From Sulfobacillus thermosulfidooxidans (GTDB lineage Bacteria > Bacillota > Sulfobacillia > Sulfobacillales > Sulfobacillaceae): a stretch of DNA of 64,000 bases. Position 1 is the first letter of the stretch, and the number at the start of each line of letters is the position of its first letter. Positions 1-64,000 of the stretch are shown here, one piece after another. A program made the translations under genes and the position numbers. A model generated the notes under the pieces. It had not been told where the DNA came from and made no database searches. It saw only the letters and a program-made list of their open reading frames with translations. The DNA lies in contig NZ_LGRO01000002.1 in NCBI RefSeq assembly GCF_001280565.1, positions 496,001 to 560,000 on the forward strand, read 5' to 3'.

Positions 1-197
1 CCCAGATATTCCTGGTTGCCTGTCGCCTGCAAAATATTCGCCCCAATATTATAGCCGGATAGGGTGGGAGTATTGATAATCTTGCGCACGGGTCCTGGCA
101 TGTTGCCAATGCTATTGGGGCTGCCACAACCGGCGAGAACGACGCTGACACCCATCAACAAAACTATCTGCCGCCCATGGCGCAACCACAATGACAT
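1..197 (-). CDS. Putative lipoprotein, 3' end outside window
   Basis: Not in frame with any longer gene in the window. Read on the minus strand it starts at ATG 197 (a GTG at 200 is the alternative) behind an AGGAGG site 8 nt away. The first 65 residues start with a basic stretch and a hydrophobic segment ending in LAGC, a classic lipobox. This predicts Sec export, cleavage before the cysteine and lipid anchoring on the outer face of the membrane. The visible mature part is short and unrecognised, so no function is offered. The gene runs off the left edge of the window. Confidence 0.7.
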   Translation of the reverse strand, partial: MSLWLRHGRQIVLLMGVSVVLAGCGSPNSIGNMPGPVRKIINTPTLSGYNIGANILQATGNQEYL

Positions 198-273
198 CAC
201 GCTCGCCTCCTCTTGCCCTATATATATCGGTTGAGGAGCGAACTATGTTAGCCAGGTCGACAGGTCTTGAACC

Positions 274-612
274 TCATTTTCCTTTCAACGGGTTGCGCGG
301 CAAGGAGAAATCTTCAAAAGCAAATCCTCGTGTCAACATAATCCAAAATAATAACAGATCTGCTTGAAGAGAATACCGAGGAAAACGCCATGTTGCCGGT
401 CGATTTTGTTCAATAAATAAATGGCCGTACCAAGCGAACCCATAACCCATGACAAGGGCAAGCAATAAATACCAAGCGTTAAAGGTTAGAAGAGCCAGCA
501 AAATCGCAATCAACGCCGTGCCAGTGCCAATGAAATGGGTGAGACGCGTAGCGGACTTTTGGTGCTGCGCAAGATAATATGGCCAAAACTCTTCAAATGA
601 ATGCATTCTCAT
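274..612 (-). CDS. Mpo1-like / DUF962 family membrane protein
   Basis: 112 residues with the pattern of the Mpo1-like (DUF962) family: YYLAQHQ and RLTHFIGT near the N terminus, then AWYGHLFIEQNRPAT. The conserved histidines sit at the membrane edges, with two hydrophobic segments at about residues 30-60 and one at 80-95. Yeast Mpo1 is an iron-dependent dioxygenase of 2-hydroxy fatty acids; the role in bacteria is not established, so a lipid-oxidation role is inference. The ATG at 612 follows GAGGTG at 8 nt. It stands alone between the lipoprotein fragment and a terminator. Confidence 0.75.
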   Translation of the reverse strand: MRMHSFEEFWPYYLAQHQKSATRLTHFIGTGTALIAILLALLTFNAWYLLLALVMGYGFAWYGHLFIEQNRPATWRFPRYSLQADLLLFWIMLTRGFAFEDFSLPRNPLKGK

Positions 613-704
613 CTGTTTTTCACCTCATCATAATATTTCGCGAGAATCGCGGAAAATCCTTCCTTAGAGAGGCACAGACTAGCAATTTGATCTATTTTTT
701 TCCA

Positions 705-737
705 TAAAAAATGAGAGCAGCGAAATACTGCTCTCAT
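705..737 (-). terminator. Rho-independent terminator after the 3D-domain gene
   Basis: Arms 728-737 and 711-720 form a perfect 10-bp stem (ATGAGAGCAG type) with a 7-nt loop, followed on the minus strand by a run of six T. It lies 15 nt past the stop of the peptidoglycan-binding/3D gene. Confidence 0.9.
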
Positions 738-751
738 TGTCTAATGCGAAA

Positions 752-1882
752 TTACTTGCCTAGAACATAGACGGTAACGGGCTCAATGCCAAAGTTGGAG
801 ACGGTTTGAGAATTGGCATCCATGAATATGTCAATTCGGTGTCCCACAATCGCTCCACCTGTATCCATTGCGCGGCCTAAAAATCCGCCGGCCGGCAAAT
901 TGGGATCGGTGTATCCGGTCACGTACACGTAGGATTTTAATGGAATGAGTGATGGATCCACAGCAATCATTCCCGGTTCCAAAGGTTGGCCAAATGCATC
1001 GACCGGTCCGTAGGGGTAGTTGTCTTTAAGACTCGGACCATATGCCGTTGCGCGCATATGATAGACCGCAATCACGGGGCGGCCATCAATCGTGCTGGGC
1101 GTAGAGGAAGACGACGAGGACACTTGCGACGCGTCTGATACGTTAGCCGCTTGGGTGCCTTGGGTGTTCTGACTGGAGGTCGTGTTGCTGACACTTGTTT
1201 GTGCCGTATTTGCAGCGGTCAGATCAGTATTGGGCGCTAAAATTCCGAGACCAATCAAAATCTGTTTCCAGGTATCATATGTGGTTACACCCGAAGGGGT
1301 CAGTCCCTGAGCTCGCTGAAAAGCTTCCACCGCTGCCTGGGTTTTAGGTCCAAAAATTCCATCTGTCGGTCCCACTTGAGTATACCCCAGTAACTTTAGG
1401 TCAGCTTGTAGCGTCGCCACCCAATGTCCTTGGGAACCGATGGAGAGTTTCTGATAAAGTGCTGGATGTTCTTGTGCATTAATGGGAGGCACATTGACGG
1501 AGAATGTCATAGGACCGGTGTAACGCGGAGTCAGATTAAACCCAGCTAAAATATCTTGCCAAACGGGCGGACTGGTCACTCCTGTAGGAGCAAACCCGTT
1601 ATTTTCCTGGAAGGCCTTAAGAGCCGCCAGCGTTTTGGGTCCAAAGATTCCATCATCCGTTCCGACACTGTGGTATCCCAATAAATAGAGATCGGCTTGT
1701 AGTGTGGCCACCCAGTGTCCCACGCTCCCTTGTTGGAGCACTTGATTCATGGCAGGATGTTGCTGCGCTAACATTTGAGTGGTTTCGGGAATTGAGGCAG
1801 CTTCAGCAGATCCAGAAATCATCATACCGAGTGCTGCAGTCGCCCCAGTCATTAGGGCTCCGGCAAGAAAACGATAATGCAT
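752..1882 (-). CDS. Secreted cell-wall protein: two peptidoglycan-binding domains plus 3D domain
   Basis: 376 residues from ATG 1882, which has AGGGGAG 8 nt upstream; an in-frame TTG at 1903 lies before that site and is less likely. It has a signal peptide of about 30 residues ending near SAEA. Two PG_binding_1 repeats follow, each with the pattern W-V-A-T-L-Q-A-D-L..LGY..G..DGIFGPKT..A. A Ser/Thr/Gln-rich linker leads to a C-terminal 3D domain, with AVDPSLIPL and AMDTGGAIVGHRIDIFM carrying the aspartates that name the domain. 3D proteins resemble MltA-type lytic transglycosylases, so wall cleavage or remodelling is likely. The c-di-AMP riboswitch directly upstream fits a wall-hydrolase role. 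Confidence 0.88.
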   Translation of the reverse strand: MHYRFLAGALMTGATAALGMMISGSAEAASIPETTQMLAQQHPAMNQVLQQGSVGHWVATLQADLYLLGYHSVGTDDGIFGPKTLAALKAFQENNGFAPTGVTSPPVWQDILAGFNLTPRYTGPMTFSVNVPPINAQEHPALYQKLSIGSQGHWVATLQADLKLLGYTQVGPTDGIFGPKTQAAVEAFQRAQGLTPSGVTTYDTWKQILIGLGILAPNTDLTAANTAQTSVSNTTSSQNTQGTQAANVSDASQVSSSSSSTPSTIDGRPVIAVYHMRATAYGPSLKDNYPYGPVDAFGQPLEPGMIAVDPSLIPLKSYVYVTGYTDPNLPAGGFLGRAMDTGGAIVGHRIDIFMDANSQTVSNFGIEPVTVYVLGK

Positions 1883-1904
1883 TAAACAATCTCCCCTCAA
1901 CAAT

Positions 1905-2035
1905 TTTGCCTCCGGAGTTAGCTGACGGGTTAGGGCGCGGAGAGTGGCCCCTTCGACCGAAAACTGTCGAATTCACCCCAGATTTGGATCCCCCGGTTGT
2001 TGAATCATCAACAATTTGGCTGGCGTCAGTTTAGG
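1905..2035 (-). promoter_or_regulatory. c-di-AMP riboswitch (ydaO-yuaA class)
   Basis: The minus-strand leader contains the hallmark blocks of the ydaO/yuaA RNA in order: CGGGGGATCCA, GGGGTGAAT, GGGCCACTCT, and CCCGTCAGCTAACTCCGG close to the start codon. A stem-loop (TTGTTGATGATTCAACAA) sits in the variable arm. The class binds cyclic di-AMP and usually turns off genes for wall hydrolases and potassium or osmolyte uptake. Here it controls the 3D-domain cell-wall gene. The 3' end of the aptamer is about 20 nt from the AGGGGAG site, so an effect on translation or on an overlapping terminator is possible; I could not decide which. Confidence 0.9.
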
Positions 2036-2273
2036 AAAGATTGGACAACCTGTCAGATGCCATAATGCTGGTTATCCTTGCGTTTTGCCCCACCCGCTGT
2101 CCCTTTTCAAGACAATCGCAATATTTGTCCATGATTGCGCTATCATACCAATTTTTAGCGCACAGGGTTTAAAGCGATGTGGGAAAGACCGCAAAAAATG
2201 ACGTTTGGGCGAGATATTTGCTATCCTCTGGGATTTGACTGGAAGAAACATGTCACAAATTGGATCGGACAAC
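2036..2273. other. Intergenic region upstream of the riboswitch
   Basis: No convincing gene. Short frames here (61 and 71 codons) have no ribosome-binding site and no familiar sequence. On the minus strand a TATGAT at about 2143 could be a -10 box for the riboswitch transcript, but no good -35 is visible. No terminator is evident after the GtrA gene that ends at 2274. Confidence 0.4.
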
Positions 2274-2699
2274 TTACGTAAATACAATGAGTTTCATCAT
2301 AATAAAACTTGTTAGGGAAGCTAAAAACATCGCTGCCAATTTAGCAATATTGTTGGCCATGACATGGGGAATGGCATGAATCTGCAAGACTAAAGGAGCA
2401 ATTAACCACAAAATTAAATCGTTTACCACAATATTAATTAGTGACTGCACAATAAACAAAACGCGTTGACGCAGCGCTTCTTTCCCATGCTTTTTAACAT
2501 TCTGGCGAAATGTCCAGCGACTATTCCAAATATAGCTGTTAAGGATTGCAGCCATTACCGCTAACGTGTTATACACCACGAGCTGATCGACATTCCGTGT
2601 AGGAATGAGCCAATACAACCCATTAAAAACTAATAGATCGATTATGGCATTCCCCAATCCGACCGATACGAATTGGATAAATTGCCATAGCCGACTCAT
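2274..2699 (-). CDS. GtrA-family membrane protein
   Basis: 141 residues starting MSRLWQF, with four hydrophobic segments and the GtrA fingerprint: FVSVGLGNAIIDL near the N terminus and the NSYIWNSRWTF motif in the middle. GtrA-like proteins are small four-helix membrane proteins associated with transfer or flipping of lipid-linked sugars. The start ATG (2699-2697) overlaps the stop of the upstream glycosyltransferase as ATGA, so the two are translationally coupled. They probably act together on a glycolipid or wall polysaccharide. Confidence 0.85.
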   Translation of the reverse strand: MSRLWQFIQFVSVGLGNAIIDLLVFNGLYWLIPTRNVDQLVVYNTLAVMAAILNSYIWNSRWTFRQNVKKHGKEALRQRVLFIVQSLINIVVNDLILWLIAPLVLQIHAIPHVMANNIAKLAAMFLASLTSFIMMKLIVFT

Positions 2700-3826
2700 T
2701 GATGTCCCTTTACGTGGCGAATCGCCGCCTCGTAGAGCGCCTCGAGTTCTTGCGTAGGTTCTTTCCATCCCCATTTCTCCGCTTCTTGGCGCGCCTTCAC
2801 TCCAAGATCCGCCAGTAAAGTCCGGTCCTTCATCAATTCGCTTACCAATTGGGCTAATTGGTACGGTTGGGTACTCGGAAATAGTCTTCCTGCCCCACTG
2901 GGATCAATGAGTTCATGCGACGGTCCAGATTCCGCGGCCACAATGGGCAACCCCGAAGCCATCGCTTCTAATAACACCAAGCCTAACGTTTCTGTCGTAC
3001 TCGGGAACACAAAAAAGTCTGCCGAGGCATATGCGCTTGCCAATTCTTCGCCTAAGAGTTTTCCGACAAATGTCGTAGGAGTCCGCTCAAAGCGCTGTTT
3101 AAAATAATCGACAGCCGGCCCATCACCGACCAAAGCCAGGTGCACACCGGGATTGCCTGGAAACAAAGATAATAACCGTTCTAATCCTTTTTCTTTAGCA
3201 ATGCGTCCCACGTATAACGCAATGAGCCGATCAGCATGTCCACCGGTTAACCGTTGGCGCATGGCTTCGTTCCGGTGACGCGGATGAAATCCTGAGAGAT
3301 CCACGCCTCGTCGCCACAGCCGCGCGTTTTTGATTCCATGCTGCGTAATTTCTTTCATAATGGCTTCAGATGTCGCCAAATTATACACAGCCTGGTTATG
3401 TAACATGCGCAAAAGTCCCCAGATTGCAGGCTTGGTAAATCCCAAATGGTAGAAGTCGGCATATTGCGCAATATTTGTATGATACGATGCCACTAATGGA
3501 TATTGGCGGCGGCGCGCCGCATATACGCCTGCAATGCCTAAGACAAACGGATTCACCACATGAACCACATCGGGACGAAATTCATCGAGAAATTTTTGGA
3601 CGCGAGGCAAGGGAATGCCCCAAGGCTTTCCTCCATAGACAAAAGACACGGAAAATGTGGGTACGGATTTTACCGGAATCCCTTCAAAAACAGGTTCTCC
3701 GCCACAAGGAGCCACAATAAATAATTCGTGTCCCATCCGTTTAAGTTCCCGGACTGTTTCCGTAATCCGGGTTACCACCCCATCCGTGGACGGCCGCCAT
3801 GTTTCTGTAACAAATGCAATTCTCAT
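2696..3826 (-). CDS. GT4-family glycosyltransferase
   Basis: About 376 residues from ATG 3826; an in-frame TTG at 3841 is possible because neither start has a strong ribosome-binding site. The N-terminal Rossmann half begins MRIAFVTETWRPSTDGVV with the nucleotide-binding and acceptor loops. The C-terminal half shows LYVGRIAKEKGLERL and the GT4 signature FPSTTETLGLVLLEAMASGLP with the EX7E pair. It resembles alpha-mannosyl or glucosyl transferases that build membrane glycolipids (PimB/MgtA/SQD2-like); the exact sugar is not deducible. It is coupled to the GtrA gene downstream. Confidence 0.85.
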   Translation of the reverse strand: MRIAFVTETWRPSTDGVVTRITETVRELKRMGHELFIVAPCGGEPVFEGIPVKSVPTFSVSFVYGGKPWGIPLPRVQKFLDEFRPDVVHVVNPFVLGIAGVYAARRRQYPLVASYHTNIAQYADFYHLGFTKPAIWGLLRMLHNQAVYNLATSEAIMKEITQHGIKNARLWRRGVDLSGFHPRHRNEAMRQRLTGGHADRLIALYVGRIAKEKGLERLLSLFPGNPGVHLALVGDGPAVDYFKQRFERTPTTFVGKLLGEELASAYASADFFVFPSTTETLGLVLLEAMASGLPIVAAESGPSHELIDPSGAGRLFPSTQPYQLAQLVSELMKDRTLLADLGVKARQEAEKWGWKEPTQELEALYEAAIRHVKGHQ

Positions 3827-4194
3827 ATCTTCAACGCCCAAAAGTGCGTTTTTTGCACACTCAATCCCACCATGTATCTATGTTGACCCAAATATTCTTT
3901 GAACCAGCATAGTATATCATAGCCGATCTGTCCTGTCCTTTCCGCCTTCTGATCGCGTAAATCCCAATTGTTCGTAATATTCATCATCGATAGTCAGTTT
4001 CCATTGAGGCCATAATCCTCTCGAGAAAGGCATTCCACCAGACTCCATAAAGGCCCCAAAAAGACTCCTGTACGCTAAATTCATCTCATGGCTACCTGAG
4101 GGCATGTCTGGGCGTCTTTCACAATGCTATCTACCAGGACTTTTCCATCGCCTCGAGATATGTCACAATAGAAGAAAATCGAGGAGGCGAAATT
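3827..4194. other. Intergenic region with one doubtful small reading frame
   Basis: Between the glycosyltransferase start and the YtxH gene. A 62-codon minus-strand frame (4105-3917) has a plausible composition but no ribosome-binding site, so it is not called. A small hairpin (GTGCaaaaaaCGCAC type) lies at about 3846-3861, and TATACT/TATGAT boxes near 3915 could be the -10 of the glycosyltransferase promoter. An AGGAGG at about 4181-4188 belongs to the YtxH gene. Confidence 0.4.
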
Positions 4195-4464
4195 ATGAAC
4201 GATCGCACATGGGATCGGTTAAGCGGATTAGTTGTAGGAGCCGCATTAGGCGTGCTCGCAGGAATACTTTTAGCTCCCAGCGCTGGCGCGGAAACTCGGG
4301 GCAGCATAAAAAAGAAAACGCAGGATTCCTTAGATCAAATTCAAAAGAATGTACGTGATATTCGCGAATCGTTAACGCAAAAAGGACAAGCTTTATTTAA
4401 AAAATCCGTAACCGAGATTCCGCTCGATGACAGTGAGGATCCTCACGAGGATCAAGGTGCATGA
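4195..4464 (+). CDS. YtxH-domain protein
   Basis: 89 residues. One N-terminal hydrophobic, glycine/alanine-rich segment (GLVVGAALGVLAGILLAPSAG) is followed by a charged helical tail with KKKTQD and IRESLTQKG. This is the YtxH pattern: a single membrane anchor ending LLAPxxG and an amphipathic cytoplasmic helix, often linked to general stress regulons in Bacillus. The start follows AGGAGGCGAAATT. Its stop overlaps the start of the next gene as ATGA, so the pair is coupled. Confidence 0.85.
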   Translation: MNDRTWDRLSGLVVGAALGVLAGILLAPSAGAETRGSIKKKTQDSLDQIQKNVRDIRESLTQKGQALFKKSVTEIPLDDSEDPHEDQGA

Positions 4465-4886
4465 CCATAAGCACCGCCTTAACGATTATTGCTATTTGTT
4501 TTGTCATCCTAACGTTAATTGTCGTCGGGCTCGGTGTCATGCTTATCATCGTAACTTTACGCGTCATCCGTCTAGAAAAGACCATTACACAGGAAGTATC
4601 TGTTCTTCGCCGGCAATTGGGGGAATTGATTCAAACGGCCCGGGAATCATCTTCCCGGCTTGGACAAACCGTTCAGGAATTTAAGGCTTCGGCGTATCGC
4701 ATAGGACTGATTGCTACAAGCATTGCCGGACTCATCGAATCCCGTAAGGCGAAAACCCTCAAAGCTTCACGACCGAAAACCAAAGTACGTCCATGGTGGT
4801 TATCGACACTGGCCTTAGGTTATTCATTGTGGCACAAAAGACGCAAAACCAAACAGTCTCCCCCATCATCCAGTATCCCGTCGTAA
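4461..4886 (+). CDS. DUF948-family membrane protein
   Basis: 141 residues. The N-terminal transmembrane helix (about 5-32) is rich in Ile and Val. A helical region follows with the DUF948 look (RLEKTITQEVSVLRRQLGELIQ and then SSRLGQTVQEF), and the C terminus is basic (KTLKASRPKTK, HKRRKTKQ). The function of DUF948 is unknown; pairing with a YtxH protein is common in Bacillota. It overlaps the upstream gene by 4 nt. Confidence 0.75.
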   Translation: MTISTALTIIAICFVILTLIVVGLGVMLIIVTLRVIRLEKTITQEVSVLRRQLGELIQTARESSSRLGQTVQEFKASAYRIGLIATSIAGLIESRKAKTLKASRPKTKVRPWWLSTLALGYSLWHKRRKTKQSPPSSSIPS

Positions 4887-4889
4887 TGG

Positions 4890-4951
4890 CAGGCCTTCCT
4901 TGAACTCAGAACTCTCATCAACGGATGCGATGTTCTGCCGGGGAAGGCCTG
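4890..4951 (+). terminator. Long-loop inverted repeat after DUF948, possible terminator
   Basis: Perfect 10-bp arms (4890-4899 and 4942-4951, CAGGCCTTCC / GGAAGGCCTG) around a 42-nt loop begin 4 nt after the stop codon. The downstream sequence TGTTTGCTGTTCTT is T-rich but not a clean T run, so termination is likely but not certain. Confidence 0.45.
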
Positions 4952-5045
4952 TGTTTGCTGTTCTTAGCAAAAAATTTCCTGCTGGGTCACCCCAAGCCGT
5001 CTTTCCACATAGGGTGAAACAACAGGAATTCGCACGGGAGGGATC

Positions 5046-5324
5046 ATGATGCCAAACAATATCCGCGATAAATCAGACCCCTGGCACGTCGATATTCTCA
5101 TCCAATTTTTGCAACAAACATTGGTCACTTTAGCTGAGGACTATCATCAAAAGCCTAATCCGCGAAACTTTTATCAAACGATTACCTTGCTGCATGATGT
5201 GCTCGATGCCTTAACCGTACAAATTCCGGACATGTATCCATTAACATTACGACGCCGGGATTGTCATCCGCATCTCCATGCGAAACAGTTGAAGAACCAT
5301 ATTGTGCAAACTAAACGCGAGTGA
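5046..5324 (+). CDS. Small protein of unknown function
   Basis: 92 residues, not recognised. The start ATG (5046, or the adjacent ATG at 5049) follows GGGAGGG closely, so it looks genuinely translated. The sequence is hydrophilic with a leucine-rich helix (DILIQFLQQTLVTLAEDY) and a basic C terminus. There is no signal or membrane segment. Its last 78 bases overlap the 3' end of the convergent Nudix gene. A small soluble helical protein is all that can be said. Confidence 0.6.
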   Translation: MMPNNIRDKSDPWHVDILIQFLQQTLVTLAEDYHQKPNPRNFYQTITLLHDVLDALTVQIPDMYPLTLRRRDCHPHLHAKQLKNHIVQTKRE

Positions 5325-5816
5325 GGGAGCCTCTTCCCAGGGATAGAAACGGGCTTCTTGCGCATCCGTTCCAGCTTGCAATTGTCCCCCGATGGGATGC
5401 CCGCGGAAAAATGTAATGATCGTATCATTACTAGGTGTTGACCAAGTTCCAAACTGTCTATCCAACGATACAACGAGCCCGGTTTCTTCTTCAACCTCTC
5501 GCACTGCGGCGTCGGCGACACTTTCCCCCAGTTCAATCCCGCCGCCAGGAAAGGTTAATCCTCCAACAAAAGGCGGATACCGGCGTGTCACCAATAAAAT
5601 TTCCTTACGCGACGGTTCAAAAACCAATACCGCCACCGCAGGTAATGCCCGTTCCCAATAAACGAAACCACAATGAGAGCAATAGCGACGTTCCCGCCCA
5701 TCCCACGTGTGATTTAACAAGGGTTCGCGACATAATGGACAATAGATCCATTGACTAGCCGGGGCATGCCGCCATTGCACAAAATTATTTGGCTTTTCTT
5801 CGTTCGCGTCTGACAT
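5247..5816 (-). CDS. Nudix hydrolase with N-terminal zinc ribbon
   Basis: About 189 residues from ATG 5816 (a GTG lies 9 nt upstream). An N-terminal zinc ribbon has CPLC and CSHC about 20 residues apart, followed by a complete Nudix box: GGIELGE, then RE and EEETG at the right spacing. The glutamates bind the divalent metal for hydrolysis of a nucleoside diphosphate linked to another group. The architecture resembles NudC/YjaD-like enzymes, but the zinc ribbon and core together are too short for full NudC. Substrate unknown. The 3' ends of this gene and the 92-residue gene overlap by 78 bp. Confidence 0.85.
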   Translation of the reverse strand: MSDANEEKPNNFVQWRHAPASQWIYCPLCREPLLNHTWDGRERRYCSHCGFVYWERALPAVAVLVFEPSRKEILLVTRRYPPFVGGLTFPGGGIELGESVADAAVREVEEETGLVVSLDRQFGTWSTPSNDTIITFFRGHPIGGQLQAGTDAQEARFYPWEEAPSLAFSLHNMVLQLFRMEMRMTIPAS

Positions 5817-6148
5817 ATACGTCACCGTTGCTATTGTAGCAGTTTATGACGCCGTGGATAAAGGTGTAAGATGGCAAATTACACCCAGAGGTTTAACTGG
5901 CAAAGTTAACATTTTGATAACTCGCAGTCATCGCCGTCGATACTCATCTTGATATGTCAACCCAGGCCGTGCCACGCTCAGTAACTCGGGCCCATTGTCC
6001 TAGGATGGCCCGTAAAAATAAGGCGGTCTGCCAAAGAGGGAGGTCTCATGACTGACCAGTAAGCGTTTCATGGCCTCTTTGCGCACTGACAAGCAATGAC
6101 CACGTGTGCCATCATTTCAACAGGGTCATCATGGCCCCACGCGGTTGA
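5817..6148. other. Intergenic region, no gene seen
   Basis: No open frame with a ribosome-binding site. An imperfect hairpin (CGGGCCCAT / ATGGCCCG, one bulge) lies at about 5988-6014 and could be the end of a transcript. Nothing else was recognised. Confidence 0.4.
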
Positions 6149-6742
6149 TCAGTCATCACTTCCTTCACGCCAAGACGACGATTGCGTATTTTCCAAATGG
6201 GCTTTCAAGGTCTTCAGCTCTTGACCCATGCCCTGCATTTGATCTTCTGCCATAGCCAGAAACTTTATAAGTTCTGGTTGACGTTCATGGTCAATTTCCA
6301 TAATGTGGCGCACCTCATTATATAGATCGAGCGCCCGGTCCAGTTCCTTGCGGACACTTTCCATCCGGTCCAATAATTGATTCCGATATTCCTGGGCCTT
6401 TTCGTCCTTCAGTAAAGTATTCAATAATTGCAAGAGGACCGGATCATCAGTGGAAATACGCACCATGATCGACTGTCCTTTAAAATCTTGTGCCGCCTGA
6501 ATCCACGTCAACGGATCGGGAACGGGGACCCCCCGAATAAATCCCTGCCATGGAGCCAAGGGAATCTCAATACGCCGATGAATAGACATTGCCATACTTA
6601 AGGCATAGTCTTCTTTTAATTGATAAACAAAACGTGTCCGACTCGGATCCGCCATTAGGTAACCAATAATGGTTTGAATCAGAGGGTTTTGTTGGGCGAT
6701 TCTCCCTATATAAACAAGGACTTTTTGATTATCTGTGCCCAA
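6149..6742 (-). CDS. Uncharacterised 197-residue protein
   Basis: Starts at TTG 6742 behind AAAGGAGGG about 10 nt away, which makes the unusual start believable. The N-terminal half (about 1-110) is a mixed alpha/beta region with a tryptophan-rich stretch (APWQGFI, DPLTWIQAAQDF). The C-terminal half (about 115-190) is charged and helical with coiled-coil character (RMESVRKELDRALDLYNEV, then MGQELKTLKAHLENT). There is no signal or membrane helix. I do not recognise a family. The leader carries a perfect 10-bp inverted repeat at 6812-6842. Confidence 0.7.
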   Translation of the reverse strand: MGTDNQKVLVYIGRIAQQNPLIQTIIGYLMADPSRTRFVYQLKEDYALSMAMSIHRRIEIPLAPWQGFIRGVPVPDPLTWIQAAQDFKGQSIMVRISTDDPVLLQLLNTLLKDEKAQEYRNQLLDRMESVRKELDRALDLYNEVRHIMEIDHERQPELIKFLAMAEDQMQGMGQELKTLKAHLENTQSSSWREGSDD

Positions 6743-7562
6743 AAAAGTATACCCTCCTTTCCCTTATACGATGCCAAACACATCTATCCTTATATCAGTA
6801 TCAGGGTTCCCACTTGCTGTCTCTTCAATCATGACAGCAAGTTCCAGTTTTTATATGAAAGATTTCTTGAAATATCCTTGTAGAAATAGAAAAATCTCGC
6901 TTTGCCCCAGAACAGCTTGCATGTTGCCGAGTTTGGGGATAATCACGTTGCGGACACGCTAAACACGTGTCCGCGACAGCCGTTATTTATCGTTCCGAAA
7001 GAAGACACTATACACCCTTTTATGTACAAAAACACCCATCCTCTCGCCCCTTCGTCAACACGGGAGAGACGGTCCCAATGGATGTTCATCACCATAGCTC
7101 CTCCATGGACGATGCCTTTTTTTCATCTTTATTCTTATGATATCATTGCTTTTAAAGTAATGCCAAGTTTCGTTCATCAAAGCTCCTTGGGTTCTGGTCC
7201 ACAAAGAATCTTGCGCACAATAAACTGATGTTGACGACATAACGGCAAGAGATTTCAATCTCATTCCCAATTCAACTCAAAGAGGGCGACAAACGGGTTT
7301 GCTGTTAGAAAATTCGGGGAAAAATGGTACAGCTTAGGTAAATGCGGTGCTACGCTCTTGCCAAGCCTTGTATAATAAATATACAATCTCGACTACTTCT
7401 TATAGCGAGATTCAAATTTGGCAGGAGAATCACGACCTAACGCGAATAATATGTTAACGGCTGGTAGCGGCTTCGAACCTTGAGGATCGCTATTCCATAT
7501 CATGGAGGTATACACGTTGATACCTCGGCCGCATTTGAGCCATGGAGAAAGGAGCGGCGGCC
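6743..7562. other. 820-bp region without a gene, rich in hairpins
   Basis: Short frames here lack ribosome-binding sites and family signals. Three hairpins stand in a row. 6812-6842 has perfect 10-bp arms ACTTGCTGTC / GACAGCAAGT. About 6905-6938 pairs CCCCAGAAC with GTTTGGGG, with one bulge. 6947-6977 is a 12-bp stem with one wobble around GCGGACACG / CGTGTCCGC. Further right, 7368-7386 is a palindrome (TTGTATA..TATACAA) containing a TATAAT box, and a GAGGTAT / ATACCTC hairpin lies at about 7505-7527, upstream of the 7563 gene. Confidence 0.5.
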
Positions 7563-8414
7563 ATGAAAACATTGACTGAGAGAGAAATTAAAGCTTTGAT
7601 TCGTCTCTTGGGGGATGATGATATCAAGACGGCGCAAATAGCCCGACAGCGATTGATCGAATCTCGTCAGGAGGCTCAGCCATATCTGGAAGAAGCCAGA
7701 ACGTCTTTGGATCCACATGTTCGGACGCGGGTCTATAGTATTCTCGAACGACTTCGTCTTGACGAACTGGGAGAACGCTTCCAACGTTTTGCGGCCATGC
7801 CGTCCGCTTGGATCGACCTAGAAGAAGGTGCCTTTCTCATTGCTGAATCCGGATACCCGACAATTAATCGCCAACATTATCGAGACATGCTGGATTCCAT
7901 GGCCCAAGAATTTAAAGTTCACATGGATCAGCACAATCTCAAAGGTCGTGAACTCATCGAGAGTTTAAATCACTATTTCTTTGATGAGCTCGGCTTTACG
8001 GGAAATAAAGAAGCCTACTATGATCCCGATAACAGCTATCTCAACCAGGTGTTGGATCGTCGGTTAGGGATTCCCATTAGTTTGTCTTTAGTCTACCTAT
8101 TGATTGCCCGTCGTTTACGCATCCCAGTGGTCGGCATCAGCATGCCCGGACACTTTCTCCTCCAATATAACGATAGCCTTTTCATTGATGCCTTTGAAAA
8201 AGGCCAATTGTTGAACCGGGGCGAATGTGTTCAATTTCTCATGACCAATGGTTTTGGCTTCCATCCAGCGTATTTAAGTCCGACTCCCACGCGTTTTATG
8301 CTTGTTCGCATGTTGACCAATCTTATTCAAATCTATAGCACGCAAGATCCGGATCGTGCCGATTCCTTAAGCGCGTTTCGGGATATGTTAACCCAGTCTT
8401 ATGCTAAAGTCTGA
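7563..8414 (+). CDS. SirB1/transglutaminase-like family protein
   Basis: 283 residues from ATG 7563, chosen because AAAGGAG lies 11 nt upstream; the ATG at 7542 precedes that site. Residues 1-80 are helical and repeat-like. The core then matches the SirB1 / Transglut_core2 family: LIAESGYPTINRQHY, LNHYFFDELGFTGN, YYDPDNSYLNQVLDRRLGIP and VGISMPGHFLL. The usual catalytic cysteine of transglutaminases is not obvious, as in much of this family, so it may be non-enzymatic. It overlaps the EamA transporter gene by 14 nt. Confidence 0.8.
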   Translation: MKTLTEREIKALIRLLGDDDIKTAQIARQRLIESRQEAQPYLEEARTSLDPHVRTRVYSILERLRLDELGERFQRFAAMPSAWIDLEEGAFLIAESGYPTINRQHYRDMLDSMAQEFKVHMDQHNLKGRELIESLNHYFFDELGFTGNKEAYYDPDNSYLNQVLDRRLGIPISLSLVYLLIARRLRIPVVGISMPGHFLLQYNDSLFIDAFEKGQLLNRGECVQFLMTNGFGFHPAYLSPTPTRFMLVRMLTNLIQIYSTQDPDRADSLSAFRDMLTQSYAKV

Positions 8415-9315
8415 GCCATCTCGGACACCTCACACCCCAACTGCTCTTCAGCTATACGGGGCTGTAGCAGTTGGGGTCTTGTCTGTTTCGAGTGCCTCAG
8501 TGCTTATACGTTTAACGCCGGCCCCAGCCAACGCCATTGCTTTTTGGCGCCTAATTCTGACCGCCCTGCTTTTAATGCCCGTCGTGCTCCGCCAACCGCC
8601 AACATGGTTCAGCTTAAGGTATCTAAAACATTTCACGGTATCGGGATTATTTTTAGCGTTGCACTTTATTTTCTGGATTCAATCGCTCATGATTTTACCG
8701 GTCGCCTTGTCGACGGCGTTAGTCTCGACGCATCCTTTACTTATCGCATCATACACGCGTATCGTGCGCAAACAGCCCTTTCCCACGCGCATTAAGATAG
8801 GATTAACCAGCGCTACCATAGGTCTTGTGATATTACCCATTGGGACAGCCTGGTCCTTTCATCAAACAGATGGCATGGTCGATGCCTTGTTAGGAGCACT
8901 TTTTGCAGGATTGTATCTCATGGCTGGAAAGCACTCCCGACAAAGCTTATCCGCGAGCCAGTATTCCTCCGGAACCTATCTCATGTCCAGCTTCATCTTG
9001 TTTCTTATCAATATATTTCAGAACCATTCCCTTGGTCCGATGAATGAGCATGTGATGATCTTATATCTTCTCATGGCTATCATTCCAACTTTGGGCGGAC
9101 ATACCACATTTAACTGGTTATTGCGATTCATGCCCGCGGGACAAGTATCCATGGCCATGATTGGTGAAATTCCTGGATCTGCGATGTTAGCGTGGCTCAT
9201 TCTCCAGCAAATGCCTTCGTGGACGGTATGGATCAGTCTTACCTTACTCACGCTGGGAATCGTTATGACCCTCATCTCCACGAAGGAACCGAATCCTGCG
9301 GATTCCGGCCTCTAA
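8401..9315 (+). CDS. EamA/DMT-family transporter
   Basis: 304 residues with ten hydrophobic helices in two homologous halves, the drug/metabolite transporter (EamA) design. Diagnostic stretches are SSASVLIRLTPAPANAIAFWRLI in the first half and GHTTFNWLLRFMPAGQVSM with GEIPGSAMLAW in the second. The substrate cannot be predicted; relatives export amino acids or other small metabolites. Translation starts inside the upstream SirB1-like gene (14-nt overlap), so the two are co-expressed. The mobA gene follows after 41 nt. Confidence 0.85.
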   Translation: MLKSEPSRTPHTPTALQLYGAVAVGVLSVSSASVLIRLTPAPANAIAFWRLILTALLLMPVVLRQPPTWFSLRYLKHFTVSGLFLALHFIFWIQSLMILPVALSTALVSTHPLLIASYTRIVRKQPFPTRIKIGLTSATIGLVILPIGTAWSFHQTDGMVDALLGALFAGLYLMAGKHSRQSLSASQYSSGTYLMSSFILFLINIFQNHSLGPMNEHVMILYLLMAIIPTLGGHTTFNWLLRFMPAGQVSMAMIGEIPGSAMLAWLILQQMPSWTVWISLTLLTLGIVMTLISTKEPNPADSGL

Positions 9316-9356
9316 AACAGGTATATTATAATGGGAATCATGGGGAGGAGCGGAAT

Positions 9357-9932
9357 GTGGACCCAATCATAGATGGAGTGGTATTGGCAGGGGGACAATC
9401 ATCGCGCATGGGCGAAGATAAAGCCCAACTGCCTTTACCCAATGGCATGCGTCTGGTGGACCGGGCAGTTTTGTTACTAAAAACGGTTGTTAACGGCAGG
9501 TTATGGATCTCTAGACCGTGGAATTATGCAAACCCAGGTGATGACGATTTGTTGGATAGCCAACCCTTTGAGGGTCCTTTAGCTGGAATTGAACGGGCTA
9601 TGACCTCTTCTCATGCGGATTTTTTAGCCGTGATGGCTGTTGACTTGCCCAACCTTCCGACAGATTTTTATAAGTGGTTGCATCCTTACTTGTCAGACGA
9701 TGTTGAAGCCCTCCTGCCACAGGGCGAGCGCCATCGCCAGCCCTTGGCCGGATTTTGGTCGACACAGTTAATAACTGACCTGGTCCATTTCCGCCAAACG
9801 GGCGGTCAGAAAGTCGAAACCTTTTTAAAGCGGCATACCGTGAAATGGGTTCCGGTGCCTGAGGCATGGTTACGTAACGTCAATACTCCTAGTGAATGGC
9901 AAGCATGGCTAAATCATCAGGAGCGTGATTAA
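9357..9932 (+). CDS. mobA: Molybdenum cofactor guanylyltransferase MobA
   Basis: 191 residues from GTG 9357, placed by GGGGAGGAG 6 nt upstream; longer upstream readings run into the EamA gene and carry no family sequence. The nucleotide-binding loop VLAGGQSSRMGEDKAQL is the MobA signature. AVDLPNLP and a product-binding region (LLPQGERHRQPLAGFW) follow. MobA joins GMP to molybdopterin to make the MGD cofactor of DMSO-reductase-family enzymes such as formate dehydrogenase and nitrate reductase. It is the first gene of a mobA-mobB-moeA run. Confidence 0.92.
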   Translation: MDPIIDGVVLAGGQSSRMGEDKAQLPLPNGMRLVDRAVLLLKTVVNGRLWISRPWNYANPGDDDLLDSQPFEGPLAGIERAMTSSHADFLAVMAVDLPNLPTDFYKWLHPYLSDDVEALLPQGERHRQPLAGFWSTQLITDLVHFRQTGGQKVETFLKRHTVKWVPVPEAWLRNVNTPSEWQAWLNHQERD

Positions 9933-9934
9933 TC

Positions 9935-10462
9935 ATGCGCGTGTTCCATATCGTCGGCTATTCCAATGTCGGAAAAACACGCCTGATTGAAGCCATGTGT
10001 CAACGTCTGAACGGGCGCATACTCGTGTTGAAGTTTTCTCATCATCCCTCAATGGATCGCCCGGGTTCCGATACCGATCGTTTAGCCGCTCACCATGCGG
10101 ATACGCTCTTGATCCAGCCCGGTCAAACCACATGGCGGAGTTCTTTGGCGTTACCCATTGATTGGTCGCAGGTGGCTCAACATTTTGAGTGGATGATATG
10201 GGAAGGAGGTAAACATTTTCCAACTCCGAAGATTGTTTTCAACTCGGCGGACATTCTTGAACACGTTTCCAATATTCGTTTAATCATTGGTCCGCCTTCT
10301 CGAAAACTTTCTACGGTTTGTGCTTATCCGACATGCCTCCCCTTAAACGAGGAAACCCGTGACAATCTCGCCGAATACATCATTCAACAACATAAGATGT
10401 TAAGTTTCGAGTGGAATGATCCTTCCGCACAACTCGTTTATCATCGCAAATTTAGCAGATAA
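9935..10462 (+). CDS. mobB: Molybdopterin-guanine dinucleotide biosynthesis adaptor MobB
   Basis: 175 residues. The N-terminal P-loop GYSNVGKT follows the first beta strand, and a second region KFSHHPSMDRPGSDT matches the conserved histidine/aspartate segment of MobB. MobB is a GTP-binding partner of MobA that aids bis-MGD formation. It starts 2 nt after the mobA stop, so the genes are one transcription unit. Confidence 0.88.
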   Translation: MRVFHIVGYSNVGKTRLIEAMCQRLNGRILVLKFSHHPSMDRPGSDTDRLAAHHADTLLIQPGQTTWRSSLALPIDWSQVAQHFEWMIWEGGKHFPTPKIVFNSADILEHVSNIRLIIGPPSRKLSTVCAYPTCLPLNEETRDNLAEYIIQQHKMLSFEWNDPSAQLVYHRKFSR

Positions 10463-10504
10463 TCGGTTCTCCTATTACAGAGATACCCAAGAAAGGCAGA
10501 CGAT

Positions 10505-11752
10505 ATGAGTTATATTAGCGTAACCGAAGCTCTGGATTTGCTTAAAAGTGTTCGAGGACTTATTCAGGACAGCGAACAAATTCCCATAGAACAGTGCTGG
10601 GGCCGCACCCTGGCCGAAGAGGTAGTGGCCCATAGTGATTCTCCTCCTTTTCACCGCGCTGCCATGGATGGTTATGCCTTGCGTTCTGGGGATACCCCTG
10701 GCACCTTCTCCATCCTCGGCCAAGTCAATGCAGGAGAAGTGTTTACCCAGCCCGTACCCCAAGGATATGCCGTGCGCATTATGACAGGAGCACCCCTTCC
10801 TAAAGAATTGGATACCGTGATCGAACAAGAAGCCGTAACTCGGCATAACCAGCATATCGAGCTTCGCCAGGCTGTTAAAACCTTGCGGAACGTCAGTACA
10901 CAAGGTTCAGAAATCACCGGTGGAACAGCAGTACTCCAACCGGGACAGTATATCGGTTCATTGGAAATGGGTTTGCTCGCATTATCCGGCTATGCCACTG
11001 TCAAAGTTTACCGAAAACCCCGCGTCTTGCTAGTGACAACGGGAGATGAATTACAAAATCCAGGGGAAGCCTTACAGCCGGGACATATTTATAATGTGAA
11101 CCGTTACTTATTCGCAGCGTTATTAAGCGAAGCCGGTGCTGAGGTCATCTGGGCTCCTCCTGCAGCAGATACGTCCCATGCCGTGGCTGAAGCTTTATCC
11201 GACCTGACATCATACGATCTGGTTATCACCACCGGCGGGGTCTCGGTGGGCGACAAGGACCATGTCATCCAATTTCTTCGCAACCATTCCCGGCTTCTGT
11301 TTTGGCGGGTTGATATGCACCCGGGTAAGTCCATTGCCGGCGCCGAGAAAGATAATGTACCGATTTTGGCGCTATCAGGCAATCCGGGAGCGGCCATGAT
11401 GTCTTGGTATCTGATCGGCCTACCCTTTGTGGTATCGTTGTACGGCGCTTATCTTCCAGTCCGTCACATTAGCGGCCGATTACGGCATCCCTTTATGAAA
11501 CCGACACGCGAAACAAGGTATTTACGCGCCCGCATCCAGGTTGAGCAAGGAGAGATATTTTTTGATACGCAGTTGCCGCAAGGCTCTGATATAATTACGG
11601 CATACCGGCAATCTGACGTTTTAGCTATTATTCCTAAGGATAGTCCTCCGGTTCCGGCCAAGACGGAAGTGAAGGGCTTGATGATTCCCGGATTGGGATC
11701 AGAACGCCTATATTGGCTTGCGCAAAAACGTCAAAAATCCCCGCCATCTTAA
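10505..11752 (+). CDS. moeA: Molybdopterin molybdenumtransferase MoeA
   Basis: 415 residues, the usual MoeA length. The N-terminal MoeA_N region contains DSPPFHRAAMDGYALRS and VRIMTGAPLP. The central MoCF-binding domain contains LVTTGDEL and VITTGGVSVGDKD, with ALSGNPGAA. A C-terminal domain IV follows. MoeA inserts molybdate into adenylated molybdopterin. AAAGG lies upstream of the ATG. With mobA and mobB it indicates that the cell makes MGD-type molybdo- or tungsto-enzymes. Confidence 0.95.
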   Translation: MSYISVTEALDLLKSVRGLIQDSEQIPIEQCWGRTLAEEVVAHSDSPPFHRAAMDGYALRSGDTPGTFSILGQVNAGEVFTQPVPQGYAVRIMTGAPLPKELDTVIEQEAVTRHNQHIELRQAVKTLRNVSTQGSEITGGTAVLQPGQYIGSLEMGLLALSGYATVKVYRKPRVLLVTTGDELQNPGEALQPGHIYNVNRYLFAALLSEAGAEVIWAPPAADTSHAVAEALSDLTSYDLVITTGGVSVGDKDHVIQFLRNHSRLLFWRVDMHPGKSIAGAEKDNVPILALSGNPGAAMMSWYLIGLPFVVSLYGAYLPVRHISGRLRHPFMKPTRETRYLRARIQVEQGEIFFDTQLPQGSDIITAYRQSDVLAIIPKDSPPVPAKTEVKGLMIPGLGSERLYWLAQKRQKSPPS

Positions 11753-12062
11753 GATGCTGTAATCTAAAAAGAATCCGGGAAGGATATCTGGCACTTCGAA
11801 AAATTGAACGGCCAGAGAGACGTTTATACGAGACCTGATTCGATCCTTGTCATACTGTCTAGAGAGAATGTGTGAAAGGAAAAGGAAGACAACGTACACC
11901 TGGTACAAAATATAGAAAAATATAGACATGAAGATCGGTCTTGTGTAATCGAAAAATTGCTCAATGACCCTAAAGGCCTTATTGAGGCCAATCACAACCA
12001 CGACAGGGGGAACAAGGCGCATTCCTCTTGGTCCAAGAGGTTAAGCTTTCCGCCGACGAACG
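11753..12062. other. Intergenic region with a 17-bp palindrome
   Basis: No gene called; a 104-codon minus-strand frame overlapping the moeA end has no ribosome-binding site. A perfect palindrome CCTCTTGGtCCAAGAGG lies at 12024-12040, 22 nt before the start of the beta-lactamase-like gene. It is the right size for a dimeric regulator's operator. A small GGCC..GGCC hairpin lies at about 11975-11989. Confidence 0.45.
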
Positions 12063-12899
12063 ATGACAAAAGCTGAGACCGAGAAAAGAATCGAAAACGT
12101 TATTCACGCGTTTAGCGGTCATATAAGTTTTTATGCAGAACACATGCAAACGCATGAGACCTTGATCCATGATTCCGATCATGTTATGGAAACTGCTTCA
12201 GTGATCAAACTCCCCATTATGGCAGCCACCTTTCAATATCTTGTCGATGAGCACAAGTCTTTGGCTGATCCCCTAACGTTACAGGTTGAGGACGTCGTGG
12301 ATGGGTCCGGTATCTTGCAATATCTGTCTCCTGGGCTTTCCCTTTCTCTCAAAGACGTGATGACGCTGATGATTATTGTCAGTGATAATACAGCCACCAA
12401 CATGATTTTACGTTATGTCGGCATTCCCCATGTCAATCGCTTTATCCAGTCGCTCGGTCTTTCCCAAACTCGACTGCTCAAACGCATTGATTTTACAATT
12501 CCCGGTCCCATCGGTCTGGCAACGGCCAAAGAACTGGGGACGATATTAACACAGCTTTATCACCGAACGCTTGTCAATAAGGATGCGTCAGAAATAATGT
12601 GGGATATTTTATGTCGCCAACAGTACAATACCATTATGACGCGTCACCTTCCTTATGAGTGGATCACAGAAGACGGTAATAATCCTCCTCGGGTGCAAAT
12701 CGGGAGTAAAAGTGGTTCACTTGAAGGCATACGAAATGATGTGGGGATCGTTGTCACACCGTGGGGTGATTATGTGTTGGCCATTCTCAGTGAGCGCTCC
12801 CGCGATTTACGGTTCCACATAGACAATGAAGCGCTTGTGGTCCTTCCCCGGATTAGCCGGTTCATTTTTGATTATTTTACGCAAACACAGTCCTTTTAA
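12063..12899 (+). CDS. Beta-lactamase class A-like serine hydrolase, no signal peptide
   Basis: 278 residues. The motifs of the serine beta-lactamase/PBP fold are in order: SxxK as ASVIKLP (Ser46, Lys49), SDN (Ser107-Asn109), and KSG in place of KTG at about 219-221. The omega-loop glutamate of true class A enzymes is not evident; only ATAKEL occurs there. With no signal peptide the protein would be cytoplasmic, which is odd for a penicillin-interacting enzyme. A role as an esterase, amidase or peptidase is as likely as lactam hydrolysis. The ribosome-binding site is weak. The stop overlaps the convergent ArsC/Spx gene by 4 nt. Confidence 0.75.
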   Translation: MTKAETEKRIENVIHAFSGHISFYAEHMQTHETLIHDSDHVMETASVIKLPIMAATFQYLVDEHKSLADPLTLQVEDVVDGSGILQYLSPGLSLSLKDVMTLMIIVSDNTATNMILRYVGIPHVNRFIQSLGLSQTRLLKRIDFTIPGPIGLATAKELGTILTQLYHRTLVNKDASEIMWDILCRQQYNTIMTRHLPYEWITEDGNNPPRVQIGSKSGSLEGIRNDVGIVVTPWGDYVLAILSERSRDLRFHIDNEALVVLPRISRFIFDYFTQTQSF

Positions 12900-13246
12900 T
12901 GGCCATAACGATTCCAGGCTTCTTGCCAAACCGTTTCAGAAAATCCCACAAAATAGTGATCATCAATGACCCAGACTGGCCGTTTAATCAACCGCGGTTC
13001 CTCAGCGATATGCTGGATCCACTCCGACTCCGAGTGCACGAGATGCCGCAAATTCCGGTATGATGGGCTCGTTTTGGACAATAATGCGCTAACGCCTCCA
13101 ACTTTTTCGGCTAACTCGGCAATGTGGTCCTTCGGCAAAGGATCCGCAATTAAATCATGTTCCTCAAAATCAATGTGGTGGGCACGGAGCCACGCTCGTG
13201 CTTTGGCACAGGTTGTTCATCGGCTATAGCAATATAGCATCGTCAT
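12896..13246 (-). CDS. ArsC/Spx-family protein with in-frame TGA at the redox Cys: candidate selenoprotein
   Basis: The frame from ATG 13246 to the stop at 12896 gives a 116-residue product, the normal length of ArsC/Spx proteins, interrupted only by TGA at 13219-13217. Around it the protein reads MLYCYSR-(TGA)-TTCAKARAWLRAH. Spx has a CxxC at this place, so the TGA stands for the first cysteine, giving UxxC. Downstream, IDFEEHDLIADPLPKD and RLIKRPVWVIDD match the family's conserved strand and Arg-Pro region. The start overlaps the fur stop as ATGA and has AAAGGAG 10 nt upstream. A stem-loop 23 nt past the TGA resembles a bacterial SECIS. The product is a predicted thiol/selenol oxidoreductase or Spx-like regulator. 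The alternative is a nonsense mutation or sequencing error. Confidence 0.7.
13174..13210 (-). promoter_or_regulatory. Candidate bacterial SECIS element
   Basis: On the mRNA, GCACGAGC (13201-13194) pairs with GCUcCGUGC (13190-13182), an 8-bp stem with one bulged C and a GUG apical loop (13193-13191). UGUG (13210-13207) can pair with CACA (13177-13174) as a lower stem. The loop starts 23 nt after the UGA. Known bacterial SECIS elements lie immediately 3' of the UGA in the coding region and have a small loop with an early G. A weaker competing hairpin (GUGC-CAAA-GCAC) is possible. The fit was judged by eye. Confidence 0.5.
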
Positions 13247-13728
13247 CGAATCCGTTCTCCTTTGATTCCTTTTTCCGTTCGCTCAGTCTTCTCCCGCTTC
13301 GCCGCACAACTTCGGCACAATCCGTAAAATTTCAACTCGTGATCTAACACATGAAAGCCACGCTCTTTTAGGATGCGCCCTTCTAAGGGATCTAACAAAT
13401 CTTCGCCATACTCATCAACTTTGCCGCATCGAATGCAAACGAGATGATGATGGCGGTGGGTCTCTTCTTGATTAAACTCATAACGAGCCCGCCCGTCATC
13501 AAAACTAATCCGGTTCAGAATTTCTAAATCGGTTAAAAGTTCTAATGAGCGATATACTGTTGCCAGCCCAATATCTTGAAAATCTTTCTTAACAAGTTGA
13601 TGCACTTCTTCTGCCGATAAATGTTCGCCGGGATGTTCAGCAAATATGCGAATCACAAGTTCTCGTTGAGGAGTCAGCCGCTTGGCGCCCTCTTCAAGTT
13701 TCCGGTATACAGAAGACAGGTGTACCAT
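13243..13728 (-). CDS. Fur-family metal/peroxide regulator
   Basis: 161 residues from ATG 13728, which has GAGGTG at 6 nt; a longer in-frame reading to 13782 would include the putative operator and is rejected. The N-terminal winged helix contains RLTPQRELVIRIF and the recognition helix region LATVYRSLELL. The dimerisation/metal domain has THRHHHLVCIRCGKV, and a second CRSC pair gives the structural zinc site. Fur, PerR and Zur cannot be told apart by eye. Its stop overlaps the candidate selenoprotein start, so the regulator and the redox protein share a transcript. A palindrome lies just upstream. Confidence 0.9.
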   Translation of the reverse strand: MVHLSSVYRKLEEGAKRLTPQRELVIRIFAEHPGEHLSAEEVHQLVKKDFQDIGLATVYRSLELLTDLEILNRISFDDGRARYEFNQEETHRHHHLVCIRCGKVDEYGEDLLDPLEGRILKERGFHVLDHELKFYGLCRSCAAKREKTERTEKGIKGERIR

Positions 13729-13740
13729 ATGCAGCACCTC

Positions 13741-13760
13741 ATTCTCATATCTATGAGAAT
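13741..13760 (-). promoter_or_regulatory. Palindrome upstream of the Fur-family gene, probable autoregulatory operator
   Basis: ATTCTCAT and ATGAGAAT form perfect 8-bp half sites separated by 4 nt, 12 nt before the fur-family start codon. AT-rich dyads of this size are typical of Fur/PerR/Zur boxes. The transcript of this operon would begin close by, so binding would repress both the regulator and the ArsC/Spx-like gene. Confidence 0.55.
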
Positions 13761-14080
13761 AGTCTACCACTTTACTCGGCATTATCGCACGATCATATTG
13801 AGTTATTTGTTCGATGTTTTCCCACCGATCTTCAACAATTCCGCTGCACAGAAAGTAATGCCAGTTAAATCACGTTTAACCTCTATAACCGCATTGTGTT
13901 CCGCCCTATTTTAACTGTCCGCTGATGTCTTCATATAACAGGCTAATAGACGTATAAGGATTTTCCTGACCAAATTCCCCCGGCTCTTTGCCGTCTCACA
14001 ATGGATGATGGAAACACCGAAAGAACAACCAAGATTTCTAGAGACTCTGAAGCTCGCGAAGATCGGAAGATTGCGAAAGA
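13761..14080. other. Intergenic region between the fur operon and the argF terminator
   Basis: No supported gene. Short frames on both strands (about 66-97 codons) have no ribosome-binding site. It must hold the promoter for the fur operon on the right-hand side of the operator, but no clear -35/-10 pair was found. Confidence 0.35.
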
Positions 14081-14112
14081 AAGCAACCAGCCCTGCTCTG
14101 GACTGGTTGCTT
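14081..14112 (-). terminator. Terminator downstream of argF
   Basis: A perfect 10-bp stem AAGCAACCAG / CTGGTTGCTT (arms 14103-14112 and 14081-14090) has a 12-nt loop. On the minus strand it is followed by TTCTTTC, about 90 nt past the argF stop. The T tract is interrupted but the stem is strong. Confidence 0.65.
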
Positions 14113-14200
14113 CCCGGAACATTCGCTTATCCACCTGGACCACTTCAATCTGTCACTGTGGAAACCAGATCTGCACACAAATAGCGGGTTCTCATACGAA

Positions 14201-15160
14201 TTAAAATTCTGCCAAGGTATGGTATAACACACTTTTTTGCACGTGCAACCGGTTTTCGGCTTCATCAAATACGACGGATTGCGGTCCTTCTAAGACCTCT
14301 TCGGTCACTTCTTCTCCCCGGTGAGCGGGTAAACAATGCAGAAATATCGCGCTCGCTTTTGCTTGTTGCATCAGAGCTGCATTCACTTGGTATGGAGCCA
14401 AAGCTTGCCGTTTACTGGCACTGTCCACATCACCCATCGACACGAACACATCGGTAGCTACGACATCAACGCCGTGCACCGCTTGCACAGGATCTGTCAT
14501 CACCTGAACGGAACCACCCGTCATTTCTGCTTCCTGTTGAGCATACGCAATGATATCTGCTGACGGTTGCCATGCTTCAGGGCACGCAATATTGACATGC
14601 ATCCCGAGTTTCGCGCCAATGATCATGTAGGAATTCGCCATATTGTTGCCATCGCCCACATAGGCCATTTTTGCTCCAGACAGATAACCGACATGTTCCC
14701 ATATCGTCAAGGCATCCGCTAAGACTTGAAAAGGATGCGCCATATCCGTCAACGCATTAAACACCGGGACGGTCGCCCATTTCTGTAATGCTTGAACCAT
14801 TTGATGACTCTTGGCCCGGACAATCATCCCGTCCACGTACCGGGACAAAACACGTGCTGTATCTTCAATCGGTTCCCCGCGACCCAATTGACTATCTTGC
14901 CAGTCCAAAATCACCGGGGCTGCCCCTAGCGCCTGAATAGCCACTTGAAAGGATACCCGCGTGCGGGTCGATGGTAATTCGAAAATCATGGCCACAGACT
15001 TGCCTTTGAGCGCATATTGAATTTCTGCCACTTTCGGATTTGTTTTCATCCATTTTGCCGTCATTAATACTTGCTTAATTTCACTGGGACTCCAGTCCTT
15101 TAATGACACTACAGACCGACCTTGTAACCGCGCTTCCTTTGCTAATAACCGCTCAACCAC
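14201..15160 (-). CDS. argF: Ornithine carbamoyltransferase
   Basis: 319 residues from GTG 15160, chosen because AGGAGG lies 8 nt upstream; the in-frame ATG at 15190 precedes that site. The carbamoyl-phosphate loop PSTRTRVSF, the ornithine-side segments NALTDMAHPFQ and ATDVFVSMG, and HCLPAHRGEEV near the C terminus identify an OTCase rather than an aspartate enzyme. It makes citrulline from ornithine and carbamoyl phosphate in arginine synthesis, or runs in reverse in arginine breakdown. It lies on the same strand as an M20 amidohydrolase and arginase, but a terminator separates it from them. Confidence 0.93.
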   Translation of the reverse strand: MVERLLAKEARLQGRSVVSLKDWSPSEIKQVLMTAKWMKTNPKVAEIQYALKGKSVAMIFELPSTRTRVSFQVAIQALGAAPVILDWQDSQLGRGEPIEDTARVLSRYVDGMIVRAKSHQMVQALQKWATVPVFNALTDMAHPFQVLADALTIWEHVGYLSGAKMAYVGDGNNMANSYMIIGAKLGMHVNIACPEAWQPSADIIAYAQQEAEMTGGSVQVMTDPVQAVHGVDVVATDVFVSMGDVDSASKRQALAPYQVNAALMQQAKASAIFLHCLPAHRGEEVTEEVLEGPQSVVFDEAENRLHVQKSVLYHTLAEF

Positions 15161-15374
15161 ACAAACCGCCTCCTGTGCATTACTATACATCGCACAGGAT
15201 ATTTATGCAATAACTATCAATTAATATTCGCAGGAATTCATAACTTTCCTATGCCAGACTGTTGCTATTGAAATGCTTGCAAATTTTTTCGCCTATTAGG
15301 TGAAAGGCATCAGGCTTTCTTCGTAATCAAAATCCTAATGTCACTCCTAGGCGAACAATGTCCTTATGATATTT

Positions 15375-15417
15375 TAAAAAACCTCTCCCCCTGACATCAT
15401 CAGAAAAGAGAGGTTTT
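15375..15417 (-). terminator. Terminator after the M20 amidohydrolase gene
   Basis: AAAACCTCTC (minus strand, 15417-15408) pairs with GAGAGGTTTT around a loop of about 20 nt and is followed by further T residues, about 15 nt after the stop at 15433. Confidence 0.8.
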
Positions 15418-15432
15418 ATTGGATGAAGGCAT

Positions 15433-16566
15433 TTAATTTCCTTCCAAAAAGCTTATAGCACCGCGATACAACACGTCCACGCCTAAAGGTAACGCTTTTT
15501 CGTTGATCTGAAAATGTGGTGAATGATGCGGAAAACTCTCCCCTTCGGGTCGGCATCCTAAAAAGAAAAATGTCCCAGGCTTTTTTTGTAGATAATAGGC
15601 AAAATCTTCTCCCCCCATAGCCGGATCAGGATGAAGAAGATCGACGAGCCCTGAGACGGAGCGTTCTAAACGTTCAACACTGGCCTGATGATTGATCACC
15701 GCGGGATAGCCATATTGGTATGAAACGGTTGCTTCGGCACCATATAATGCTGCGGTTGTCTTGGCAATGTGCTCGATTTCCTGAATGACTTTATCTTGAA
15801 CGATTTTGGAAAGAGTCCGTACGGTCCCCGTAATTTCCGCCGTCTCCGCAATAATATTAAATGTCGCCCCAGCCCGAATCGTGCCACAGCTCACAACAGC
15901 CGTGTCAAATGCGTTGAGACGCCGTGACACAATGGTCTGCAGATTCATGACAATCATCGAGGCAATGAGAACGGCATCTTTGGTATCAGCCGGTTCCGAG
16001 CCATGCCCGCCTTTTCCCTTGACGCGAATTGTGAATTGGTCTGCATTGGCCATGAATGGGCCACTGCGAATGGCAACCGTACCCACGGGATCACTCGCCC
16101 AGAGGTGAAGACCTAATACTTCATCGACTCCGTCTAAACATCCGGCCTCAATCATTTTGGGTGCGCCGCCTGGGGGTCTTTCTTCAGCTGGCTGGAAAAA
16201 CACACGAACCCGGCCAGGAAAATTCCGTGCCGCTTGAAGCCGGCTCGCTAAAGCTAAGACAATAGCCATATGACCATCATGCCCACAGGCATGCATAACG
16301 CCTGGATGTTGCGAACGAAAAGGCAAGTTCGTGTCTTCCTCAAGCGGCAACCCATCGATGTCTGCTCGAATCGCAATGGTTTTGCCAGGACGATTGCCCT
16401 CAATATCAGCCATTACCCCGGTATCCGCAATTTGCACAGGATCTAAGCCTAAATGCTGTAACGTATTCAATAAATATTGACTGGTTTCGGTCTCTTGGAA
16501 CCCTAATTCCGGAATTTGGTGTAAATCCCGGCGATATGTAATGACGTCCTGTTCCCAGTTGGCCAT
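15433..16566 (-). CDS. M20-family amidohydrolase (hippurate/N-acyl-amino-acid hydrolase type)
   Basis: 377 residues. The dinuclear metal motifs of M20D enzymes are clear: HACGHDGH at 92-99, the catalytic pair EE at 128-129, and MGGEDFAYY toward the C terminus. The dimerisation domain in between contains GKGGHGSEP. Such enzymes remove an acyl group from amino acids (hippurate, N-acetyl amino acids, indole conjugates). GGGAGGG lies upstream of the ATG. The placement between argF and arginase suggests work on N-acyl amino acids in arginine/ornithine metabolism, for example N-acetylornithine. That is inference. Confidence 0.9.
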   Translation of the reverse strand: MANWEQDVITYRRDLHQIPELGFQETETSQYLLNTLQHLGLDPVQIADTGVMADIEGNRPGKTIAIRADIDGLPLEEDTNLPFRSQHPGVMHACGHDGHMAIVLALASRLQAARNFPGRVRVFFQPAEERPPGGAPKMIEAGCLDGVDEVLGLHLWASDPVGTVAIRSGPFMANADQFTIRVKGKGGHGSEPADTKDAVLIASMIVMNLQTIVSRRLNAFDTAVVSCGTIRAGATFNIIAETAEITGTVRTLSKIVQDKVIQEIEHIAKTTAALYGAEATVSYQYGYPAVINHQASVERLERSVSGLVDLLHPDPAMGGEDFAYYLQKKPGTFFFLGCRPEGESFPHHSPHFQINEKALPLGVDVLYRGAISFLEGN

Positions 16567-16659
16567 TATCCCATCCCTCCCAATCGGCGAAATTTTCTTT
16601 CTCCATGCTATGATACCAGTTCGGGAAGGACAGCCCTATCACATTTTTTCATCAGCCGC

Positions 16660-17559
16660 TTAGATAATTCGGTGTCCAAGGGCCGATGCAATCAAGTTTG
16701 CCGCGAGTTCTCCAGTCCGGTTATGTTCATCAAGAATCGGATTCACTTCCACCATTTCCATCGAAGAGACAATGTCACTTTCGGCCAGCAATTCCAAAGC
16801 TAAATGCGCCTCGCGTTCCGTGAGCCCGCCACTGTATGGCGTACCTGAGCCTGGGGCATATAGCGGATCAACCGCATCAATATCGAAACTTAAATGCACC
16901 CCATCGGTTTGGTCCGTGACAATATCCATCGCTTTGGCCATCACATCACGCATCCCATAACGGTCAATTTCGTGCATCGAAAAGACTGTAGCTCCAGAAT
17001 GACGTAAGGCTTCGGCTTCGTCCGCATCCAAGGTCCGCACTCCGACATAAACGATTTTGTGTGGATCAACAAAATGACCGTGAAAAGGAATTTTGAGGGC
17101 CGGGTGACCTAACCCTACTGCCGTCGCCACCGGCATCCCATGGACATTACCCGACGGAGATGTTTGATCGGTATTGTAGTCCCCGTGCGCATCAAACCAT
17201 AACACGCCCAAGCGGGAAAATTTGCGTAATAAGCCGGCAATCGTACCAATGGCAATACTATGGTCGCCCCCGAGAATCAAAGGATAGTTATTATCATCCA
17301 AAGACTTTTCTACAGCGCGAGCTAGCACGCGGCTGACCTTAACGATCTCGTCTGCATACTTTAGATGGGTATCATTTTTGGTGCGACTTTCTGGGACCGG
17401 TACCGGAAGATTTCCAATATCAATGACCTTGTGGCCTACTTGGCGCAATTTCTCATGAAGACCTGCATAACGAATCGCACTAGGTCCCATATCGACACCT
17501 CGGCGATCGGCTCCATAATCGAGGGGCACGCCGATGATGCGTACCGTCTTAAGTTTCAT
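16660..17559 (-). CDS. rocF: Arginase
   Basis: 299 residues, normal arginase length. All six manganese ligands are present: His100 (GGDHS), Asp123/His125/Asp127 (DAHGD) and Asp226/Asp228 (SFDIDAVDP). The substrate loop SPSGNVHGMP is also intact. The enzyme converts arginine to ornithine and urea. No clear ribosome-binding site precedes the ATG. The DNA just upstream looks like a relic of an IS200/IS605 right end, so the native promoter region may have been displaced. The M20 gene follows after 93 nt on the same strand. Confidence 0.94.
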   Translation of the reverse strand: MKLKTVRIIGVPLDYGADRRGVDMGPSAIRYAGLHEKLRQVGHKVIDIGNLPVPVPESRTKNDTHLKYADEIVKVSRVLARAVEKSLDDNNYPLILGGDHSIAIGTIAGLLRKFSRLGVLWFDAHGDYNTDQTSPSGNVHGMPVATAVGLGHPALKIPFHGHFVDPHKIVYVGVRTLDADEAEALRHSGATVFSMHEIDRYGMRDVMAKAMDIVTDQTDGVHLSFDIDAVDPLYAPGSGTPYSGGLTEREAHLALELLAESDIVSSMEMVEVNPILDEHNRTGELAANLIASALGHRII

Positions 17560-17569
17560 CAGTTATTCG

Positions 17570-17620
17570 CGGTGCGAAAATCCGGCCTTCAGGCCAGGAG
17601 AAGCACCACGCCCTCCTTAT
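17570..17620 (-). repeat. Possible IS200/IS605 right-end relic
   Basis: On the minus strand the segment reads GCTTCTCCTGGCCTGAAGG followed by CCGGATTTTCGC. It has a short GGCC-TTCA-GGCC hairpin and resembles the end hairpin region seen after IscB/TnpB genes of IS200/IS605 elements, including the one at 63.4 kb here. It abuts the arginase start. No transposase gene is attached. Confidence 0.3.
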
Positions 17621-17939
17621 TTGTTAGTCTCAGTGGTCGATAACTTTGTCAAACAGTTGTGACAAGCCACTGGATCTCGTTAAACTTTTTTGCCCATCAT
17701 AACCTGATGAGTGGTTCCCAGTAACAGGCTTTCAATCTTCGCGAGGGAATCGTCTGGGTTCTACTCCTGGCCGGGTTAAGTCATTAATATTCACCATCCT
17801 GTCGATGTGAGAGGGCTATGTATTCTTATCATTCATCCCGGGCCCAAGGTCAGGTCACCCCCACCATGAGTCCTTGCGTGGTGTCAACAGTTGCCCCAAA
17901 ACATCATCAAACATGAACAACTGCCGTTTGTCTGACCTT
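17621..17939. other. Intergenic region between arginase and the IS607 right end
   Basis: No gene or clear structure was seen. The right boundary of the IS607-type element and the start of its guide-like sequence probably fall near 17.9 kb but cannot be fixed without a comparison copy. Confidence 0.3.
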
Positions 17940-18110
17940 TGTCTCTCTCTGACGAGAGGAGAGGAGTTTGGGTGTATCCTCTTGTCGGCGTGTGGATGAT
18001 CCCCTCTTCTGGCGTGAGTCAGCCCCCTGCTGATCATCCTCAGAAACATCCCCCACCACGGGGGCACTATCGAACCGTCCTTGGCGATTCGATAGACCGG
18101 CGCGGTATTA
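17940..18110 (-). ncRNA. Putative omega-RNA (reRNA) scaffold of the TnpB element
   Basis: Immediately 3' of the tnpB stop, the minus strand folds into consecutive stems. CTATCGAA / TTCGATAG pairs 18095-18088 with 18074-18067, and CCCCC / GGGGG pairs 18064-18060 with 18054-18050. A perfect 8-bp GGATGATC / GATCATCC stem pairs 18039-18032 with 18001-17994 around about 30 nt. A CTCTC/GAGAG stem follows near 17942-17965. TnpB nucleases use an RNA from the 3' end of their gene and the element end as scaffold, with the guide taken from flanking DNA. Position and structure fit; expression is inferred. Confidence 0.6.
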
Positions 18111-19637
18111 GGCCGTGGCCTGCGTCGGCTTGAGTTCATCCTTCGTCTTCTTTTTCTTCGAAGGATACGTAAAGGTGCCATTCCACTTGCGATACAGGTT
18201 CATCATGCCGACAAAATCGGCGTCCGCTTGATAGGCGTGATCCGGGTTCGAACACGTAAATGTGTGTCGTTGACGGACTCCTACCTGTCGATAGTCCGCA
18301 GAGCAATGCGGACACATTTGCGACGTATAGGCGGGATTGCGCTCGACCGTCAGAATCCCCTCGCGGAATGCGAGGTCGCGTACCCATCGCACAATCTGGC
18401 CGCGCAGCCAGTAAGCGCGTTTATGGTTCTTTCGCCCGGCACGGCTCATTTTTTCTTTCGGGGCTTTGTATCCGCGAAGATACTCCAAGACGATGACTTT
18501 GGCCCCGTGTTGTTGGGAAAAATCGACGATCCGGCGGGCAACCTGCCGCGCGGCGTTCTCGTCGAGATGGCGCACCTTGTTCCAGAGAAACACATTGTCT
18601 GGCACGTTTTTTTGTAACCGACCGCTTTGTGCCCGTTTGCGGCTAATCGCATTGAGTAGCCGGTGGCGTTGGTGGTTGAGAGCACTCCCAGAGATAAACT
18701 GGGTAGCGAGCAATCGACCGCACTGAAAGGCTCCCATGACGGCTAACCGATTGGCCCCTAGATCTGCGGTGACGACAGACAGATCCGGATTCTTTTGGAG
18801 TTGTTCTTGGGCCTTCTTGGGCGTCTGCACGTATTTTTCTAATGGGACGTGTAAGGCAAAGCGCAGATGGCCGGGATAGCGTGTGTCTTGTCGTGCGTAA
18901 AGCGACAGCGACCGTGCGACCCAAACCTTGGGACGCACGGCAGCGCGCTCTTCATCCGTCCAGGGCTCGTTCGGGGCTTTTCTTGCCTTGATCAGTGCCG
19001 TCTCGGTACGGATCCGCTGGCTTTCGGCTTGAGCGGATCGGAACACTTCGGCCGCGTAACGGGGTAAGACAATCGGCAAGGGCACTTTTTGCCATTGACC
19101 TGCGTACCACAACTTGACGGCGATAAACGTCTGTTGCACGGTAGCTTGCGGCAACAAGTCCCAGTCGGGATAATCGACCATGTCCGCATAGAAAGTCACA
19201 GGTTCGTTCGGTTCACCGAGCCGTGGCTCGCGCCCTGTCTTTCCGTGTTGTTCCCATTGATGAAGCAGAACACACCAGCCTTTGACTTTGCCCGCCGCGT
19301 GATTGATCGCCGCCCGGCGTAATCCTGTCGGCATCCCTTTCGCTTGGGGAATCGCTTCCAGCGGCATTAACGGGTGAGGATGCGCGGGGGTGGACAGGGT
19401 ATGCCGTTCCGCGAATGTGAGGAGTTCTTGGTTTGTCAAGTGCCGCTCCGCTGGTTCGCCGTTTTTCTTGGTGTACGGGACGTGTTCCTCAAACACGCCC
19501 CGGTGTGCCACAAAGAAGTCCATGTAAAATGCGATGACGCGGTTGTATAAGACGTGCGTTTCGACAATGGCCTTTCGCTTGATGGCATGGACTTCCTTAT
19601 GGACACCCAGTTTGATGGTCTTCGTGACCATCGCCAT
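18108..19637 (-). CDS. tnpB: TnpB RNA-guided nuclease of IS607-type element
   Basis: 509 residues, longer than the roughly 400 of typical TnpB, mainly through an extended N-terminal and middle region (about 50-240). The split RuvC site is complete: Asp292 in TADLGANRLAV, Glu385 in VIVLEYLRG, and Asp474 (or 472) in ADADFVGMMNL. A zinc finger has CPHC at 442-445 and Cys462, with His467 possibly completing it. It starts inside the end of tnpA (41-nt overlap) with GGGGAG 4-10 nt from the paired ATGs. TnpB is an omega-RNA-guided DNA nuclease, ancestral to Cas12, that helps retain the element. It appears functional. Confidence 0.88.
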   Translation of the reverse strand: MAMVTKTIKLGVHKEVHAIKRKAIVETHVLYNRVIAFYMDFFVAHRGVFEEHVPYTKKNGEPAERHLTNQELLTFAERHTLSTPAHPHPLMPLEAIPQAKGMPTGLRRAAINHAAGKVKGWCVLLHQWEQHGKTGREPRLGEPNEPVTFYADMVDYPDWDLLPQATVQQTFIAVKLWYAGQWQKVPLPIVLPRYAAEVFRSAQAESQRIRTETALIKARKAPNEPWTDEERAAVRPKVWVARSLSLYARQDTRYPGHLRFALHVPLEKYVQTPKKAQEQLQKNPDLSVVTADLGANRLAVMGAFQCGRLLATQFISGSALNHQRHRLLNAISRKRAQSGRLQKNVPDNVFLWNKVRHLDENAARQVARRIVDFSQQHGAKVIVLEYLRGYKAPKEKMSRAGRKNHKRAYWLRGQIVRWVRDLAFREGILTVERNPAYTSQMCPHCSADYRQVGVRQRHTFTCSNPDHAYQADADFVGMMNLYRKWNGTFTYPSKKKKTKDELKPTQATA

Positions 19638-20268
19638 GTGGCTCCCCTTCTTTCATCGCATTCACGAGGTGTTGGGTTTTCTGCCGAAATTCCTGCGAAC
19701 GCTTGCCATATAACCGTGCCGAAAACACGGTAATGATCGTGAGCAGATCTTCTGTTAATTCTTCTTGCGATGTTTTCGATTCCTGAACGTGCACGGACTC
19801 AATGGTGACGCCGTGGCTGTTCAAATATCGTTCCAGATAGCGATAGCCAAAACGTGCCAATCGATCAGGATATTCAATCAATACTCGTTGAAATTCGCGC
19901 CGTTCAGCCATCGCGAGAAGTTGAGAGAGTTGCTGGCGGTTCTCGTTAAGGCCCGACGCTTGTTCCTGAAAGATGCGAAAGACTTCCAGGCCATGTTCCG
20001 CGGCATACGCTTTGAGCCGCTCGACCTGCCGCTCTAAGTGGCCGTCCGCCTTTTGTTTCGGAGAGGATACCCTCGCATAAATCACAACGCGGGCCGTTTG
20101 ATGACGACCGAGAATGCGTTGCACTTCTTGTACGCTATATAAACGGCGGTTTGTCGGGGATCGAACCTCTTGGATCTTCCCGCTCTGTTGCCACCGTCGG
20201 ATGGTTTGCGTGCTCACTCCGAGCTTTTGAGCGACTTTACCAATCGAGAGAAATTTTTCCTGTTCCAT
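19597..20268 (-). CDS. tnpA: IS607-family serine recombinase TnpA
   Basis: 223 residues from ATG 20268 (MEQEKF); the longer in-frame reading has no family sequence. The N-terminal MerR-like helix-turn-helix contains SIGKVAQKLGVSTQTIRRW. The resolvase catalytic domain contains VVIYARVSS with the nucleophilic serine, a region EYPDRLARFG, and a C-terminal helix with LLTIITVFSARLYGKRS. IS607 recombinases catalyse insertion and excision through a serine-linked intermediate. The upstream sequence is very AT-rich (TATATATAC), a likely promoter. The 3' end overlaps tnpB. Confidence 0.9.
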   Translation of the reverse strand: MEQEKFLSIGKVAQKLGVSTQTIRRWQQSGKIQEVRSPTNRRLYSVQEVQRILGRHQTARVVIYARVSSPKQKADGHLERQVERLKAYAAEHGLEVFRIFQEQASGLNENRQQLSQLLAMAERREFQRVLIEYPDRLARFGYRYLERYLNSHGVTIESVHVQESKTSQEELTEDLLTIITVFSARLYGKRSQEFRQKTQHLVNAMKEGEPHGDGHEDHQTGCP

Positions 20269-20552
20269 AAATTGATGATAATAGTATATATAATTGTTAC
20301 CTCTGTAGCCAGTGTCTAGCACATTTTATTCTCAATGCGATAATCTGACGCCCCACGAAGTTCGCTTCCCATTAAGCGCGTCCGGTCTCATTCCCACTGA
20401 TTCCGACCTTTGGATCTCTCCAGCCATTATCTGCTGGTGACCACACTGGGCTAGTACTAGACAGCTCGCCGCCTAAGCGGCCGCATCAGGTTATCCATAC
20501 CCGTGACATCGACCGCCTTCCAATACCTCTTTTCATTATAGCGAAGTCAAAG
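20269..20552. other. Left flank of the IS607 element and cwlD 3' region
   Basis: The element's left end probably lies within about 100 nt of the tnpA start but cannot be fixed. A GCCGC-ctaa-GCGGC hairpin lies at about 20470-20483, and a TATA-rich stretch at 20278-20295 is probably the tnpA promoter. No gene was seen. Confidence 0.4.
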
Positions 20553-21296
20553 CTAGTCACGAACTAATAAATGAGTCGGAGGCGGAGATTGCAAAAGAGT
20601 TTCAGGCCAATGCCCTTTGAGAAACCAACGTTCCGTCCCTAAAAAAATATACCAGGCAATCTGCCGTTGGTACTCGGGATTCATCAGGAGTTTTTCTTCT
20701 TGCGGATTAGAAATAAAGCCCACTTCAACATTAATGGCCGGCATTTTCGCATAGCGCAAAACGTATTGATCGATGCGAGTTACCGGGCGATTGGTATGAG
20801 TAAAATATTGCAATTCCTCCTGAACATCATGAGCCAAATAATAAGAACCCTTTCCATTCCAATAAAAAGTTTGGGGACCGCGCCACCGTGATCCCGCAGA
20901 ATTGCAATGAATGTCGATAAGCGCATTGCCTCCAGTTCTATTAATCCAGATTACCCGTTGTTGGACGCGATATTTTCGCGAAGAGGGTATTTGGCCTGGT
21001 TTGTCCCATGTCATCAAGACACGAGCTCCCGCATCCTCGAACCATTTTCGCAGATTTAAAGCGATAGCTAAATTAATTTCATCTTCTCGGGCAATACGCC
21101 CCCGAGCCCCCGGGTCATAACCTCCATGACCTGGATCAATCACAATGGTTCGTCCCCGCAATAATGCGCCTTCAATACCGTTAGCAGGAGACATCGCGGC
21201 ATGAACGTCTCCTATTCCCAGCAAAAGACTGCTACACGCCGAAAAAAAAGCCAGCTGGATTCCATGAACTAGTCGTCGTTTTAATTGCTTTTTCAC
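20553..21296 (-). CDS. cwlD: N-acetylmuramoyl-L-alanine amidase, CwlD-like
   Basis: 247 residues, close to the length of Bacillus CwlD. The start is GTG 21296 behind GAGAGGAG. The N-terminal basic/hydrophobic segment ending near VHA is a signal peptide. The Amidase_3 zinc site is complete: His57 in IDPGHGG, the EDEIN glutamate at 71-73, His130 in IDIHCN, and the catalytic Glu191 in VEVGFISN. CwlD strips the peptide from muramic acid so that the spore cortex can receive muramic-delta-lactam. It lies near rplM-rpsI in Bacillus too, which supports this call over a general wall amidase. Confidence 0.8.
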   Translation of the reverse strand: MKKQLKRRLVHGIQLAFFSACSSLLLGIGDVHAAMSPANGIEGALLRGRTIVIDPGHGGYDPGARGRIAREDEINLAIALNLRKWFEDAGARVLMTWDKPGQIPSSRKYRVQQRVIWINRTGGNALIDIHCNSAGSRWRGPQTFYWNGKGSYYLAHDVQEELQYFTHTNRPVTRIDQYVLRYAKMPAINVEVGFISNPQEEKLLMNPEYQRQIAWYIFLGTERWFLKGHWPETLLQSPPPTHLLVRD

Positions 21297-21615
21297 GAGA
21301 ATCTCCTCTCAAAATTTGTCAAGGACCATAACGGATTATTTTAGTGTGTTTAACCTAGTGTAGACCGATTTGGCAGCAAGTATGTCGGCCTAAATTCCTG
21401 ATATATATGATGTCATCAGTCATGTATTAATTGCCTAGTAATATGAGACTATACCTATTAACCTTTTATGTTGTCGGTTTAGTTTAGTGTCTTCGATATA
21501 ATTTCATATCACAATGCTTTTTGCATTTGACCAAAAAGATAATTATTAAATTTTTTACAAGACTAATGATGTATATTTGGTTTACTTATGGTACATTAAT
21601 GCCTAGGAGGGATGT
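21297..21615. other. AT-rich divergent intergenic region
   Basis: It separates cwlD (minus) from the XRE-TPR regulator (plus). TTTAGTGT-like repeats occur at about 21340, 21355 and 21483 and might bind a regulator. Candidate -10 boxes for the plus-strand gene (TATATT, TACATT at about 21570-21598) lack convincing -35 partners. No gene was seen. Confidence 0.4.
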
Positions 21616-22938
21616 ATGATGGTAGGGACCAAAATTCGCGACCTGAGGAAAAAACTCGGATTAACCCAAGAGCAACTTGCCGGAGATGAACTGACTAAAA
21701 GCTATGTTAGTCAGGTTGAATTGGGCCGTATCCATCCATCCCACAAAGCGTTAGAAATTATCGCCAGCCGGTTGGGTAAACCATTAGGTTACTTCTTAGA
21801 AAACGGCGACGATATGCGCACCATTGAGGTCCTATTAAAGGCAGCGCAGGCGTTGTGGAATAGCGGGCGGCTTGAAGATGGCATGTTGGGATTACAAGAA
21901 GCTTTAACCTTGGCAGAGCGAACCGGTCGTGAAGATATTTTAGCGCGCATTAAAGCGACCATGGGTAAACTAGAAATGTCCCAAGGTAATTTGGAAGCAG
22001 CGTTGGCGCATTTAGAAGAAAGCCTGAGTCTAATTCATCCAGACGATCATCCTGTACAAGCGATTGAAATCGCGAATACCTTAGGGATGGCTGCAGCTCG
22101 CCACGGTTCATTCCACAAGGCGATGAATTCCTTCCAGCAGGCATTGGAGTATGCAGAACGCCTTGACACACGGGATGGACCCAATATTCGCGCAGAAGCG
22201 GCACAACATTATGGCGACTTCTGTTATAGCCAACGGCAATGGATTTCGTCTTTGGAATTATATCGAATGGCCTTAGAGCAAAAGCAGCTCAGCCCTTGTC
22301 GACGAGCTGAGTTACTCAGCCGGATTGCCGCAGCAGAATGGCGTCTTGGACATAATACAGAAGCATCACAAGCCGTTGATGAAGCCATGAGTTTGCTTCC
22401 GCAAATTCGTGGTGCTGAAGAACGTGCGGCCTTGCAGGCGGACATTGCGCAAGTCCTGATAGATATTGGACGTGTTGACCGGGCACGCGAATTATTGCAG
22501 GCGTCTTTGACCGTGTTTGACCGCGTCCATTTCCAAGAAGGTCAAGCCGTCATCTTAGAATCCTTGCTACGTATTCCGGGTTCAGACAAAATGCTGGACC
22601 AATATGCTCATCGCGTTTTGGCAGCACCGGAAGGATGGCCATGGGAAGACACAAAAATCTTTGCGTTAAGAGCATTAGCCCGCCGAGCCGTGGCTCATGG
22701 CGATTACGAGCAAGCCAAAGAATATTTGAGTCAAGCCCTTGCCATGAGCCCCGTGAGTAAGCAACGTGATTTGGAATGTGAATATTACATTGTGCAAAGC
22801 CAGCTCGGTGACCCCAATGCGTTGAACCAATTATGGAAACATTTAACCGATCCGGCCTATGATTCTTCAGAACCGCGGAAATTCACGCCCCGTCTTCCCG
22901 TCATTTCAGCACCGGAAGTGGTCGGTGCGGTTAATTAG
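21616..22938 (+). CDS. XRE-type HTH regulator with TPR domain
   Basis: 440 residues. The N-terminal HTH_3 domain (about 3-60) is of Cro/C1 type: GTKIRDLRKKLGLTQEQLAG, SYVSQVELGRIHPS. The rest is a series of about eight TPR-like helical pairs (for example ALEYAERL, YRMALEQKQLS, AKEYLSQALAMSP). The architecture is that of RNPP-type regulators such as PlcR, which bind short signalling peptides in the TPR groove. No peptide precursor gene is visible next to it, so peptide sensing is only a possibility. GGAGGG precedes the ATG, and a strong terminator follows. Confidence 0.85.
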   Translation: MMVGTKIRDLRKKLGLTQEQLAGDELTKSYVSQVELGRIHPSHKALEIIASRLGKPLGYFLENGDDMRTIEVLLKAAQALWNSGRLEDGMLGLQEALTLAERTGREDILARIKATMGKLEMSQGNLEAALAHLEESLSLIHPDDHPVQAIEIANTLGMAAARHGSFHKAMNSFQQALEYAERLDTRDGPNIRAEAAQHYGDFCYSQRQWISSLELYRMALEQKQLSPCRRAELLSRIAAAEWRLGHNTEASQAVDEAMSLLPQIRGAEERAALQADIAQVLIDIGRVDRARELLQASLTVFDRVHFQEGQAVILESLLRIPGSDKMLDQYAHRVLAAPEGWPWEDTKIFALRALARRAVAHGDYEQAKEYLSQALAMSPVSKQRDLECEYYIVQSQLGDPNALNQLWKHLTDPAYDSSEPRKFTPRLPVISAPEVVGAVN

Positions 22939-22949
22939 ACCCGGCATCA

Positions 22950-22984
22950 AAAATACAGCCTCACCCAGCGGAGGCTGTATTTTT
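22950..22984 (+). terminator. Terminator after the XRE-TPR gene
   Basis: A 9-bp core stem TACAGCCTC / GAGGCTGTA with an 8-nt loop, extended by A/T pairs, is followed by TTTTTAT on the plus strand, 12 nt after the stop. Flanking A runs mean it may also act on the minus strand. Confidence 0.92.
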
Positions 22985-23011
22985 ATATGGCCACGCACGC
23001 AGTACGTCGCA

Positions 23012-23039
23012 AAATAAAAAAGCCCAGATGGGCTTTTTA
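23012..23039 (-). terminator. Terminator of the rplM-rpsI operon
   Basis: On the minus strand AAAAAGCCC-atct-GGGCTTTTTTATTTT begins at the rpsI stop codon itself. Short strong stem with a long T tract. Confidence 0.9.
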
Positions 23040-23429
23040 CCGCTTAGAAAATTGCGGAGCTTTACGAGCCTTTTTGAGTCCGTATTTACGTCGCTCTTTC
23101 ATTCGTGAATCCCGCTTTAAAAAGCCCCGTTGTTTTAAAGGAATACGGAAGTTGCTGTCCACCGCAAGCAATGCCCGCGCAATACCATGACGTACCGCAC
23201 CAGCTTGACCGGATACACCGCCACCTTCAACACGCACTAATACATCAAAACGTCCCTGAAGATCCACGGAGTTTAATGGGGCCATGACCATTGTTTGCAA
23301 GGTGCGAAGGGGAAAATATTCCTCAAACGGACGTCCATTAATCAACACACGTCCAGTTCCAGGAACCAGCCTCACCCGTGCAATGGCATTTTTGCGGCGT
23401 CCCGTTCCCCAAAATTGTGCAACTGCCAT
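23037..23429 (-). CDS. rpsI: 30S ribosomal protein S9
   Basis: 130 residues, normal length, ending in the S9 tail [12 protein letters not shown] that reaches the P-site tRNA. The N-terminal [14 protein letters not shown] and [19 protein letters not shown] segments are diagnostic. Its ATG shares one base with the rplM stop (TAATG), so translation is coupled. It is the last gene of a two-gene operon with its own promoter. Confidence 0.97.
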
Positions 23430-23863
23430 TAGATTTTAACCTCCCATACTTGCGGCTGCTGGGCGCTGTGTGGATGTTCCGCATTCGGATATACTTTGAG
23501 TTTCCGAAACATGGCGCGTCCTAACCGATTATGCGGCAACATTCCCCGGATAGCCTTTTCCACTGCAAAAGTCGGCTTCTTCTTCATCAATTGACGATAA
23601 ACGGTACGTTTTAATCCACCGAAATATCCCGAATGATGGAAGTAAATTTTTTGATCGAGTTTACGTCCCGTCAAAACAACATCGGCCGCATTAACAATAA
23701 TAACGTAATCACCGGTATCCACATGAGGAGTATACGTGGGCTTGTGCTTGCCACGGAGAATCGTTGCTGCTGCAGTAGCAACACGCCCCAGCGGCAATCC
23801 AGCAGCATCAATCACATACCACGTACGCTGAACATCTTGGGACCGGGCCATATAAGTGGACAT
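23429..23863 (-). CDS. rplM: 50S ribosomal protein L13
   Basis: 144 residues from ATG 23863, set by GGAGG 7 nt upstream; a longer frame to 23905 would cover the leader hairpin. Typical L13 sequence: [31 protein letters not shown], and the [11 protein letters not shown] motif. It binds domain II/VI of 23S rRNA early in assembly. Unlike in many Firmicutes, it is not next to truA but is driven by its own promoter. Confidence 0.97.
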
Positions 23864-23946
23864 GAAATTACCTCCTACCTTGTGTGCCGGCGACGCTGCC
23901 GACAACCGAACATTAGTATTTTACGAGCATGGACATCTAATGTCAA
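23864..23946 (-). promoter_or_regulatory. rplM promoter and short structured leader
   Basis: A -35 TTGACA at 23946-23941, a 17-nt spacer and a -10 TAAAAT at 23923-23918 form a near-consensus sigma-A promoter. The roughly 50-nt leader contains TGTCGGC-agcgtc-GCCGGCA (7 bp with a wobble), just before GGAGG. This is where Firmicutes carry the autoregulatory L13 leader. I cannot confirm the L13-leader consensus by eye. Confidence 0.75.
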
Positions 23947-24441
23947 GAAATTTGGTGCCTTTGCATATCATTGGCACCATAGATACGGGTATCGTCTTAA
24001 CTTTTTTCTTTAAAAATCCTAGTTTTTCTCGAGTTTAATATTATGCAAACAAAATATCGTTTAGGATATAATAAGAACACTAATCGTATACTTATCGATC
24101 AAACAGCAGTTATCGCCACAGTTCAATTCAAAAACGTCGAGGTATTTCTGCCATTGGCATGCCGTTAAGCATTTTAGCATAGGTGTCGCGGAAAAGGTAG
24201 ACTGTCGTAAAGGACTTTATGGCCTTTTCGGCTGATGATGCGAGAGGTTCTATGATATCAACTTGGTTTATCTAATGCATACCATTATCAATGAGTTCGG
24301 GGAAGAACTCATTGATCTGCTCACGGTAAATCTTCGAACACATCATTTTGGCAGATTCTCATCATGTTGCTGAGCTCGGCATGATGAGTACTGGCCATAT
24401 CGTAATAGGCGCCACTGTAGTGAAGGAAGGAGCGAGAGATT
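23947..24441. other. Non-coding region with two perfect hairpins
   Basis: No gene was seen. Perfect inverted repeats lie at 24289-24314 (CAATGAGTTC / GAACTCATTG, 6-nt loop) and about 24358-24388 (CTCATCATG / CATGATGAG). Neither has a T run, so they are not simple terminators. They precede the C2H2-like gene and could be part of its leader or of a small RNA. A TGGTGCC / GGCACCA repeat lies at about 23951-23977. Confidence 0.45.
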
Positions 24442-24867
24442 ATGCGCAAACCACTACAAACCTATTATCTTCGGAAATTAATTAACACCCTGGTGGATGC
24501 CACCTTAACCAGTCCCAGTTTAGCAGAAATGGTGCATCACCATTTGCAAGTTGAGTGGATTCGAGGTCAAATGCTATCCCAGTATAGGGTTTTTGATTCC
24601 CGCGGAGAGGTATATTGGGAATTAAGTGTCATCGATGCTCACGGCTATACTGACATGCTTTATCAACAAGGCTTAGCCCTTCTCACCATTGCCATCAACG
24701 GGGCATTGGTCACTCCCAAAGATGAAGAACGTGCCAAAGAACTATTTCCCAATCGGGCGTTCCGAACTTGTCCCTATTGCCACCAGCGCTTTCATTCCTG
24801 GCTCGAATACTATGGCCACTACAAATTGGACCATCTTTTGGATCATCAAAGTTTACGCGCCATTTGA
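24442..24867 (+). CDS. Uncharacterised protein with C2H2-like zinc finger
   Basis: 141 residues with a strong ribosome-binding site (AAGGAAGGAG). The first 100 residues form an unrecognised alpha/beta domain. Near the C terminus is CPYCHQRFHSWLEYYGHYK followed by LDH. Two cysteines, then histidines about 13 and 18 residues later, give the C2H2 zinc-finger spacing. Such fingers are uncommon in bacteria and could bind nucleic acid or protein. Function unknown. The methyltransferase gene follows on the same strand after about 180 nt. Confidence 0.65.
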   Translation: MRKPLQTYYLRKLINTLVDATLTSPSLAEMVHHHLQVEWIRGQMLSQYRVFDSRGEVYWELSVIDAHGYTDMLYQQGLALLTIAINGALVTPKDEERAKELFPNRAFRTCPYCHQRFHSWLEYYGHYKLDHLLDHQSLRAI

Positions 24868-25050
24868 GTCGTTAATCTTTGCCCCAAGCTCCCAAACACG
24901 CTATGCTAACGCCAACGGGTACCTATCCAAAGAGCCGTCTTCTCGCAAAATTCTTGGTCTTGAGGAAGGCTTCGGGAACGTTTTTCCATGTCGTGATCTT
25001 TTCCACACGATAATCTCTAGGTGTCCAATTTACCATTTGAGGTGTGCCCA

Positions 25051-25899
25051 GTGAGTTTTTCCTTTGTGGATTGGGTTGATTCGTTATGCTGGAACCTTTT
25101 GAACGAGATGCCCGGGAATGAACAATGGTTATTGCGTCAAACGATTTATACGGCGCCGTCAAGACGGCTCGTCATTCCCACCCTTCCTTTTAAATCTGGT
25201 CAAACCATCGCCGATTTAGGAACGGGTTATGGTGTGATGGCCCTAGAAATGGCTCAGGCTCTAGGCATTCAGGTTATAGGTGTTGATATTGATGACAAAG
25301 CCCTCAACTATGCCCGGACTCTTAGCCAAACTATCTATGGAAGCCATGCACCCGTTGAATTTATCCACGCGGACGTTTACCATCTTCCCTTTGCGGATCA
25401 ATCATTGGACGGGATTACCGCTCGTTTTCTTTTTCAACACCTTCGTGATCCTCACCGTTTTGCTCAAGAAGCCTTTCGCGTACTCAAGCCATCGGCCCTC
25501 ATTTTTGTCGAAGACATCGATGATGGTCTCATTCTGGAATACCCGTCTTTACCGCCATCGTGGCAGCATGTTATGAAAGCATTTCAGACTTTACAAGCCC
25601 GGCACGGTGGTGACCGGGAAGTAGGTCGGAAACTGCCTTTTTATCTGCACCAGACAGGATTGATCGTCGACGCGGTGCAAATCCATCCCATGACACAGTT
25701 TTCCGCGCAAAATCCGCAGGATTTGAGTTATCAATTTGAGCGAGAACGCATCGAGCAGGCATTGCCCGAGCTCTTTAAAGAGCACTTGCTCACCCCGGAT
25801 CAATGGCAGTCCGCCCTTAAAGATTTGATGGATCTTGAAGGCAGATGGATGCTTCAAAGCGCATCAACGCTACGTATTGTCGCTCATCGCCCCGTTTAA
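25051..25899 (+). CDS. Class I SAM-dependent methyltransferase
   Basis: About 282 residues from GTG 25051, behind GAGGTG at 6 nt; an upstream in-frame GTG at 25021 is possible. Motif I IADLGTGYGVMALEMA, the acidic loop VIGVDIDD, motif II ADVYHLPFADQSLDG and RVLKP define the Rossmann SAM-binding fold. The C-terminal part (about 190-280) is a helical lid of unknown specificity. Substrate unknown; small molecules or lipids are usual for this group. Its stop overlaps the stop of the convergent epimerase gene. Confidence 0.85.
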   Translation: MSFSFVDWVDSLCWNLLNEMPGNEQWLLRQTIYTAPSRRLVIPTLPFKSGQTIADLGTGYGVMALEMAQALGIQVIGVDIDDKALNYARTLSQTIYGSHAPVEFIHADVYHLPFADQSLDGITARFLFQHLRDPHRFAQEAFRVLKPSALIFVEDIDDGLILEYPSLPPSWQHVMKAFQTLQARHGGDREVGRKLPFYLHQTGLIVDAVQIHPMTQFSAQNPQDLSYQFERERIEQALPELFKEHLLTPDQWQSALKDLMDLEGRWMLQSASTLRIVAHRPV

Positions 25900-26756
25900 A
25901 AATCTGTGCCTAAGGGCGTAGGATGAGCGATAATTTGATGCCACCGGGTATCCTCTGTGATATTGGGCTCGTTTAACATGAATAGTTGATCCACCGTAAC
26001 GGGAAAACCAGGAAGATTTTGACCAAGACGGGCTGCAGCAAATAATAGGGGAAGAGGCACGTGAAATAAAGGGAGATGCTTCCGTCCTATAGTTTTGGCA
26101 ACATGACGATATAAATCGTTTAATGTAAATACTGTTGGACCGCCAACTTCCCATGTTTCTCCCCCGTATTGCGGCAAATCCACCAGGCGGGCAATTAATT
26201 CTGCCACATCTTGCCGCGCTACGGGCTGCAGTAATGTATCTCCATTGCCAGGAATAGGTACCACCGGCCAATGGCACTGCGTCTTGAGCATTTGAAAAAA
26301 GGGAGCTCCTCCCCCAAAAAGCAAGGACGGGCGCAATATGATCGCATTCACGCCCTGCTGCCGGATGTATTGTTCGGCTTTCCACTTGCTTTGGTGATAC
26401 CGACTTGGGGCATTCTCTCGCGTTCCCAATGCCGAGATATGAATAAGCCGTGGCAGTCCATTGTGTTTCATGGCGTCCACTAGTCGTTTAGTGACCTGGT
26501 AATGCATCACGTCAAAGGTGATACCCTTGGTTCGCTGTTCTTCAATGATTCCCACAAGGTGTATGACCACGTCGAATCCTTGCATGACAGACGTTAACTC
26601 CACTTGGCGAATGTCGCCTGCCACAAAATGAGCACCCACTGCCAGGTTCGACGGATGGCGGGCGAGGACGCTGATTTCATGATGATGCCGTAATAACGCT
26701 TGTTGCACGGCCTGACCCACATACCCCGTACCACCCGTAACGAATACCCGCATCAC
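25896..26756 (-). CDS. NAD(P)-binding atypical SDR / NDUFA9-like protein
   Basis: 286 residues (GTG 26756, or the adjacent ATG 26753) behind AAGGGGG. The N-terminal Rossmann motif is GGTGYVGQAV, followed by GDIRQVELTSVMQG and VIHLVGI. SALGTRENAPSRYHQSKW has the Y-x-x-x-K pair in modified form. It matches extended atypical SDRs related to the complex I NDUFA9 subunit, which often have structural or quinone-related roles rather than plain epimerase activity. A perfect dyad covers its likely -10 box. Confidence 0.82.
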   Translation of the reverse strand: MMRVFVTGGTGYVGQAVQQALLRHHHEISVLARHPSNLAVGAHFVAGDIRQVELTSVMQGFDVVIHLVGIIEEQRTKGITFDVMHYQVTKRLVDAMKHNGLPRLIHISALGTRENAPSRYHQSKWKAEQYIRQQGVNAIILRPSLLFGGGAPFFQMLKTQCHWPVVPIPGNGDTLLQPVARQDVAELIARLVDLPQYGGETWEVGGPTVFTLNDLYRHVAKTIGRKHLPLFHVPLPLLFAAARLGQNLPGFPVTVDQLFMLNEPNITEDTRWHQIIAHPTPLGTDF

Positions 26757-26768
26757 CTCAGAGCCCCC

Positions 26769-26793
26769 TTTACCGTTTATTATAAACGGTAAA
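26769..26793 (-). promoter_or_regulatory. Perfect 25-bp dyad over a TATAAT box before the SDR gene
   Basis: 11-bp arms TTTACCGTTTA / TAAACGGTAAA (26769-26779 and 26783-26793) flank 3 nt. On the minus strand the centre reads GTTTATAATAAAC, so a -10 TATAAT lies inside the dyad, with a weak -35 TTAAAC 17 nt upstream. The ribosome-binding site follows at once. Best read as a repressor operator on the SDR promoter; a role as terminator for the efflux operon is less likely since no T run follows. Confidence 0.55.
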
Positions 26794-26803
26794 AAGCGGC
26801 GGT

Positions 26804-27499
26804 TTAATGCACAGTAATACGAACCTCGGCATTTTCTCCCGGCAACAATGTGTATCCTGCAGCGTCAATGGATAACTCGACGGGAATGCGTTGTGTCACT
26901 TTTGTGTAGGTTCCGGACGTGGCAGCGGTCGGAATCAGCGAAAAGAAGGATTGGGTTGTCGGTTGAATCGCCTCTACAGTACCAGAGAACGCAACGCCGG
27001 GATGTGCATCCACGTAAATTGTGGCACTTTGACCGACCGACACATTTCGAATTTTACTTTCAGGGATGTTGGCAATCACCATAACATGCGATAGCTGGAC
27101 CAGGGTAATTAGAGGGGTCCCGGTGCTCACCATTTGCCCATCATGCACCGATAAATTGGCCACGACCCCGTTGACGGGGGCAACAATATTGACCGTGGTC
27201 GACGTGGAGGATGATGTCGCACTCTTTCCCTTGCCGGTTTGAGATGCCGAAGCCGTCACTGTGGTGAGTTCTTGGCCAATCACTTGCCCTTGGGTCACAT
27301 GTTGCCCCAAACTGACCGACAAGTTTTCTATAGTGCCCGGGGTCACAGCCACAATGGGAATACTGGGAGCTGAAATGGAGGCATCTTGGGTGGATACGTA
27401 ATCATAATTCTGGGTCCAGTAATATGCCACCACTCCCCCAATCAAAATTAATGCCACAATGATTAAGATATTAATAAGTATCAATCGACTCTGCTTCAC
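26804..27499 (-). CDS. HlyD-family efflux adaptor (second)
   Basis: 231 residues from GTG 27499 with AAAGGAG upstream. One N-terminal membrane helix (about 7-27) is followed by a biotinyl-lipoyl-like half (VAVTPGTIENLSVSLGQHVTQGQVIG), a Ser/Thr-rich insert in place of the usual coiled coil, a second half (VNIVAPVNGVVANLSVHDGQMV) and a beta-barrel (MVIANIPESKIRNVSVGQSA). The design fits an EmrA/HlyD adaptor that works with the DHA2 pump encoded 68 nt upstream. Last gene of the MarR-led operon. Confidence 0.83.
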   Translation of the reverse strand: MKQSRLILINILIIVALILIGGVVAYYWTQNYDYVSTQDASISAPSIPIVAVTPGTIENLSVSLGQHVTQGQVIGQELTTVTASASQTGKGKSATSSSTSTTVNIVAPVNGVVANLSVHDGQMVSTGTPLITLVQLSHVMVIANIPESKIRNVSVGQSATIYVDAHPGVAFSGTVEAIQPTTQSFFSLIPTAATSGTYTKVTQRIPVELSIDAAGYTLLPGENAEVRITVH

Positions 27500-27567
27500 C
27501 GATTTTCGCTCCTTTAATAACCGTTAATGGCCTAGCTCAGGTTCTCATTCAATATTTGGTAATCCCG

Positions 27568-29127
27568 TTAATCTACGATCACCTGGTTCGATGGGCGTTG
27601 GTGACGATACGTTTTCAAAAACAAGGACAAAAAGGCGCCAAAAAGGGTAATACCTGCTCCAAGCACGAAAATATCGTCAATACCCATGACAAACGCTTGT
27701 TGTTGAATCAAGTCATATAATTCGGTGGTGGTTACCGAAATACTTTGACCTAATACCATGCCGTGCTGTATCAAAAACCCTGACAATTGATGCATAAATT
27801 GCACGGCTGGTTGAGACGTCGGAGTATAAGAGGCGGCAATGGTTGTGGCATGTAATGTCGCCTGGGATTGCAGCACCGCTGTCATAAATGCCAAGCCAAA
27901 GGACCCGGCAACGCGTTGCATAATGTTGTTAATCGCAGAGCCGGTTCCGACAAGTTCTGTGGGCACGGCAGACATGCCCGCTGTCGTTGCCGGCATCATC
28001 GCCATCCCCATTCCAATTCCCCGTAGTGTTAGCCATAACACAACATCCGAGACGGGCGTCGTCGTTGACAACCGATGAAGTAAAAAGGTGGTGTACGTCA
28101 AAATCAAGAGGCCGCCTAACACTAGCGGTCGTGCTCCGATTTTGTCGTAAAGCCTACCGGATATGGGCATCATAATCGCTGATGCTGCTGCAGCGGGCAT
28201 CATCATTAATCCCGTTTTCAAAGCACCATATCCGACCACGGTTTGTAAGAACAGGGGAACATAGAAAACCCCTGAATACATAGCAACCGTAATAATAATC
28301 ACCAATAAATTGGCCATCGCGAACGACCCATGGGCAAAAACCCGCAGATTTAATAAGGGATGCTTAATGGTGAGTTCCCATAAGCTAAACAGGACCAAAA
28401 GCAATGTTGAGCCAACCAAAAGCAGAACAATCGGTTCCGAATTCCAGCCCCATGTCTGACCTTCTGATAGGGCCAATAACAATCCGAACAAGCCGGCTGC
28501 CGACAAGACAAATCCCACCATATCAAAGGGACCCGTATTCGAAGATGGAAACTTAGGCACATAAGCAAGAGCTAAAAATGCCCCAAGAATGCCAATAGGG
28601 ACGTTAATATAAAAGATGAGCCGCCAATCAACATATTCCACTAACCATCCGCCCAAGGTCGGACCAATAGCCGGGGCGACAATGATGCCGAGTCCCCAAA
28701 ATCCCATAGCTGTCCCAATACTCTCCCGTGGAACCATGCGGTAGACCATAGACATGGTAATGGGCATGATTAAACCGCCGCCGAGGGCCTGTAAAACACG
28801 AAACACTGTAAGAATCGACAGGCTCCATGAAAGTCCTGAAAGCGCTGAACCCACGGTAAAAATCACGAGCGATAAAATATAAATACGGCGATAACCAAAC
28901 CGTTCTCCCAGGTATCCCGCAAGGGGCACTACCACTCCTAAGGTCAACATATAAATAGTGACGACCCACTGAACCTGGGCGGTATCCACTGAAAACACAC
29001 TCTCAAGTTTAGGGATAGCAATATTGACAATTGAGGTATCCAATATGGCCATGAATCCTCCGGCGATGAGAACAGCCAGGGCGACGCCCCATTTGTCGGT
29101 GATGGTTGATGCCTCTTGTTGGGCCAT
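27568..29127 (-). CDS. DHA2-family (EmrB/QacA) multidrug efflux MFS transporter
   Basis: 519 residues with 14 predicted membrane helices, the DHA2 design. Signature A-like ERFGYRRIY, motif C GLGIIVAPAIGPTLGGWL, and ILDTSIVNIAIP in helix 1 with its conserved Asp are all present. Proton-driven export of drugs or toxic organics is the family role. It sits between two HlyD-type adaptor genes in a MarR-controlled operon, which suggests inducible efflux. Confidence 0.92.
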   Translation of the reverse strand: MAQQEASTITDKWGVALAVLIAGGFMAILDTSIVNIAIPKLESVFSVDTAQVQWVVTIYMLTLGVVVPLAGYLGERFGYRRIYILSLVIFTVGSALSGLSWSLSILTVFRVLQALGGGLIMPITMSMVYRMVPRESIGTAMGFWGLGIIVAPAIGPTLGGWLVEYVDWRLIFYINVPIGILGAFLALAYVPKFPSSNTGPFDMVGFVLSAAGLFGLLLALSEGQTWGWNSEPIVLLLVGSTLLLVLFSLWELTIKHPLLNLRVFAHGSFAMANLLVIIITVAMYSGVFYVPLFLQTVVGYGALKTGLMMMPAAAASAIMMPISGRLYDKIGARPLVLGGLLILTYTTFLLHRLSTTTPVSDVVLWLTLRGIGMGMAMMPATTAGMSAVPTELVGTGSAINNIMQRVAGSFGLAFMTAVLQSQATLHATTIAASYTPTSQPAVQFMHQLSGFLIQHGMVLGQSISVTTTELYDLIQQQAFVMGIDDIFVLGAGITLFGAFLSLFLKTYRHQRPSNQVIVD

Positions 29128-29167
29128 AGACTCCCTTCTTTCTTGTCTTTCATGTCAAGACGTCATT

Positions 29168-29788
29168 TTAAATGTGAATGCGCACTGATGCATTTTCCCC
29201 GGCAATAAACTGATCACTGCCGGGATTGACGGTAATGGTGACTGGTATCCATTGCCGTTCTTTAGAAAAGGTTCCGACTTGCAGTAAGGGTGACAACGTG
29301 CTTAAGGTCGCAGACCCGATATGAGTTACTCGACCGGTAAACGTGGTGCCTGGATAAGCACTAACCGTCACATCCACCGCTTGTCCAATGGCCACCTTCC
29401 GGGCGCGGGATTCGGGAATATCAGCCACAATTTTGCTGTTTTGTAATTGAACAATGGCCATTAAATCCTCATTGGGCTCAACACTAGCGCCTTTGGCTAC
29501 GGCAATGGATCCCACAATGCCCCCTTCTCGGGCATAAATATCTTGAGTGCGGCCTCCAGGAGTTGTCACCTCGGCCAGCAAGGTGCCGTTTGTAACATGT
29601 TCTCCGTTGTGAACAAAAACATGGGACACCAGACCCGGGCTTGATGCAGGCACCCACACATAGGGCGCGGTCACATAGGCATATGATGAATCGACATAAT
29701 GGGCCTGATCATAGGCATCAAATCCGGCAATGGCGCCCAATACAAGCACACCCATGAGAGCAACCACCGCGAAAACCCACCTCGGCAT
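29168..29788 (-). CDS. HlyD-family efflux adaptor (first)
   Basis: 206 residues from ATG 29788, just after the stop of the preceding gene and behind GGGAAGG. One membrane helix (about 5-25) precedes a short lipoyl-like domain (SSPGLVSHVFVHNGEHVTNG, then GIVGSIAVAKGASVEP) and a beta-barrel domain (ADIPESRARKVAIGQAVDV) shared with the adaptor at 26.8 kb. It is compact and lacks a long coiled-coil hairpin, as expected in a cell without an outer membrane. It would bind the DHA2 pump, whose gene is 40 nt downstream. Confidence 0.83.
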   Translation of the reverse strand: MPRWVFAVVALMGVLVLGAIAGFDAYDQAHYVDSSYAYVTAPYVWVPASSPGLVSHVFVHNGEHVTNGTLLAEVTTPGGRTQDIYAREGGIVGSIAVAKGASVEPNEDLMAIVQLQNSKIVADIPESRARKVAIGQAVDVTVSAYPGTTFTGRVTHIGSATLSTLSPLLQVGTFSKERQWIPVTITVNPGSDQFIAGENASVRIHI

Positions 29789-29792
29789 TGAC

Positions 29793-30638
29793 TCACCTTC
29801 CCTCTGTTGTCTTGGTGTCGGAATGCTCCCATTGGCTGAGTAAACTGGCATACCCTAAGCGAAGCAATTCAATCTCTTCGAGCCGTTCCTCAGCTGAAAT
29901 CATCCGTTCAAGTCTAATGCGCACGTCAATGGTTTGCCGGTACGCATCATCTTCCATGTTTCTAGGAGGAACGCCATGACTCATTTCTTCCCAAAGAAGG
30001 TCCGCTTCGGCGTTTAAATCCGCTAACCGTTCGGTCATATCGTGTTCACTCAAGACCGTGCGATAACGGTCTATATGGAAGACCGGGTCCTCCCCATTGC
30101 TCCACGACTCGTAGCCCTGGGCCAATATGAATAATTCCAGCAACCGGCGTATTTGCCTGGGACGTTCCCCTTGACCACTAGCCTCGTCATTTCCCTGATT
30201 TTTCATGACAATATCAGCTAATTCCGCTGCCCGCGCTTGAATGTCTTTGGCTTTATAACGCCAGCGGGTGCGAGAAACTTGCTCCCGTAAATACCCAATA
30301 CGCTCGGGAAGGCTGGCAGCTATCGGGACTAATGCCCCCTCGGTAAAGGGTCGATATTCTGGCAGCGAATGAATGGGTGTCTTGGACGCTGGCTCTGAGG
30401 GGTCTTGATGGTTGTCCGCCGACGAGGGTGGAGTCCCATTATGTTCTTCCGGTACAACTGCTGGCGGGCGGTTTCGCCCCAACGCTACGGATAAGATGGC
30501 CGTTACGAGTCCGAGCCCCATCAGACTAAATCCCCATATCGTGGTGATGGACGGTTCCGCAATCAATAAAAAGAGGCCAATGGCCACACTCACAACGGCT
30601 TCTATTAGACCTGCAACCATTAGTCCCACGAGACTCAT
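29793..30638 (-). CDS. Membrane protein of unknown function in the efflux operon
   Basis: 281 residues from ATG 30638 (MSLVGLM), with AAAGGGAG directly upstream; an in-frame GTG at 30689 is the alternative. Two membrane helices (about 4-26 and 31-53) are followed by a Pro/Glu-rich linker and a long charged helical region (about 100-280) with probable coiled coils (IRLERMISAEERLEEIELLRL). I do not recognise a family. It lies between the MarR gene and the first adaptor, so it may assist or sense for the efflux system. That is inference from position. Confidence 0.7.
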   Translation of the reverse strand: MSLVGLMVAGLIEAVVSVAIGLFLLIAEPSITTIWGFSLMGLGLVTAILSVALGRNRPPAVVPEEHNGTPPSSADNHQDPSEPASKTPIHSLPEYRPFTEGALVPIAASLPERIGYLREQVSRTRWRYKAKDIQARAAELADIVMKNQGNDEASGQGERPRQIRRLLELFILAQGYESWSNGEDPVFHIDRYRTVLSEHDMTERLADLNAEADLLWEEMSHGVPPRNMEDDAYRQTIDVRIRLERMISAEERLEEIELLRLGYASLLSQWEHSDTKTTEGR

Positions 30639-30782
30639 CTCCCTTTGATGCTGGTTCCCGCTACAAGGAGCGCAAAAGGTAATCCCCACGAACGAGCAGG
30701 GATCACTGTCCGCCTAATCCTATCCGCTTGGAATCACCCATGGAGGTTTTGGATCAGTGTTGTCAGCCGATCTTAGGCGGTC

Positions 30783-31211
30783 TCAGTCTCCCGGATCTTC
30801 TAAACGTTCAATGAGCGCTAACAACGTTTTCAAATCCTCTTCCGACATCTGTAAAAACAATTGACGCAAAAATTCTCGCCGGTGTTGATGCAAATTTTCG
30901 ACCTGCGCTTTACCCGTCGGTGATAAGCGGACCGTAACAACACGCCGATCCAATTCGGACCGTGACCGGACTACCAGTTTTTGATTCACTAATCGGTCAA
31001 TCATAGCACTCGCACTCGCTAGGGATAATTCCAGTTCCTCTGCTATTTCCCCGACTGTCATAGGTTCAGAGTCAAATAACAATTTCAGCAAGGAATACTG
31101 CCCTAATGTGAGTGTTTCCTGAGACATGCGCTGACGCATACGACGACCGATTCGAGAAAAAATATGGTCAAGTCTCTCGATATAGTAATCTCGGTCAGCC
31201 AAGTCCTTCAC
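30783..31211 (-). CDS. MarR-family transcriptional regulator
   Basis: 142 residues from GTG 31211; AAGAAG is directly adjacent, so the initiation signal is unusual. The winged-helix core is clear: LTLGQYSLLKLLFDSEPMTV, EIAEELELSLASASAMIDRL and the wing SELDRRVVTVRLSPTGKA with the conserved Asp-Arg-Arg. MarR proteins repress efflux operons and release DNA when a toxic ligand binds. The promoter upstream is flanked by an inverted repeat, so autoregulation of the whole five-gene operon is likely. Confidence 0.9.
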   Translation of the reverse strand: MKDLADRDYYIERLDHIFSRIGRRMRQRMSQETLTLGQYSLLKLLFDSEPMTVGEIAEELELSLASASAMIDRLVNQKLVVRSRSELDRRVVTVRLSPTGKAQVENLHQHRREFLRQLFLQMSEEDLKTLLALIERLEDPGD

Positions 31212-31251
31212 CTTCTTGATTATTCATGATGTTGACTATTAACGATATGTA

Positions 31252-31291
31252 ATCTTAGTACTAACAACTTAAAAAGTCAAGTTAGCACTAC
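31252..31291 (-). promoter_or_regulatory. MarR operon promoter flanked by inverted repeat
   Basis: On the minus strand -35 TTGACT (31280-31275), a 17-nt spacer and -10 TAAGAT (31257-31252) make a good promoter. The half sites TAGTGCTAAC and GTTAGTACTA (one mismatch) flank the -35 and touch the -10. This is the typical place for a MarR dimer to block RNA polymerase. Confidence 0.7.
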
Positions 31292-31317
31292 CAATGAATT
31301 TTTAGAAATTTTTTCGG

Positions 31318-32229
31318 TTAGCGTTTCACCAAATTGCGAGCAAAGAATAAAAGATTTGCTGGCCTCTCCGCAAGACGGCGGAGATAATAGGCATACCAAT
31401 CGCGCCCCCAAGGCACATAGACCCGCGTTTGATAGCCCTCACGGGCAAGATCTTGGAGCACTGAGTATTTGACGCCATAAAGCATTTGAAATTCGAATTG
31501 GTCCGGGGGAATGTGATGATCTTTTACATATCGCAATACATGGCCAATAATGACCTCGTCATGTGTGGCAACAGCCGTGTAATTTCCATGAGACAAACTA
31601 TATTCGACCAGGCGTACATAATTGTCATCCACATCGGGCTTGGAAGGAAAAGCTACCGACACGGGTTCCATATAGGCGCCTTTGACAATGCGCAAATTTC
31701 TTCCGACACCGGATAATGTCTTTAAATCGTCCATCGTTCGGTAGAGATAGGCTTGCAGTACCACCCCAACGTTGGCCGGATATTCAGACCAAATCTCTTG
31801 AAATAACTGGAGTGTATCCGTCGTAAACCGGGAATCCTCCATGTCAATACGCACAAAATTTCCATAATCATGGGCTTTGGCAACAATTTGCCGAAGATTT
31901 TCCCGAGCCATGTCGACCGATAAGTTAAGTCCCATCATGGTTAATTTGAGAGAGACATGAGACTGAACACCTTCTTGGTGAATCACTTCAAGCATTCGCA
32001 GGTAACTATCACGCGCTTGTACAGCCTCTTCGGCCCGGCTTATAGATTCGCCTAGATGATCTAAAGTAGCCATAATTCCATTACGGTTCAAATCTTTGAT
32101 AACTTTAATGGCATCATCCAGTTCAGATCCTGCGACAAAGCGACTGGCTCCCAAGCGCATTCCGTATTGTTGCATGGCTTGTGAAACCAACCAGTTATTA
32201 CCCACTCCTAAAATAAGCTGCCTAAACAC
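31318..32229 (-). CDS. Proline dehydrogenase
   Basis: 303 residues from GTG 32229 with GAGGAGG 6 nt upstream. Single-function ProDH pattern: the FAD/substrate barrel shows VSLKLTMMGL, RIDMEDSRFT, VLQAYLYRT and RIVKGAYMEP, then MLYGVKYS. The C-terminal helix carries YYLRRLAERPAN, the proline-binding Arg pair. It oxidises proline to pyrroline-5-carboxylate, passing electrons to the quinone pool. It follows truA by 21 nt, so it is at the tail of the alpha-operon transcript, an unusual place for a catabolic gene. Confidence 0.92.
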   Translation of the reverse strand: MFRQLILGVGNNWLVSQAMQQYGMRLGASRFVAGSELDDAIKVIKDLNRNGIMATLDHLGESISRAEEAVQARDSYLRMLEVIHQEGVQSHVSLKLTMMGLNLSVDMARENLRQIVAKAHDYGNFVRIDMEDSRFTTDTLQLFQEIWSEYPANVGVVLQAYLYRTMDDLKTLSGVGRNLRIVKGAYMEPVSVAFPSKPDVDDNYVRLVEYSLSHGNYTAVATHDEVIIGHVLRYVKDHHIPPDQFEFQMLYGVKYSVLQDLAREGYQTRVYVPWGRDWYAYYLRRLAERPANLLFFARNLVKR

Positions 32230-32250
32230 AAGACGCCTCCTCGCTCATCC

Positions 32251-32994
32251 TCACTTATTGTCATAGTCAATGCGTTCTAAGATTAAGCCTTTTGCGGAAG
32301 CAACAAAGCCGACTTTTGCACTGCGCGGATTTTCAAGACCTTGGTGAATCAAGGATATATCGCCCCGTTCCGCACAAAGAATCATCGTGCCAACCAGTCT
32401 GCGGACCATATGGTATAAGAATCCATCCGCACCAATATCATAGCGCCAAATATTACCCTCGTCCTCCATTGTCCATTTACTTAAAAACACATGTCGTATG
32501 GTCGTTTGGGCTGAGGACCCTTCCGAGCGAAAAGCCCAAAAATCGTGCTGTCCCACAATCAAGCGAGCCGCCTGATTAAGAGTTACCCACGACAAAGGAC
32601 GTTCAATTATTGCGACATATCTTGCGGTTCCGGGCCATGGAACCGATGATCCCCGCCATATCCGGTAACTATAATATTTGGCCCGGGCATCATATGTAGG
32701 CCGAAAAGTTTCCGGCACCCAATCAACATGTCGAATGACCAAATCCGACGGCAGTCTTCGATTCACAACAGCTACAATTTTTTGAGTGGGCACCGGCACT
32801 TTTCCGGTCCACACCACGACTTGTCCTCGAGCATGTACTCCGGCGTCGGTCCGACTCGCGCCGGAAATCGTCCCAGGTCCTAATAGCTGTTGTAAATGAT
32901 GTTCTAATTCTCCTTGCACGGTGCGCCGGTTCGGTTGTTTTTGAAATCCCGCGAAATCGGTCCCATCATAAGCTATAAAAAGCCGCAAATACAT
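32251..32994 (-). CDS. truA: tRNA pseudouridine(38-40) synthase TruA
   Basis: 247 residues. The catalytic Asp50 lies in SRTDAGVHARGQVV, and GTDFAGFQKQPNRRTVQ and FLYHMVRRLVGT are family markers. It modifies uridines 38-40 of the tRNA anticodon arm. Only one base separates it from ecfT, as in the conserved Firmicutes order rplQ-ecfA1-ecfA2-ecfT-truA. The usual next genes, rplM-rpsI, are displaced. Confidence 0.96.
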   Translation of the reverse strand: MYLRLFIAYDGTDFAGFQKQPNRRTVQGELEHHLQQLLGPGTISGASRTDAGVHARGQVVVWTGKVPVPTQKIVAVVNRRLPSDLVIRHVDWVPETFRPTYDARAKYYSYRIWRGSSVPWPGTARYVAIIERPLSWVTLNQAARLIVGQHDFWAFRSEGSSAQTTIRHVFLSKWTMEDEGNIWRYDIGADGFLYHMVRRLVGTMILCAERGDISLIHQGLENPRSAKVGFVASAKGLILERIDYDNK

Positions 32995-32995
32995 C

Positions 32996-33688
32996 TTAGA
33001 TCAACACTTTCCACGTTATTAAGAAAATAACCCACATTATCACAGTGGTTATTGTATCCCGCAGGGTCCATGGTGCCACCTGAGGAAAATGATGGGGTCG
33101 CCATCCTCTGGCCCAAATGGATTCCGCAATATAGTCACTGCGTAAGATACTGATCATAATCAGAGGGGTCAAAAACCGCAACACATCTTTCCATTGCCCT
33201 CTCTCTCCTACCAATTGGCGCCGCATCCGCACGTCGGTGTTCACGCGTTGAGCACTTAGCCGCAATTCGGGTATATAGCGCATTACCAGTAACGCCATCA
33301 AGGACATTTGGCCGATAAGAGGTTTAGGACCGATAAATTTTTTCAACGCTTTTTCTAGATAGAGGATCATATGGATCGGCGGACGTAACTTCAAGATGGC
33401 GAGACTAAAACTCAAAACGGCACCAAAACGTGTGCCATCCCAAAAGGCAGAAGACCACCGGTTATGAGGATCGTTGATGAATGCCAAGACGGCCCACAAA
33501 ATTGCACCTACCACAAGACCCCATCGTTCCCGGTGACTCAAAGGAATCCGCAACACATAGTAAACTATTGTGAGTAGCATGATCTCCACAATCAGCAGCC
33601 ATACTTGGTGAGTAGCAAAAATGATGATAATACCGAATAACAGGGCTTGTAGCAGGACTAGCGGACTGAGGGATACTGCAGCCGCCAT
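32996..33688 (-). CDS. ecfT: ECF transporter transmembrane subunit EcfT
   Basis: 230 residues with five to six hydrophobic helices and the two coupling-helix motifs of EcfT: an Ala-Arg-Gly type sequence appears as SIWARGWRP, and RMRRQLVGERG is the first basic motif. EcfT joins the two ATPases to exchangeable vitamin- or metal-binding S components encoded elsewhere. It overlaps ecfA2 by 31 nt, so the three subunits are coupled. Confidence 0.88.
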   Translation of the reverse strand: MAAAVSLSPLVLLQALLFGIIIIFATHQVWLLIVEIMLLTIVYYVLRIPLSHRERWGLVVGAILWAVLAFINDPHNRWSSAFWDGTRFGAVLSFSLAILKLRPPIHMILYLEKALKKFIGPKPLIGQMSLMALLVMRYIPELRLSAQRVNTDVRMRRQLVGERGQWKDVLRFLTPLIMISILRSDYIAESIWARGWRPHHFPQVAPWTLRDTITTVIMWVIFLITWKVLI

Positions 33689-34440
33689 AATCTCACCACC
33701 TCTTCTCGCGCCTTTTGCGAATCAATCCATGCGCGTAGAGATACGGGCGCATTGCGCGTCAACAGTTCGCGCCATAACTGTTCTAAAGGATTAGTAGTAG
33801 GCAAAGAATGCGCATACCACAACTGGCCGAGATCCTCCGGTTGAGATTTTAAAACCTGCTCACACCAAAAGCCTTTGGTAATGACGGATAACATCCACGG
33901 CCAATCATGACTGATGACCAATGTCAAACGCGAAAACTCGTGGGTTGTAAGCCACAGAGATAATTGGTTCTTCCACCATCCATCAAGTCCCTCGGTCGGT
34001 TCGTCTAATAACAAAATATCGGGATCTAACAAATCATAGATGGCTAAAATCACACGCCGTTTCTGCCCTGTACTCAATGTCCACGGCGACTGATTCCATA
34101 AGGATTTGAGAGCCCAGCGTTCCATGACCGCGTCGAGTTTGCTCAAAAATCCTGGGTCACCACTGCGCAAGACGCGTTTGAACGGCCACAGGATTTCCTC
34201 TTTGACCGTCGTTTCGGTTAATTGATGCTCGGGATGTTGCATGACGCACCCAATACGGGCAGTGGTTCTCATCACTGATCCGGTTTGCGGTTTTAAGGTC
34301 CCCATTAAGAGCGAAAAAAATTGGCTCTTTCCTGAACCATTGGGACCAACCACCGCGAATAGTCCTTTTTCCGGCGTAGACCACCAGGGGATGCGCAATT
34401 GCGAATAGGGAAGAATGACATCACGAACTACAATCGCCAT
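33658..34440 (-). CDS. ecfA2: ECF transporter ATPase EcfA2
   Basis: 260 residues. Walker A GPNGSGKS, Q-loop VMQHPEHQ, a signature in the variant form LSTGQKRR, Walker B ILLLDEPTEGLD and the switch histidine in ISHD are all present. It pairs with EcfA1 to energise vitamin uptake. It overlaps ecfA1 by 13 nt and ecfT by 31 nt. The signature LSTGQ replaces the canonical LSGGQ; since one site per heterodimer can be degenerate, activity is probably kept. Confidence 0.88.
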   Translation of the reverse strand: MAIVVRDVILPYSQLRIPWWSTPEKGLFAVVGPNGSGKSQFFSLLMGTLKPQTGSVMRTTARIGCVMQHPEHQLTETTVKEEILWPFKRVLRSGDPGFLSKLDAVMERWALKSLWNQSPWTLSTGQKRRVILAIYDLLDPDILLLDEPTEGLDGWWKNQLSLWLTTHEFSRLTLVISHDWPWMLSVITKGFWCEQVLKSQPEDLGQLWYAHSLPTTNPLEQLWRELLTRNAPVSLRAWIDSQKAREEVVRLWRLQYPSVR

Positions 34441-35204
34441 AAATATTGACTCATTTCCTTGATATCCCAGCTATCCAGATCTTGTTGTCCTGTCAACTTC
34501 TTAATCTGCTCAACAAAAGCTCTCCATTCATCGGACAGTCGCATCGCGAACGCATGACGGCTCATTTCTTGCACCTTTCCATCCTCAATCCACAGATAGC
34601 GGTCTGCAAGTTCTACCCACCATGCATCATGGCTAATAATGAACAGTGTGGTTCCCTGTCGTTTGACGTTGTACAAAACCTCAAAAATCTGATGTTTTCC
34701 CCATCCGTCGAGCATTGTCTCAGGCTCATCGGCGACCATAATTTGCGCATTTTGGGCCAATATCGCCGCGATGGCTTCCCGGTGCAATTCACCGCCGGAC
34801 AACGTTTCCGCAGCACGGTGGCGCAAAGTCTCTATGTGCATCCCATATAATGCCGCATCCGTCCGCTGCTGGGCTTCTTGGGGCGTTGGAGCATGCCATA
34901 ATGCACCGAGTGCCACATCATCTTCTACGGTTATTCCCACTACTTGGTGCTCCGGCTCTTGTTGCAACCATCCGACATAATCAGCCGGCCACTGCTCACG
35001 CGGTGTCCCGTCAGCGAATCTCAGGGTCCCCCGGAAAGGTCGAATAATGCCTGCCATTAACCGCGCCAAGGTTGTTTTGCCGCCCCCATTGGGCCCCGAA
35101 ATAAAAACGCACTCACCCCCGCGAACTGTCAAGTCCACGGGGCCAAGTGCGTTGCTCTCTTGACTATCATATCGAACCACTACGTGGTCAAATATGATAT
35201 CCAT
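34428..35204 (-). CDS. ecfA1: ECF transporter ATPase EcfA1
   Basis: 258 residues. Walker A GPNGGGKTT, Q-loop LQQEPEHQVVG, signature LSGGELHREAIA, Walker B IMVADEPETMLD and switch ISHD are visible. The Q-loop sequence and location five bases after rplQ are typical of EcfA1. It forms the asymmetric ATPase pair of group II ECF transporters; substrate depends on S components not seen here. Confidence 0.9.
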   Translation of the reverse strand: MDIIFDHVVVRYDSQESNALGPVDLTVRGGECVFISGPNGGGKTTLARLMAGIIRPFRGTLRFADGTPREQWPADYVGWLQQEPEHQVVGITVEDDVALGALWHAPTPQEAQQRTDAALYGMHIETLRHRAAETLSGGELHREAIAAILAQNAQIMVADEPETMLDGWGKHQIFEVLYNVKRQGTTLFIISHDAWWVELADRYLWIEDGKVQEMSRHAFAMRLSDEWRAFVEQIKKLTGQQDLDSWDIKEMSQYLWRL

Positions 35205-35209
35205 CGATA

Positions 35210-35554
35210 CTAAACCAGTTCTAAAATCGCCATAGGGGCGGCATCGCCCCGGCGAAAGCCCGTGCGCATAATGCGTGTATAGCCGCCTGTGCGGTCCTGG
35301 TAACGGGGGCCAATCGTCGTGAATAGTTTGGTGACCACATCTTCGTCCAATACGTATGCAAGCGCTTGGCGACGAGCTGCCAAATCGCCACGTTTTGCTA
35401 AGGTGATCATATGCTCGACAACGCGGTTCACTTCTTTCGCCCGCGTTACGGTGGTTTCGATCCGTTCCTCGCGCAGAGTTGAAGTCACCAAATTACGGAG
35501 CATTGCCCGCCGGTGTCCACCAATGCGCCCTAGTTTCCGATGCATGCCTGGCAT
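35210..35554 (-). CDS. rplQ: 50S ribosomal protein L17
   Basis: 114 residues, the short bacterial form. [21 protein letters not shown]-like N terminus and [17 protein letters not shown] are diagnostic. It sits at the polypeptide exit-tunnel side of the 50S subunit. It is the last ribosomal gene of the alpha operon, 21 nt after rpoA, followed after 5 nt by ecfA1. Confidence 0.97.
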
Positions 35555-35575
35555 AAACCGTCTCCTCCATAAGAC

Positions 35576-36541
35576 TTACTCATCAGATGGACGCAGGCCT
35601 AAACCTAACGCCACTAATTTTTCCTTAACCTCTTCCAAGGACTTCTTCCCTAAGTTGCGCACTTTCATCATGTCTTCATCCGACTTGTTGGTTAATTCTC
35701 CGACCGTGTTAATCCCGGCCCGTTTGAGACAATTAAATGACCGTACCGACAGATCCAGCTCTTCTATGGGCATTTCTAATAGGCGGTCTCGAGAATCTTC
35801 ATCGCGTTGAACGCCAATTTCCACCCCCGACACCGTGTCGGTTAGTTCGATAAACAAGCGTAAGTGATCTGAAAGGATTTTCGCGCCTCGAGATATGGCT
35901 TCTTCAGGGCTAAGGGACCCATCCGTCCACACCTCCAAGGTAAGACGGTCGTAGTCCGTAATGTGACCGACACGAGTATCTTCGACACGCCAGTTGACCT
36001 TAGTGACGGGGCTAAAAATCGAGTCGACGGGAATGACACCAATGGCTTGGTCGGCACGTTTGTTCTTTTCAGCAGAAACATAGCCGCGCCCTCGTTCAAT
36101 GGTCAATTCCATTCGTAACGAGTGCCCTTCATCGACATAGGCGATGTGTTGATCGGGTTCTAAAATGTCTACATCGGCGTCCGCAATGATATCTCCTGCG
36201 ACCACTTCTCCGGGTCCTTCTTTTTCAATACGAAGGATATGAGGTTCGTCAGACCACAATCGCAAAGCTAAACGCTTCAGGTTCAATATGATATCTGCGG
36301 TATCCTCGAGCACACCGGGAATCACAGAAAACTCATGCAAGACCCCGTCAATGCGCACGGACGTCACAGCGGTCCCCGGTAATGACGACAGCAATATCCG
36401 CCGCAGTGAGTTCCCGAGGGTTATTCCATAACCCCGGTTAAGCGGTTCGACCGTAAATGCTCCATATTTCGGATCCGAGCCATCGTCAATCCGTCGAATT
36501 TCTGGTTTTTCAACCTCGGTCATATTTTCACTGCCCGCCAA
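35576..36541 (-). CDS. rpoA: RNA polymerase subunit alpha
   Basis: 321 residues. The N-terminal assembly domain has [20 protein letters not shown]. The C-terminal domain (about 250-315) has [22 protein letters not shown] and [17 protein letters not shown], with the residues that touch UP elements and activators. The TTG at 36541 is behind AAAGGGGGG at about 11 nt; an ATG at 36523 is the alternative and would remove six residues. Confidence 0.97.
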
Positions 36542-36574
36542 AGGCAGGCGTCCCCCCTTTCAGATCCCTATTGA

Positions 36575-37198
36575 CTAACGCGAGTAGTACTCAATAATGA
36601 GCTGCTCCTGAACGGGTGTATCAATTTCATCACGGTTTGGCAGTCTTACCACGGTTCCACGCCATTGCTCCCGTTCAACATCAAGCCACGCTGGTACCGT
36701 CCGAGCCGGCGCTTCCAACATTGCTTTAAACCGGGGTTTTTGGCGGCTTCCTTCGCGCACTTCGACGACGTCACCGGGTTTAACCGAATATGACGGTATA
36801 TTCACCCGCCGACCATTCACGGCGAAGTGATTGTGACGCACCAGTTGTCGGGCTTCGGCCCGTGACGAAGCAAAACCCATACGGTACACCACATTATCCA
36901 AGCGACGCTCTAAAAGCTGAAGCAAAAGCTCACCAGTGACACCTTTCTTCGCCGAAGCTTTCTCGAAGTACCGTGAGAACTGACCTTCCATGATTCCATA
37001 GGTCCTACGAGCCTTTTGCTTTTCTCGTAGCTGTACCCCGTACTCAGAAAGTTTACGGCGTCCTTGGCCATGCTGCCCCGGGGGATACGCGCGTCGTGTC
37101 ACCGGACATTTATCGGTGTAGCACTTGTCCCCTTTTAAATATAATTTAACTCCTTCACGCCGGCACAACCGGCAAACTGGTCCTGTATAACGTGCCAT
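36575..37198 (-). CDS. rpsD: 30S ribosomal protein S4, zinc-binding form
   Basis: 207 residues. The N terminus has the four-cysteine zinc motif (CRLC, then Cys26 and Cys31 in KCYTDKCP), a C+ form. The S4 RNA-binding domain shows [24 protein letters not shown]4 nucleates 30S assembly and often represses its own operon. Here it lies inside the alpha operon between rpsK and rpoA, unlike Bacillus subtilis where it is separate. Confidence 0.97.
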
Positions 37199-37222
37199 AT
37201 GGCCGCCTCCTTCCTTTCTTGT

Positions 37223-37618
37223 TTATACTCGTCGCCTTTTTGGCGGTCGGCACCCATTATGAGGAATAGGTGTGACATCTTTGATCATACTAACTTCAAG
37301 ACCCGCGGCTTGAAGTGCTCGAATGGCAGCTTCACGACCTGAACCCGGTCCTTTAACGAGAACTTCAACTTCCTTAAGACCGTATTCCATAGCGGCCTTA
37401 GCAGCGGTTTCGGCGGCCATTTGCGCAGCAAACGGTGTGCTTTTGCGTGAGCCTTTAAAGCCGGCTTGACCTGATGACGCCCATGATAAGGCATTGCCTT
37501 GCGTATCTGTAATGGTGACAATAGTATTATTGAACGTCGACCGAATGTGAGCGGTTCCACGATCCACGTGGCGCCTGTCACGGCGACGGGTTTTAGTGCT
37601 ACGACGACTGCCTGCCAT
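37223..37618 (-). CDS. rpsK: 30S ribosomal protein S11
   Basis: 131 residues. [40 protein letters not shown] and [12 protein letters not shown] are diagnostic. Platform protein of the 30S subunit near the mRNA exit. 25 nt separate it from rpsD. Confidence 0.97.
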
Positions 37619-37653
37619 ATTTCCTTGCGGTCCCTCCTAAGAAAAAGTATCAA

Positions 37654-38025
37654 TTACTTCTTGCGTTTAGCTCCGACGGTTCGACGCGGTCCTTTGCGTG
37701 TACGGGCATTGGTTTTGGTTCTTTGTCCCCGCACCGGTAATCCCCGCCGGTGACGGAGCCCGCGGTAGGTACCAATGTCAATCAGCCGTTTGATGTTCAT
37801 CTGCACTTCACGACGCAGGTCCCCTTCCACACGGTATTCCCGGTCAACAAGTTCGCGAATGCGAGCTACCTCGTCTTCGGTTAAATCCCGAACCCGTGTA
37901 TCGGGGTCGACTTGTGTCTTCGCGAGAATTTTTCGCGACGCGGACCACCCAATACCATAGATATACGGCAGTGCAGCCTCTATCCGTTTATCACGCGGTA
38001 AATCAATTCCTGCAATACGTGCCAC
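37654..38025 (-). CDS. rpsM: 30S ribosomal protein S13
   Basis: 123 residues. [25 protein letters not shown] and [26 protein letters not shown] are diagnostic. It contacts the P-site tRNA and 50S bridge at the head of the 30S subunit. It follows rpmJ as in most bacteria. Confidence 0.97.
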
Positions 38026-38053
38026 CCTTAAGCTCCTCTCTTCTGTTTAATAC

Positions 38054-38167
38054 TTACCCTTGTGCTTGTTTGTGCTTGGGATTTTCACAGATGACCAACA
38101 CACGGCCATGCCGTTTAATCACTTTGCACTTTTCACAAATGGGCTTCACAGATGCTCGTACCTTCAT
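38054..38167 (-). CDS. rpmJ: 50S ribosomal protein L36, zinc-binding form
   Basis: 37 residues, so short that it is easily missed; read directly from the sequence. It begins [17 protein letters not shown] and ends [11 protein letters not shown]. The zinc ligands are Cys11, Cys14, Cys27 and His32. The start ATG 38167 follows GGAGGTGCGGCG. It has the normal place between infA and rpsM. Confidence 0.95.
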
Positions 38168-38191
38168 CGCCGCACCTCCTTCGTGGTTCCA

Positions 38192-38410
38192 TCACTTGTA
38201 CCGATAGGTGATTCGTCCGCGAGTCAGATCGTAGGGCGACAACTGGACTGTGACCTTATCCCCCGGCAGAATTTTGATAAAATGCATACGAATCTTGCCC
38301 GAGATATGCGCCAGCACTTTATGACCATTCGCTAACTCAACACGAAACATCGCATTTGGCAATGGCTCAATGACTGTTCCCTCGACCTCAATCGCGTCTT
38401 CTTTTGCCAC
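38192..38410 (-). CDS. infA: Translation initiation factor IF-1
   Basis: 72 residues forming one OB-fold: [38 protein letters not shown] and [11 protein letters not shown]. It binds the 30S A site during initiation. GGAGGG precedes the ATG. Located between map and rpmJ, as usual. Confidence 0.97.
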
Positions 38411-38515
38411 AGCATTCCCTCCTTTTTTAGACTCCGCACCACTATTGCCCTATGTTTCCCAGTAAACTGGAAAACAAACCTGTTGAATGCATCCGATCTA
38501 TTATAACGGAATTCG

Positions 38516-39268
38516 TCAATCAATTCGAGTCAATATTTCAGGACCGTGGTCCGTTATAAAAATCGTGTGTTCAAAGTGTGCAGATAATGATCCATCACGG
38601 GTAACCACGGTCCAGCCGTCATCTAACACATCGACATCGTATGCTCCAGCGTTGACCATCGGCTCTATGGCCAAGGCTAAGCCTGGTTTGAGCAAAATGC
38701 CACGGCCAGCGGGCCCGTAATTGGGAACTTGCGGATCTTCATGCATCTGGTGGCCAATTCCGTGTCCGACATAATCACGGACCACAGAGAAGCCATGTCG
38801 TTCCACATGCTCTTGAACCGCATGAGAAATGTCTCCTAAATGACCGCCTGGCTGTGCCGCTTGAATCCCCGCGTATAAGGATTCCTCCGTCACCCGAAGA
38901 AGCAATGCCGCTCGGTCATCCGGTGGCTCACCAACGAATACCGACAGTGCCGCATCGCCGACAAATGAATCCATTACCGCGCCCAAATCGAGACTCACGA
39001 GATCATGTTCTTTTAACCGTCTCGCCCCGGGAATGCCGTGAACTACTTCATGATTGACTGACACACAGACACTGGCCGGATACCCATGGTAACCTTTGAA
39101 GATAGGTACGGCTCCCCGTGCCCGGATTTCTGAATCCGCGATATGATCGAGTTCCTTGGTTGTAATTCCGGGACGGACAGCCTTTTTAAGGATCTGCAGG
39201 ACTTCGGCCACCACTAGACCGGCCTTACGCATTTTTTCTTTATCCCGCATACTCTTCAGTTCAATCAT
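38516..39268 (-). CDS. map: Methionine aminopeptidase, type I
   Basis: 250 residues from ATG 39268 (MIELKSMRD), which overlaps the adk stop; a longer frame to 39331 lies inside adk and is rejected. The five metal ligands are in place: LDLGAVMDSFVGDAA, YVGHGIGHQMHEDP, the AIEPMV glutamate and the final ARFEHT-like SAHFEHT glutamate. It removes the initiator methionine. The gap to infA (about 105 nt) has no gene; a KOW-domain gene often found there is absent. Confidence 0.95.
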   Translation of the reverse strand: MIELKSMRDKEKMRKAGLVVAEVLQILKKAVRPGITTKELDHIADSEIRARGAVPIFKGYHGYPASVCVSVNHEVVHGIPGARRLKEHDLVSLDLGAVMDSFVGDAALSVFVGEPPDDRAALLLRVTEESLYAGIQAAQPGGHLGDISHAVQEHVERHGFSVVRDYVGHGIGHQMHEDPQVPNYGPAGRGILLKPGLALAIEPMVNAGAYDVDVLDDGWTVVTRDGSLSAHFEHTIFITDHGPEILTRID

Positions 39269-39917
39269 GCTGTGCCCCCAGCCGGATAATGATATTTTGT
39301 GTGACCACATCCACCGGCTCGGTGCCATCAATCTCTACCAATACTCCCCGTTCATGATAAAAATCAATGAGAGGCGCGGTTTCTTCCATATACACGTTAA
39401 GACGCGTTTCCACGGTTTCGGGTTGGTCGTCTGGACGCTGTACCAGTGTTCCGCCACAGACCGAGCATACTCCCTCTACTGCGGGCGGATCAAAGATTAC
39501 ATGAAAGGTCGTGCCGCATGTTGAGCACACCCGTCGGCCGACGAGGCGCTCTACTAATATGTCATGGGGCACTTTAATGTAAATGACCGCGGTGAGGCTT
39601 AACTCTCGCGCGGAAAGCATTCTTGCCAATGCATCGGCCTGGTGGACATTCCTGGGGAAGCCATCTAGGATAAATCCATTGTCTGTGTCAGCTTGTTGCA
39701 AACGGTCGTCAACCATCGCTTCGGTAATGTCATCGGGTACCAGTCGGCCTTCTGACATGTAACTCTGGGCCCGTTTTCCGAGTGGGGTTCCTTCACTTAA
39801 GTTGCGCCTGAAAATGTCCCCGGTGGATATATGCGGAATGGAATAGTATTCTGCCAGGCGCTTTGCCTGAGTTCCCTTACCCGCCCCAGGCGCCCCTAAC
39901 AGGACCAAGTTGATCAC
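39261..39917 (-). CDS. adk: Adenylate kinase, zinc-type LID
   Basis: 218 residues from GTG 39917, set by GAGGTG 6 nt upstream, giving the usual N terminus MINLVLLGAPGAGKGTQ. P-loop GAPGAGKGT, ISTGDIFR, the DGFPRN lid hinge, and a zinc-binding LID with CSTC and CSVC as in Gram-positive enzymes. It interconverts AMP, ATP and ADP. Its end overlaps map by 8 nt. Confidence 0.95.
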   Translation of the reverse strand: MINLVLLGAPGAGKGTQAKRLAEYYSIPHISTGDIFRRNLSEGTPLGKRAQSYMSEGRLVPDDITEAMVDDRLQQADTDNGFILDGFPRNVHQADALARMLSARELSLTAVIYIKVPHDILVERLVGRRVCSTCGTTFHVIFDPPAVEGVCSVCGGTLVQRPDDQPETVETRLNVYMEETAPLIDFYHERGVLVEIDGTEPVDVVTQNIIIRLGAQHD

Positions 39918-39927
39918 CGGTACCACC

Positions 39928-41208
39928 TCATTTCATAAATCCCTGATATTGTTTCATCAGCATCTGCGCCTGCATCTGCTTCAATGTATCGAGCGCAACT
40001 CCTACAATAATTAATAGTGACGTTCCGCCAAAATACAGCCCGTTAACCCCCATGCCCATAGTCACAAAGCTCGGCAAGATGGCGACAATGCCTAGAAAAA
40101 TCGCACCAATTAAGGTTAAGCGATTGCTTACACGCCCCAAATATTCTGCAGTGGGACGACCGGGGCGAATTCCAGGAATATACCCGCCGCCTTTTTTCAG
40201 ATTGTCTGCCACATCATCAACCTTAAATACCACTTGGGTGTAAAAGAAGGTAAATACGACAACCAGAACAAACTCAGCCACAATATAAAGCGGTGAGGTA
40301 AAACCGAAATACCGTTCTAGTTCCGACACCCACCCACCTTTAAAGAACTGACCAATGGTGTAGGGAAGAATCAATAGGGAAATCGCAAAAATAACCGGAA
40401 TAACCCCTGCTTGGTTTACACGGATGGGCAAATGCGTATTTTGACCCTGGTACATACGACGCCCAACCACCCGCTTGGGATATTGCACCGGAATTTTCCT
40501 CTGACCCTCATTAACAAAAACCACCGCCGCAATGATAATGACGGCCACGATTAAGAAGATAATGATTTTGGGCCAGCTGATAATCCCGGCCTGAATATAT
40601 TTGTACAGTTCCTCGACCCCAAACGGCAGACGCGAAATTATGCCAAAAAACACCAAAAGGGAAATGCCGTTCCCAATGCCCTTGTCGGTTATTTCTTCGC
40701 CCACCCACATTAAGATCGTTGATCCGGTCAATAACAACAGCGCTGTTAACAACAAACTGCCGATAGTGTGATGAATATACGCGAATTCGCCATTGGACGA
40801 ATAATTGTACAAATAATAGGCAATACCAAGGGATTGCAAAGCCCCGAGTCCCAGTGATAACCACCGGGTGACTTTCGTCATTTTTTTCTGACCTTCTTCG
40901 CCTTCCTTGGACCATTCTTCCACAGTAGGGATAACAACTGTCATCAATTGCATGATAATACTGGCATTAATATACGGGATGATACTCAGCGCAAATATTG
41001 ATAACGTTGCTGTCGCTCCACCAGAAAATAGGTTCAATAAAGCAAAAATGGTCGCCCCGTGTAAAAACAGGCTTTGAATGACGGATGCGTGGACGCCCGG
41101 AATTGGCACATGGGCGCCCACACGAAATACGACCAGCATCAAGAGGGTAAACAGTATACGCCTGTTCAAGTCTGACGCCCGGAACGCATTCATCATATTC
41201 TGTGCCAC
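39928..41208 (-). CDS. secY: Preprotein translocase subunit SecY
   Basis: 426 residues with ten membrane helices. Plug-region and helix motifs VGAHVPIPGV and FSGGATATLSIFALSIIPYINASIIMQL, and the cytoplasmic loop sequence GIRPGRPTAEYL, are diagnostic. It is the channel of the Sec pathway. It sits at the end of the spc operon, one base after rplO, with adk downstream. Confidence 0.97.
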   Translation of the reverse strand: MAQNMMNAFRASDLNRRILFTLLMLVVFRVGAHVPIPGVHASVIQSLFLHGATIFALLNLFSGGATATLSIFALSIIPYINASIIMQLMTVVIPTVEEWSKEGEEGQKKMTKVTRWLSLGLGALQSLGIAYYLYNYSSNGEFAYIHHTIGSLLLTALLLLTGSTILMWVGEEITDKGIGNGISLLVFFGIISRLPFGVEELYKYIQAGIISWPKIIIFLIVAVIIIAAVVFVNEGQRKIPVQYPKRVVGRRMYQGQNTHLPIRVNQAGVIPVIFAISLLILPYTIGQFFKGGWVSELERYFGFTSPLYIVAEFVLVVVFTFFYTQVVFKVDDVADNLKKGGGYIPGIRPGRPTAEYLGRVSNRLTLIGAIFLGIVAILPSFVTMGMGVNGLYFGGTSLLIIVGVALDTLKQMQAQMLMKQYQGFMK

Positions 41209-41209
41209 G

Positions 41210-41647
41210 TCAAATCACCTCGGCCCGTCCAGAAACCGCCTCGATCTTTTCCTTGGCCGACTTGGAAAATGCATTCACCTGTACAGTCAAGGGACGGTCC
41301 AATTCTCCCTCCCCTAGAATCTTAACGGGTAAATTGCGGCGTACGAGCCGGCGATTCTTCAGCAGTTCAATGGTGACCACTGTGTTGGCTTCGAATTGAT
41401 TCAAATCGCCAACATTCACCACTTCGTACTCAACGCGAAAGGGATTGACAAAGCCCCGCTTAGGTAAGCGCCGCTGTAAGGGCATCTGCCCTCCCTCAAA
41501 CCCGGGGCGAATGCTTCCTCCGGACCGTGCCTTCTGACCTTTGTGACCACGGCCCGCTGTCTTACCCAGTCCGGATCCCAATCCTCGTCCACGCCGTGTC
41601 TTCTTTGTACGGCTGCCGGGGGCAGGCTGAATTTCATGCAGTCTCAT
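41210..41647 (-). CDS. rplO: 50S ribosomal protein L15
   Basis: 145 residues. [24 protein letters not shown] at the N terminus and [15 protein letters not shown] are diagnostic. Its basic extension threads into 23S rRNA. It overlaps rpmD by 4 nt. Confidence 0.96.
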
Positions 41648-41847
41648 TTAGTAGCCTCCTCTCCCTCTGGAATTTCTTCCACGCGCACAAGATGACGGAT
41701 TTTGTGAATCATCCCGCGAATGGACGGGTTATCATCAAATTCCACGGTCCGCCACATTTTCCGTAAACCTAACCGACTCGCCGTATCTTTTTGATCTTTG
41801 GCGTAACCGATAGGGCTCTTCACCAACGTAATGCGTAATCTAGCCAT
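41644..41847 (-). CDS. rpmD: 50S ribosomal protein L30
   Basis: 67 residues, slightly longer than the usual 58-60. [20 protein letters not shown] and the [16 protein letters not shown] tail are typical. It overlaps both neighbours (rplO by 4 nt, rpsE by 8 nt). Confidence 0.95.
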
Positions 41848-42373
41848 GGTGTGCCCCCCTTAAAACTTCTTGAACAGTACGCCCACGTAATTTGGCTACG
41901 CGCTCGGCCTTCTTCAACTGCTTAAGTGCGTCCATCGCGGCCGCCACCACGTTATTAGGATTTGAAGTTCCTAAAGACTTCGTTAACACGTCCCGGACTC
42001 CAGCTGCTTCTAATACAGCACGCACGGGACCTCCGGCAATAACTCCCGTACCAGGCCCAGCGGGTTTAATCAACACCCGGCCAGCTCCAAATACTCCAGT
42101 GACTTGGTGGGGAATTGTGTTTCCCAACCGCGGTACGGTAATCATTGATTTCTTAGCATCCTCGACGCCTTTGCGAATAGCATCCGGAATCTCAGCAGCT
42201 TTGCCTAATCCGACGCCAACCCGACCATTTTCGTCGCCAACCACTACCAATGCGCTAAAGCTAAATCGCCGTCCACCTTTCACGACCTTGGCGACCCGAT
42301 TAATCGCAACCACTTTTTCCTTGAATTCGCTTGCGCCTCGGGTTTCTTGATTTTGGGCTGCTGGCCTTGCCAT
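41840..42373 (-). CDS. rpsE: 30S ribosomal protein S5
   Basis: 177 residues. [23 protein letters not shown] and the [29 protein letters not shown] region are diagnostic. It affects decoding accuracy and mRNA unwinding on the 30S subunit. Overlaps rpmD by 8 nt. Confidence 0.97.
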
Positions 42374-42390
42374 AACGTACCCCCTAATTC

Positions 42391-42756
42391 CTAAAATTCG
42401 AGTCCAGCTTCACGCGCCGCGTCCGCCAATGCCTGAACACGCCCGTGATAACGGTACCCGCCGCGGTCAAAGACCACTTTTTTTACACCATGAGCAATAG
42501 CACGTTCCGCAACCAATCGGCCCACTTCCCGTGCTTTGGCCACGGTCAACCGACCTTCCATGTTGTCAAACACTTTTTCTAATGTGGACGCTGATGCGAT
42601 CGTGTGTCCTTTGGTGTCATCGATTACCTGTGCGTAAATATGCAAATTGGAGCGGAAGACATTAAGGCGCGGTCTTTCAGGCGTTCCTTTAATCTTACTC
42701 CGTATACGCAGGTGTCGACGCTTCCGAGCCGCGTTCCTGTCAAAACGTGTATACAC
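42391..42756 (-). CDS. rplR: 50S ribosomal protein L18
   Basis: 121 residues. [21 protein letters not shown] and [22 protein letters not shown] are diagnostic of the 5S rRNA-binding protein L18. It lies between rplF and rpsE in the usual spc order. Confidence 0.97.
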
Positions 42757-42766
42757 GTCTTATCCC

Positions 42767-43306
42767 TCATTTCTTTCCAGTCTTACCAACCTTGCGAATA
42801 ATTCGTTCACCTTGATAGTGAATCCCTTTACCTTTGTAGGGCTCCGGGGGACGTACACTGCGGATTCGAGCGGCAGTCGCACCCACGGCTTCTTTGTCAT
42901 AACCCTTAACCACAATGTTTGTGGGATTGGGGACCTCAAATTCGATCCCAGCAGGGGGTTCAATGTTTACAGGATGAGAAAACCCGACTGCTAGCACCAA
43001 GTTGTGGCCTTGCTTCGACGCACGATATCCAACTCCGGCCATTTCCAGATTCCGTTGGAACCCTTGTGATACACCTTCTACCATGTTTGCGACGAGCGTT
43101 CGCGACAATCCCCATTGCGCCCTGGCTACGGGACTGTCATCGACCGGAAGAACACGTAGCTCGTTATTTTCCATGGTGACCGTCACTTCAGGCCGCAGGG
43201 TCCGCTCCAGCTCACCCTTGGGTCCTTTCACGTGCACCCTGGTCCCGTCGATGGTAACCGTCACACCGGCAGGAATGGGAATCGCTTTTTTACCTATCCG
43301 TGACAT
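42767..43306 (-). CDS. rplF: 50S ribosomal protein L6
   Basis: 179 residues. [16 protein letters not shown] at the start and [26 protein letters not shown] at the end mark L6. It lies near the GTPase-associated centre. Normal length and order. Confidence 0.97.
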
Positions 43307-43333
43307 CCGGGATACTCCTCCTCATAATCTGCC

Positions 43334-43726
43334 TTACCACACGTAGCAGAGTACTTCTCCACCCACGTGGATCTCACGCGCTTGTTTTTCGGTCATCACA
43401 CCGCGTGACGTGGATAACACGGCAATACCCAGTCCACCTAGGACCCGAGGCAGCTCATCGTGCCCCGCGTAGACACGCAGCCCCGGACGGCTAATCCGTT
43501 TTAGGCCGGAAATGACGCGCTCTCGGTTAGGTCCATATTTCAAATGGAGCCGAATCATCCCGTGCTTGCCGTCTTCAACCAATTCGTAATCACGAATAAA
43601 TCCTTCTTGTTTCAGGATTTGTGCTAGAGCACGCTTTATCTTGGAATCGGGCACATCCACATGTTCACGGTATACAACATTGGCGTTCCGAATCCGGGTT
43701 AACATATCTGCAATGGGATCAGTCAC
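43334..43726 (-). CDS. rpsH: 30S ribosomal protein S8
   Basis: 130 residues. [21 protein letters not shown] and [21 protein letters not shown] are diagnostic. It binds the central domain of 16S rRNA and in many bacteria represses the spc operon. Follows rpsZ. Confidence 0.97.
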
Positions 43727-43743
43727 TGCGATCCTCCTCTCAC

Positions 43744-43929
43744 TTACCAGCTGGCTTTACGTACACCGGGTATTTGTCCCTGGTGCGCTAATTGCCGAAA
43801 ACACAAGCGGCATAATCCAAAGTCGCGAATATATCCATGCGGTCGTCCACAAACCTGGCAACGATGGTATTTTCGTACTTTATACTTTGGTGTCCGTTTG
43901 GCCTTAGCAATGAGTGACTTTTTGGCCAT
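43744..43929 (-). CDS. rpsZ: 30S ribosomal protein S14, type Z (zinc)
   Basis: 61 residues, the short zinc form. Four cysteines: CQVC near residue 22 and CRLC near 39. No second, zinc-free S14 is seen in the window. It sits between rplE and rpsH as in other Firmicutes. Confidence 0.97.
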
Positions 43930-43939
43930 GTCATCCCTC

Positions 43940-44494
43940 CTAACGTTGTGGCGTGAACGGCATGCCGAGTAAAGTCAAAAGTTCTTTGGCTTCTTCATCG
44001 GTTTCTGCACTCGTGACAAGTGTGACATCCATGCCGCGCACTTTTTCGACCTTGTCATACTCGATTTCCGGAAAGATAATTTGTTCACGAATTCCTAAGG
44101 TATAGTTTCCCCGACCATCAAATCCTTTGGTGGATACCCCACGAAAATCGCGAACCCGGGGAAGCGCCATGAAAAAGAGCTTCTCCACAAAATCATACAT
44201 CCGTTGACCCCTAAGCGTCACTTTGGTCCCAATGGGCATACCCTCTCGCACCTTAAAGGATGCGATCGATTTACGGGCTCGAGTGACCAGCGGTTTTTGA
44301 CCCGTGATTGTGGCCAGATCGTTTACGGCCGCCTCGAGCAATTTAGGATTGCCAATCGAATCTCCTACACCCATATTGATGACCACTTTGACAAGCCTGG
44401 GCACGTTCATCGGGTTTTTGTATTTAAAGCGCTCCTGCAGTCGCGGTACGACTTCTTTTTCGTACCGTTCCTTGAGCTCCGACACCACTGCCAT
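43940..44494 (-). CDS. rplE: 50S ribosomal protein L5
   Basis: 184 residues from ATG 44494 ([11 protein letters not shown]), behind GGGGG at 6 nt; the longer frame to 44554 is not needed. [16 protein letters not shown] and the [20 protein letters not shown] stretch are diagnostic. It binds 5S rRNA and the P-site tRNA elbow. Confidence 0.97.
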
Positions 44495-44523
44495 TGTTAA
44501 CCCCCTGTTCCTTGTCCCGCTCT

Positions 44524-44835
44524 TTAGTCGATCGCGGCACCGCACCGCTTGCATTGCCGAACTTTCTTACCGTTGTCCAAGAACTTGTGTCCAACTCTTG
44601 TCGCTTTTTTACAAGAGGGGCAAATGAGCATCACATTGGACACGTGTAAGGGAGCTTCCATCGCGATAATGCCGCCTTGCGGATACTGCTGCGTTGGTTT
44701 TTGGTGTTTTTTCACCAAATTAATCTTCTCTACCACCACGCGATCTTCTTTGGGAATCGCACGGATTATTTTGCCCTGCTTACCTTTATCCTTGCCGGCG
44801 AGCACCTTAACTAAGTCGCCTTTTTTTACGTGCAC
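44524..44835 (-). CDS. rplX: 50S ribosomal protein L24 with C-terminal zinc ribbon
   Basis: 103 residues from GTG 44835 with GGAGGG upstream. KOW motif [19 protein letters not shown] at the N terminus. The C terminus carries CPSC and, about 20 residues later, CKRCG, a zinc ribbon found in many but not all bacterial L24 proteins. L24 starts 50S assembly. Confidence 0.97.
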
Positions 44836-44867
44836 CCTAGTCCCTCCTTCCGTTTCCGTCTGCTGAG

Positions 44868-45239
44868 TTATAACACCTCAGGTGCTAGGGATATGATTTT
44901 CATAAAATCACGTTCGCGAAGTTCTCGCGCCACCGGTCCAAAAATACGGGTACCGCGGGGTTCTTTCTCATCGCCACGGAGAATAACCGCAGCATTTTCG
45001 TCAAACTTGATATATGAGCCATCACTGCGTCGCCGCCCCGTCTTGGTGCGAACAATCACTGCCTTAACGACGTCCCCTTTTTTGACCACGCCGCCGGGCG
45101 TTGCTTCTTTAACAGAAGCCACAATCACGTCTCCAATGTTTCCGTAACGCCGAAAAGATCCTCCAAGTACTCGAATGCACATGATCTCTTTGGCCCCGGT
45201 GTTATCTGCGACCGCCAGACGTGTTTGCGGTTGTATCAT
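44868..45239 (-). CDS. rplN: 50S ribosomal protein L14
   Basis: 123 residues. [18 protein letters not shown] and [20 protein letters not shown] are diagnostic. It forms intersubunit bridges and is the target of the silencing factor RsfS. Normal order after rpsQ. Confidence 0.97.
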
Positions 45240-45274
45240 GAGAATATCCTCCTTTCCGTAGATCCACTAAATAC

Positions 45275-45553
45275 TTACTGGACTTCGTCAGCGCGCCGAA
45301 TTATTTCAATGACACGCCAGCGTTTCTCTTTGGAAAGAGGTCGTGTCTCTTCAATCCGTACAATATCGCCCGTCCGGCACTGATTCTCTTCGTCGTGTGC
45401 TTTATACCGCTTTGTCCGGCGCATCGTACGCCCATAAATGGGATGGCGCACCAACGACTCTACGGCCACTACGACCGTCTTATTCATCTTGTCGCTGACG
45501 ACCGTTCCCTCGCGTACTTTTCTTTTACCCGTTGGTTGTTCCATGTCGCTCAT
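45275..45553 (-). CDS. rpsQ: 30S ribosomal protein S17
   Basis: 92 residues. [19 protein letters not shown] and [20 protein letters not shown] are diagnostic. AGGAGG lies close to the first ATG; the second ATG (codon 4) is better spaced and may be the true start. Confidence 0.96.
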
Positions 45554-45559
45554 GCCCTC

Positions 45560-45769
45560 CTATTTCGCGTCCTGCCGAAGCTCGCGCTCCCGCATGATGG
45601 TGTGTACCCGTGCGATATCTTTCCGTACCTGGCGAACGCGCATGGGATTCTCTAATTGGGCCGTGGCAAGTTGGAACCGAAGCCGGAAAAGCTCTTCTTT
45701 TAACGCTCGCAATTTAGCTTGTAGCTCTTCTTGACTGAGCTCTCGTATCTCCTTAGGCTTCATGCGCAT
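45560..45769 (-). CDS. rpmC: 50S ribosomal protein L29
   Basis: 69 residues. [29 protein letters not shown], here cited by its start and end residues 4-32, and the [11 protein letters not shown] segment mark L29. It lies at the tunnel exit. It overlaps the end of rplP by 17 nt. Confidence 0.95.
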
Positions 45770-46187
45770 TCTCCCCCGACTCCTCGCGTTTTACAAACCG
45801 CGTCTTGATAGGTAACTTGTGAGCCGCCAAACGCATAGCTTCACGAGCCACTTCTTCGGGTACACCGGCCAACTCAAACATGATCCGCTGAGGCTTGACG
45901 ACTGCGACCCAGTATTCCACGTTCCCCTTACCGCTACCTTGCCGGGTTTCCGCCGGTTTCTTTGTCACGGGTTTGTCTGGGAAGATGGTAATCCAGACTT
46001 TTCCTCCACGCCGAATGTACCGTGTCAAGGCCACACGAGCTGCTTCGATCTGCCGGTCGGTAATCCATGCCGGTTCTAGGGCTTGGAGGCCGTATTCACC
46101 AAATACAACTTTATTTCCCCGGTGCGCCGTACCCTTCATGCGGCCACGCTGCATTTTGCGATACTTGGTACGCTTCGGTTGTAACAT
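45753..46187 (-). CDS. rplP: 50S ribosomal protein L16
   Basis: 144 residues. [19 protein letters not shown] and the [20 protein letters not shown] and [20 protein letters not shown] segments are diagnostic. It contacts A-site tRNA and is needed late in 50S assembly. One base separates it from rpsC. Confidence 0.97.
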
Positions 46188-46188
46188 T

Positions 46189-46866
46189 TTACTGACCTCC
46201 CTCTTGCGCTACCAGCACACGCTTTTTCGCCGCAGGCAAGACTTGCCCTTTAAAGATCCACACTTTAACCCCAATAATGCCATAGGTTGTGTGAGCTTCA
46301 GCAAATCCGTAGTCAATGTCTGCCCGTAACGTGTGAAGGGGGATGGATCCTTCCCATGCCCATTCACGGCGCGCAATCTCAGCTCCGCCGAGGCGGCCGC
46401 TGACCATAATTTTGACTCCTTGAACGCCAGCTTGTCGCATAGTCCGTGTAATAGACTGTTTCATCGCACGTTTAAACGCGATACGCCGCTCTAATTGACT
46501 GGCGACATTTTCTGCCACCAACTGCGCATCCGCGTCAGGAGCCTTCACTTCGAGAATGTTGAGATTAACGTTCTTATTAGTAAGTTTTTCGAGGTCCTTG
46601 CGTAACGCCTCAACCCCGACACCACCCTTACCGATCACCATTCCCGGCTTGCCGGTGTGGACAGTAACTTTCAGCTTATTCGCTGAACCACGTTCGATCT
46701 CCACCCGTGCAATCCCAGCCGCATGATGCCTCTTCTTGATGAAACGCCGGATGGCTAAATCCTCTCCTAATAACTCAGGAGTCTCTTTTCGGTTGCCATA
46801 CCAACGTGAATCCCAGTCCTTAACAATCCCAAGGCGTAGACCCTTTGGGTGAATTTTTTGCCCCAT
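46189..46866 (-). CDS. rpsC: 30S ribosomal protein S3
   Basis: 225 residues. [20 protein letters not shown] and the KH-domain loop [19 protein letters not shown] are diagnostic. It is part of the mRNA entry helicase with S4 and S5. The C-terminal end is basic, [14 protein letters not shown]. Confidence 0.97.
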
Positions 46867-46875
46867 GGTTCCCTC

Positions 46876-47229
46876 CTAGCTGTTGTGCTTGGGTCGTAAC
46901 ACAACCGAAATGTGACTCGTCCGCTTGAAAATCGAAAATGCTTGACCTCGGCTCCGCGGATGAATCCGTTTAAGTGTTGGGCCTCCGTCAACCCACACAG
47001 CATGCACATATAAATCGCGTGGGTCCATGTCATAATTGTGTTGGGCGTTAGCCACTGCACTCTTAAGCAACTTGGCTACAACCGCTGAGGCCCGTTTGGG
47101 CGTGTGCCGCAAAATCGCCTCCGCGTCCCGAACATCCTTCCCCCGAATTAGGTCCACAACAATGCGAACTTTTCGAGGTGCAATGCGGACATGGCGCACA
47201 TGAGCGCGAGCTTCTGCTACGTCTGCCAT
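46876..47229 (-). CDS. rplV: 50S ribosomal protein L22
   Basis: 117 residues. [24 protein letters not shown] and [21 protein letters not shown]-like sequence (here [10 protein letters not shown]) are diagnostic. Its loop lines the nascent-peptide tunnel. Between rpsS and rpsC. Confidence 0.97.
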
Positions 47230-47242
47230 TTATGCCATCTCC

Positions 47243-47527
47243 TTATTTCAAAGACGTGGACCGCTCGGTTTTGTCCCCGTGACCCTTAAAGGTCCTCGTA
47301 GGAGCAAACTCACCGAGTTTATGTCCGACCATCTCTTCAGTGATATAAATTGGAACGTGTCTGCGCCCATCATGAATGCCAATGGTATGACCAACCATGT
47401 CGGGAACGATAGTAGAGGCCCGAGCCCAAGTCTTAATAACCCGCTTTTCGTTCTTGGCATTCATCGCGTCGATTTTCTTCATCAACTTTTCATCGACGTA
47501 TGGACCCTTCTTGGTTGAACGACTCAT
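47243..47527 (-). CDS. rpsS: 30S ribosomal protein S19
   Basis: 94 residues. [18 protein letters not shown] and [19 protein letters not shown] are diagnostic. It pairs with S13 at the 30S head. Three bases from rplB. Confidence 0.97.
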
Positions 47528-47530
47528 TCT

Positions 47531-48367
47531 CTACCTCCCTGCCTTCCGCCGACGCACGATCATCCGGTTCGATGCCTTGTGCTTCTTCCGTGTCTTTTTA
47601 CCGAGGGCCGGTTTGCCCCATGGCGTCATCGGATGCTTGTGACCCACCGGAGCTTTCCCTTCACCACCACCGTGAGGGTGATCAACCGGGTTCATGACGC
47701 TACCCCGGACTGTGGGTCGCCATCCGAGATGACGGTTTCGACCTGCCTTACCAATCACAATGTTCTCATGCTCGACATTTCCCACTTGACCAATCGTCGC
47801 ACGCGCCGTAACGGGAACGCGCCGCAGCTCGCCGGAGGGCAATCGCAGCAACGCGTGCTTACCTTCCTTGGCTGCCAGCTGAGCCGAAGCGCCGGCTGAC
47901 CGGGCTAGTTGTGCGCCTTTTCCGGGCACAAGTTCGACATTGTGTACGATGGTTCCGACGGGCACATCCTGCAATTTTAACGCGTTTCCTGGTTTAATAT
48001 CGGCTGTCGGTCCCGATATCACCGTGTCTCCCACTTTTAAGCCGACCGGAGCCAGAATGTAGGCCAATGTGTCATCGGCGTATTTCAGCAACGCTATTCG
48101 GGCTGTCCGAAACGGATCGTATTCGATGGACTGAACCACCGCCGGTATACCCTCTTTGGTCCGTTTGAAGTCAATCTTCCGATAGAGTCGCTTTGTACCA
48201 CCGCCGCGGTGCCGGGTCGTAATGCGACCATAGTTATTACGGCCCGCCTTGCGGTGCATACCCACCACGAGACTTTTTTCCGGTTCGGTTTTCGTGATCT
48301 CCTCAAAGGTTGACACAGTCATATGCCGCACACCAGGAGACGTTGGTTTCATTTTTCGAACTGCCAC
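47531..48367 (-). CDS. rplB: 50S ribosomal protein L2
   Basis: 278 residues. The RNA-binding core contains [18 protein letters not shown], and the peptidyl-transferase-near motif [19 protein letters not shown] includes the conserved histidine. L2 joins the subunits and supports peptidyl transfer. Normal length. Confidence 0.98.
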
Positions 48368-48385
48368 AATCCAGCCTCCTTAATG

Positions 48386-48673
48386 TTAGACACCTTCAAA
48401 GATGTCAATCGTTTCTCCAGGTGCTAACGTCACGATGGCTTTTTTCCGGCGTGTCGTCCGTCCAACCACCATACCCCGGCGCTTTTCCTTGCTGGGCCGC
48501 CATAACGTGTTGACCTTAGTTACGTGCACCTTGAAGATTTCCTCAATTGCATTGCGGATCTCGACCTTATTCGCTCGCGGCGACACTTCAAATGTATATT
48601 TATTGAGTGCCATCTGATCAGTGCTCGCCTCGGTAACGATAGGACGAATAATCACATCATAAGCTGATTTCAT
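48386..48673 (-). CDS. rplW: 50S ribosomal protein L23
   Basis: 95 residues. YDVIIRPIVTEASTDQMAL and KVEIRNAIEEIFKVHVTKVNT are diagnostic. It is the docking point for trigger factor and SRP. Its ATG overlaps the rplD stop by 4 nt. Confidence 0.97.
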   Translation of the reverse strand: MKSAYDVIIRPIVTEASTDQMALNKYTFEVSPRANKVEIRNAIEEIFKVHVTKVNTLWRPSKEKRRGMVVGRTTRRKKAIVTLAPGETIDIFEGV

Positions 48674-49296
48674 CGCGCAAACACCTCTTCCACTCGTGCC
48701 ACCGCATCAGTATCAAGAACGATTTGGTGATACCGCAGCAAGCTATAAGCGTTCAAGTTATCCGTGGTGATGGTGTGCACGTTCTTGAAATTCCGCGCGG
48801 ACAACTTCCATGTTTCATTGGGCGACGCGGTCACAAATAACACGTTACGACCCAAATTCAAGTTGTCCAAAGCCGCCAAAACATGTTTTGTTTTGACTTC
48901 AGGCAACGTTAATGCATTAACAACCTTCAACTCATTGGACGCGAGTTTAGCGCTTAATGCTTGCCGCAGAGCCGCCCGCCGCATTTTTCGAGGAAATTTC
49001 ACCGAAAAATCGCGCGGATGAGGCCCAAACACAACGCCACCATGTCGCCAATGCGGTGCCCGCGTCGTTCCGGCACGCGCCCGACCTGTTCCTTTTTGTC
49101 GCCACGGTTTTCTTCCGCCACCACGCACTTCGGAACGCGTCTTCGTGTCTGCAGTACCGGCACGCTGGTTGGCTTGAAAAGCCACAACGGCTTGATGCAG
49201 CAACGCCTCATTAACAGGTGCGGCAAACACGGTGTCAGAGAGCTGCAGTTCACCGACGACCTGTCCTTGAAGGTCATAAACATTCACAGTCGGCAT
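48670..49296 (-). CDS. rplD: 50S ribosomal protein L4
   Basis: 208 residues. [24 protein letters not shown] and [20 protein letters not shown] are diagnostic. A long loop reaches the nascent-peptide tunnel. In enterobacteria L4 controls its own operon; no leader of that kind is evident here. Confidence 0.97.
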
Positions 49297-49298
49297 GC

Positions 49299-49949
49299 CT
49301 ACATCGCTCCTTTCCGATTTCGAACAGAATCCCGCACCATGACCAACGACCCGCGAGGTCCTGGGACCGCGCCGCGCACCAATAATAAGTTGCGGTCGGC
49401 ATCGACACGCTCGACGCGAAGTCGCAATACCGTCACGCGCGCATGTCCTTTATGTCCAGGCATTTTCCGCCCGGGATGAACCCGTCCGCCACCGCCAGAG
49501 GTTCGGGCCGCTAAAGAACCGACGCGGCGGTGATATTTCGAACCGTGTGATGTCGGACCACGCCGGAATCCCCAACGCTTAATGACACCCGCGAATCCTT
49601 TACCTTTGCTTGTCCCGGTCACGTCGACAATGTCTCCGGGGCTGAACGCATCTTCCACTCTAATAACTGACCCAGGTTCTAAATCCGTTGCCCCAGGCAA
49701 TCGGAATTCACGCACAAACCTTACCGGTTCAACACCAAGTTTCTCAAAATCCTTGCGCTGGGGCTGGGCCACTTTGTGTGGCTTAATGGCTCCAACGCCG
49801 AGCTGTACTGCATCATAACCATCTTTCGCTTGCGTGCGCAACCGTAAGACCTTGTTTGGCTCGGCGTGAATCACCGTAACGGGCACGGCACGACCTTCGT
49901 CGTCGAATACTTGGGTCATGCCTACCTTAATGCCAATAATCCCTTTCAT
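49299..49949 (-). CDS. rplC: 50S ribosomal protein L3
   Basis: 216 residues. MKGIIGIKVGMTQVFDDEG and GFAGVIKRWGFRRGPTSHGSK, with the HRRVGSL segment, are diagnostic. It binds 23S rRNA near the peptidyl-transferase centre. Two bases from rplD. Confidence 0.97.
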   Translation of the reverse strand: MKGIIGIKVGMTQVFDDEGRAVPVTVIHAEPNKVLRLRTQAKDGYDAVQLGVGAIKPHKVAQPQRKDFEKLGVEPVRFVREFRLPGATDLEPGSVIRVEDAFSPGDIVDVTGTSKGKGFAGVIKRWGFRRGPTSHGSKYHRRVGSLAARTSGGGGRVHPGRKMPGHKGHARVTVLRLRVERVDADRNLLLVRGAVPGPRGSLVMVRDSVRNRKGAM

Positions 49950-49962
49950 AACATCCTCCCGC

Positions 49963-50271
49963 CTACAGCTTTATCTCGATGTCCACTCCGGCCGGGAGAT
50001 CCAGACGCATGAGCGCATTGACCGTTTTCTGACTGGGATCCATGATGTCGATCAAACGCTTGTGAATGCGACGCTCAAACTGTTCGCGAATGTCCTTCTC
50101 CCCGTTAGGCGCAGTCAGAACCGTGTACACCTTCTTCTCAGTGGGCAGCGGCACTGGGCCAGAGACTGCGGCGCCATTGCGCCGGGCAGTCTCCACTATT
50201 GTCGCTGCTGACTTATCCAAAACTTCGTAATCGTATCCCTTGAGGCGAATCCGAATTTTTTGCTGGGCCAC
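49963..50271 (-). CDS. rpsJ: 30S ribosomal protein S10
   Basis: 102 residues. [19 protein letters not shown] and [16 protein letters not shown] and the [19 protein letters not shown] segment are diagnostic. It also serves as NusE in antitermination. Eighteen bases after tuf, so the str and S10 operons run together without an evident break. Confidence 0.97.
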
Positions 50272-50289
50272 CGTCCGTTCCCCCTTGCC

Positions 50290-51492
50290 TTATGCCAATA
50301 TTTGGGTCACTACACCAGCGCCCACAGTGCGTCCGCCTTCACGAATAGCGAAACGCAGACCTTCTTCCATAGCGATTGGCGCAATTAACTCGACTTCCAT
50401 CTGGATGTTATCGCCGGGCATCACCATTTCAACGCCTTCGGGAAGTTTGACAACACCGGTCACGTCCGTGGTCCGGAAGTAGAACTGCGGCCGATATCCG
50501 TTAAAAAACGGGGTGTGACGCCCTCCTTCTTCCTTGGTCAACACGTAAACCTCAGCCTTGTATTTTGTGTGGGGGTGAATGCTTCCGGGCTTGGCCAACA
50601 CTTGGCCCCGCTCCACTTCGTCTTTATCCACACCACGGAGCAAACAACCAATGTTGTCTCCGGCTACGGCTTGATCCAAGGTCTTTCGGAACATTTCCAC
50701 ACCGGTTACAACCGTCTTCTTTGCGGTGTCAGTCAAACCGACGATTTCCACTTCTTCTCCGACCTTAATGGTTCCACGCTCAACACGCCCTGTGACAACC
50801 GTTCCACGTCCGGTGATGGACATGGTGTCCTCCACGGGCATTAAGAAGGGTTTGTTGGTGTCGCGTTCGGGAGTGGGAATGTAGTCATCAACAGCATCCA
50901 TTAAGTCCCAAATCTTGCCACACCATTCACAGTCGCGTTTTCCACATCCGCATTCTAGAGCTTTTAATGCGGATCCCGCCACGACAGGAATGTCGTCACC
51001 CGGGAATTCATAACTGCTCAAGAGTTCGCGGACCTCAATCTCGACCAATTCCATTAACTCGGGGTCATCAACCATGTCGGCCTTGTTTAAGAACACGACA
51101 ATGTTGGGCACACCGACCTGACGGGCTAAAAGAATGTGCTCACGGGTCTGGGGCATAGGACCATCAGCAGCTGACACCACCAAAATGGCACCGTCCATCT
51201 GGGCAGCTCCGGTAATCATGTTTTTCACGTAGTCGGCGTGTCCTGGGCAGTCCACGTGTGCATAGTGCCGCTTGTCGGTTTCATATTCTACGTGTGCGGT
51301 CGCAATCGTAATTCCACGTTCGCGCTCTTCAGGAGCCTTGTCAATTTGGTCATAGGCCGTAAATTCTGCCTGCCCCTGGGTGGATAGGACGCGGGTAATA
51401 GCCGCCGTCAAAGTGGTCTTACCGTGGTCAACGTGACCAATCGTTCCCACGTTAATGTGGGGCTTTGTGCGTTCGTACTTCTTCTTCGCCAT
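50290..51492 (-). CDS. tuf: Elongation factor Tu
   Basis: 400 residues. GTPase motifs GHVDHGKT, the DCPGHADY switch, NKADMVDD and SALK are present, then the EF-Tu beta-barrel domains. Between SALKALE and the [13 protein letters not shown] helix, the sequence [13 protein letters not shown] puts four cysteines where many EF-Tu proteins have a short DPEWE-type turn. This looks like a metal- or disulfide-stabilised loop. EF-Tu delivers aminoacyl-tRNA to the ribosome. A second tuf gene is not in the window. Confidence 0.98.
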
Positions 51493-51532
51493 TGCTAAAT
51501 CCTCCTTGAGTTATTTGGCATCCGCCATGTGT

Positions 51533-53608
51533 TTAGTGCCTCGACTTAATGACCTGTTCGGTCACATGCTTCGGAGCTTCTTCGTAATGAGAAAATTGCA
51601 TCGTGTAGGTACCGCGTCCTTGAGATCGCGAACGGAGATCCGTCGCGTAGCCAAACATTTCGGCTAAGGGAACATAGCCACGGATGGCTTGCACGCCGCC
51701 GGGTCTAGGCTCCATACCTTCAATGCGCCCCCGCCGCGAGTTGAGATCTCCAATCACATCACCCATGTACTCGTCCGGCACTACAACTTCGACTGCCATG
51801 ATTGGCTCTAAAAGCACAGGATTGGCTTTTTGAGCAGCCGCTTTAAATCCCATAGATCCAGCAATCTTGAATGCCATTTCGCTGGAGTCGACTTCGTGGT
51901 AGGAGCCGTCAAATAGTGTAACACGAACATCCAAGACAGGGTATCCGGCCAATACACCGGACTCCATTGCTTCCTTGACACCAGCTTCAACCGCGGGAAT
52001 ATATTCCTTCGGTACGACACCACCAACAATCTTATTGACAAACTCGAATCCTTGGCCGGGTTCTAAGGGTTCGACCTTTAACCAAACATGACCATATTGT
52101 CCGCGACCGCCGCTTTGCCGAATGAATTTTCCTTCGGCTTCGACGCTCTTTCGCAAGGTTTCTTTGTACGCCACTTGCGGCTTACCCACATTGGCCTGCA
52201 CTTTAAATTCGCGGAGCAGACGGTCCACAATAATTTCAAGATGCAGTTCGCCCATTCCGGCGATAATGGTTTGGCCCGTTTCTTGGTCTGTGTACATGCG
52301 AAACGTCGGGTCTTCTTCAGCCAGCTTGGATAAGGCCGTTCCCATTTTGTCTTGGTCGGCTTTGGTTTTCGGTTCGATTGCCACCGAAATAACCGGCTCA
52401 GGGAAAACCATCGATTCTAACAGAATCGGCTTTTGCTCGTCGGACAGGGTGTCTCCAGTCGTTGTGTCTTTCAATCCCACAGCTGCGGCAATATCCCCTG
52501 CGTAGACGGTATCGATTTCTTCACGGTGATTCGCGTGCATTTGCAAGATACGACCAATTCGTTCCCGACGTCCTTTAGTAACATTGTAGACGTAAGATCC
52601 AGAGGTCAGGGTTCCGGAATAGACCCGGAAGAATGCCAGCTTACCAACAAAGGGGTCGGACATGATTTTGAAAGCGAGACCCGAGAATGGAGCATCGTCT
52701 GAAACTTCGCGATAAATCTCTTCTCCGGTAGCCGGATCATGACCCCGAACGGCACCAATGTCTAAAGGAGACGGAAGATAATCTACGACCGCGTCCAACA
52801 GCGGTTGGACGCCTTTGTTCCGGTAAGACGAACCACATAATACGGGAACCAACTGGCTGGACAGAGTTCCTTTTCGAAGCGCTGCACGGATTTCTTCTTC
52901 CGTAAGCTCTTCGCCCTCTAGATACTTTTCCATTAGAGCGTCGTCAACATCAGCCACGGCTTCTAATAGCATTTGCCGACGTTCATTGCAAACATCTTGT
53001 AAATCCTCAGGAATATCGACATATTCCCCACGCGTTCCCAAGTCATCTTCATACAAATAGGCTTGCATCTTAATCAGGTCAACAATGCCTACGAACTGAT
53101 CTTCTGCTCCCCATGGCCACTGGATGGCCACCGGGTTAGCCCCAAGACGCGTACGGATTTGGCTGACAGTGTTGGCGAAGTCCGCTCCAATGATATCCAT
53201 TTTGTTCACATAAGCTATGCGAGGTACATGGTACTTGTCTGCCTGTCGCCACACCGTTTCTGATTGCGGTTCAACACCACCCTTGGCATCGAAGACAGCA
53301 ATTGCGCCGTCTAAGACACGCAGGGATCGTTCCACTTCTACCGTAAAGTCCACGTGGCCGGGCGTGTCAATAATGTTGATCCGGTGGTCCCGCCACGTCG
53401 TTGTGGTCGCAGCGGAGGTGATGGTAATTCCACGCTCCTGCTCTTGGACCATCCAGTCCATCGTGGCCGTTCCCTCGTGAACCTCACCGATTTTGTGGGT
53501 GCGGTGCGTATAAAACAAAATACGCTCAGTTGTCGTTGTCTTCCCCGCATCAATGTGGGCCATAATCCCGATATTTCGGGTTCGTTCCAAAGGAAACGCT
53601 CGAGCCAT
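51533..53608 (-). CDS. fusA: Elongation factor G
   Basis: 691 residues. G motifs [23 protein letters not shown] and NKMDIIGAD lead, followed by domains II-V. Domain IV carries the [16 protein letters not shown] segment and domain V the [18 protein letters not shown] segment. It drives translocation and, with RRF, ribosome recycling. Located between rpsG and tuf, 40 nt upstream of tuf. Confidence 0.98.
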
Positions 53609-53643
53609 AACTGGGAAACTCCCTTCTTGCCTACTGACCTGCT

Positions 53644-54114
53644 TTACCAGCGATAATGCGCAAAAGCTTTGTTTGCCTCTGCCATACGGTGGGTTTCGTC
53701 ACGTTTCTTGACGGCGCCGCCACTATTTTGGTATGCGTCCAAAATTTCGTTGGCTAAACGTTCTTCCATGGTGCGTTCATGACGCGCACGCGCATATTGG
53801 ACTAACCAGCGAATAGCCAATGACATTCGTCGCTGTGGGCGAACCTCAATAGGCACCTGGTAGGTGGCTCCACCAACACGACGTGGTCTTACCTCGAGAA
53901 GAGGCGTGACGTTTTTAATGGCTCCTTCAAAAACTTCCATCACATCTTTTTGGCTTTTTTCGGCAATGATATCGAATGCGCGATACACAATGTGTTCGGC
54001 TAAACTTTTCTTGCCACTCATCATCACTTTGTTAATAAGTGCTGCAACTTGCGGACTGTTATAGACAGCGTCCGGCGCAATTTCGCGGACACCAGCCGCT
54101 CCACGTCTGGGCAT
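53644..54114 (-). CDS. rpsG: 30S ribosomal protein S7
   Basis: 156 residues. [20 protein letters not shown] and [20 protein letters not shown] are diagnostic. It nucleates the 3' domain of 16S rRNA. Normal str order. Confidence 0.97.
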
Positions 54115-54134
54115 GCTTTCCCTCCTTCTCCGCT

Positions 54135-54521
54135 TTACTTCTTGCCAGCTGGTTGATTCTTCTTGGCGCCGTATTTCGACCGGCCTTGCGCCCGTTTCTG
54201 GACGCCACCAGCGTCAAGAGTTCCCCGGATAACGTGATAACGCACTCCCGGCAAATCCCGAACACGCCCTCCACGCACTAACACGACAGAGTGCTCTTGG
54301 AGATTATGTCCGATTCCTGGGATATAGGCCGTGACTTCTTCCCCGTTCGTCAAACGAACACGAGCAACCTTTCGGAGTGCTGAGTTTGGTTTTTTCGGCG
54401 TTACTGTTTTCACACTGATACATACTCCGCGCTTTTGCGGGTTTCCTCTCAGTGCAGGAGCTGCGGACTTTTTCGTTGTCTTTTTTCGTCCATGTCGTAC
54501 CAGCTGATTGATTGTTGGCAC
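54135..54521 (-). CDS. rpsL: 30S ribosomal protein S12
   Basis: 128 residues from GTG 54521, giving the canonical N terminus [24 protein letters not shown] lies about 8 nt upstream, and the longer frame to 54584 has no family sequence. [19 protein letters not shown] is the decoding-centre loop with the Lys that is mutated in streptomycin resistance; here it is wild type. [20 protein letters not shown] follows. Confidence 0.97.
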
Positions 54522-54537
54522 CAGCCCCCACCTCCTT

Positions 54538-54804
54538 TCACGCAAATGACCTTTGCTCTGGCAGCAGCGCTGCGCATGCAGCACCCACTTCTATCCCGCA
54601 TAACCGGCCCAGTTCGTCCATTGAACCCACGTATTCAATGGGTATATTTCGGGTTGTACTTTGGTTCACGATTTCCTCGATGACTCGGGCTTCCGCGTCT
54701 TGAGCTATGTAGACGCACAGTACCGTTCCTTGAGCGATCTTTTTCAAAGTTTCCCGCATACCCACTACGCGGCGCCGACGATTTTTCAATGCGTCGATAT
54801 CCAT
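54538..54804 (-). CDS. L7Ae/L30e-family RNA-binding protein (YbxF-like)
   Basis: 88 residues. [26 protein letters not shown] and the Gly-rich [17 protein letters not shown] segment match the L7Ae/L30e fold in the place where Bacillus has YbxF between rpoC and rpsL. YbxF binds kink-turns in RNA and associates with ribosomes. It is the first gene of the str transcript here. Confidence 0.88.
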
Positions 54805-54847
54805 TGGTCTGGCCTCCCGGCGCTTACAGGCTTAGACACACTTGGGT

Positions 54848-54876
54848 ATTTTATCACCGGAAAACGGGCGTGTCAA
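54848..54876 (-). promoter_or_regulatory. str operon promoter
   Basis: -35 TTGACA (54876-54871), a 17-nt spacer and -10 TAAAAT (54853-54848) form a near-consensus sigma-A promoter about 40-50 nt upstream of the L7Ae-like gene. The -35 lies inside the loop and 3' arm of the rpoC terminator hairpin. Confidence 0.8.
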
Positions 54877-54890
54877 TTGACACGCCCGTT
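54863..54890 (-). terminator. rpoC terminator hairpin
   Basis: A perfect 12-bp stem AACGGGCGTGTC / GACACGCCCGTT with an AATT loop begins 7 nt after the rpoC stop and is followed by TTTT-CC on the minus strand. The short T run suggests incomplete termination, so part of the str transcripts may come from rpoBC. Confidence 0.75.
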
Positions 54891-54897
54891 ATGAATC

Positions 54898-57800
54898 TTA
54901 TTTTATCAACTCGTTCTCCACCGACTTATCGGCATTTTCATCGGCCCCGTGAATAATCACATTGCGGTATCGGGACATTCCAGTTCCCGCCGGAACTAAC
55001 TTACCGATGATCACATTTTCCTTTAGACCCAAGAGCGGATCCCGCTTCGCCTTAATCGACGCTTCGGTTAAGACTCGGGTCGTTTCCTGGAAAGAAGCTG
55101 CAGATAAGAAGGAATCCGTGGCCAGTGACGCCTTGGTAATTCCCAACACCGTGGGTTTGGCCACTGCAGGGGTCCCTCCCCGCATCAACACCTCAGCATT
55201 TTGATCCTCAAACTCAAATCGATCAACCAATGCCCCGGGTAGTAAGGACGTATCTCCAGCTTCCTCAATCTTCACCTTACGCATCATCTGGCGCACCATA
55301 ACTTCAATATGCTTGTCGTTAATATCAACACCCTGTACCCGGTAAACACGCTGGACTTCTTGCAGTAGGTAATTTTGGACACCGGTCAGACCCAATACCC
55401 GCAGCAAGTCATGAGGATTGACAGATCCTTCGGTGAGTTCTTCACCTGCTTCGATATGGTCACCTTCATGCACTTTTATCCGCGACCCAAAGGGCACGAC
55501 ATAGGATTGCGCTTCGTTGTCCTTGTCGCTGACAATCGTGATTTCGCGGCGTCCCTTGTTCTCTCCCATGTGGACGGTTCCCGATATCTCCGCAATAATA
55601 GCTTGACCTTTAGGTTTACGGGCCTCAAAGAGCTCTTCGACACGGGGAAGACCTTGAGTGATGTCGTCTCCTGCCACTCCGCCCATGTGGAAAGTCCGCA
55701 TCGTCAGCTGCGTACCCGGTTCACCAATGCTTTGCGCGGCGATAATTCCGACCGCTTCTCCAACTTCCACGATACCGCCCTTGGCCAAGTTTCGGCCATA
55801 ACAAGCCACACAGACTCCGAACCGAGACTGGCACGTGAGAACTGAACGGACCCGCAATTCCGTAATGCCAGCGTCGACAATCGCGCGGGCTGTATCTTCA
55901 ACAAGTAGTTCGTTCGCGTGCGCAATAATCTCGCCAGTTTGCGGATGATACACATCTTCGGGCACCACGCGACCCACTAAACGGTCATACAGACTTTCGA
56001 TGACCTGCCCACCATCTCTAATTTCCCGGACTAAGGTTCCTTGCGTCGTTCCGCAATCGACTTCACGGACAATCACGTCCTGAGCGACGTCAACCAACCG
56101 CCGGGTCAGATATCCGGAGTCCGCCGTACGTAAGGCCGTGTCCGCAAGTCCTTTTCTAGCCCCGTGAGTCGATGTGAAATATTCCAACACGGTCAATCCT
56201 TCGCGGAAATTGGCTCGGATGGGCAACTCAATGATCCGTCCTGATGGATCGGCCATTAATCCACGCATGCCCGCCAACTGCGAAATCTGCTGCACATTAC
56301 CACGAGCTCCAGACGTCGCCATCATATAGACCGAGTTATTGCGGTCCAACGTATCCATTAAGGCTTGGGTAACCCGTTCTTTTGCTCGGGTCCAAATCCC
56401 GATGACCCGTTCATAGCGCTCGTCAGCCGTGATCAAACCGCGCCGATATTGCCGGGTAACCTGCATAACCTCTTGTTCAGCTTCTTGCAAAATCTGTTTC
56501 TTGGCCTCGGGTATGACAATGTCAGATACAGAGATCGTCACGCCAGCCTTGGTCGCATATTGAAATCCCAAAGCCTTAATGCGGTCAAGCGTCTGGGCAG
56601 TAACATCATTACCATACATCCGGAACATATCTGCCACGATCTTTGCCAATTGTTTTCGACCAATGGTCTGATCGATAAAACGCAGCTCTTTCGGCAAGGC
56701 ATCGTTGTAGAGAAAACGTCCTAAGGTTGACGTGCGGCGCTCGCCATCATAACGCATGGTAACCCGGGCATGGAGATCCAAGACACCTTCCGCATAGGCC
56801 ATTTCACCTTCTTGCAGATCCGCTAATACCATGCCTTCGCCTTTGGCATTCTCTTTGTCCATCGTTAAGTAATACGATCCCAGTACCATGTCTTGGGTTG
56901 GGGTAACAACTGGCTGCCCGTCTTTGGGATTCAAAATGTTTTGCGTCGATAGCATTAACACCCGGGCCTCAGACTGGGCTTCCGCCGACAGAGGTACGTG
57001 CACAGCCATCTGGTCTCCATCAAAGTCAGCGTTATAGGCCGTACAGACAAGCGGATGAATCTGAATGGCACGACCTTCGACCAGTACGGGTTCGAACGCT
57101 TGAATGCCTAAACGGTGTAAGGTAGGTGCGCGGTTTAGCAATACGGGATGTTCTTTGATCACATCTTCCAAAACATCCCACACTTCCGGACGCACGCGTT
57201 CAACCATCCGTTTTGCCGATTTAATGTTGTGAGCATACCCTTCATTCACAAGTTTCTTCATGACAAAGGGTTTGAATAGTTCTAGGGCCATTTCTTTGGG
57301 TAAGCCGCACTGATGCATTTTCAATTTCGGGCCGACCACGATCACCGAACGACCCGAGTAGTCAACACGTTTACCCAACAAGTTCTGGCGAAATCGCCCT
57401 TGTTTCCCTTTCAACATATCCGACAGTGATTTCAAGGGACGATTACCAGGCCCCGTCACGGGCCGTCCACGACGGCCGTTATCAATAAGCGCGTCGACCG
57501 CTTCTTGTAGCATGCGTTTCTCGTTACGGACGATGATATCCGGAGCCCCTAAATCTAATAACCGTTTCAGCCGGTTATTGCGGTTAATCACCCGCCGGTA
57601 CAAATCATTGAGGTCAGACGTTGCAAATCGTCCACCATCGAGTTGAACCATCGGGCGCAGGTCGGGCGGAATCACTGGAATAACGTCCAAGATCATCCAT
57701 TCTGGGCGGTTTCCCGATTGCCGAAATGCTTCGACCACTTCCAAACGTCTAATAGCCCGCACTCGGCGTTGTCCCGACGAGCTATTTAACTCACCCCGGA

Positions 57801-58371
57801 GCTCCTGAGCCAGTTCTTCCAAATCCAGTTCCATCAATAACTCTTTGATAGCCTCGGCGCCCATGCCAGCGCGGAAATGCCCACCATATTTTTCCCGGTA
57901 TTCGCGGTACTCGGATTCCACTAACAACTGTTTTTTCATCAAGGGAGTGGTTCCGGGTTCAATCACCACATACGCAGCAAAATATAGGACTTTTTCCAAG
58001 GCCCGGGGAGACATATCGAGAATTAATCCCATCCGGGAAGGAATTCCTTTGAAATACCAAATATGCGAAACCGGAGCCGCTAATTCAATGTGACCCATGC
58101 GTTCTCGGCGCACCTTGGACCGCGTTACTTCGACACCGCAGCGATCACAGACAACGCCTTTATAACGGACGCGCTTGTATTTACCACAGTGACATTCCCA
58201 ATCTTTTGTCGGTCCAAATATTTTTTCACAGAACAACCCTTCGCGTTCGGGTTTTAAGGTGCGATAGTTGATTGTCTCCGGTTTCTTTACTTCGCCTTTA
58301 GACCATTCCCGGATTTGTTCCGGAGAGGCTAAAGCAATCCGCATGGAGTCAAAATGGTTAACGTCTAACAT
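54898..58371 (-). CDS. rpoC: RNA polymerase subunit beta'
   Basis: 1157 residues, the short Firmicutes form without large insertions. The N-terminal zinc ribbon has [22 protein letters not shown] (ligands are the four cysteines). The catalytic [12 protein letters not shown] motif is about residue 445. The second zinc site in the C-terminal half has [13 protein letters not shown]. The trigger-loop region MRTFHMGG is intact. It ends in a 12-bp terminator hairpin. Confidence 0.98.
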
Positions 58372-58391
58372 CGAATTGAATCCCTCCCGGA

Positions 58392-61300
58392 TTAGTAGTC
58401 CTCGCCGTCGTCTTCGCCATCAAGGTCATCGGTATCCTCGCTATCGTCATCAATGGGCTCATCAAAAGAGGTGTCTTCCGATCCCCGGCGTAAAATGGCA
58501 TAGGCATTTTCCGCTTCCTGATCGAAATTCATCCCCCTGCCCGGCTCAAATTCTTCCGGTGAGCCGCCTTGGGTGTCTTCCATCAAGCGATGAAGTTCTT
58601 GACCTTCGGTCTCGTCAATGCCCTCAGGTAGCAGATCAAAGGTCCGCGCCTCGTTGGCTGGCTCATCGTCAAGTTCCCGAATCTCAATTTCTTCTTCATG
58701 CTCATTCAGAATCTTGACATCCAGTCCCAAAGACTGCAGTTCTTTAATCAACACCTTGAACGACTCAGGCACTCCCGGCTCAGGGACATTTTCCCCTTTC
58801 ACAATCGCTTCGTACGTTTTGACACGGCCGACTACATCGTCAGACTTAACCGTAAGCAGTTCTTGCAAGGTATAGGCCGCCCCATATGCTTCTAACGCCC
58901 AAACCTCCATCTCACCGAACCGCTGACCGCCAAACTGCGCTTTTCCTCCCAGAGGTTGTTGCGTGACCAGCGAGTAAGGACCGGTAGAGCGTGCATGGAT
59001 TTTGTCATCCACTAAGTGAGCCAGTTTCAGCATGTATACAATCCCGACTGTCACTTCATTATCAAAAGGTTCTCCCGTTCGACCATCATAAAGAACCGTT
59101 TTCCCTGAAGGAGGAAGATGAGCTTCTTCGAACATCCGGGTCAAGTCCTCTTCCCGAGCTCCATCAAATACAGGCGTCGCGACTTTTATGCCTAGAGCCT
59201 TAGCAGCCCAACCCAAATGGGTTTCTAGAACCTGTCCAATGTTCATCCGACTCGGAACCCCCAAAGGATTAAGAACAATTTCCACCGGGGTCCCATCGGG
59301 CAAGAATGGCATATCCTCTTCGGGCAAAATGCGAGAGATTACTCCTTTGTTCCCGTGACGGCCGGCCATTTTGTCTCCCTCGGATATCTTTCTCTTTTGT
59401 GCAATGTAGACTTGCACCAATTGATTAACCCCAGGAGACAATTCGTCACCTTGTTCCCGTGTGAAGACCTTCACATCCACAACAATTCCGGATTCCCCGT
59501 GAGGCACTCGCAGCGAGGTGTCACGCACTTCGCGAGCCTTTTCACCAAAAATGGCGCGTAGCAGCCGCTCTTCTGCGGTCAGTTCCGTTTCCCCTTTGGG
59601 AGTCACTTTTCCAACCAGCACATCTCCTGGTCGCACTTCCGCCCCGATACGAATAATTCCGCGATCATCTAGGTCCTTCAGGACTTCTTCACCCACATTG
59701 GGAATATCCCGGGTAATTTCTTCAGGCCCCAATTTGGTATCTCTCGCGTCACATTCGTATTCCTCAATGTGGATTGACGTAAATACATCTTCCTTGACGA
59801 GCTTCTCACTCAGCAAAATAGCGTCTTCGTAGTTATACCCTTCCCACGGCATGAACGCCACCAAGACGTTGCGACCTAATGCCAACTCTCCGTGATCAGT
59901 CGACGGTCCATCCGCGATAATTTGGCCAGCGTGAACGCGTTCTCCTTTACGGACAATGGGCTTTTGATTGATACAAGTGCCCTGGTTGGACCGGGTAAAT
60001 TTCAATAATTTATAGGTGGACACGGTGTGATCGTCATTGCGTACGACAATTTTATCCGCTTGTACACGGTCTACCACACCGTCTTTTTCACTAATACTGA
60101 CAACACCGGAATCGCGCGCCGCTTTCGCTTCCATTCCTGTGCCCACGACTGGAGAATCTGTCACAAGCAAAGGCACCGCTTGACGTTGCATGTTCGCCCC
60201 CATCAATGCACGGTTGGCATCGTCATGCTCTAAGAAGGGGATCAAAGCGGTCGCAATCGAGACCACTTGTTTCGGCGACACATCCATATAGTCGACCCGG
60301 TCAGGGGTTTCCTCTAAAATCTCATGGCGAGAACGAACCGTAACCCGAGGCGCCACAAAATGGCCATCCTCCGTCAAAGGTTCATTAGCCTGGGCAATAA
60401 CCATGTCGTCTTCTTCGTCCGCGGTCAGATATACAATTTCATTGGTGACGACTCCCCGTTCCTTATCCACTTTCCGGTAAGGCGTCTCAATAAAACCGTA
60501 TTCGTTAATCCGGGCAAAGGTGGACAACGATCCAATCAGTCCAATGTTGGGACCTTCCGGTGTTTCAATGGGACACATCCGTCCATAGTGAGAATGGTGC
60601 ACATCACGCACCTCGAAACCCGCACGCTCCCGAGACAACCCTCCCGGCCCCAAAGCGGATAAGCGCCGTTTATGAGTCAATTCGGCTAAAGGATTGGTCT
60701 GGTCCATAAACTGTGAAAGTTGTGATGAGCCAAAGAATTCCTTAACCGCCGCCACTACCGGACGAATATTGATTAGAGCTTGTGGCGTAATGGATTCGAT
60801 ATCTTGAATCGTCATCCGTTCCCGAACCACGCGCTCCATACGGCTTAATCCGACCCGGAATTGATTCTGCAACAATTCCCCAACCGACCTTAGACGGCGA
60901 TTTCCTAAATGGTCGATGTCATCGGTACTACCAATGCCTTCAAAAAGGTTGGTCAGGTAATTGAAACAGGCAATAATATCTTCCCGGGTTATTGTTTTTA
61001 AGTTCATGTCTGGTTGGCCATTTGAGACCACCATGACCTCTTCTCCGTTGGGCAATGCGACCCGAATCGTCTTAATTTGCGCCTGATCTAAGGCTGACGC
61101 TTGGTCTCGGTCGATATGATCTCCTTCGCGAACCAAAATTTCGCCGGTTTCGGGGTGAACAACAGTCTCAAGTGCGGTCGTCCCCACAATGCGGCGCCGT
61201 AATGAAAGCTTCTTATTAAATTTGTAACGCCCTACACTCGCTAAATCATAACGTTTAGCATCAAAAAACAGCGATTGTAGCAAACTTTGAGCACTTTCCA

Positions 61301-62036
61301 CGGTGGGCGGCTCACCGGGACGGAGCCGTTTGTAGATTTCAATGAGCGCTTCTTCTTGCGTCTTAGCAGCATCTTTCGATAGCGTCGTCCGAATTCGCTC
61401 ATCATCCCCGACGGCTTCAAGAATTTGAGCATCGGTGCCAAAGCCCAAAGCTCGCAGCAAGATCGTCGCGGGAAGTTTGCGTGTCCGGTCAATGCGGACC
61501 GATAACACATCATTAGCGTCGGATTCGAACTCTAACCACGCGCCCCGATTAGGAATCATCGTTGCAAAGTACAGTTTTTTCCCAGAGGGATCGATTTGTT
61601 CGCCAAAATAGACTCCTGGCGAACGGACAAGCTGACTGACTATGACTCGTTCAGCACCATTAATAATAAAGGTGCCCTTGTCCGTCATCAGGGGAAAATC
61701 GCCCATAAAAACATCTTGTTCTTTGACTTCACCGGTCTCTTTATTGATCAGCCGCACCCGCACATGCAGGGGGGCTGCATAAGTTACGTCTCGAGCTTTA
61801 CACTCCTCGACCGAATATTTTGGGGTCTTCAAATTGTAATCGACAAACTCTAAAATGAGGTTACCGGTAAAATCTTGGATAGGGGAGATATCCCGAAACA
61901 TTTCGCGCAAACCTTCCCGCAAAAACCATTGATACGAGTTTTGCTGTATCTCAATCAGGTTGGGCATGTCAAGCACTTCATTAATACGTGCAAAGGACAC
62001 CCGCTGCGGGTGCTCGGTTTGGAGAGGATAAGCCAT
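58392..62036 (-). CDS. rpoB: RNA polymerase subunit beta
   Basis: 1214 residues. The rifampicin pocket reads [21 protein letters not shown] and [10 protein letters not shown], in wild-type form. [10 protein letters not shown]-like lobes and the C-terminal clamp [24 protein letters not shown] are present. The last 60 or so residues are very acidic ([18 protein letters not shown]), a lineage-variable tail. It has its own promoter upstream. Confidence 0.98.
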
Positions 62037-62143
62037 TCACAGTCAGCTCCTTGTTCCTGATTTAAGTCCCAATAGGTGGCGCGAGTCGTGTTATGCGTCA
62101 TCATCGTTGGTATGAATTGGCTTATAAAATATGGCAATTAAAA

Positions 62144-62172
62144 ATAATATCACAAGCCCACCCAAAGGTCAA
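62144..62172 (-). promoter_or_regulatory. rpoB promoter
   Basis: -35 TTGACC (62172-62167), 17-nt spacer, -10 TATTAT (62149-62144), about 110 nt before the rpoB start. It gives rpoBC a start independent of rplJL. The 187-nt gap to rplL also holds a small CCGAC-GA-GTCGG stem after rplL; a proper terminator is not seen there. Confidence 0.75.
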
Positions 62173-62223
62173 TATAATCATTAACCTTAGGGAGGGCTAT
62201 TTTACAGCCGACTCGTCGGAACC

Positions 62224-62610
62224 TTATTTGATCTGAGCAGTCGCTCCTGCTTCTTCCAATTTCGCTTTGGCTGCTTCGGCATCCGCTTTCGAAATCTTCT
62301 CCTTAACTGGCTTGGGTGCTCCATCCACAAGGGCTTTAGCTTCCGTCAGCGACAATCCTGTTAATTCGCGGACTGCCTTAATAACCTGGACTTTTTTGTC
62401 ACCAGCCGAGGTTAGAATGACATCAAATTCGGTTTGCTCAGCTTCTTCCTGAGCTGGAGCTGCTGCTCCACCCGCTGCCGGAGCTGCGGCAACAGCAACC
62501 GGAGCTGCTGCAGTTACACCGAATTCTTCTTCCAAGGCCTTCACTAACTGAGATAATTCTAACACATTCATCTCTTTTACGCTCGCAATAATTTCTTCAA
62601 CCTTCGCCAT
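62224..62610 (-). CDS. rplL: 50S ribosomal protein L7/L12
   Basis: 128 residues. The N-terminal dimer domain [23 protein letters not shown], given by its ends at residues 1-23, is followed by an Ala/Gly hinge and the C-terminal domain with [20 protein letters not shown] and [17 protein letters not shown]. It forms the mobile stalk that recruits translation factors. 28 nt after rplJ. Confidence 0.97.
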
Positions 62611-62638
62611 GATTTCATCCTCCTTGTTTCAGTAAGGC

Positions 62639-63160
62639 TTAAGCCTGTTCTTTTTGTTGCCGAATCTGATCCAAAGCCCGTGCCAAATTGGTCAACGGCG
62701 CATTTAACACCCAAACCAATTGTTGAATAGGCGCATTTAACGTGCCAACCAACTTGCCTAACAACACTTCGCGGGAAGGCAGTTCAGCCAAATTCCGCAC
62801 TTCTTGAGCAGCGATGGCACGTTTCCCCAAAATCCCGGCCTTAATCTCGATTTTGCGAAATTCGCGCGCTGCTTGTGTCATCAATTTTGCCGCAGCTACA
62901 GGGTCATCATGAGAGAAAGCCACGGCTGTTGGTCCCTCAAGATACGGTTCTAATCCTTCGATTCCCACTTCATCTGCCGCACGCTTAATGAGCGTATTTT
63001 TAATAACCCGGAGGGTTACGCCACCTTTACGTAAATTTTCACGTAACTGATTCAGCTGTTGCACGGTTAATCCGCGGTAATTGGCTAAAACCGCCGAGGA
63101 CGAGCCTTCGAGTTCCTCACGAGTTTCTTCGATGATTTGAGCTTTTTGCGGTGTTGGCAT
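62639..63160 (-). CDS. rplJ: 50S ribosomal protein L10
   Basis: 173 residues from ATG 63160, behind AGGAGGTG; the frame to 63178 extends past that site. EELEGSSSAVLANYRGLTV and LRKGGVTLRVIKNTLIKRA mark L10. It anchors L7/L12 dimers to the stalk base. The L10 leader and an attenuator precede it, so expression is controlled by the L10-L12 complex. Confidence 0.97.
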   Translation of the reverse strand: MPTPQKAQIIEETREELEGSSSAVLANYRGLTVQQLNQLRENLRKGGVTLRVIKNTLIKRAADEVGIEGLEPYLEGPTAVAFSHDDPVAAAKLMTQAAREFRKIEIKAGILGKRAIAAQEVRNLAELPSREVLLGKLVGTLNAPIQQLVWVLNAPLTNLARALDQIRQQKEQA

Positions 63161-63182
63161 TCCATCACCTCCTAGCAAAAAC

Positions 63183-63303
63183 TACAAAAAAAATACCTCC
63201 ACCCAAGAACGGTGAGAGGATCTGTTAATTAAACAAACATCTCCAAACTTCTACCTAAGTGGGAATATTAAGCCGTAAAGGCACCCACTGTCTTGGGCTC
63301 GCG
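63183..63303 (-). promoter_or_regulatory. Ribosomal protein L10 leader
   Basis: The minus strand has the L10-leader signature: CCCAAGACAGTGGGTGCC, GGCTTAAT, and TTCCCACTTAGG in order, forming the kink-turn stem bound by L10(L12)4. An attenuator hairpin and T run follow (63219-63186), then the ribosome-binding site of rplJ. When L10-L12 is in excess, binding favours termination. Confidence 0.9.
63186..63219 (-). terminator. L10-leader attenuator
   Basis: CCTCTCACC-gttctt-GGGTGGAGG followed by TATTTTTTTT on the minus strand. Part of its stem (CTTGGGTGG) can pair alternatively with upstream leader sequence, as in other L10 leaders. Confidence 0.85.
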
Positions 63304-63307
63304 TTTG

Positions 63308-63336
63308 AATGTATCATGAATAGGTTAGGAAATCAA
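63308..63336 (-). promoter_or_regulatory. rplJ promoter
   Basis: -35 TTGATT (63336-63331), 17-nt spacer, -10 TACATT (63313-63308), directly before the L10 leader. It lies about 70 nt from the right end of the IscB element. Confidence 0.65.
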
Positions 63337-63399
63337 GGCCATAAAGCAACCTCTGAAAAAGTCGTGATACATCTGATATTTCTCCATCATTCCTCGACG

Positions 63400-63436
63400 G
63401 CGCGGGGACTCCGTCCTTCACGGCGGAGAGGAGCGT
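63400..63436 (-). repeat. IS200/IS605 right-end hairpin
   Basis: After the IscB stop, the minus strand reads CGCTCCTCTCCGCCGTGAAG, then GACGGAGTCCCCGCGCCG. CTCCG (63428-63424) pairs with CGGAG (63413-63409) around a GTGAAGG-type loop, with CCCCGCGCC after it. This is the usual layout of the right end that the Y1 transposase recognises. The exact cleavage site is not assigned. Confidence 0.6.
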
Positions 63437-63438
63437 CG

Positions 63439-64000
63439 CTAATCCATCCCTTTTATCCCACGCGTTTTTTGCGTATAGTACCAGCCATTATCTCGTTGAA
63501 CCAGACGACAATACGTGTAACGAACATCAAATTTCTGACGACTGGAACTGAGGACAAATGAGCCGCTGGCTCTAACGGCAATGCGTCCTTTCCACACACC
63601 CGCATACCTGCCTTTGGAGACATGAGCGATCACTAAATCGCCCGTTTGAAATCCGCAATACTGCTTTTTCGCTTGGCGATGAGCTATAGGAAACCCGTAT
63701 GGGTTCGTGCGACACATCTGCCGAGTACCACGACCCTTAGCCGTCCCAATCTGCACGTAAGTGGGCATCGTCGTGAAGTGATCTGGCGTACTTGCGCCGA
63801 CACATCAGGCATCATAATAGTGTTCTTTCGGGAGGTTGTGCTGAATCCGTTGCATTTTCGTGCGTGCCCCCGATCTCCCCTCAACAGAAAGTTCTGTAGC
63901 CTTGAGCTGGTCGTACAACCGCCAGCGAGTCGCGTTCATCATCGCCGCATCCTTGAGGGGGTGTCGGGCTTGGATTGGGATATCGGGATACCCGAATTCC
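63439..64000 (-). pseudogene. iscB: IscB (OMEGA nuclease) 3' part, interrupted by an in-frame TGA
   Basis: 187 codons of one frame run off the right edge of the window. The upstream part contains ARHPLKDAAMMNATRWRLYD, RTKMQRIQHNLPKEHYYDA and then TGA at 63807-63805. It continues in frame with CVGASTPDHF, QMCRTNPYGFPIAHRQ and GFQTGDLVIAHVSKGRYAG, the IscB RuvC-III and C-terminal domain. The TGA falls two residues after the RuvC-III Asp, where other IscB proteins have a small hydrophobic residue, so a nonsense change (for example from TTA) is the simple reading. Any omega-RNA would lie upstream, outside the window. Confidence 0.8.

Follow-up and report, generated by a model that had tools for sequence, protein, structure and literature searches.

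ArsC-like selenoproteins are already known. The family ArsC_rel_Se_1 (NF041106, 'arsenate reductase-like', PMC13188914) combines an ArsC fold with a UxxC motif whose attacking residue is selenocysteine (Sec), and selenoprotein arsenate reductases of the UxxS type have been reported from the Sargasso Sea (COG1393, PMC1088965) and are filed under TIGR00014 (PMC13188914). The Spx/MgsR regulators, in turn, are modelled by TIGR01617, and in Spx itself R60 and K62 are needed for activation at trxB (PMC2801614). In the titles and abstracts of the open-access literature covered, where absence is weak evidence, we found no link between an Spx regulator and selenocysteine; for Sulfobacillus, the only selenoproteins found there were a formate dehydrogenase with selenocysteine and a peroxiredoxin with Sec. 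Here we describe a gene of Sulfobacillus thermosulfidooxidans, lying in a stretch of 64,000 nucleotides analysed as a whole (the window), which very probably encodes a selenoprotein and belongs to an order-wide branch on the Spx side of the fold that appears to be undescribed.

The gene lies on the minus strand (12896-13246) and its translation from 13246 to 12896 gives an ArsC/Spx-fold protein of 116 residues, with the sequence MTMLYCYSRUTTCAKARAWLRAHHIDFEEHDLIADPLPKDHIAELAEKVGGVSALLSKTSPSYRNLRHLVHSESEWIQHIAEEPRLIKRPVWVIDDHYFVGFSETVWQEAWNRYGH before the stop codon. The sole in-frame stop within the 116-codon frame is a TGA at 13219-13217 (minus strand), codon 10, where a CxxC motif (here UTTC) would have its attacking cysteine, and translation thus agrees with the frame as originally predicted. 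The ATG (13246-13244) overlaps, as ATGA, the TGA stop (13245-13243) of the upstream gene, a fur-family regulator (13243-13782, minus strand; PF01475, E 5.7e-37), and an AAAGGAG ribosome-binding site (13257-13263, minus strand) sits 10 nt 5' of it; both the overlap and the AAAGGAG had been pointed out before and are present in the sequence. We infer that fur and the selenoprotein gene are co-transcribed. On the other side, a gene for a class-A-beta-lactamase-like serine hydrolase (12063-12899, identified by reading of the sequence) converges with the selenoprotein gene, and beyond it mobA-mobB-moeA (9192-11752, plus strand) also converges on it. The original prediction had placed this cluster just upstream: it is indeed a neighbour but, being on the plus strand and converging, it falls outside the selenoprotein operon. 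Elsewhere in the window (18108-20322, minus strand), the translations read as an IS607-like element, with a TnpB-type ORF overlapping an ORF for a MerR-HTH serine resolvase.

A search of 154 genomes of the class (E below 1e-8) recovered homologs in 56 of them. All 36 homologs from the order carry one internal TGA, at identities from 84% down to about 37%, and the TAA or TAG also seen in two of them is merely the end of the gene; among relatives with a species name, it is carried by S. benefaciens, S. thermotolerans Kr1 (species locus L075) and S. harzensis. Eight genes from other families of the class share this column for their TGA, which brings the total to 44 (across the alignment, identity to the window protein ranges from 85% to 28%), and five homologs of the class have a cysteine codon, TGC, in that column. 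The gene therefore has the conserved in-frame UGA, aligned with the cysteine of homologs, that is expected of a bacterial selenoprotein gene, and the pairing of TGA with Cys that had been put forward as a check extends to a TGA common to dozens of species. A lone in-frame stop in one genome would look the same if it came from a pseudogene or a sequencing error. However, the same TGA recurs in 44 genes from independent assemblies, there are no further lesions, and a dN/dS of about 0.2 after the TGA (window gene against its nearest relatives) indicates purifying selection, dS being lower in the codons of the SECIS hairpin (see below); the probability of decay or error is negligible, both being refuted by the conserved TGA and its SECIS.

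Within the order Sec has never been lost, while the resolving Cys is absent from 13 of the 36 proteins (the motifs are UxxC in 23, UxxS in nine and UxxA in four). On a weakly resolved tree of 89 proteins and 117 columns, the count of changes between U and C is four, and one Cys form (L064) is nested with strong support inside a Sec clade, which suggests a reversal from Sec to Cys.

When the 44 TGA genes are aligned gap-free from the TGA, the octamer GCGTGGCT (13188-13195 in the window, minus strand) is invariant in all of them at columns +25 to +32. The octamer is the top of a stem in which columns 19-26 pair with columns 30-37 around a GUG loop. In the window this SECIS hairpin (13182-13201, minus strand) consists of a 5' arm (13201-13194), a GUG triloop (13193-13191) and a 3' arm (13190-13182) in which one C is bulged; the bulge is found in the window species and its near relatives, where the lower stem is shifted by one, and the two lowest pairs hold in just 25 of the 44 genes. 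The middle pairs covary (21-35 as GC, CG, AU or UA; 22-34 as CG or AU; 23-33 as GC or AU), and the stem has a covariation score of 0.289; shuffling gave 0.143 (0/500), and sliding the partners gave no more than 0.094. Folding energy alone did not go beyond that of shuffled sequence (z from -1 to +0.2), and we therefore rely on covariation and codon invariance. The Ala codon of the AWL motif is GCG in 44/44 Sec genes versus 4/21 Cys genes in which these residues are identical; because most of these Cys homologs do not have GCG, the constraint on the SECIS codons is not explained by the protein alone. Under the bSECIS model (PMC13188914), a loop of 3-9 nt with a G within its first two positions tops a stem of 4-16 bp, 16-37 nt from the UGA, with an MFE of at most -7.5. 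The hairpin described here agrees with each of these (GUG loop, 8 bp plus one bulge, 23 nt from the UGA, -12.5 kcal/mol).

The genome (3.83 Mb in three contigs, 99.98% complete) also has the required selenocysteine machinery, with SelA, SelB, SelD and tRNA-Sec: a tRNA-Sec with anticodon UCA (TCA) at C1:694215, selA (557 bits), selB (361 bits) and selD (362 bits), the four genes that the original prediction had named for a search. The selD gene (L158; G000:C1:2149778) itself carries one TGA, in the context PRLTQMTSKSGUGCKLG; after the TGA comes a hairpin whose perfect stem of 8 bp is capped by a GGA loop. A selenocysteine formate dehydrogenase, anticipated earlier as an MGD enzyme, is likewise encoded (L166; G000:C1:2968432), with a typical SCNRTUHAPSV and a hairpin with a GGUCU loop; compared with the GUG triloop here, this loop implies that one SelB would need to serve different loops. 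Among the genomes with the TGA gene, seven drafts yielded no confident tRNA-Sec (in one of these, G112, there is a match of 52.6 bits, but ARAGORN did not call it). Incomplete assembly is the simplest explanation, because sister genomes have tRNA-Sec.

A second UGA gene encodes a glutaredoxin-like protein (YTQPGUHACTEEKAWL; L002:1141-1386, equivalent to G000:C1:2157134-2157379). The TGA is present in 11 of the 12 such genes read out, the genome's own included; these 11 come from the genus and family, and all contain GCGTGGCT at exactly the same distance from the TGA as in the Spx/ArsC-like gene, whereas the twelfth, from the relative L196, encodes a Cys glutaredoxin and has GCTTGGCT in place of GCGTGGCT. 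The Sec-glutaredoxin gene lends independent support to the octamer as a putative SECIS element. When the genome was searched with the SECIS model, only the Spx/ArsC-like selenoprotein gene (46.6 bits) and the Sec-glutaredoxin gene (21.3 bits) look real; the other matches, including one in the window at 10152-10179, look like chance. The Sec-glutaredoxin gene is followed, about 115 nt downstream, by a selC*-type tRNA-Cys (L002:1501-1593), which is tRNA-Sec-like with anticodon GCA and a long variable arm. In the relative G109 (L181), a similar tRNA is predicted at this position too, and the genome that contains the window has a canonical tRNA-Cys(GCA) as well (L201:1595-1669).

Opal-decoding tRNA-Cys of the selC* type is known elsewhere (PMC7609411), and with such a tRNA in the genome the UGA might be read as cysteine or, by another suppressor tRNA or near-cognate readthrough, as cysteine or tryptophan. 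Yet the selC*-type tRNA-Cys has the anticodon GCA, not UCA, the tRNA-Sec is the only tRNA with a UCA anticodon among the tRNA genes found by Rfam and read with ARAGORN, and the SECIS hairpin is conserved in TGA genes only; we consider such decoding very improbable. By contrast, we are highly confident that the UGA at codon 10 is read as selenocysteine (residue 10) and that the gene encodes a selenoprotein: the sel genes, the shared TGA column and the covarying SECIS hairpin, a feature absent from the original prediction, sustain the candidate as first proposed, and selenocysteine insertion has the strongest support that sequence by itself can give. On the basis of homology, a ribosome translating the fur-spx message would meet the UGA at codon 10, and the hairpin starting 15 nt after it would recruit SelB with Sec-tRNA(UCA), leading to insertion of Sec without termination.

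Which family the protein belongs to is less simple. For an AlphaFold2 model (pLDDT 96.4) the nearest structures include YffB/ArsC-like 1rw1, with a Z of 17.4, and Spx 1z3e, with a Z of 16.5, and the best Foldseek matches are Spx; no second ArsC/Spx relative was found in the genome at E below 1e-8. The protein scores 48 bits with Pfam ArsC and passes TIGR01617 (Spx/MgsR, NCBIfam), being just over its cut-off with 77.9 bits against 75.05, and some relatives fall below it (e.g. L033, 67.5). It has 30% identity to B. subtilis Spx (Z 16.5) and keeps the equivalents of G52 and R92, but it has Sec for C10, Thr and Pro in the columns of Spx R60 and K62, and no Spx-length C-terminal tail. The models of Spx proper, NF002459, NF009885 and NF009210, gave 65, 56 and 43 bits, below their cut-offs of 123, 152 and 159. 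TIGR00014 (arsC) gave 30.3 against 106.05, and the ArsC_rel_Se_1 model NF041106, whose members resemble the window protein in their fold and in the position of Sec, gave 26.1 against 85. The arsenate-binding R60 of E. coli plasmid ArsC aligns with Ser in the window protein (the ArsC reference sequence being identical to PDB 1i9d). Filing as an arsenate reductase, as Spx proper or under NF041106 was thus rejected on curated cut-offs. The Sargasso Sea proteins are likewise Sec members of the ArsC superfamily, and some relatives in the order also have UxxS; what sets them apart is their filing under TIGR00014, which the window protein fails. Sec ArsC/Spx-like proteins also occur in Syntrophaceae and SAR202 Chloroflexota (L101, L103, L105, L129 and others). 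They belong to the same ArsC/Spx family, with U in the same column and an EPRLIRRP motif, but form a separate clade (support 100/98), have AREFLL where ARAWL is found here and differ in the apical hairpin sequence. The four that were scanned are below the cut-offs of both NF041106 and TIGR01617.

A Fur gene is directly upstream of the selenoprotein gene in 34 of the 36 genomes of the order, the two in which it does not hold this position being of one genus (L030 and L041); in the more distant Sec relatives no upstream Fur gene was seen. By guilt by association, this pairing points to a possible function under stress from iron or oxidants. The operon-like pairing with a regulator gene would also suit a transcription factor, a Sec-containing Spx that, under oxidative stress, would form a selenenylsulfide and bind the alpha C-terminal domain of RNA polymerase, acting with Fur; the TIGR01617 score, the Foldseek matches and the retained G52 and R92 equivalents all speak for it, and UTTC supplies the two redox residues of Spx proper. 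However, scores far below the cut-offs of the Spx-specific models, and the absence of both R60 and K62, which Spx needs at trxB, make it rather unlikely. An Spx switch needs both redox residues, yet 13 of the 36 proteins lack the second Cys, so that an intramolecular switch is not the conserved feature. That Sec-Spx would sense oxidants through a selenenylsulfide, act on RNA polymerase and form an iron-redox pair with Fur across the order, we hold to be distinctly unlikely.

The gene might alternatively encode a selenocysteine arsenate reductase, suited to arsenic-rich acid habitats. There are reported UxxS-type precedents (PMC1088965), the protein matches Pfam ArsC and has ArsC folds among its structural neighbours, and S. 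thermotolerans, in which one study found no arsC (PMC7409299), has the selenoprotein gene. Against this, the TIGR00014 score is far below its cut-off and the genes nearby are fur and moeA instead of ars genes. The arginines of ArsC are needed for this activity and the equivalent of R60 is missing, which leaves arsenate reduction quite improbable.

Judged from the sequences, the protein is probably a small cytosolic selenol oxidoreductase, a reading favoured because the selenol is invariant and the second thiol dispensable. Of the two roles originally offered, a UxxC oxidoreductase or an Spx-like regulator, the first thus fits better, the second being weakened by the missing R60 and K62 and by the loss of the resolving Cys. 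At the N-terminal CxxC-type position of a thioredoxin superfamily fold, the Sec selenol would be the attacking nucleophile, directed at a disulfide, a sulfenic acid or a similar substrate. In UxxC members the second Cys would resolve the selenenylsulfide, and UxxS and UxxA members would require an external thiol. The oxidoreductase may work alongside Fur in an iron- and oxidant-rich acidophile.

TGA genes of this kind are easily missed, as standard annotation would call them broken or start them late. A clean, covarying SECIS is common here to two different selenoproteins and altered in one natural Cys variant (L196), which makes recognition of the GUG triloop by SelB directly testable, and the chemistry is testable through the relatives that have Sec without a resolving Cys. 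Selenocysteine has thus been kept, next to Fur, in a common redox fold close to the Spx regulators across a whole acidophile-rich order.
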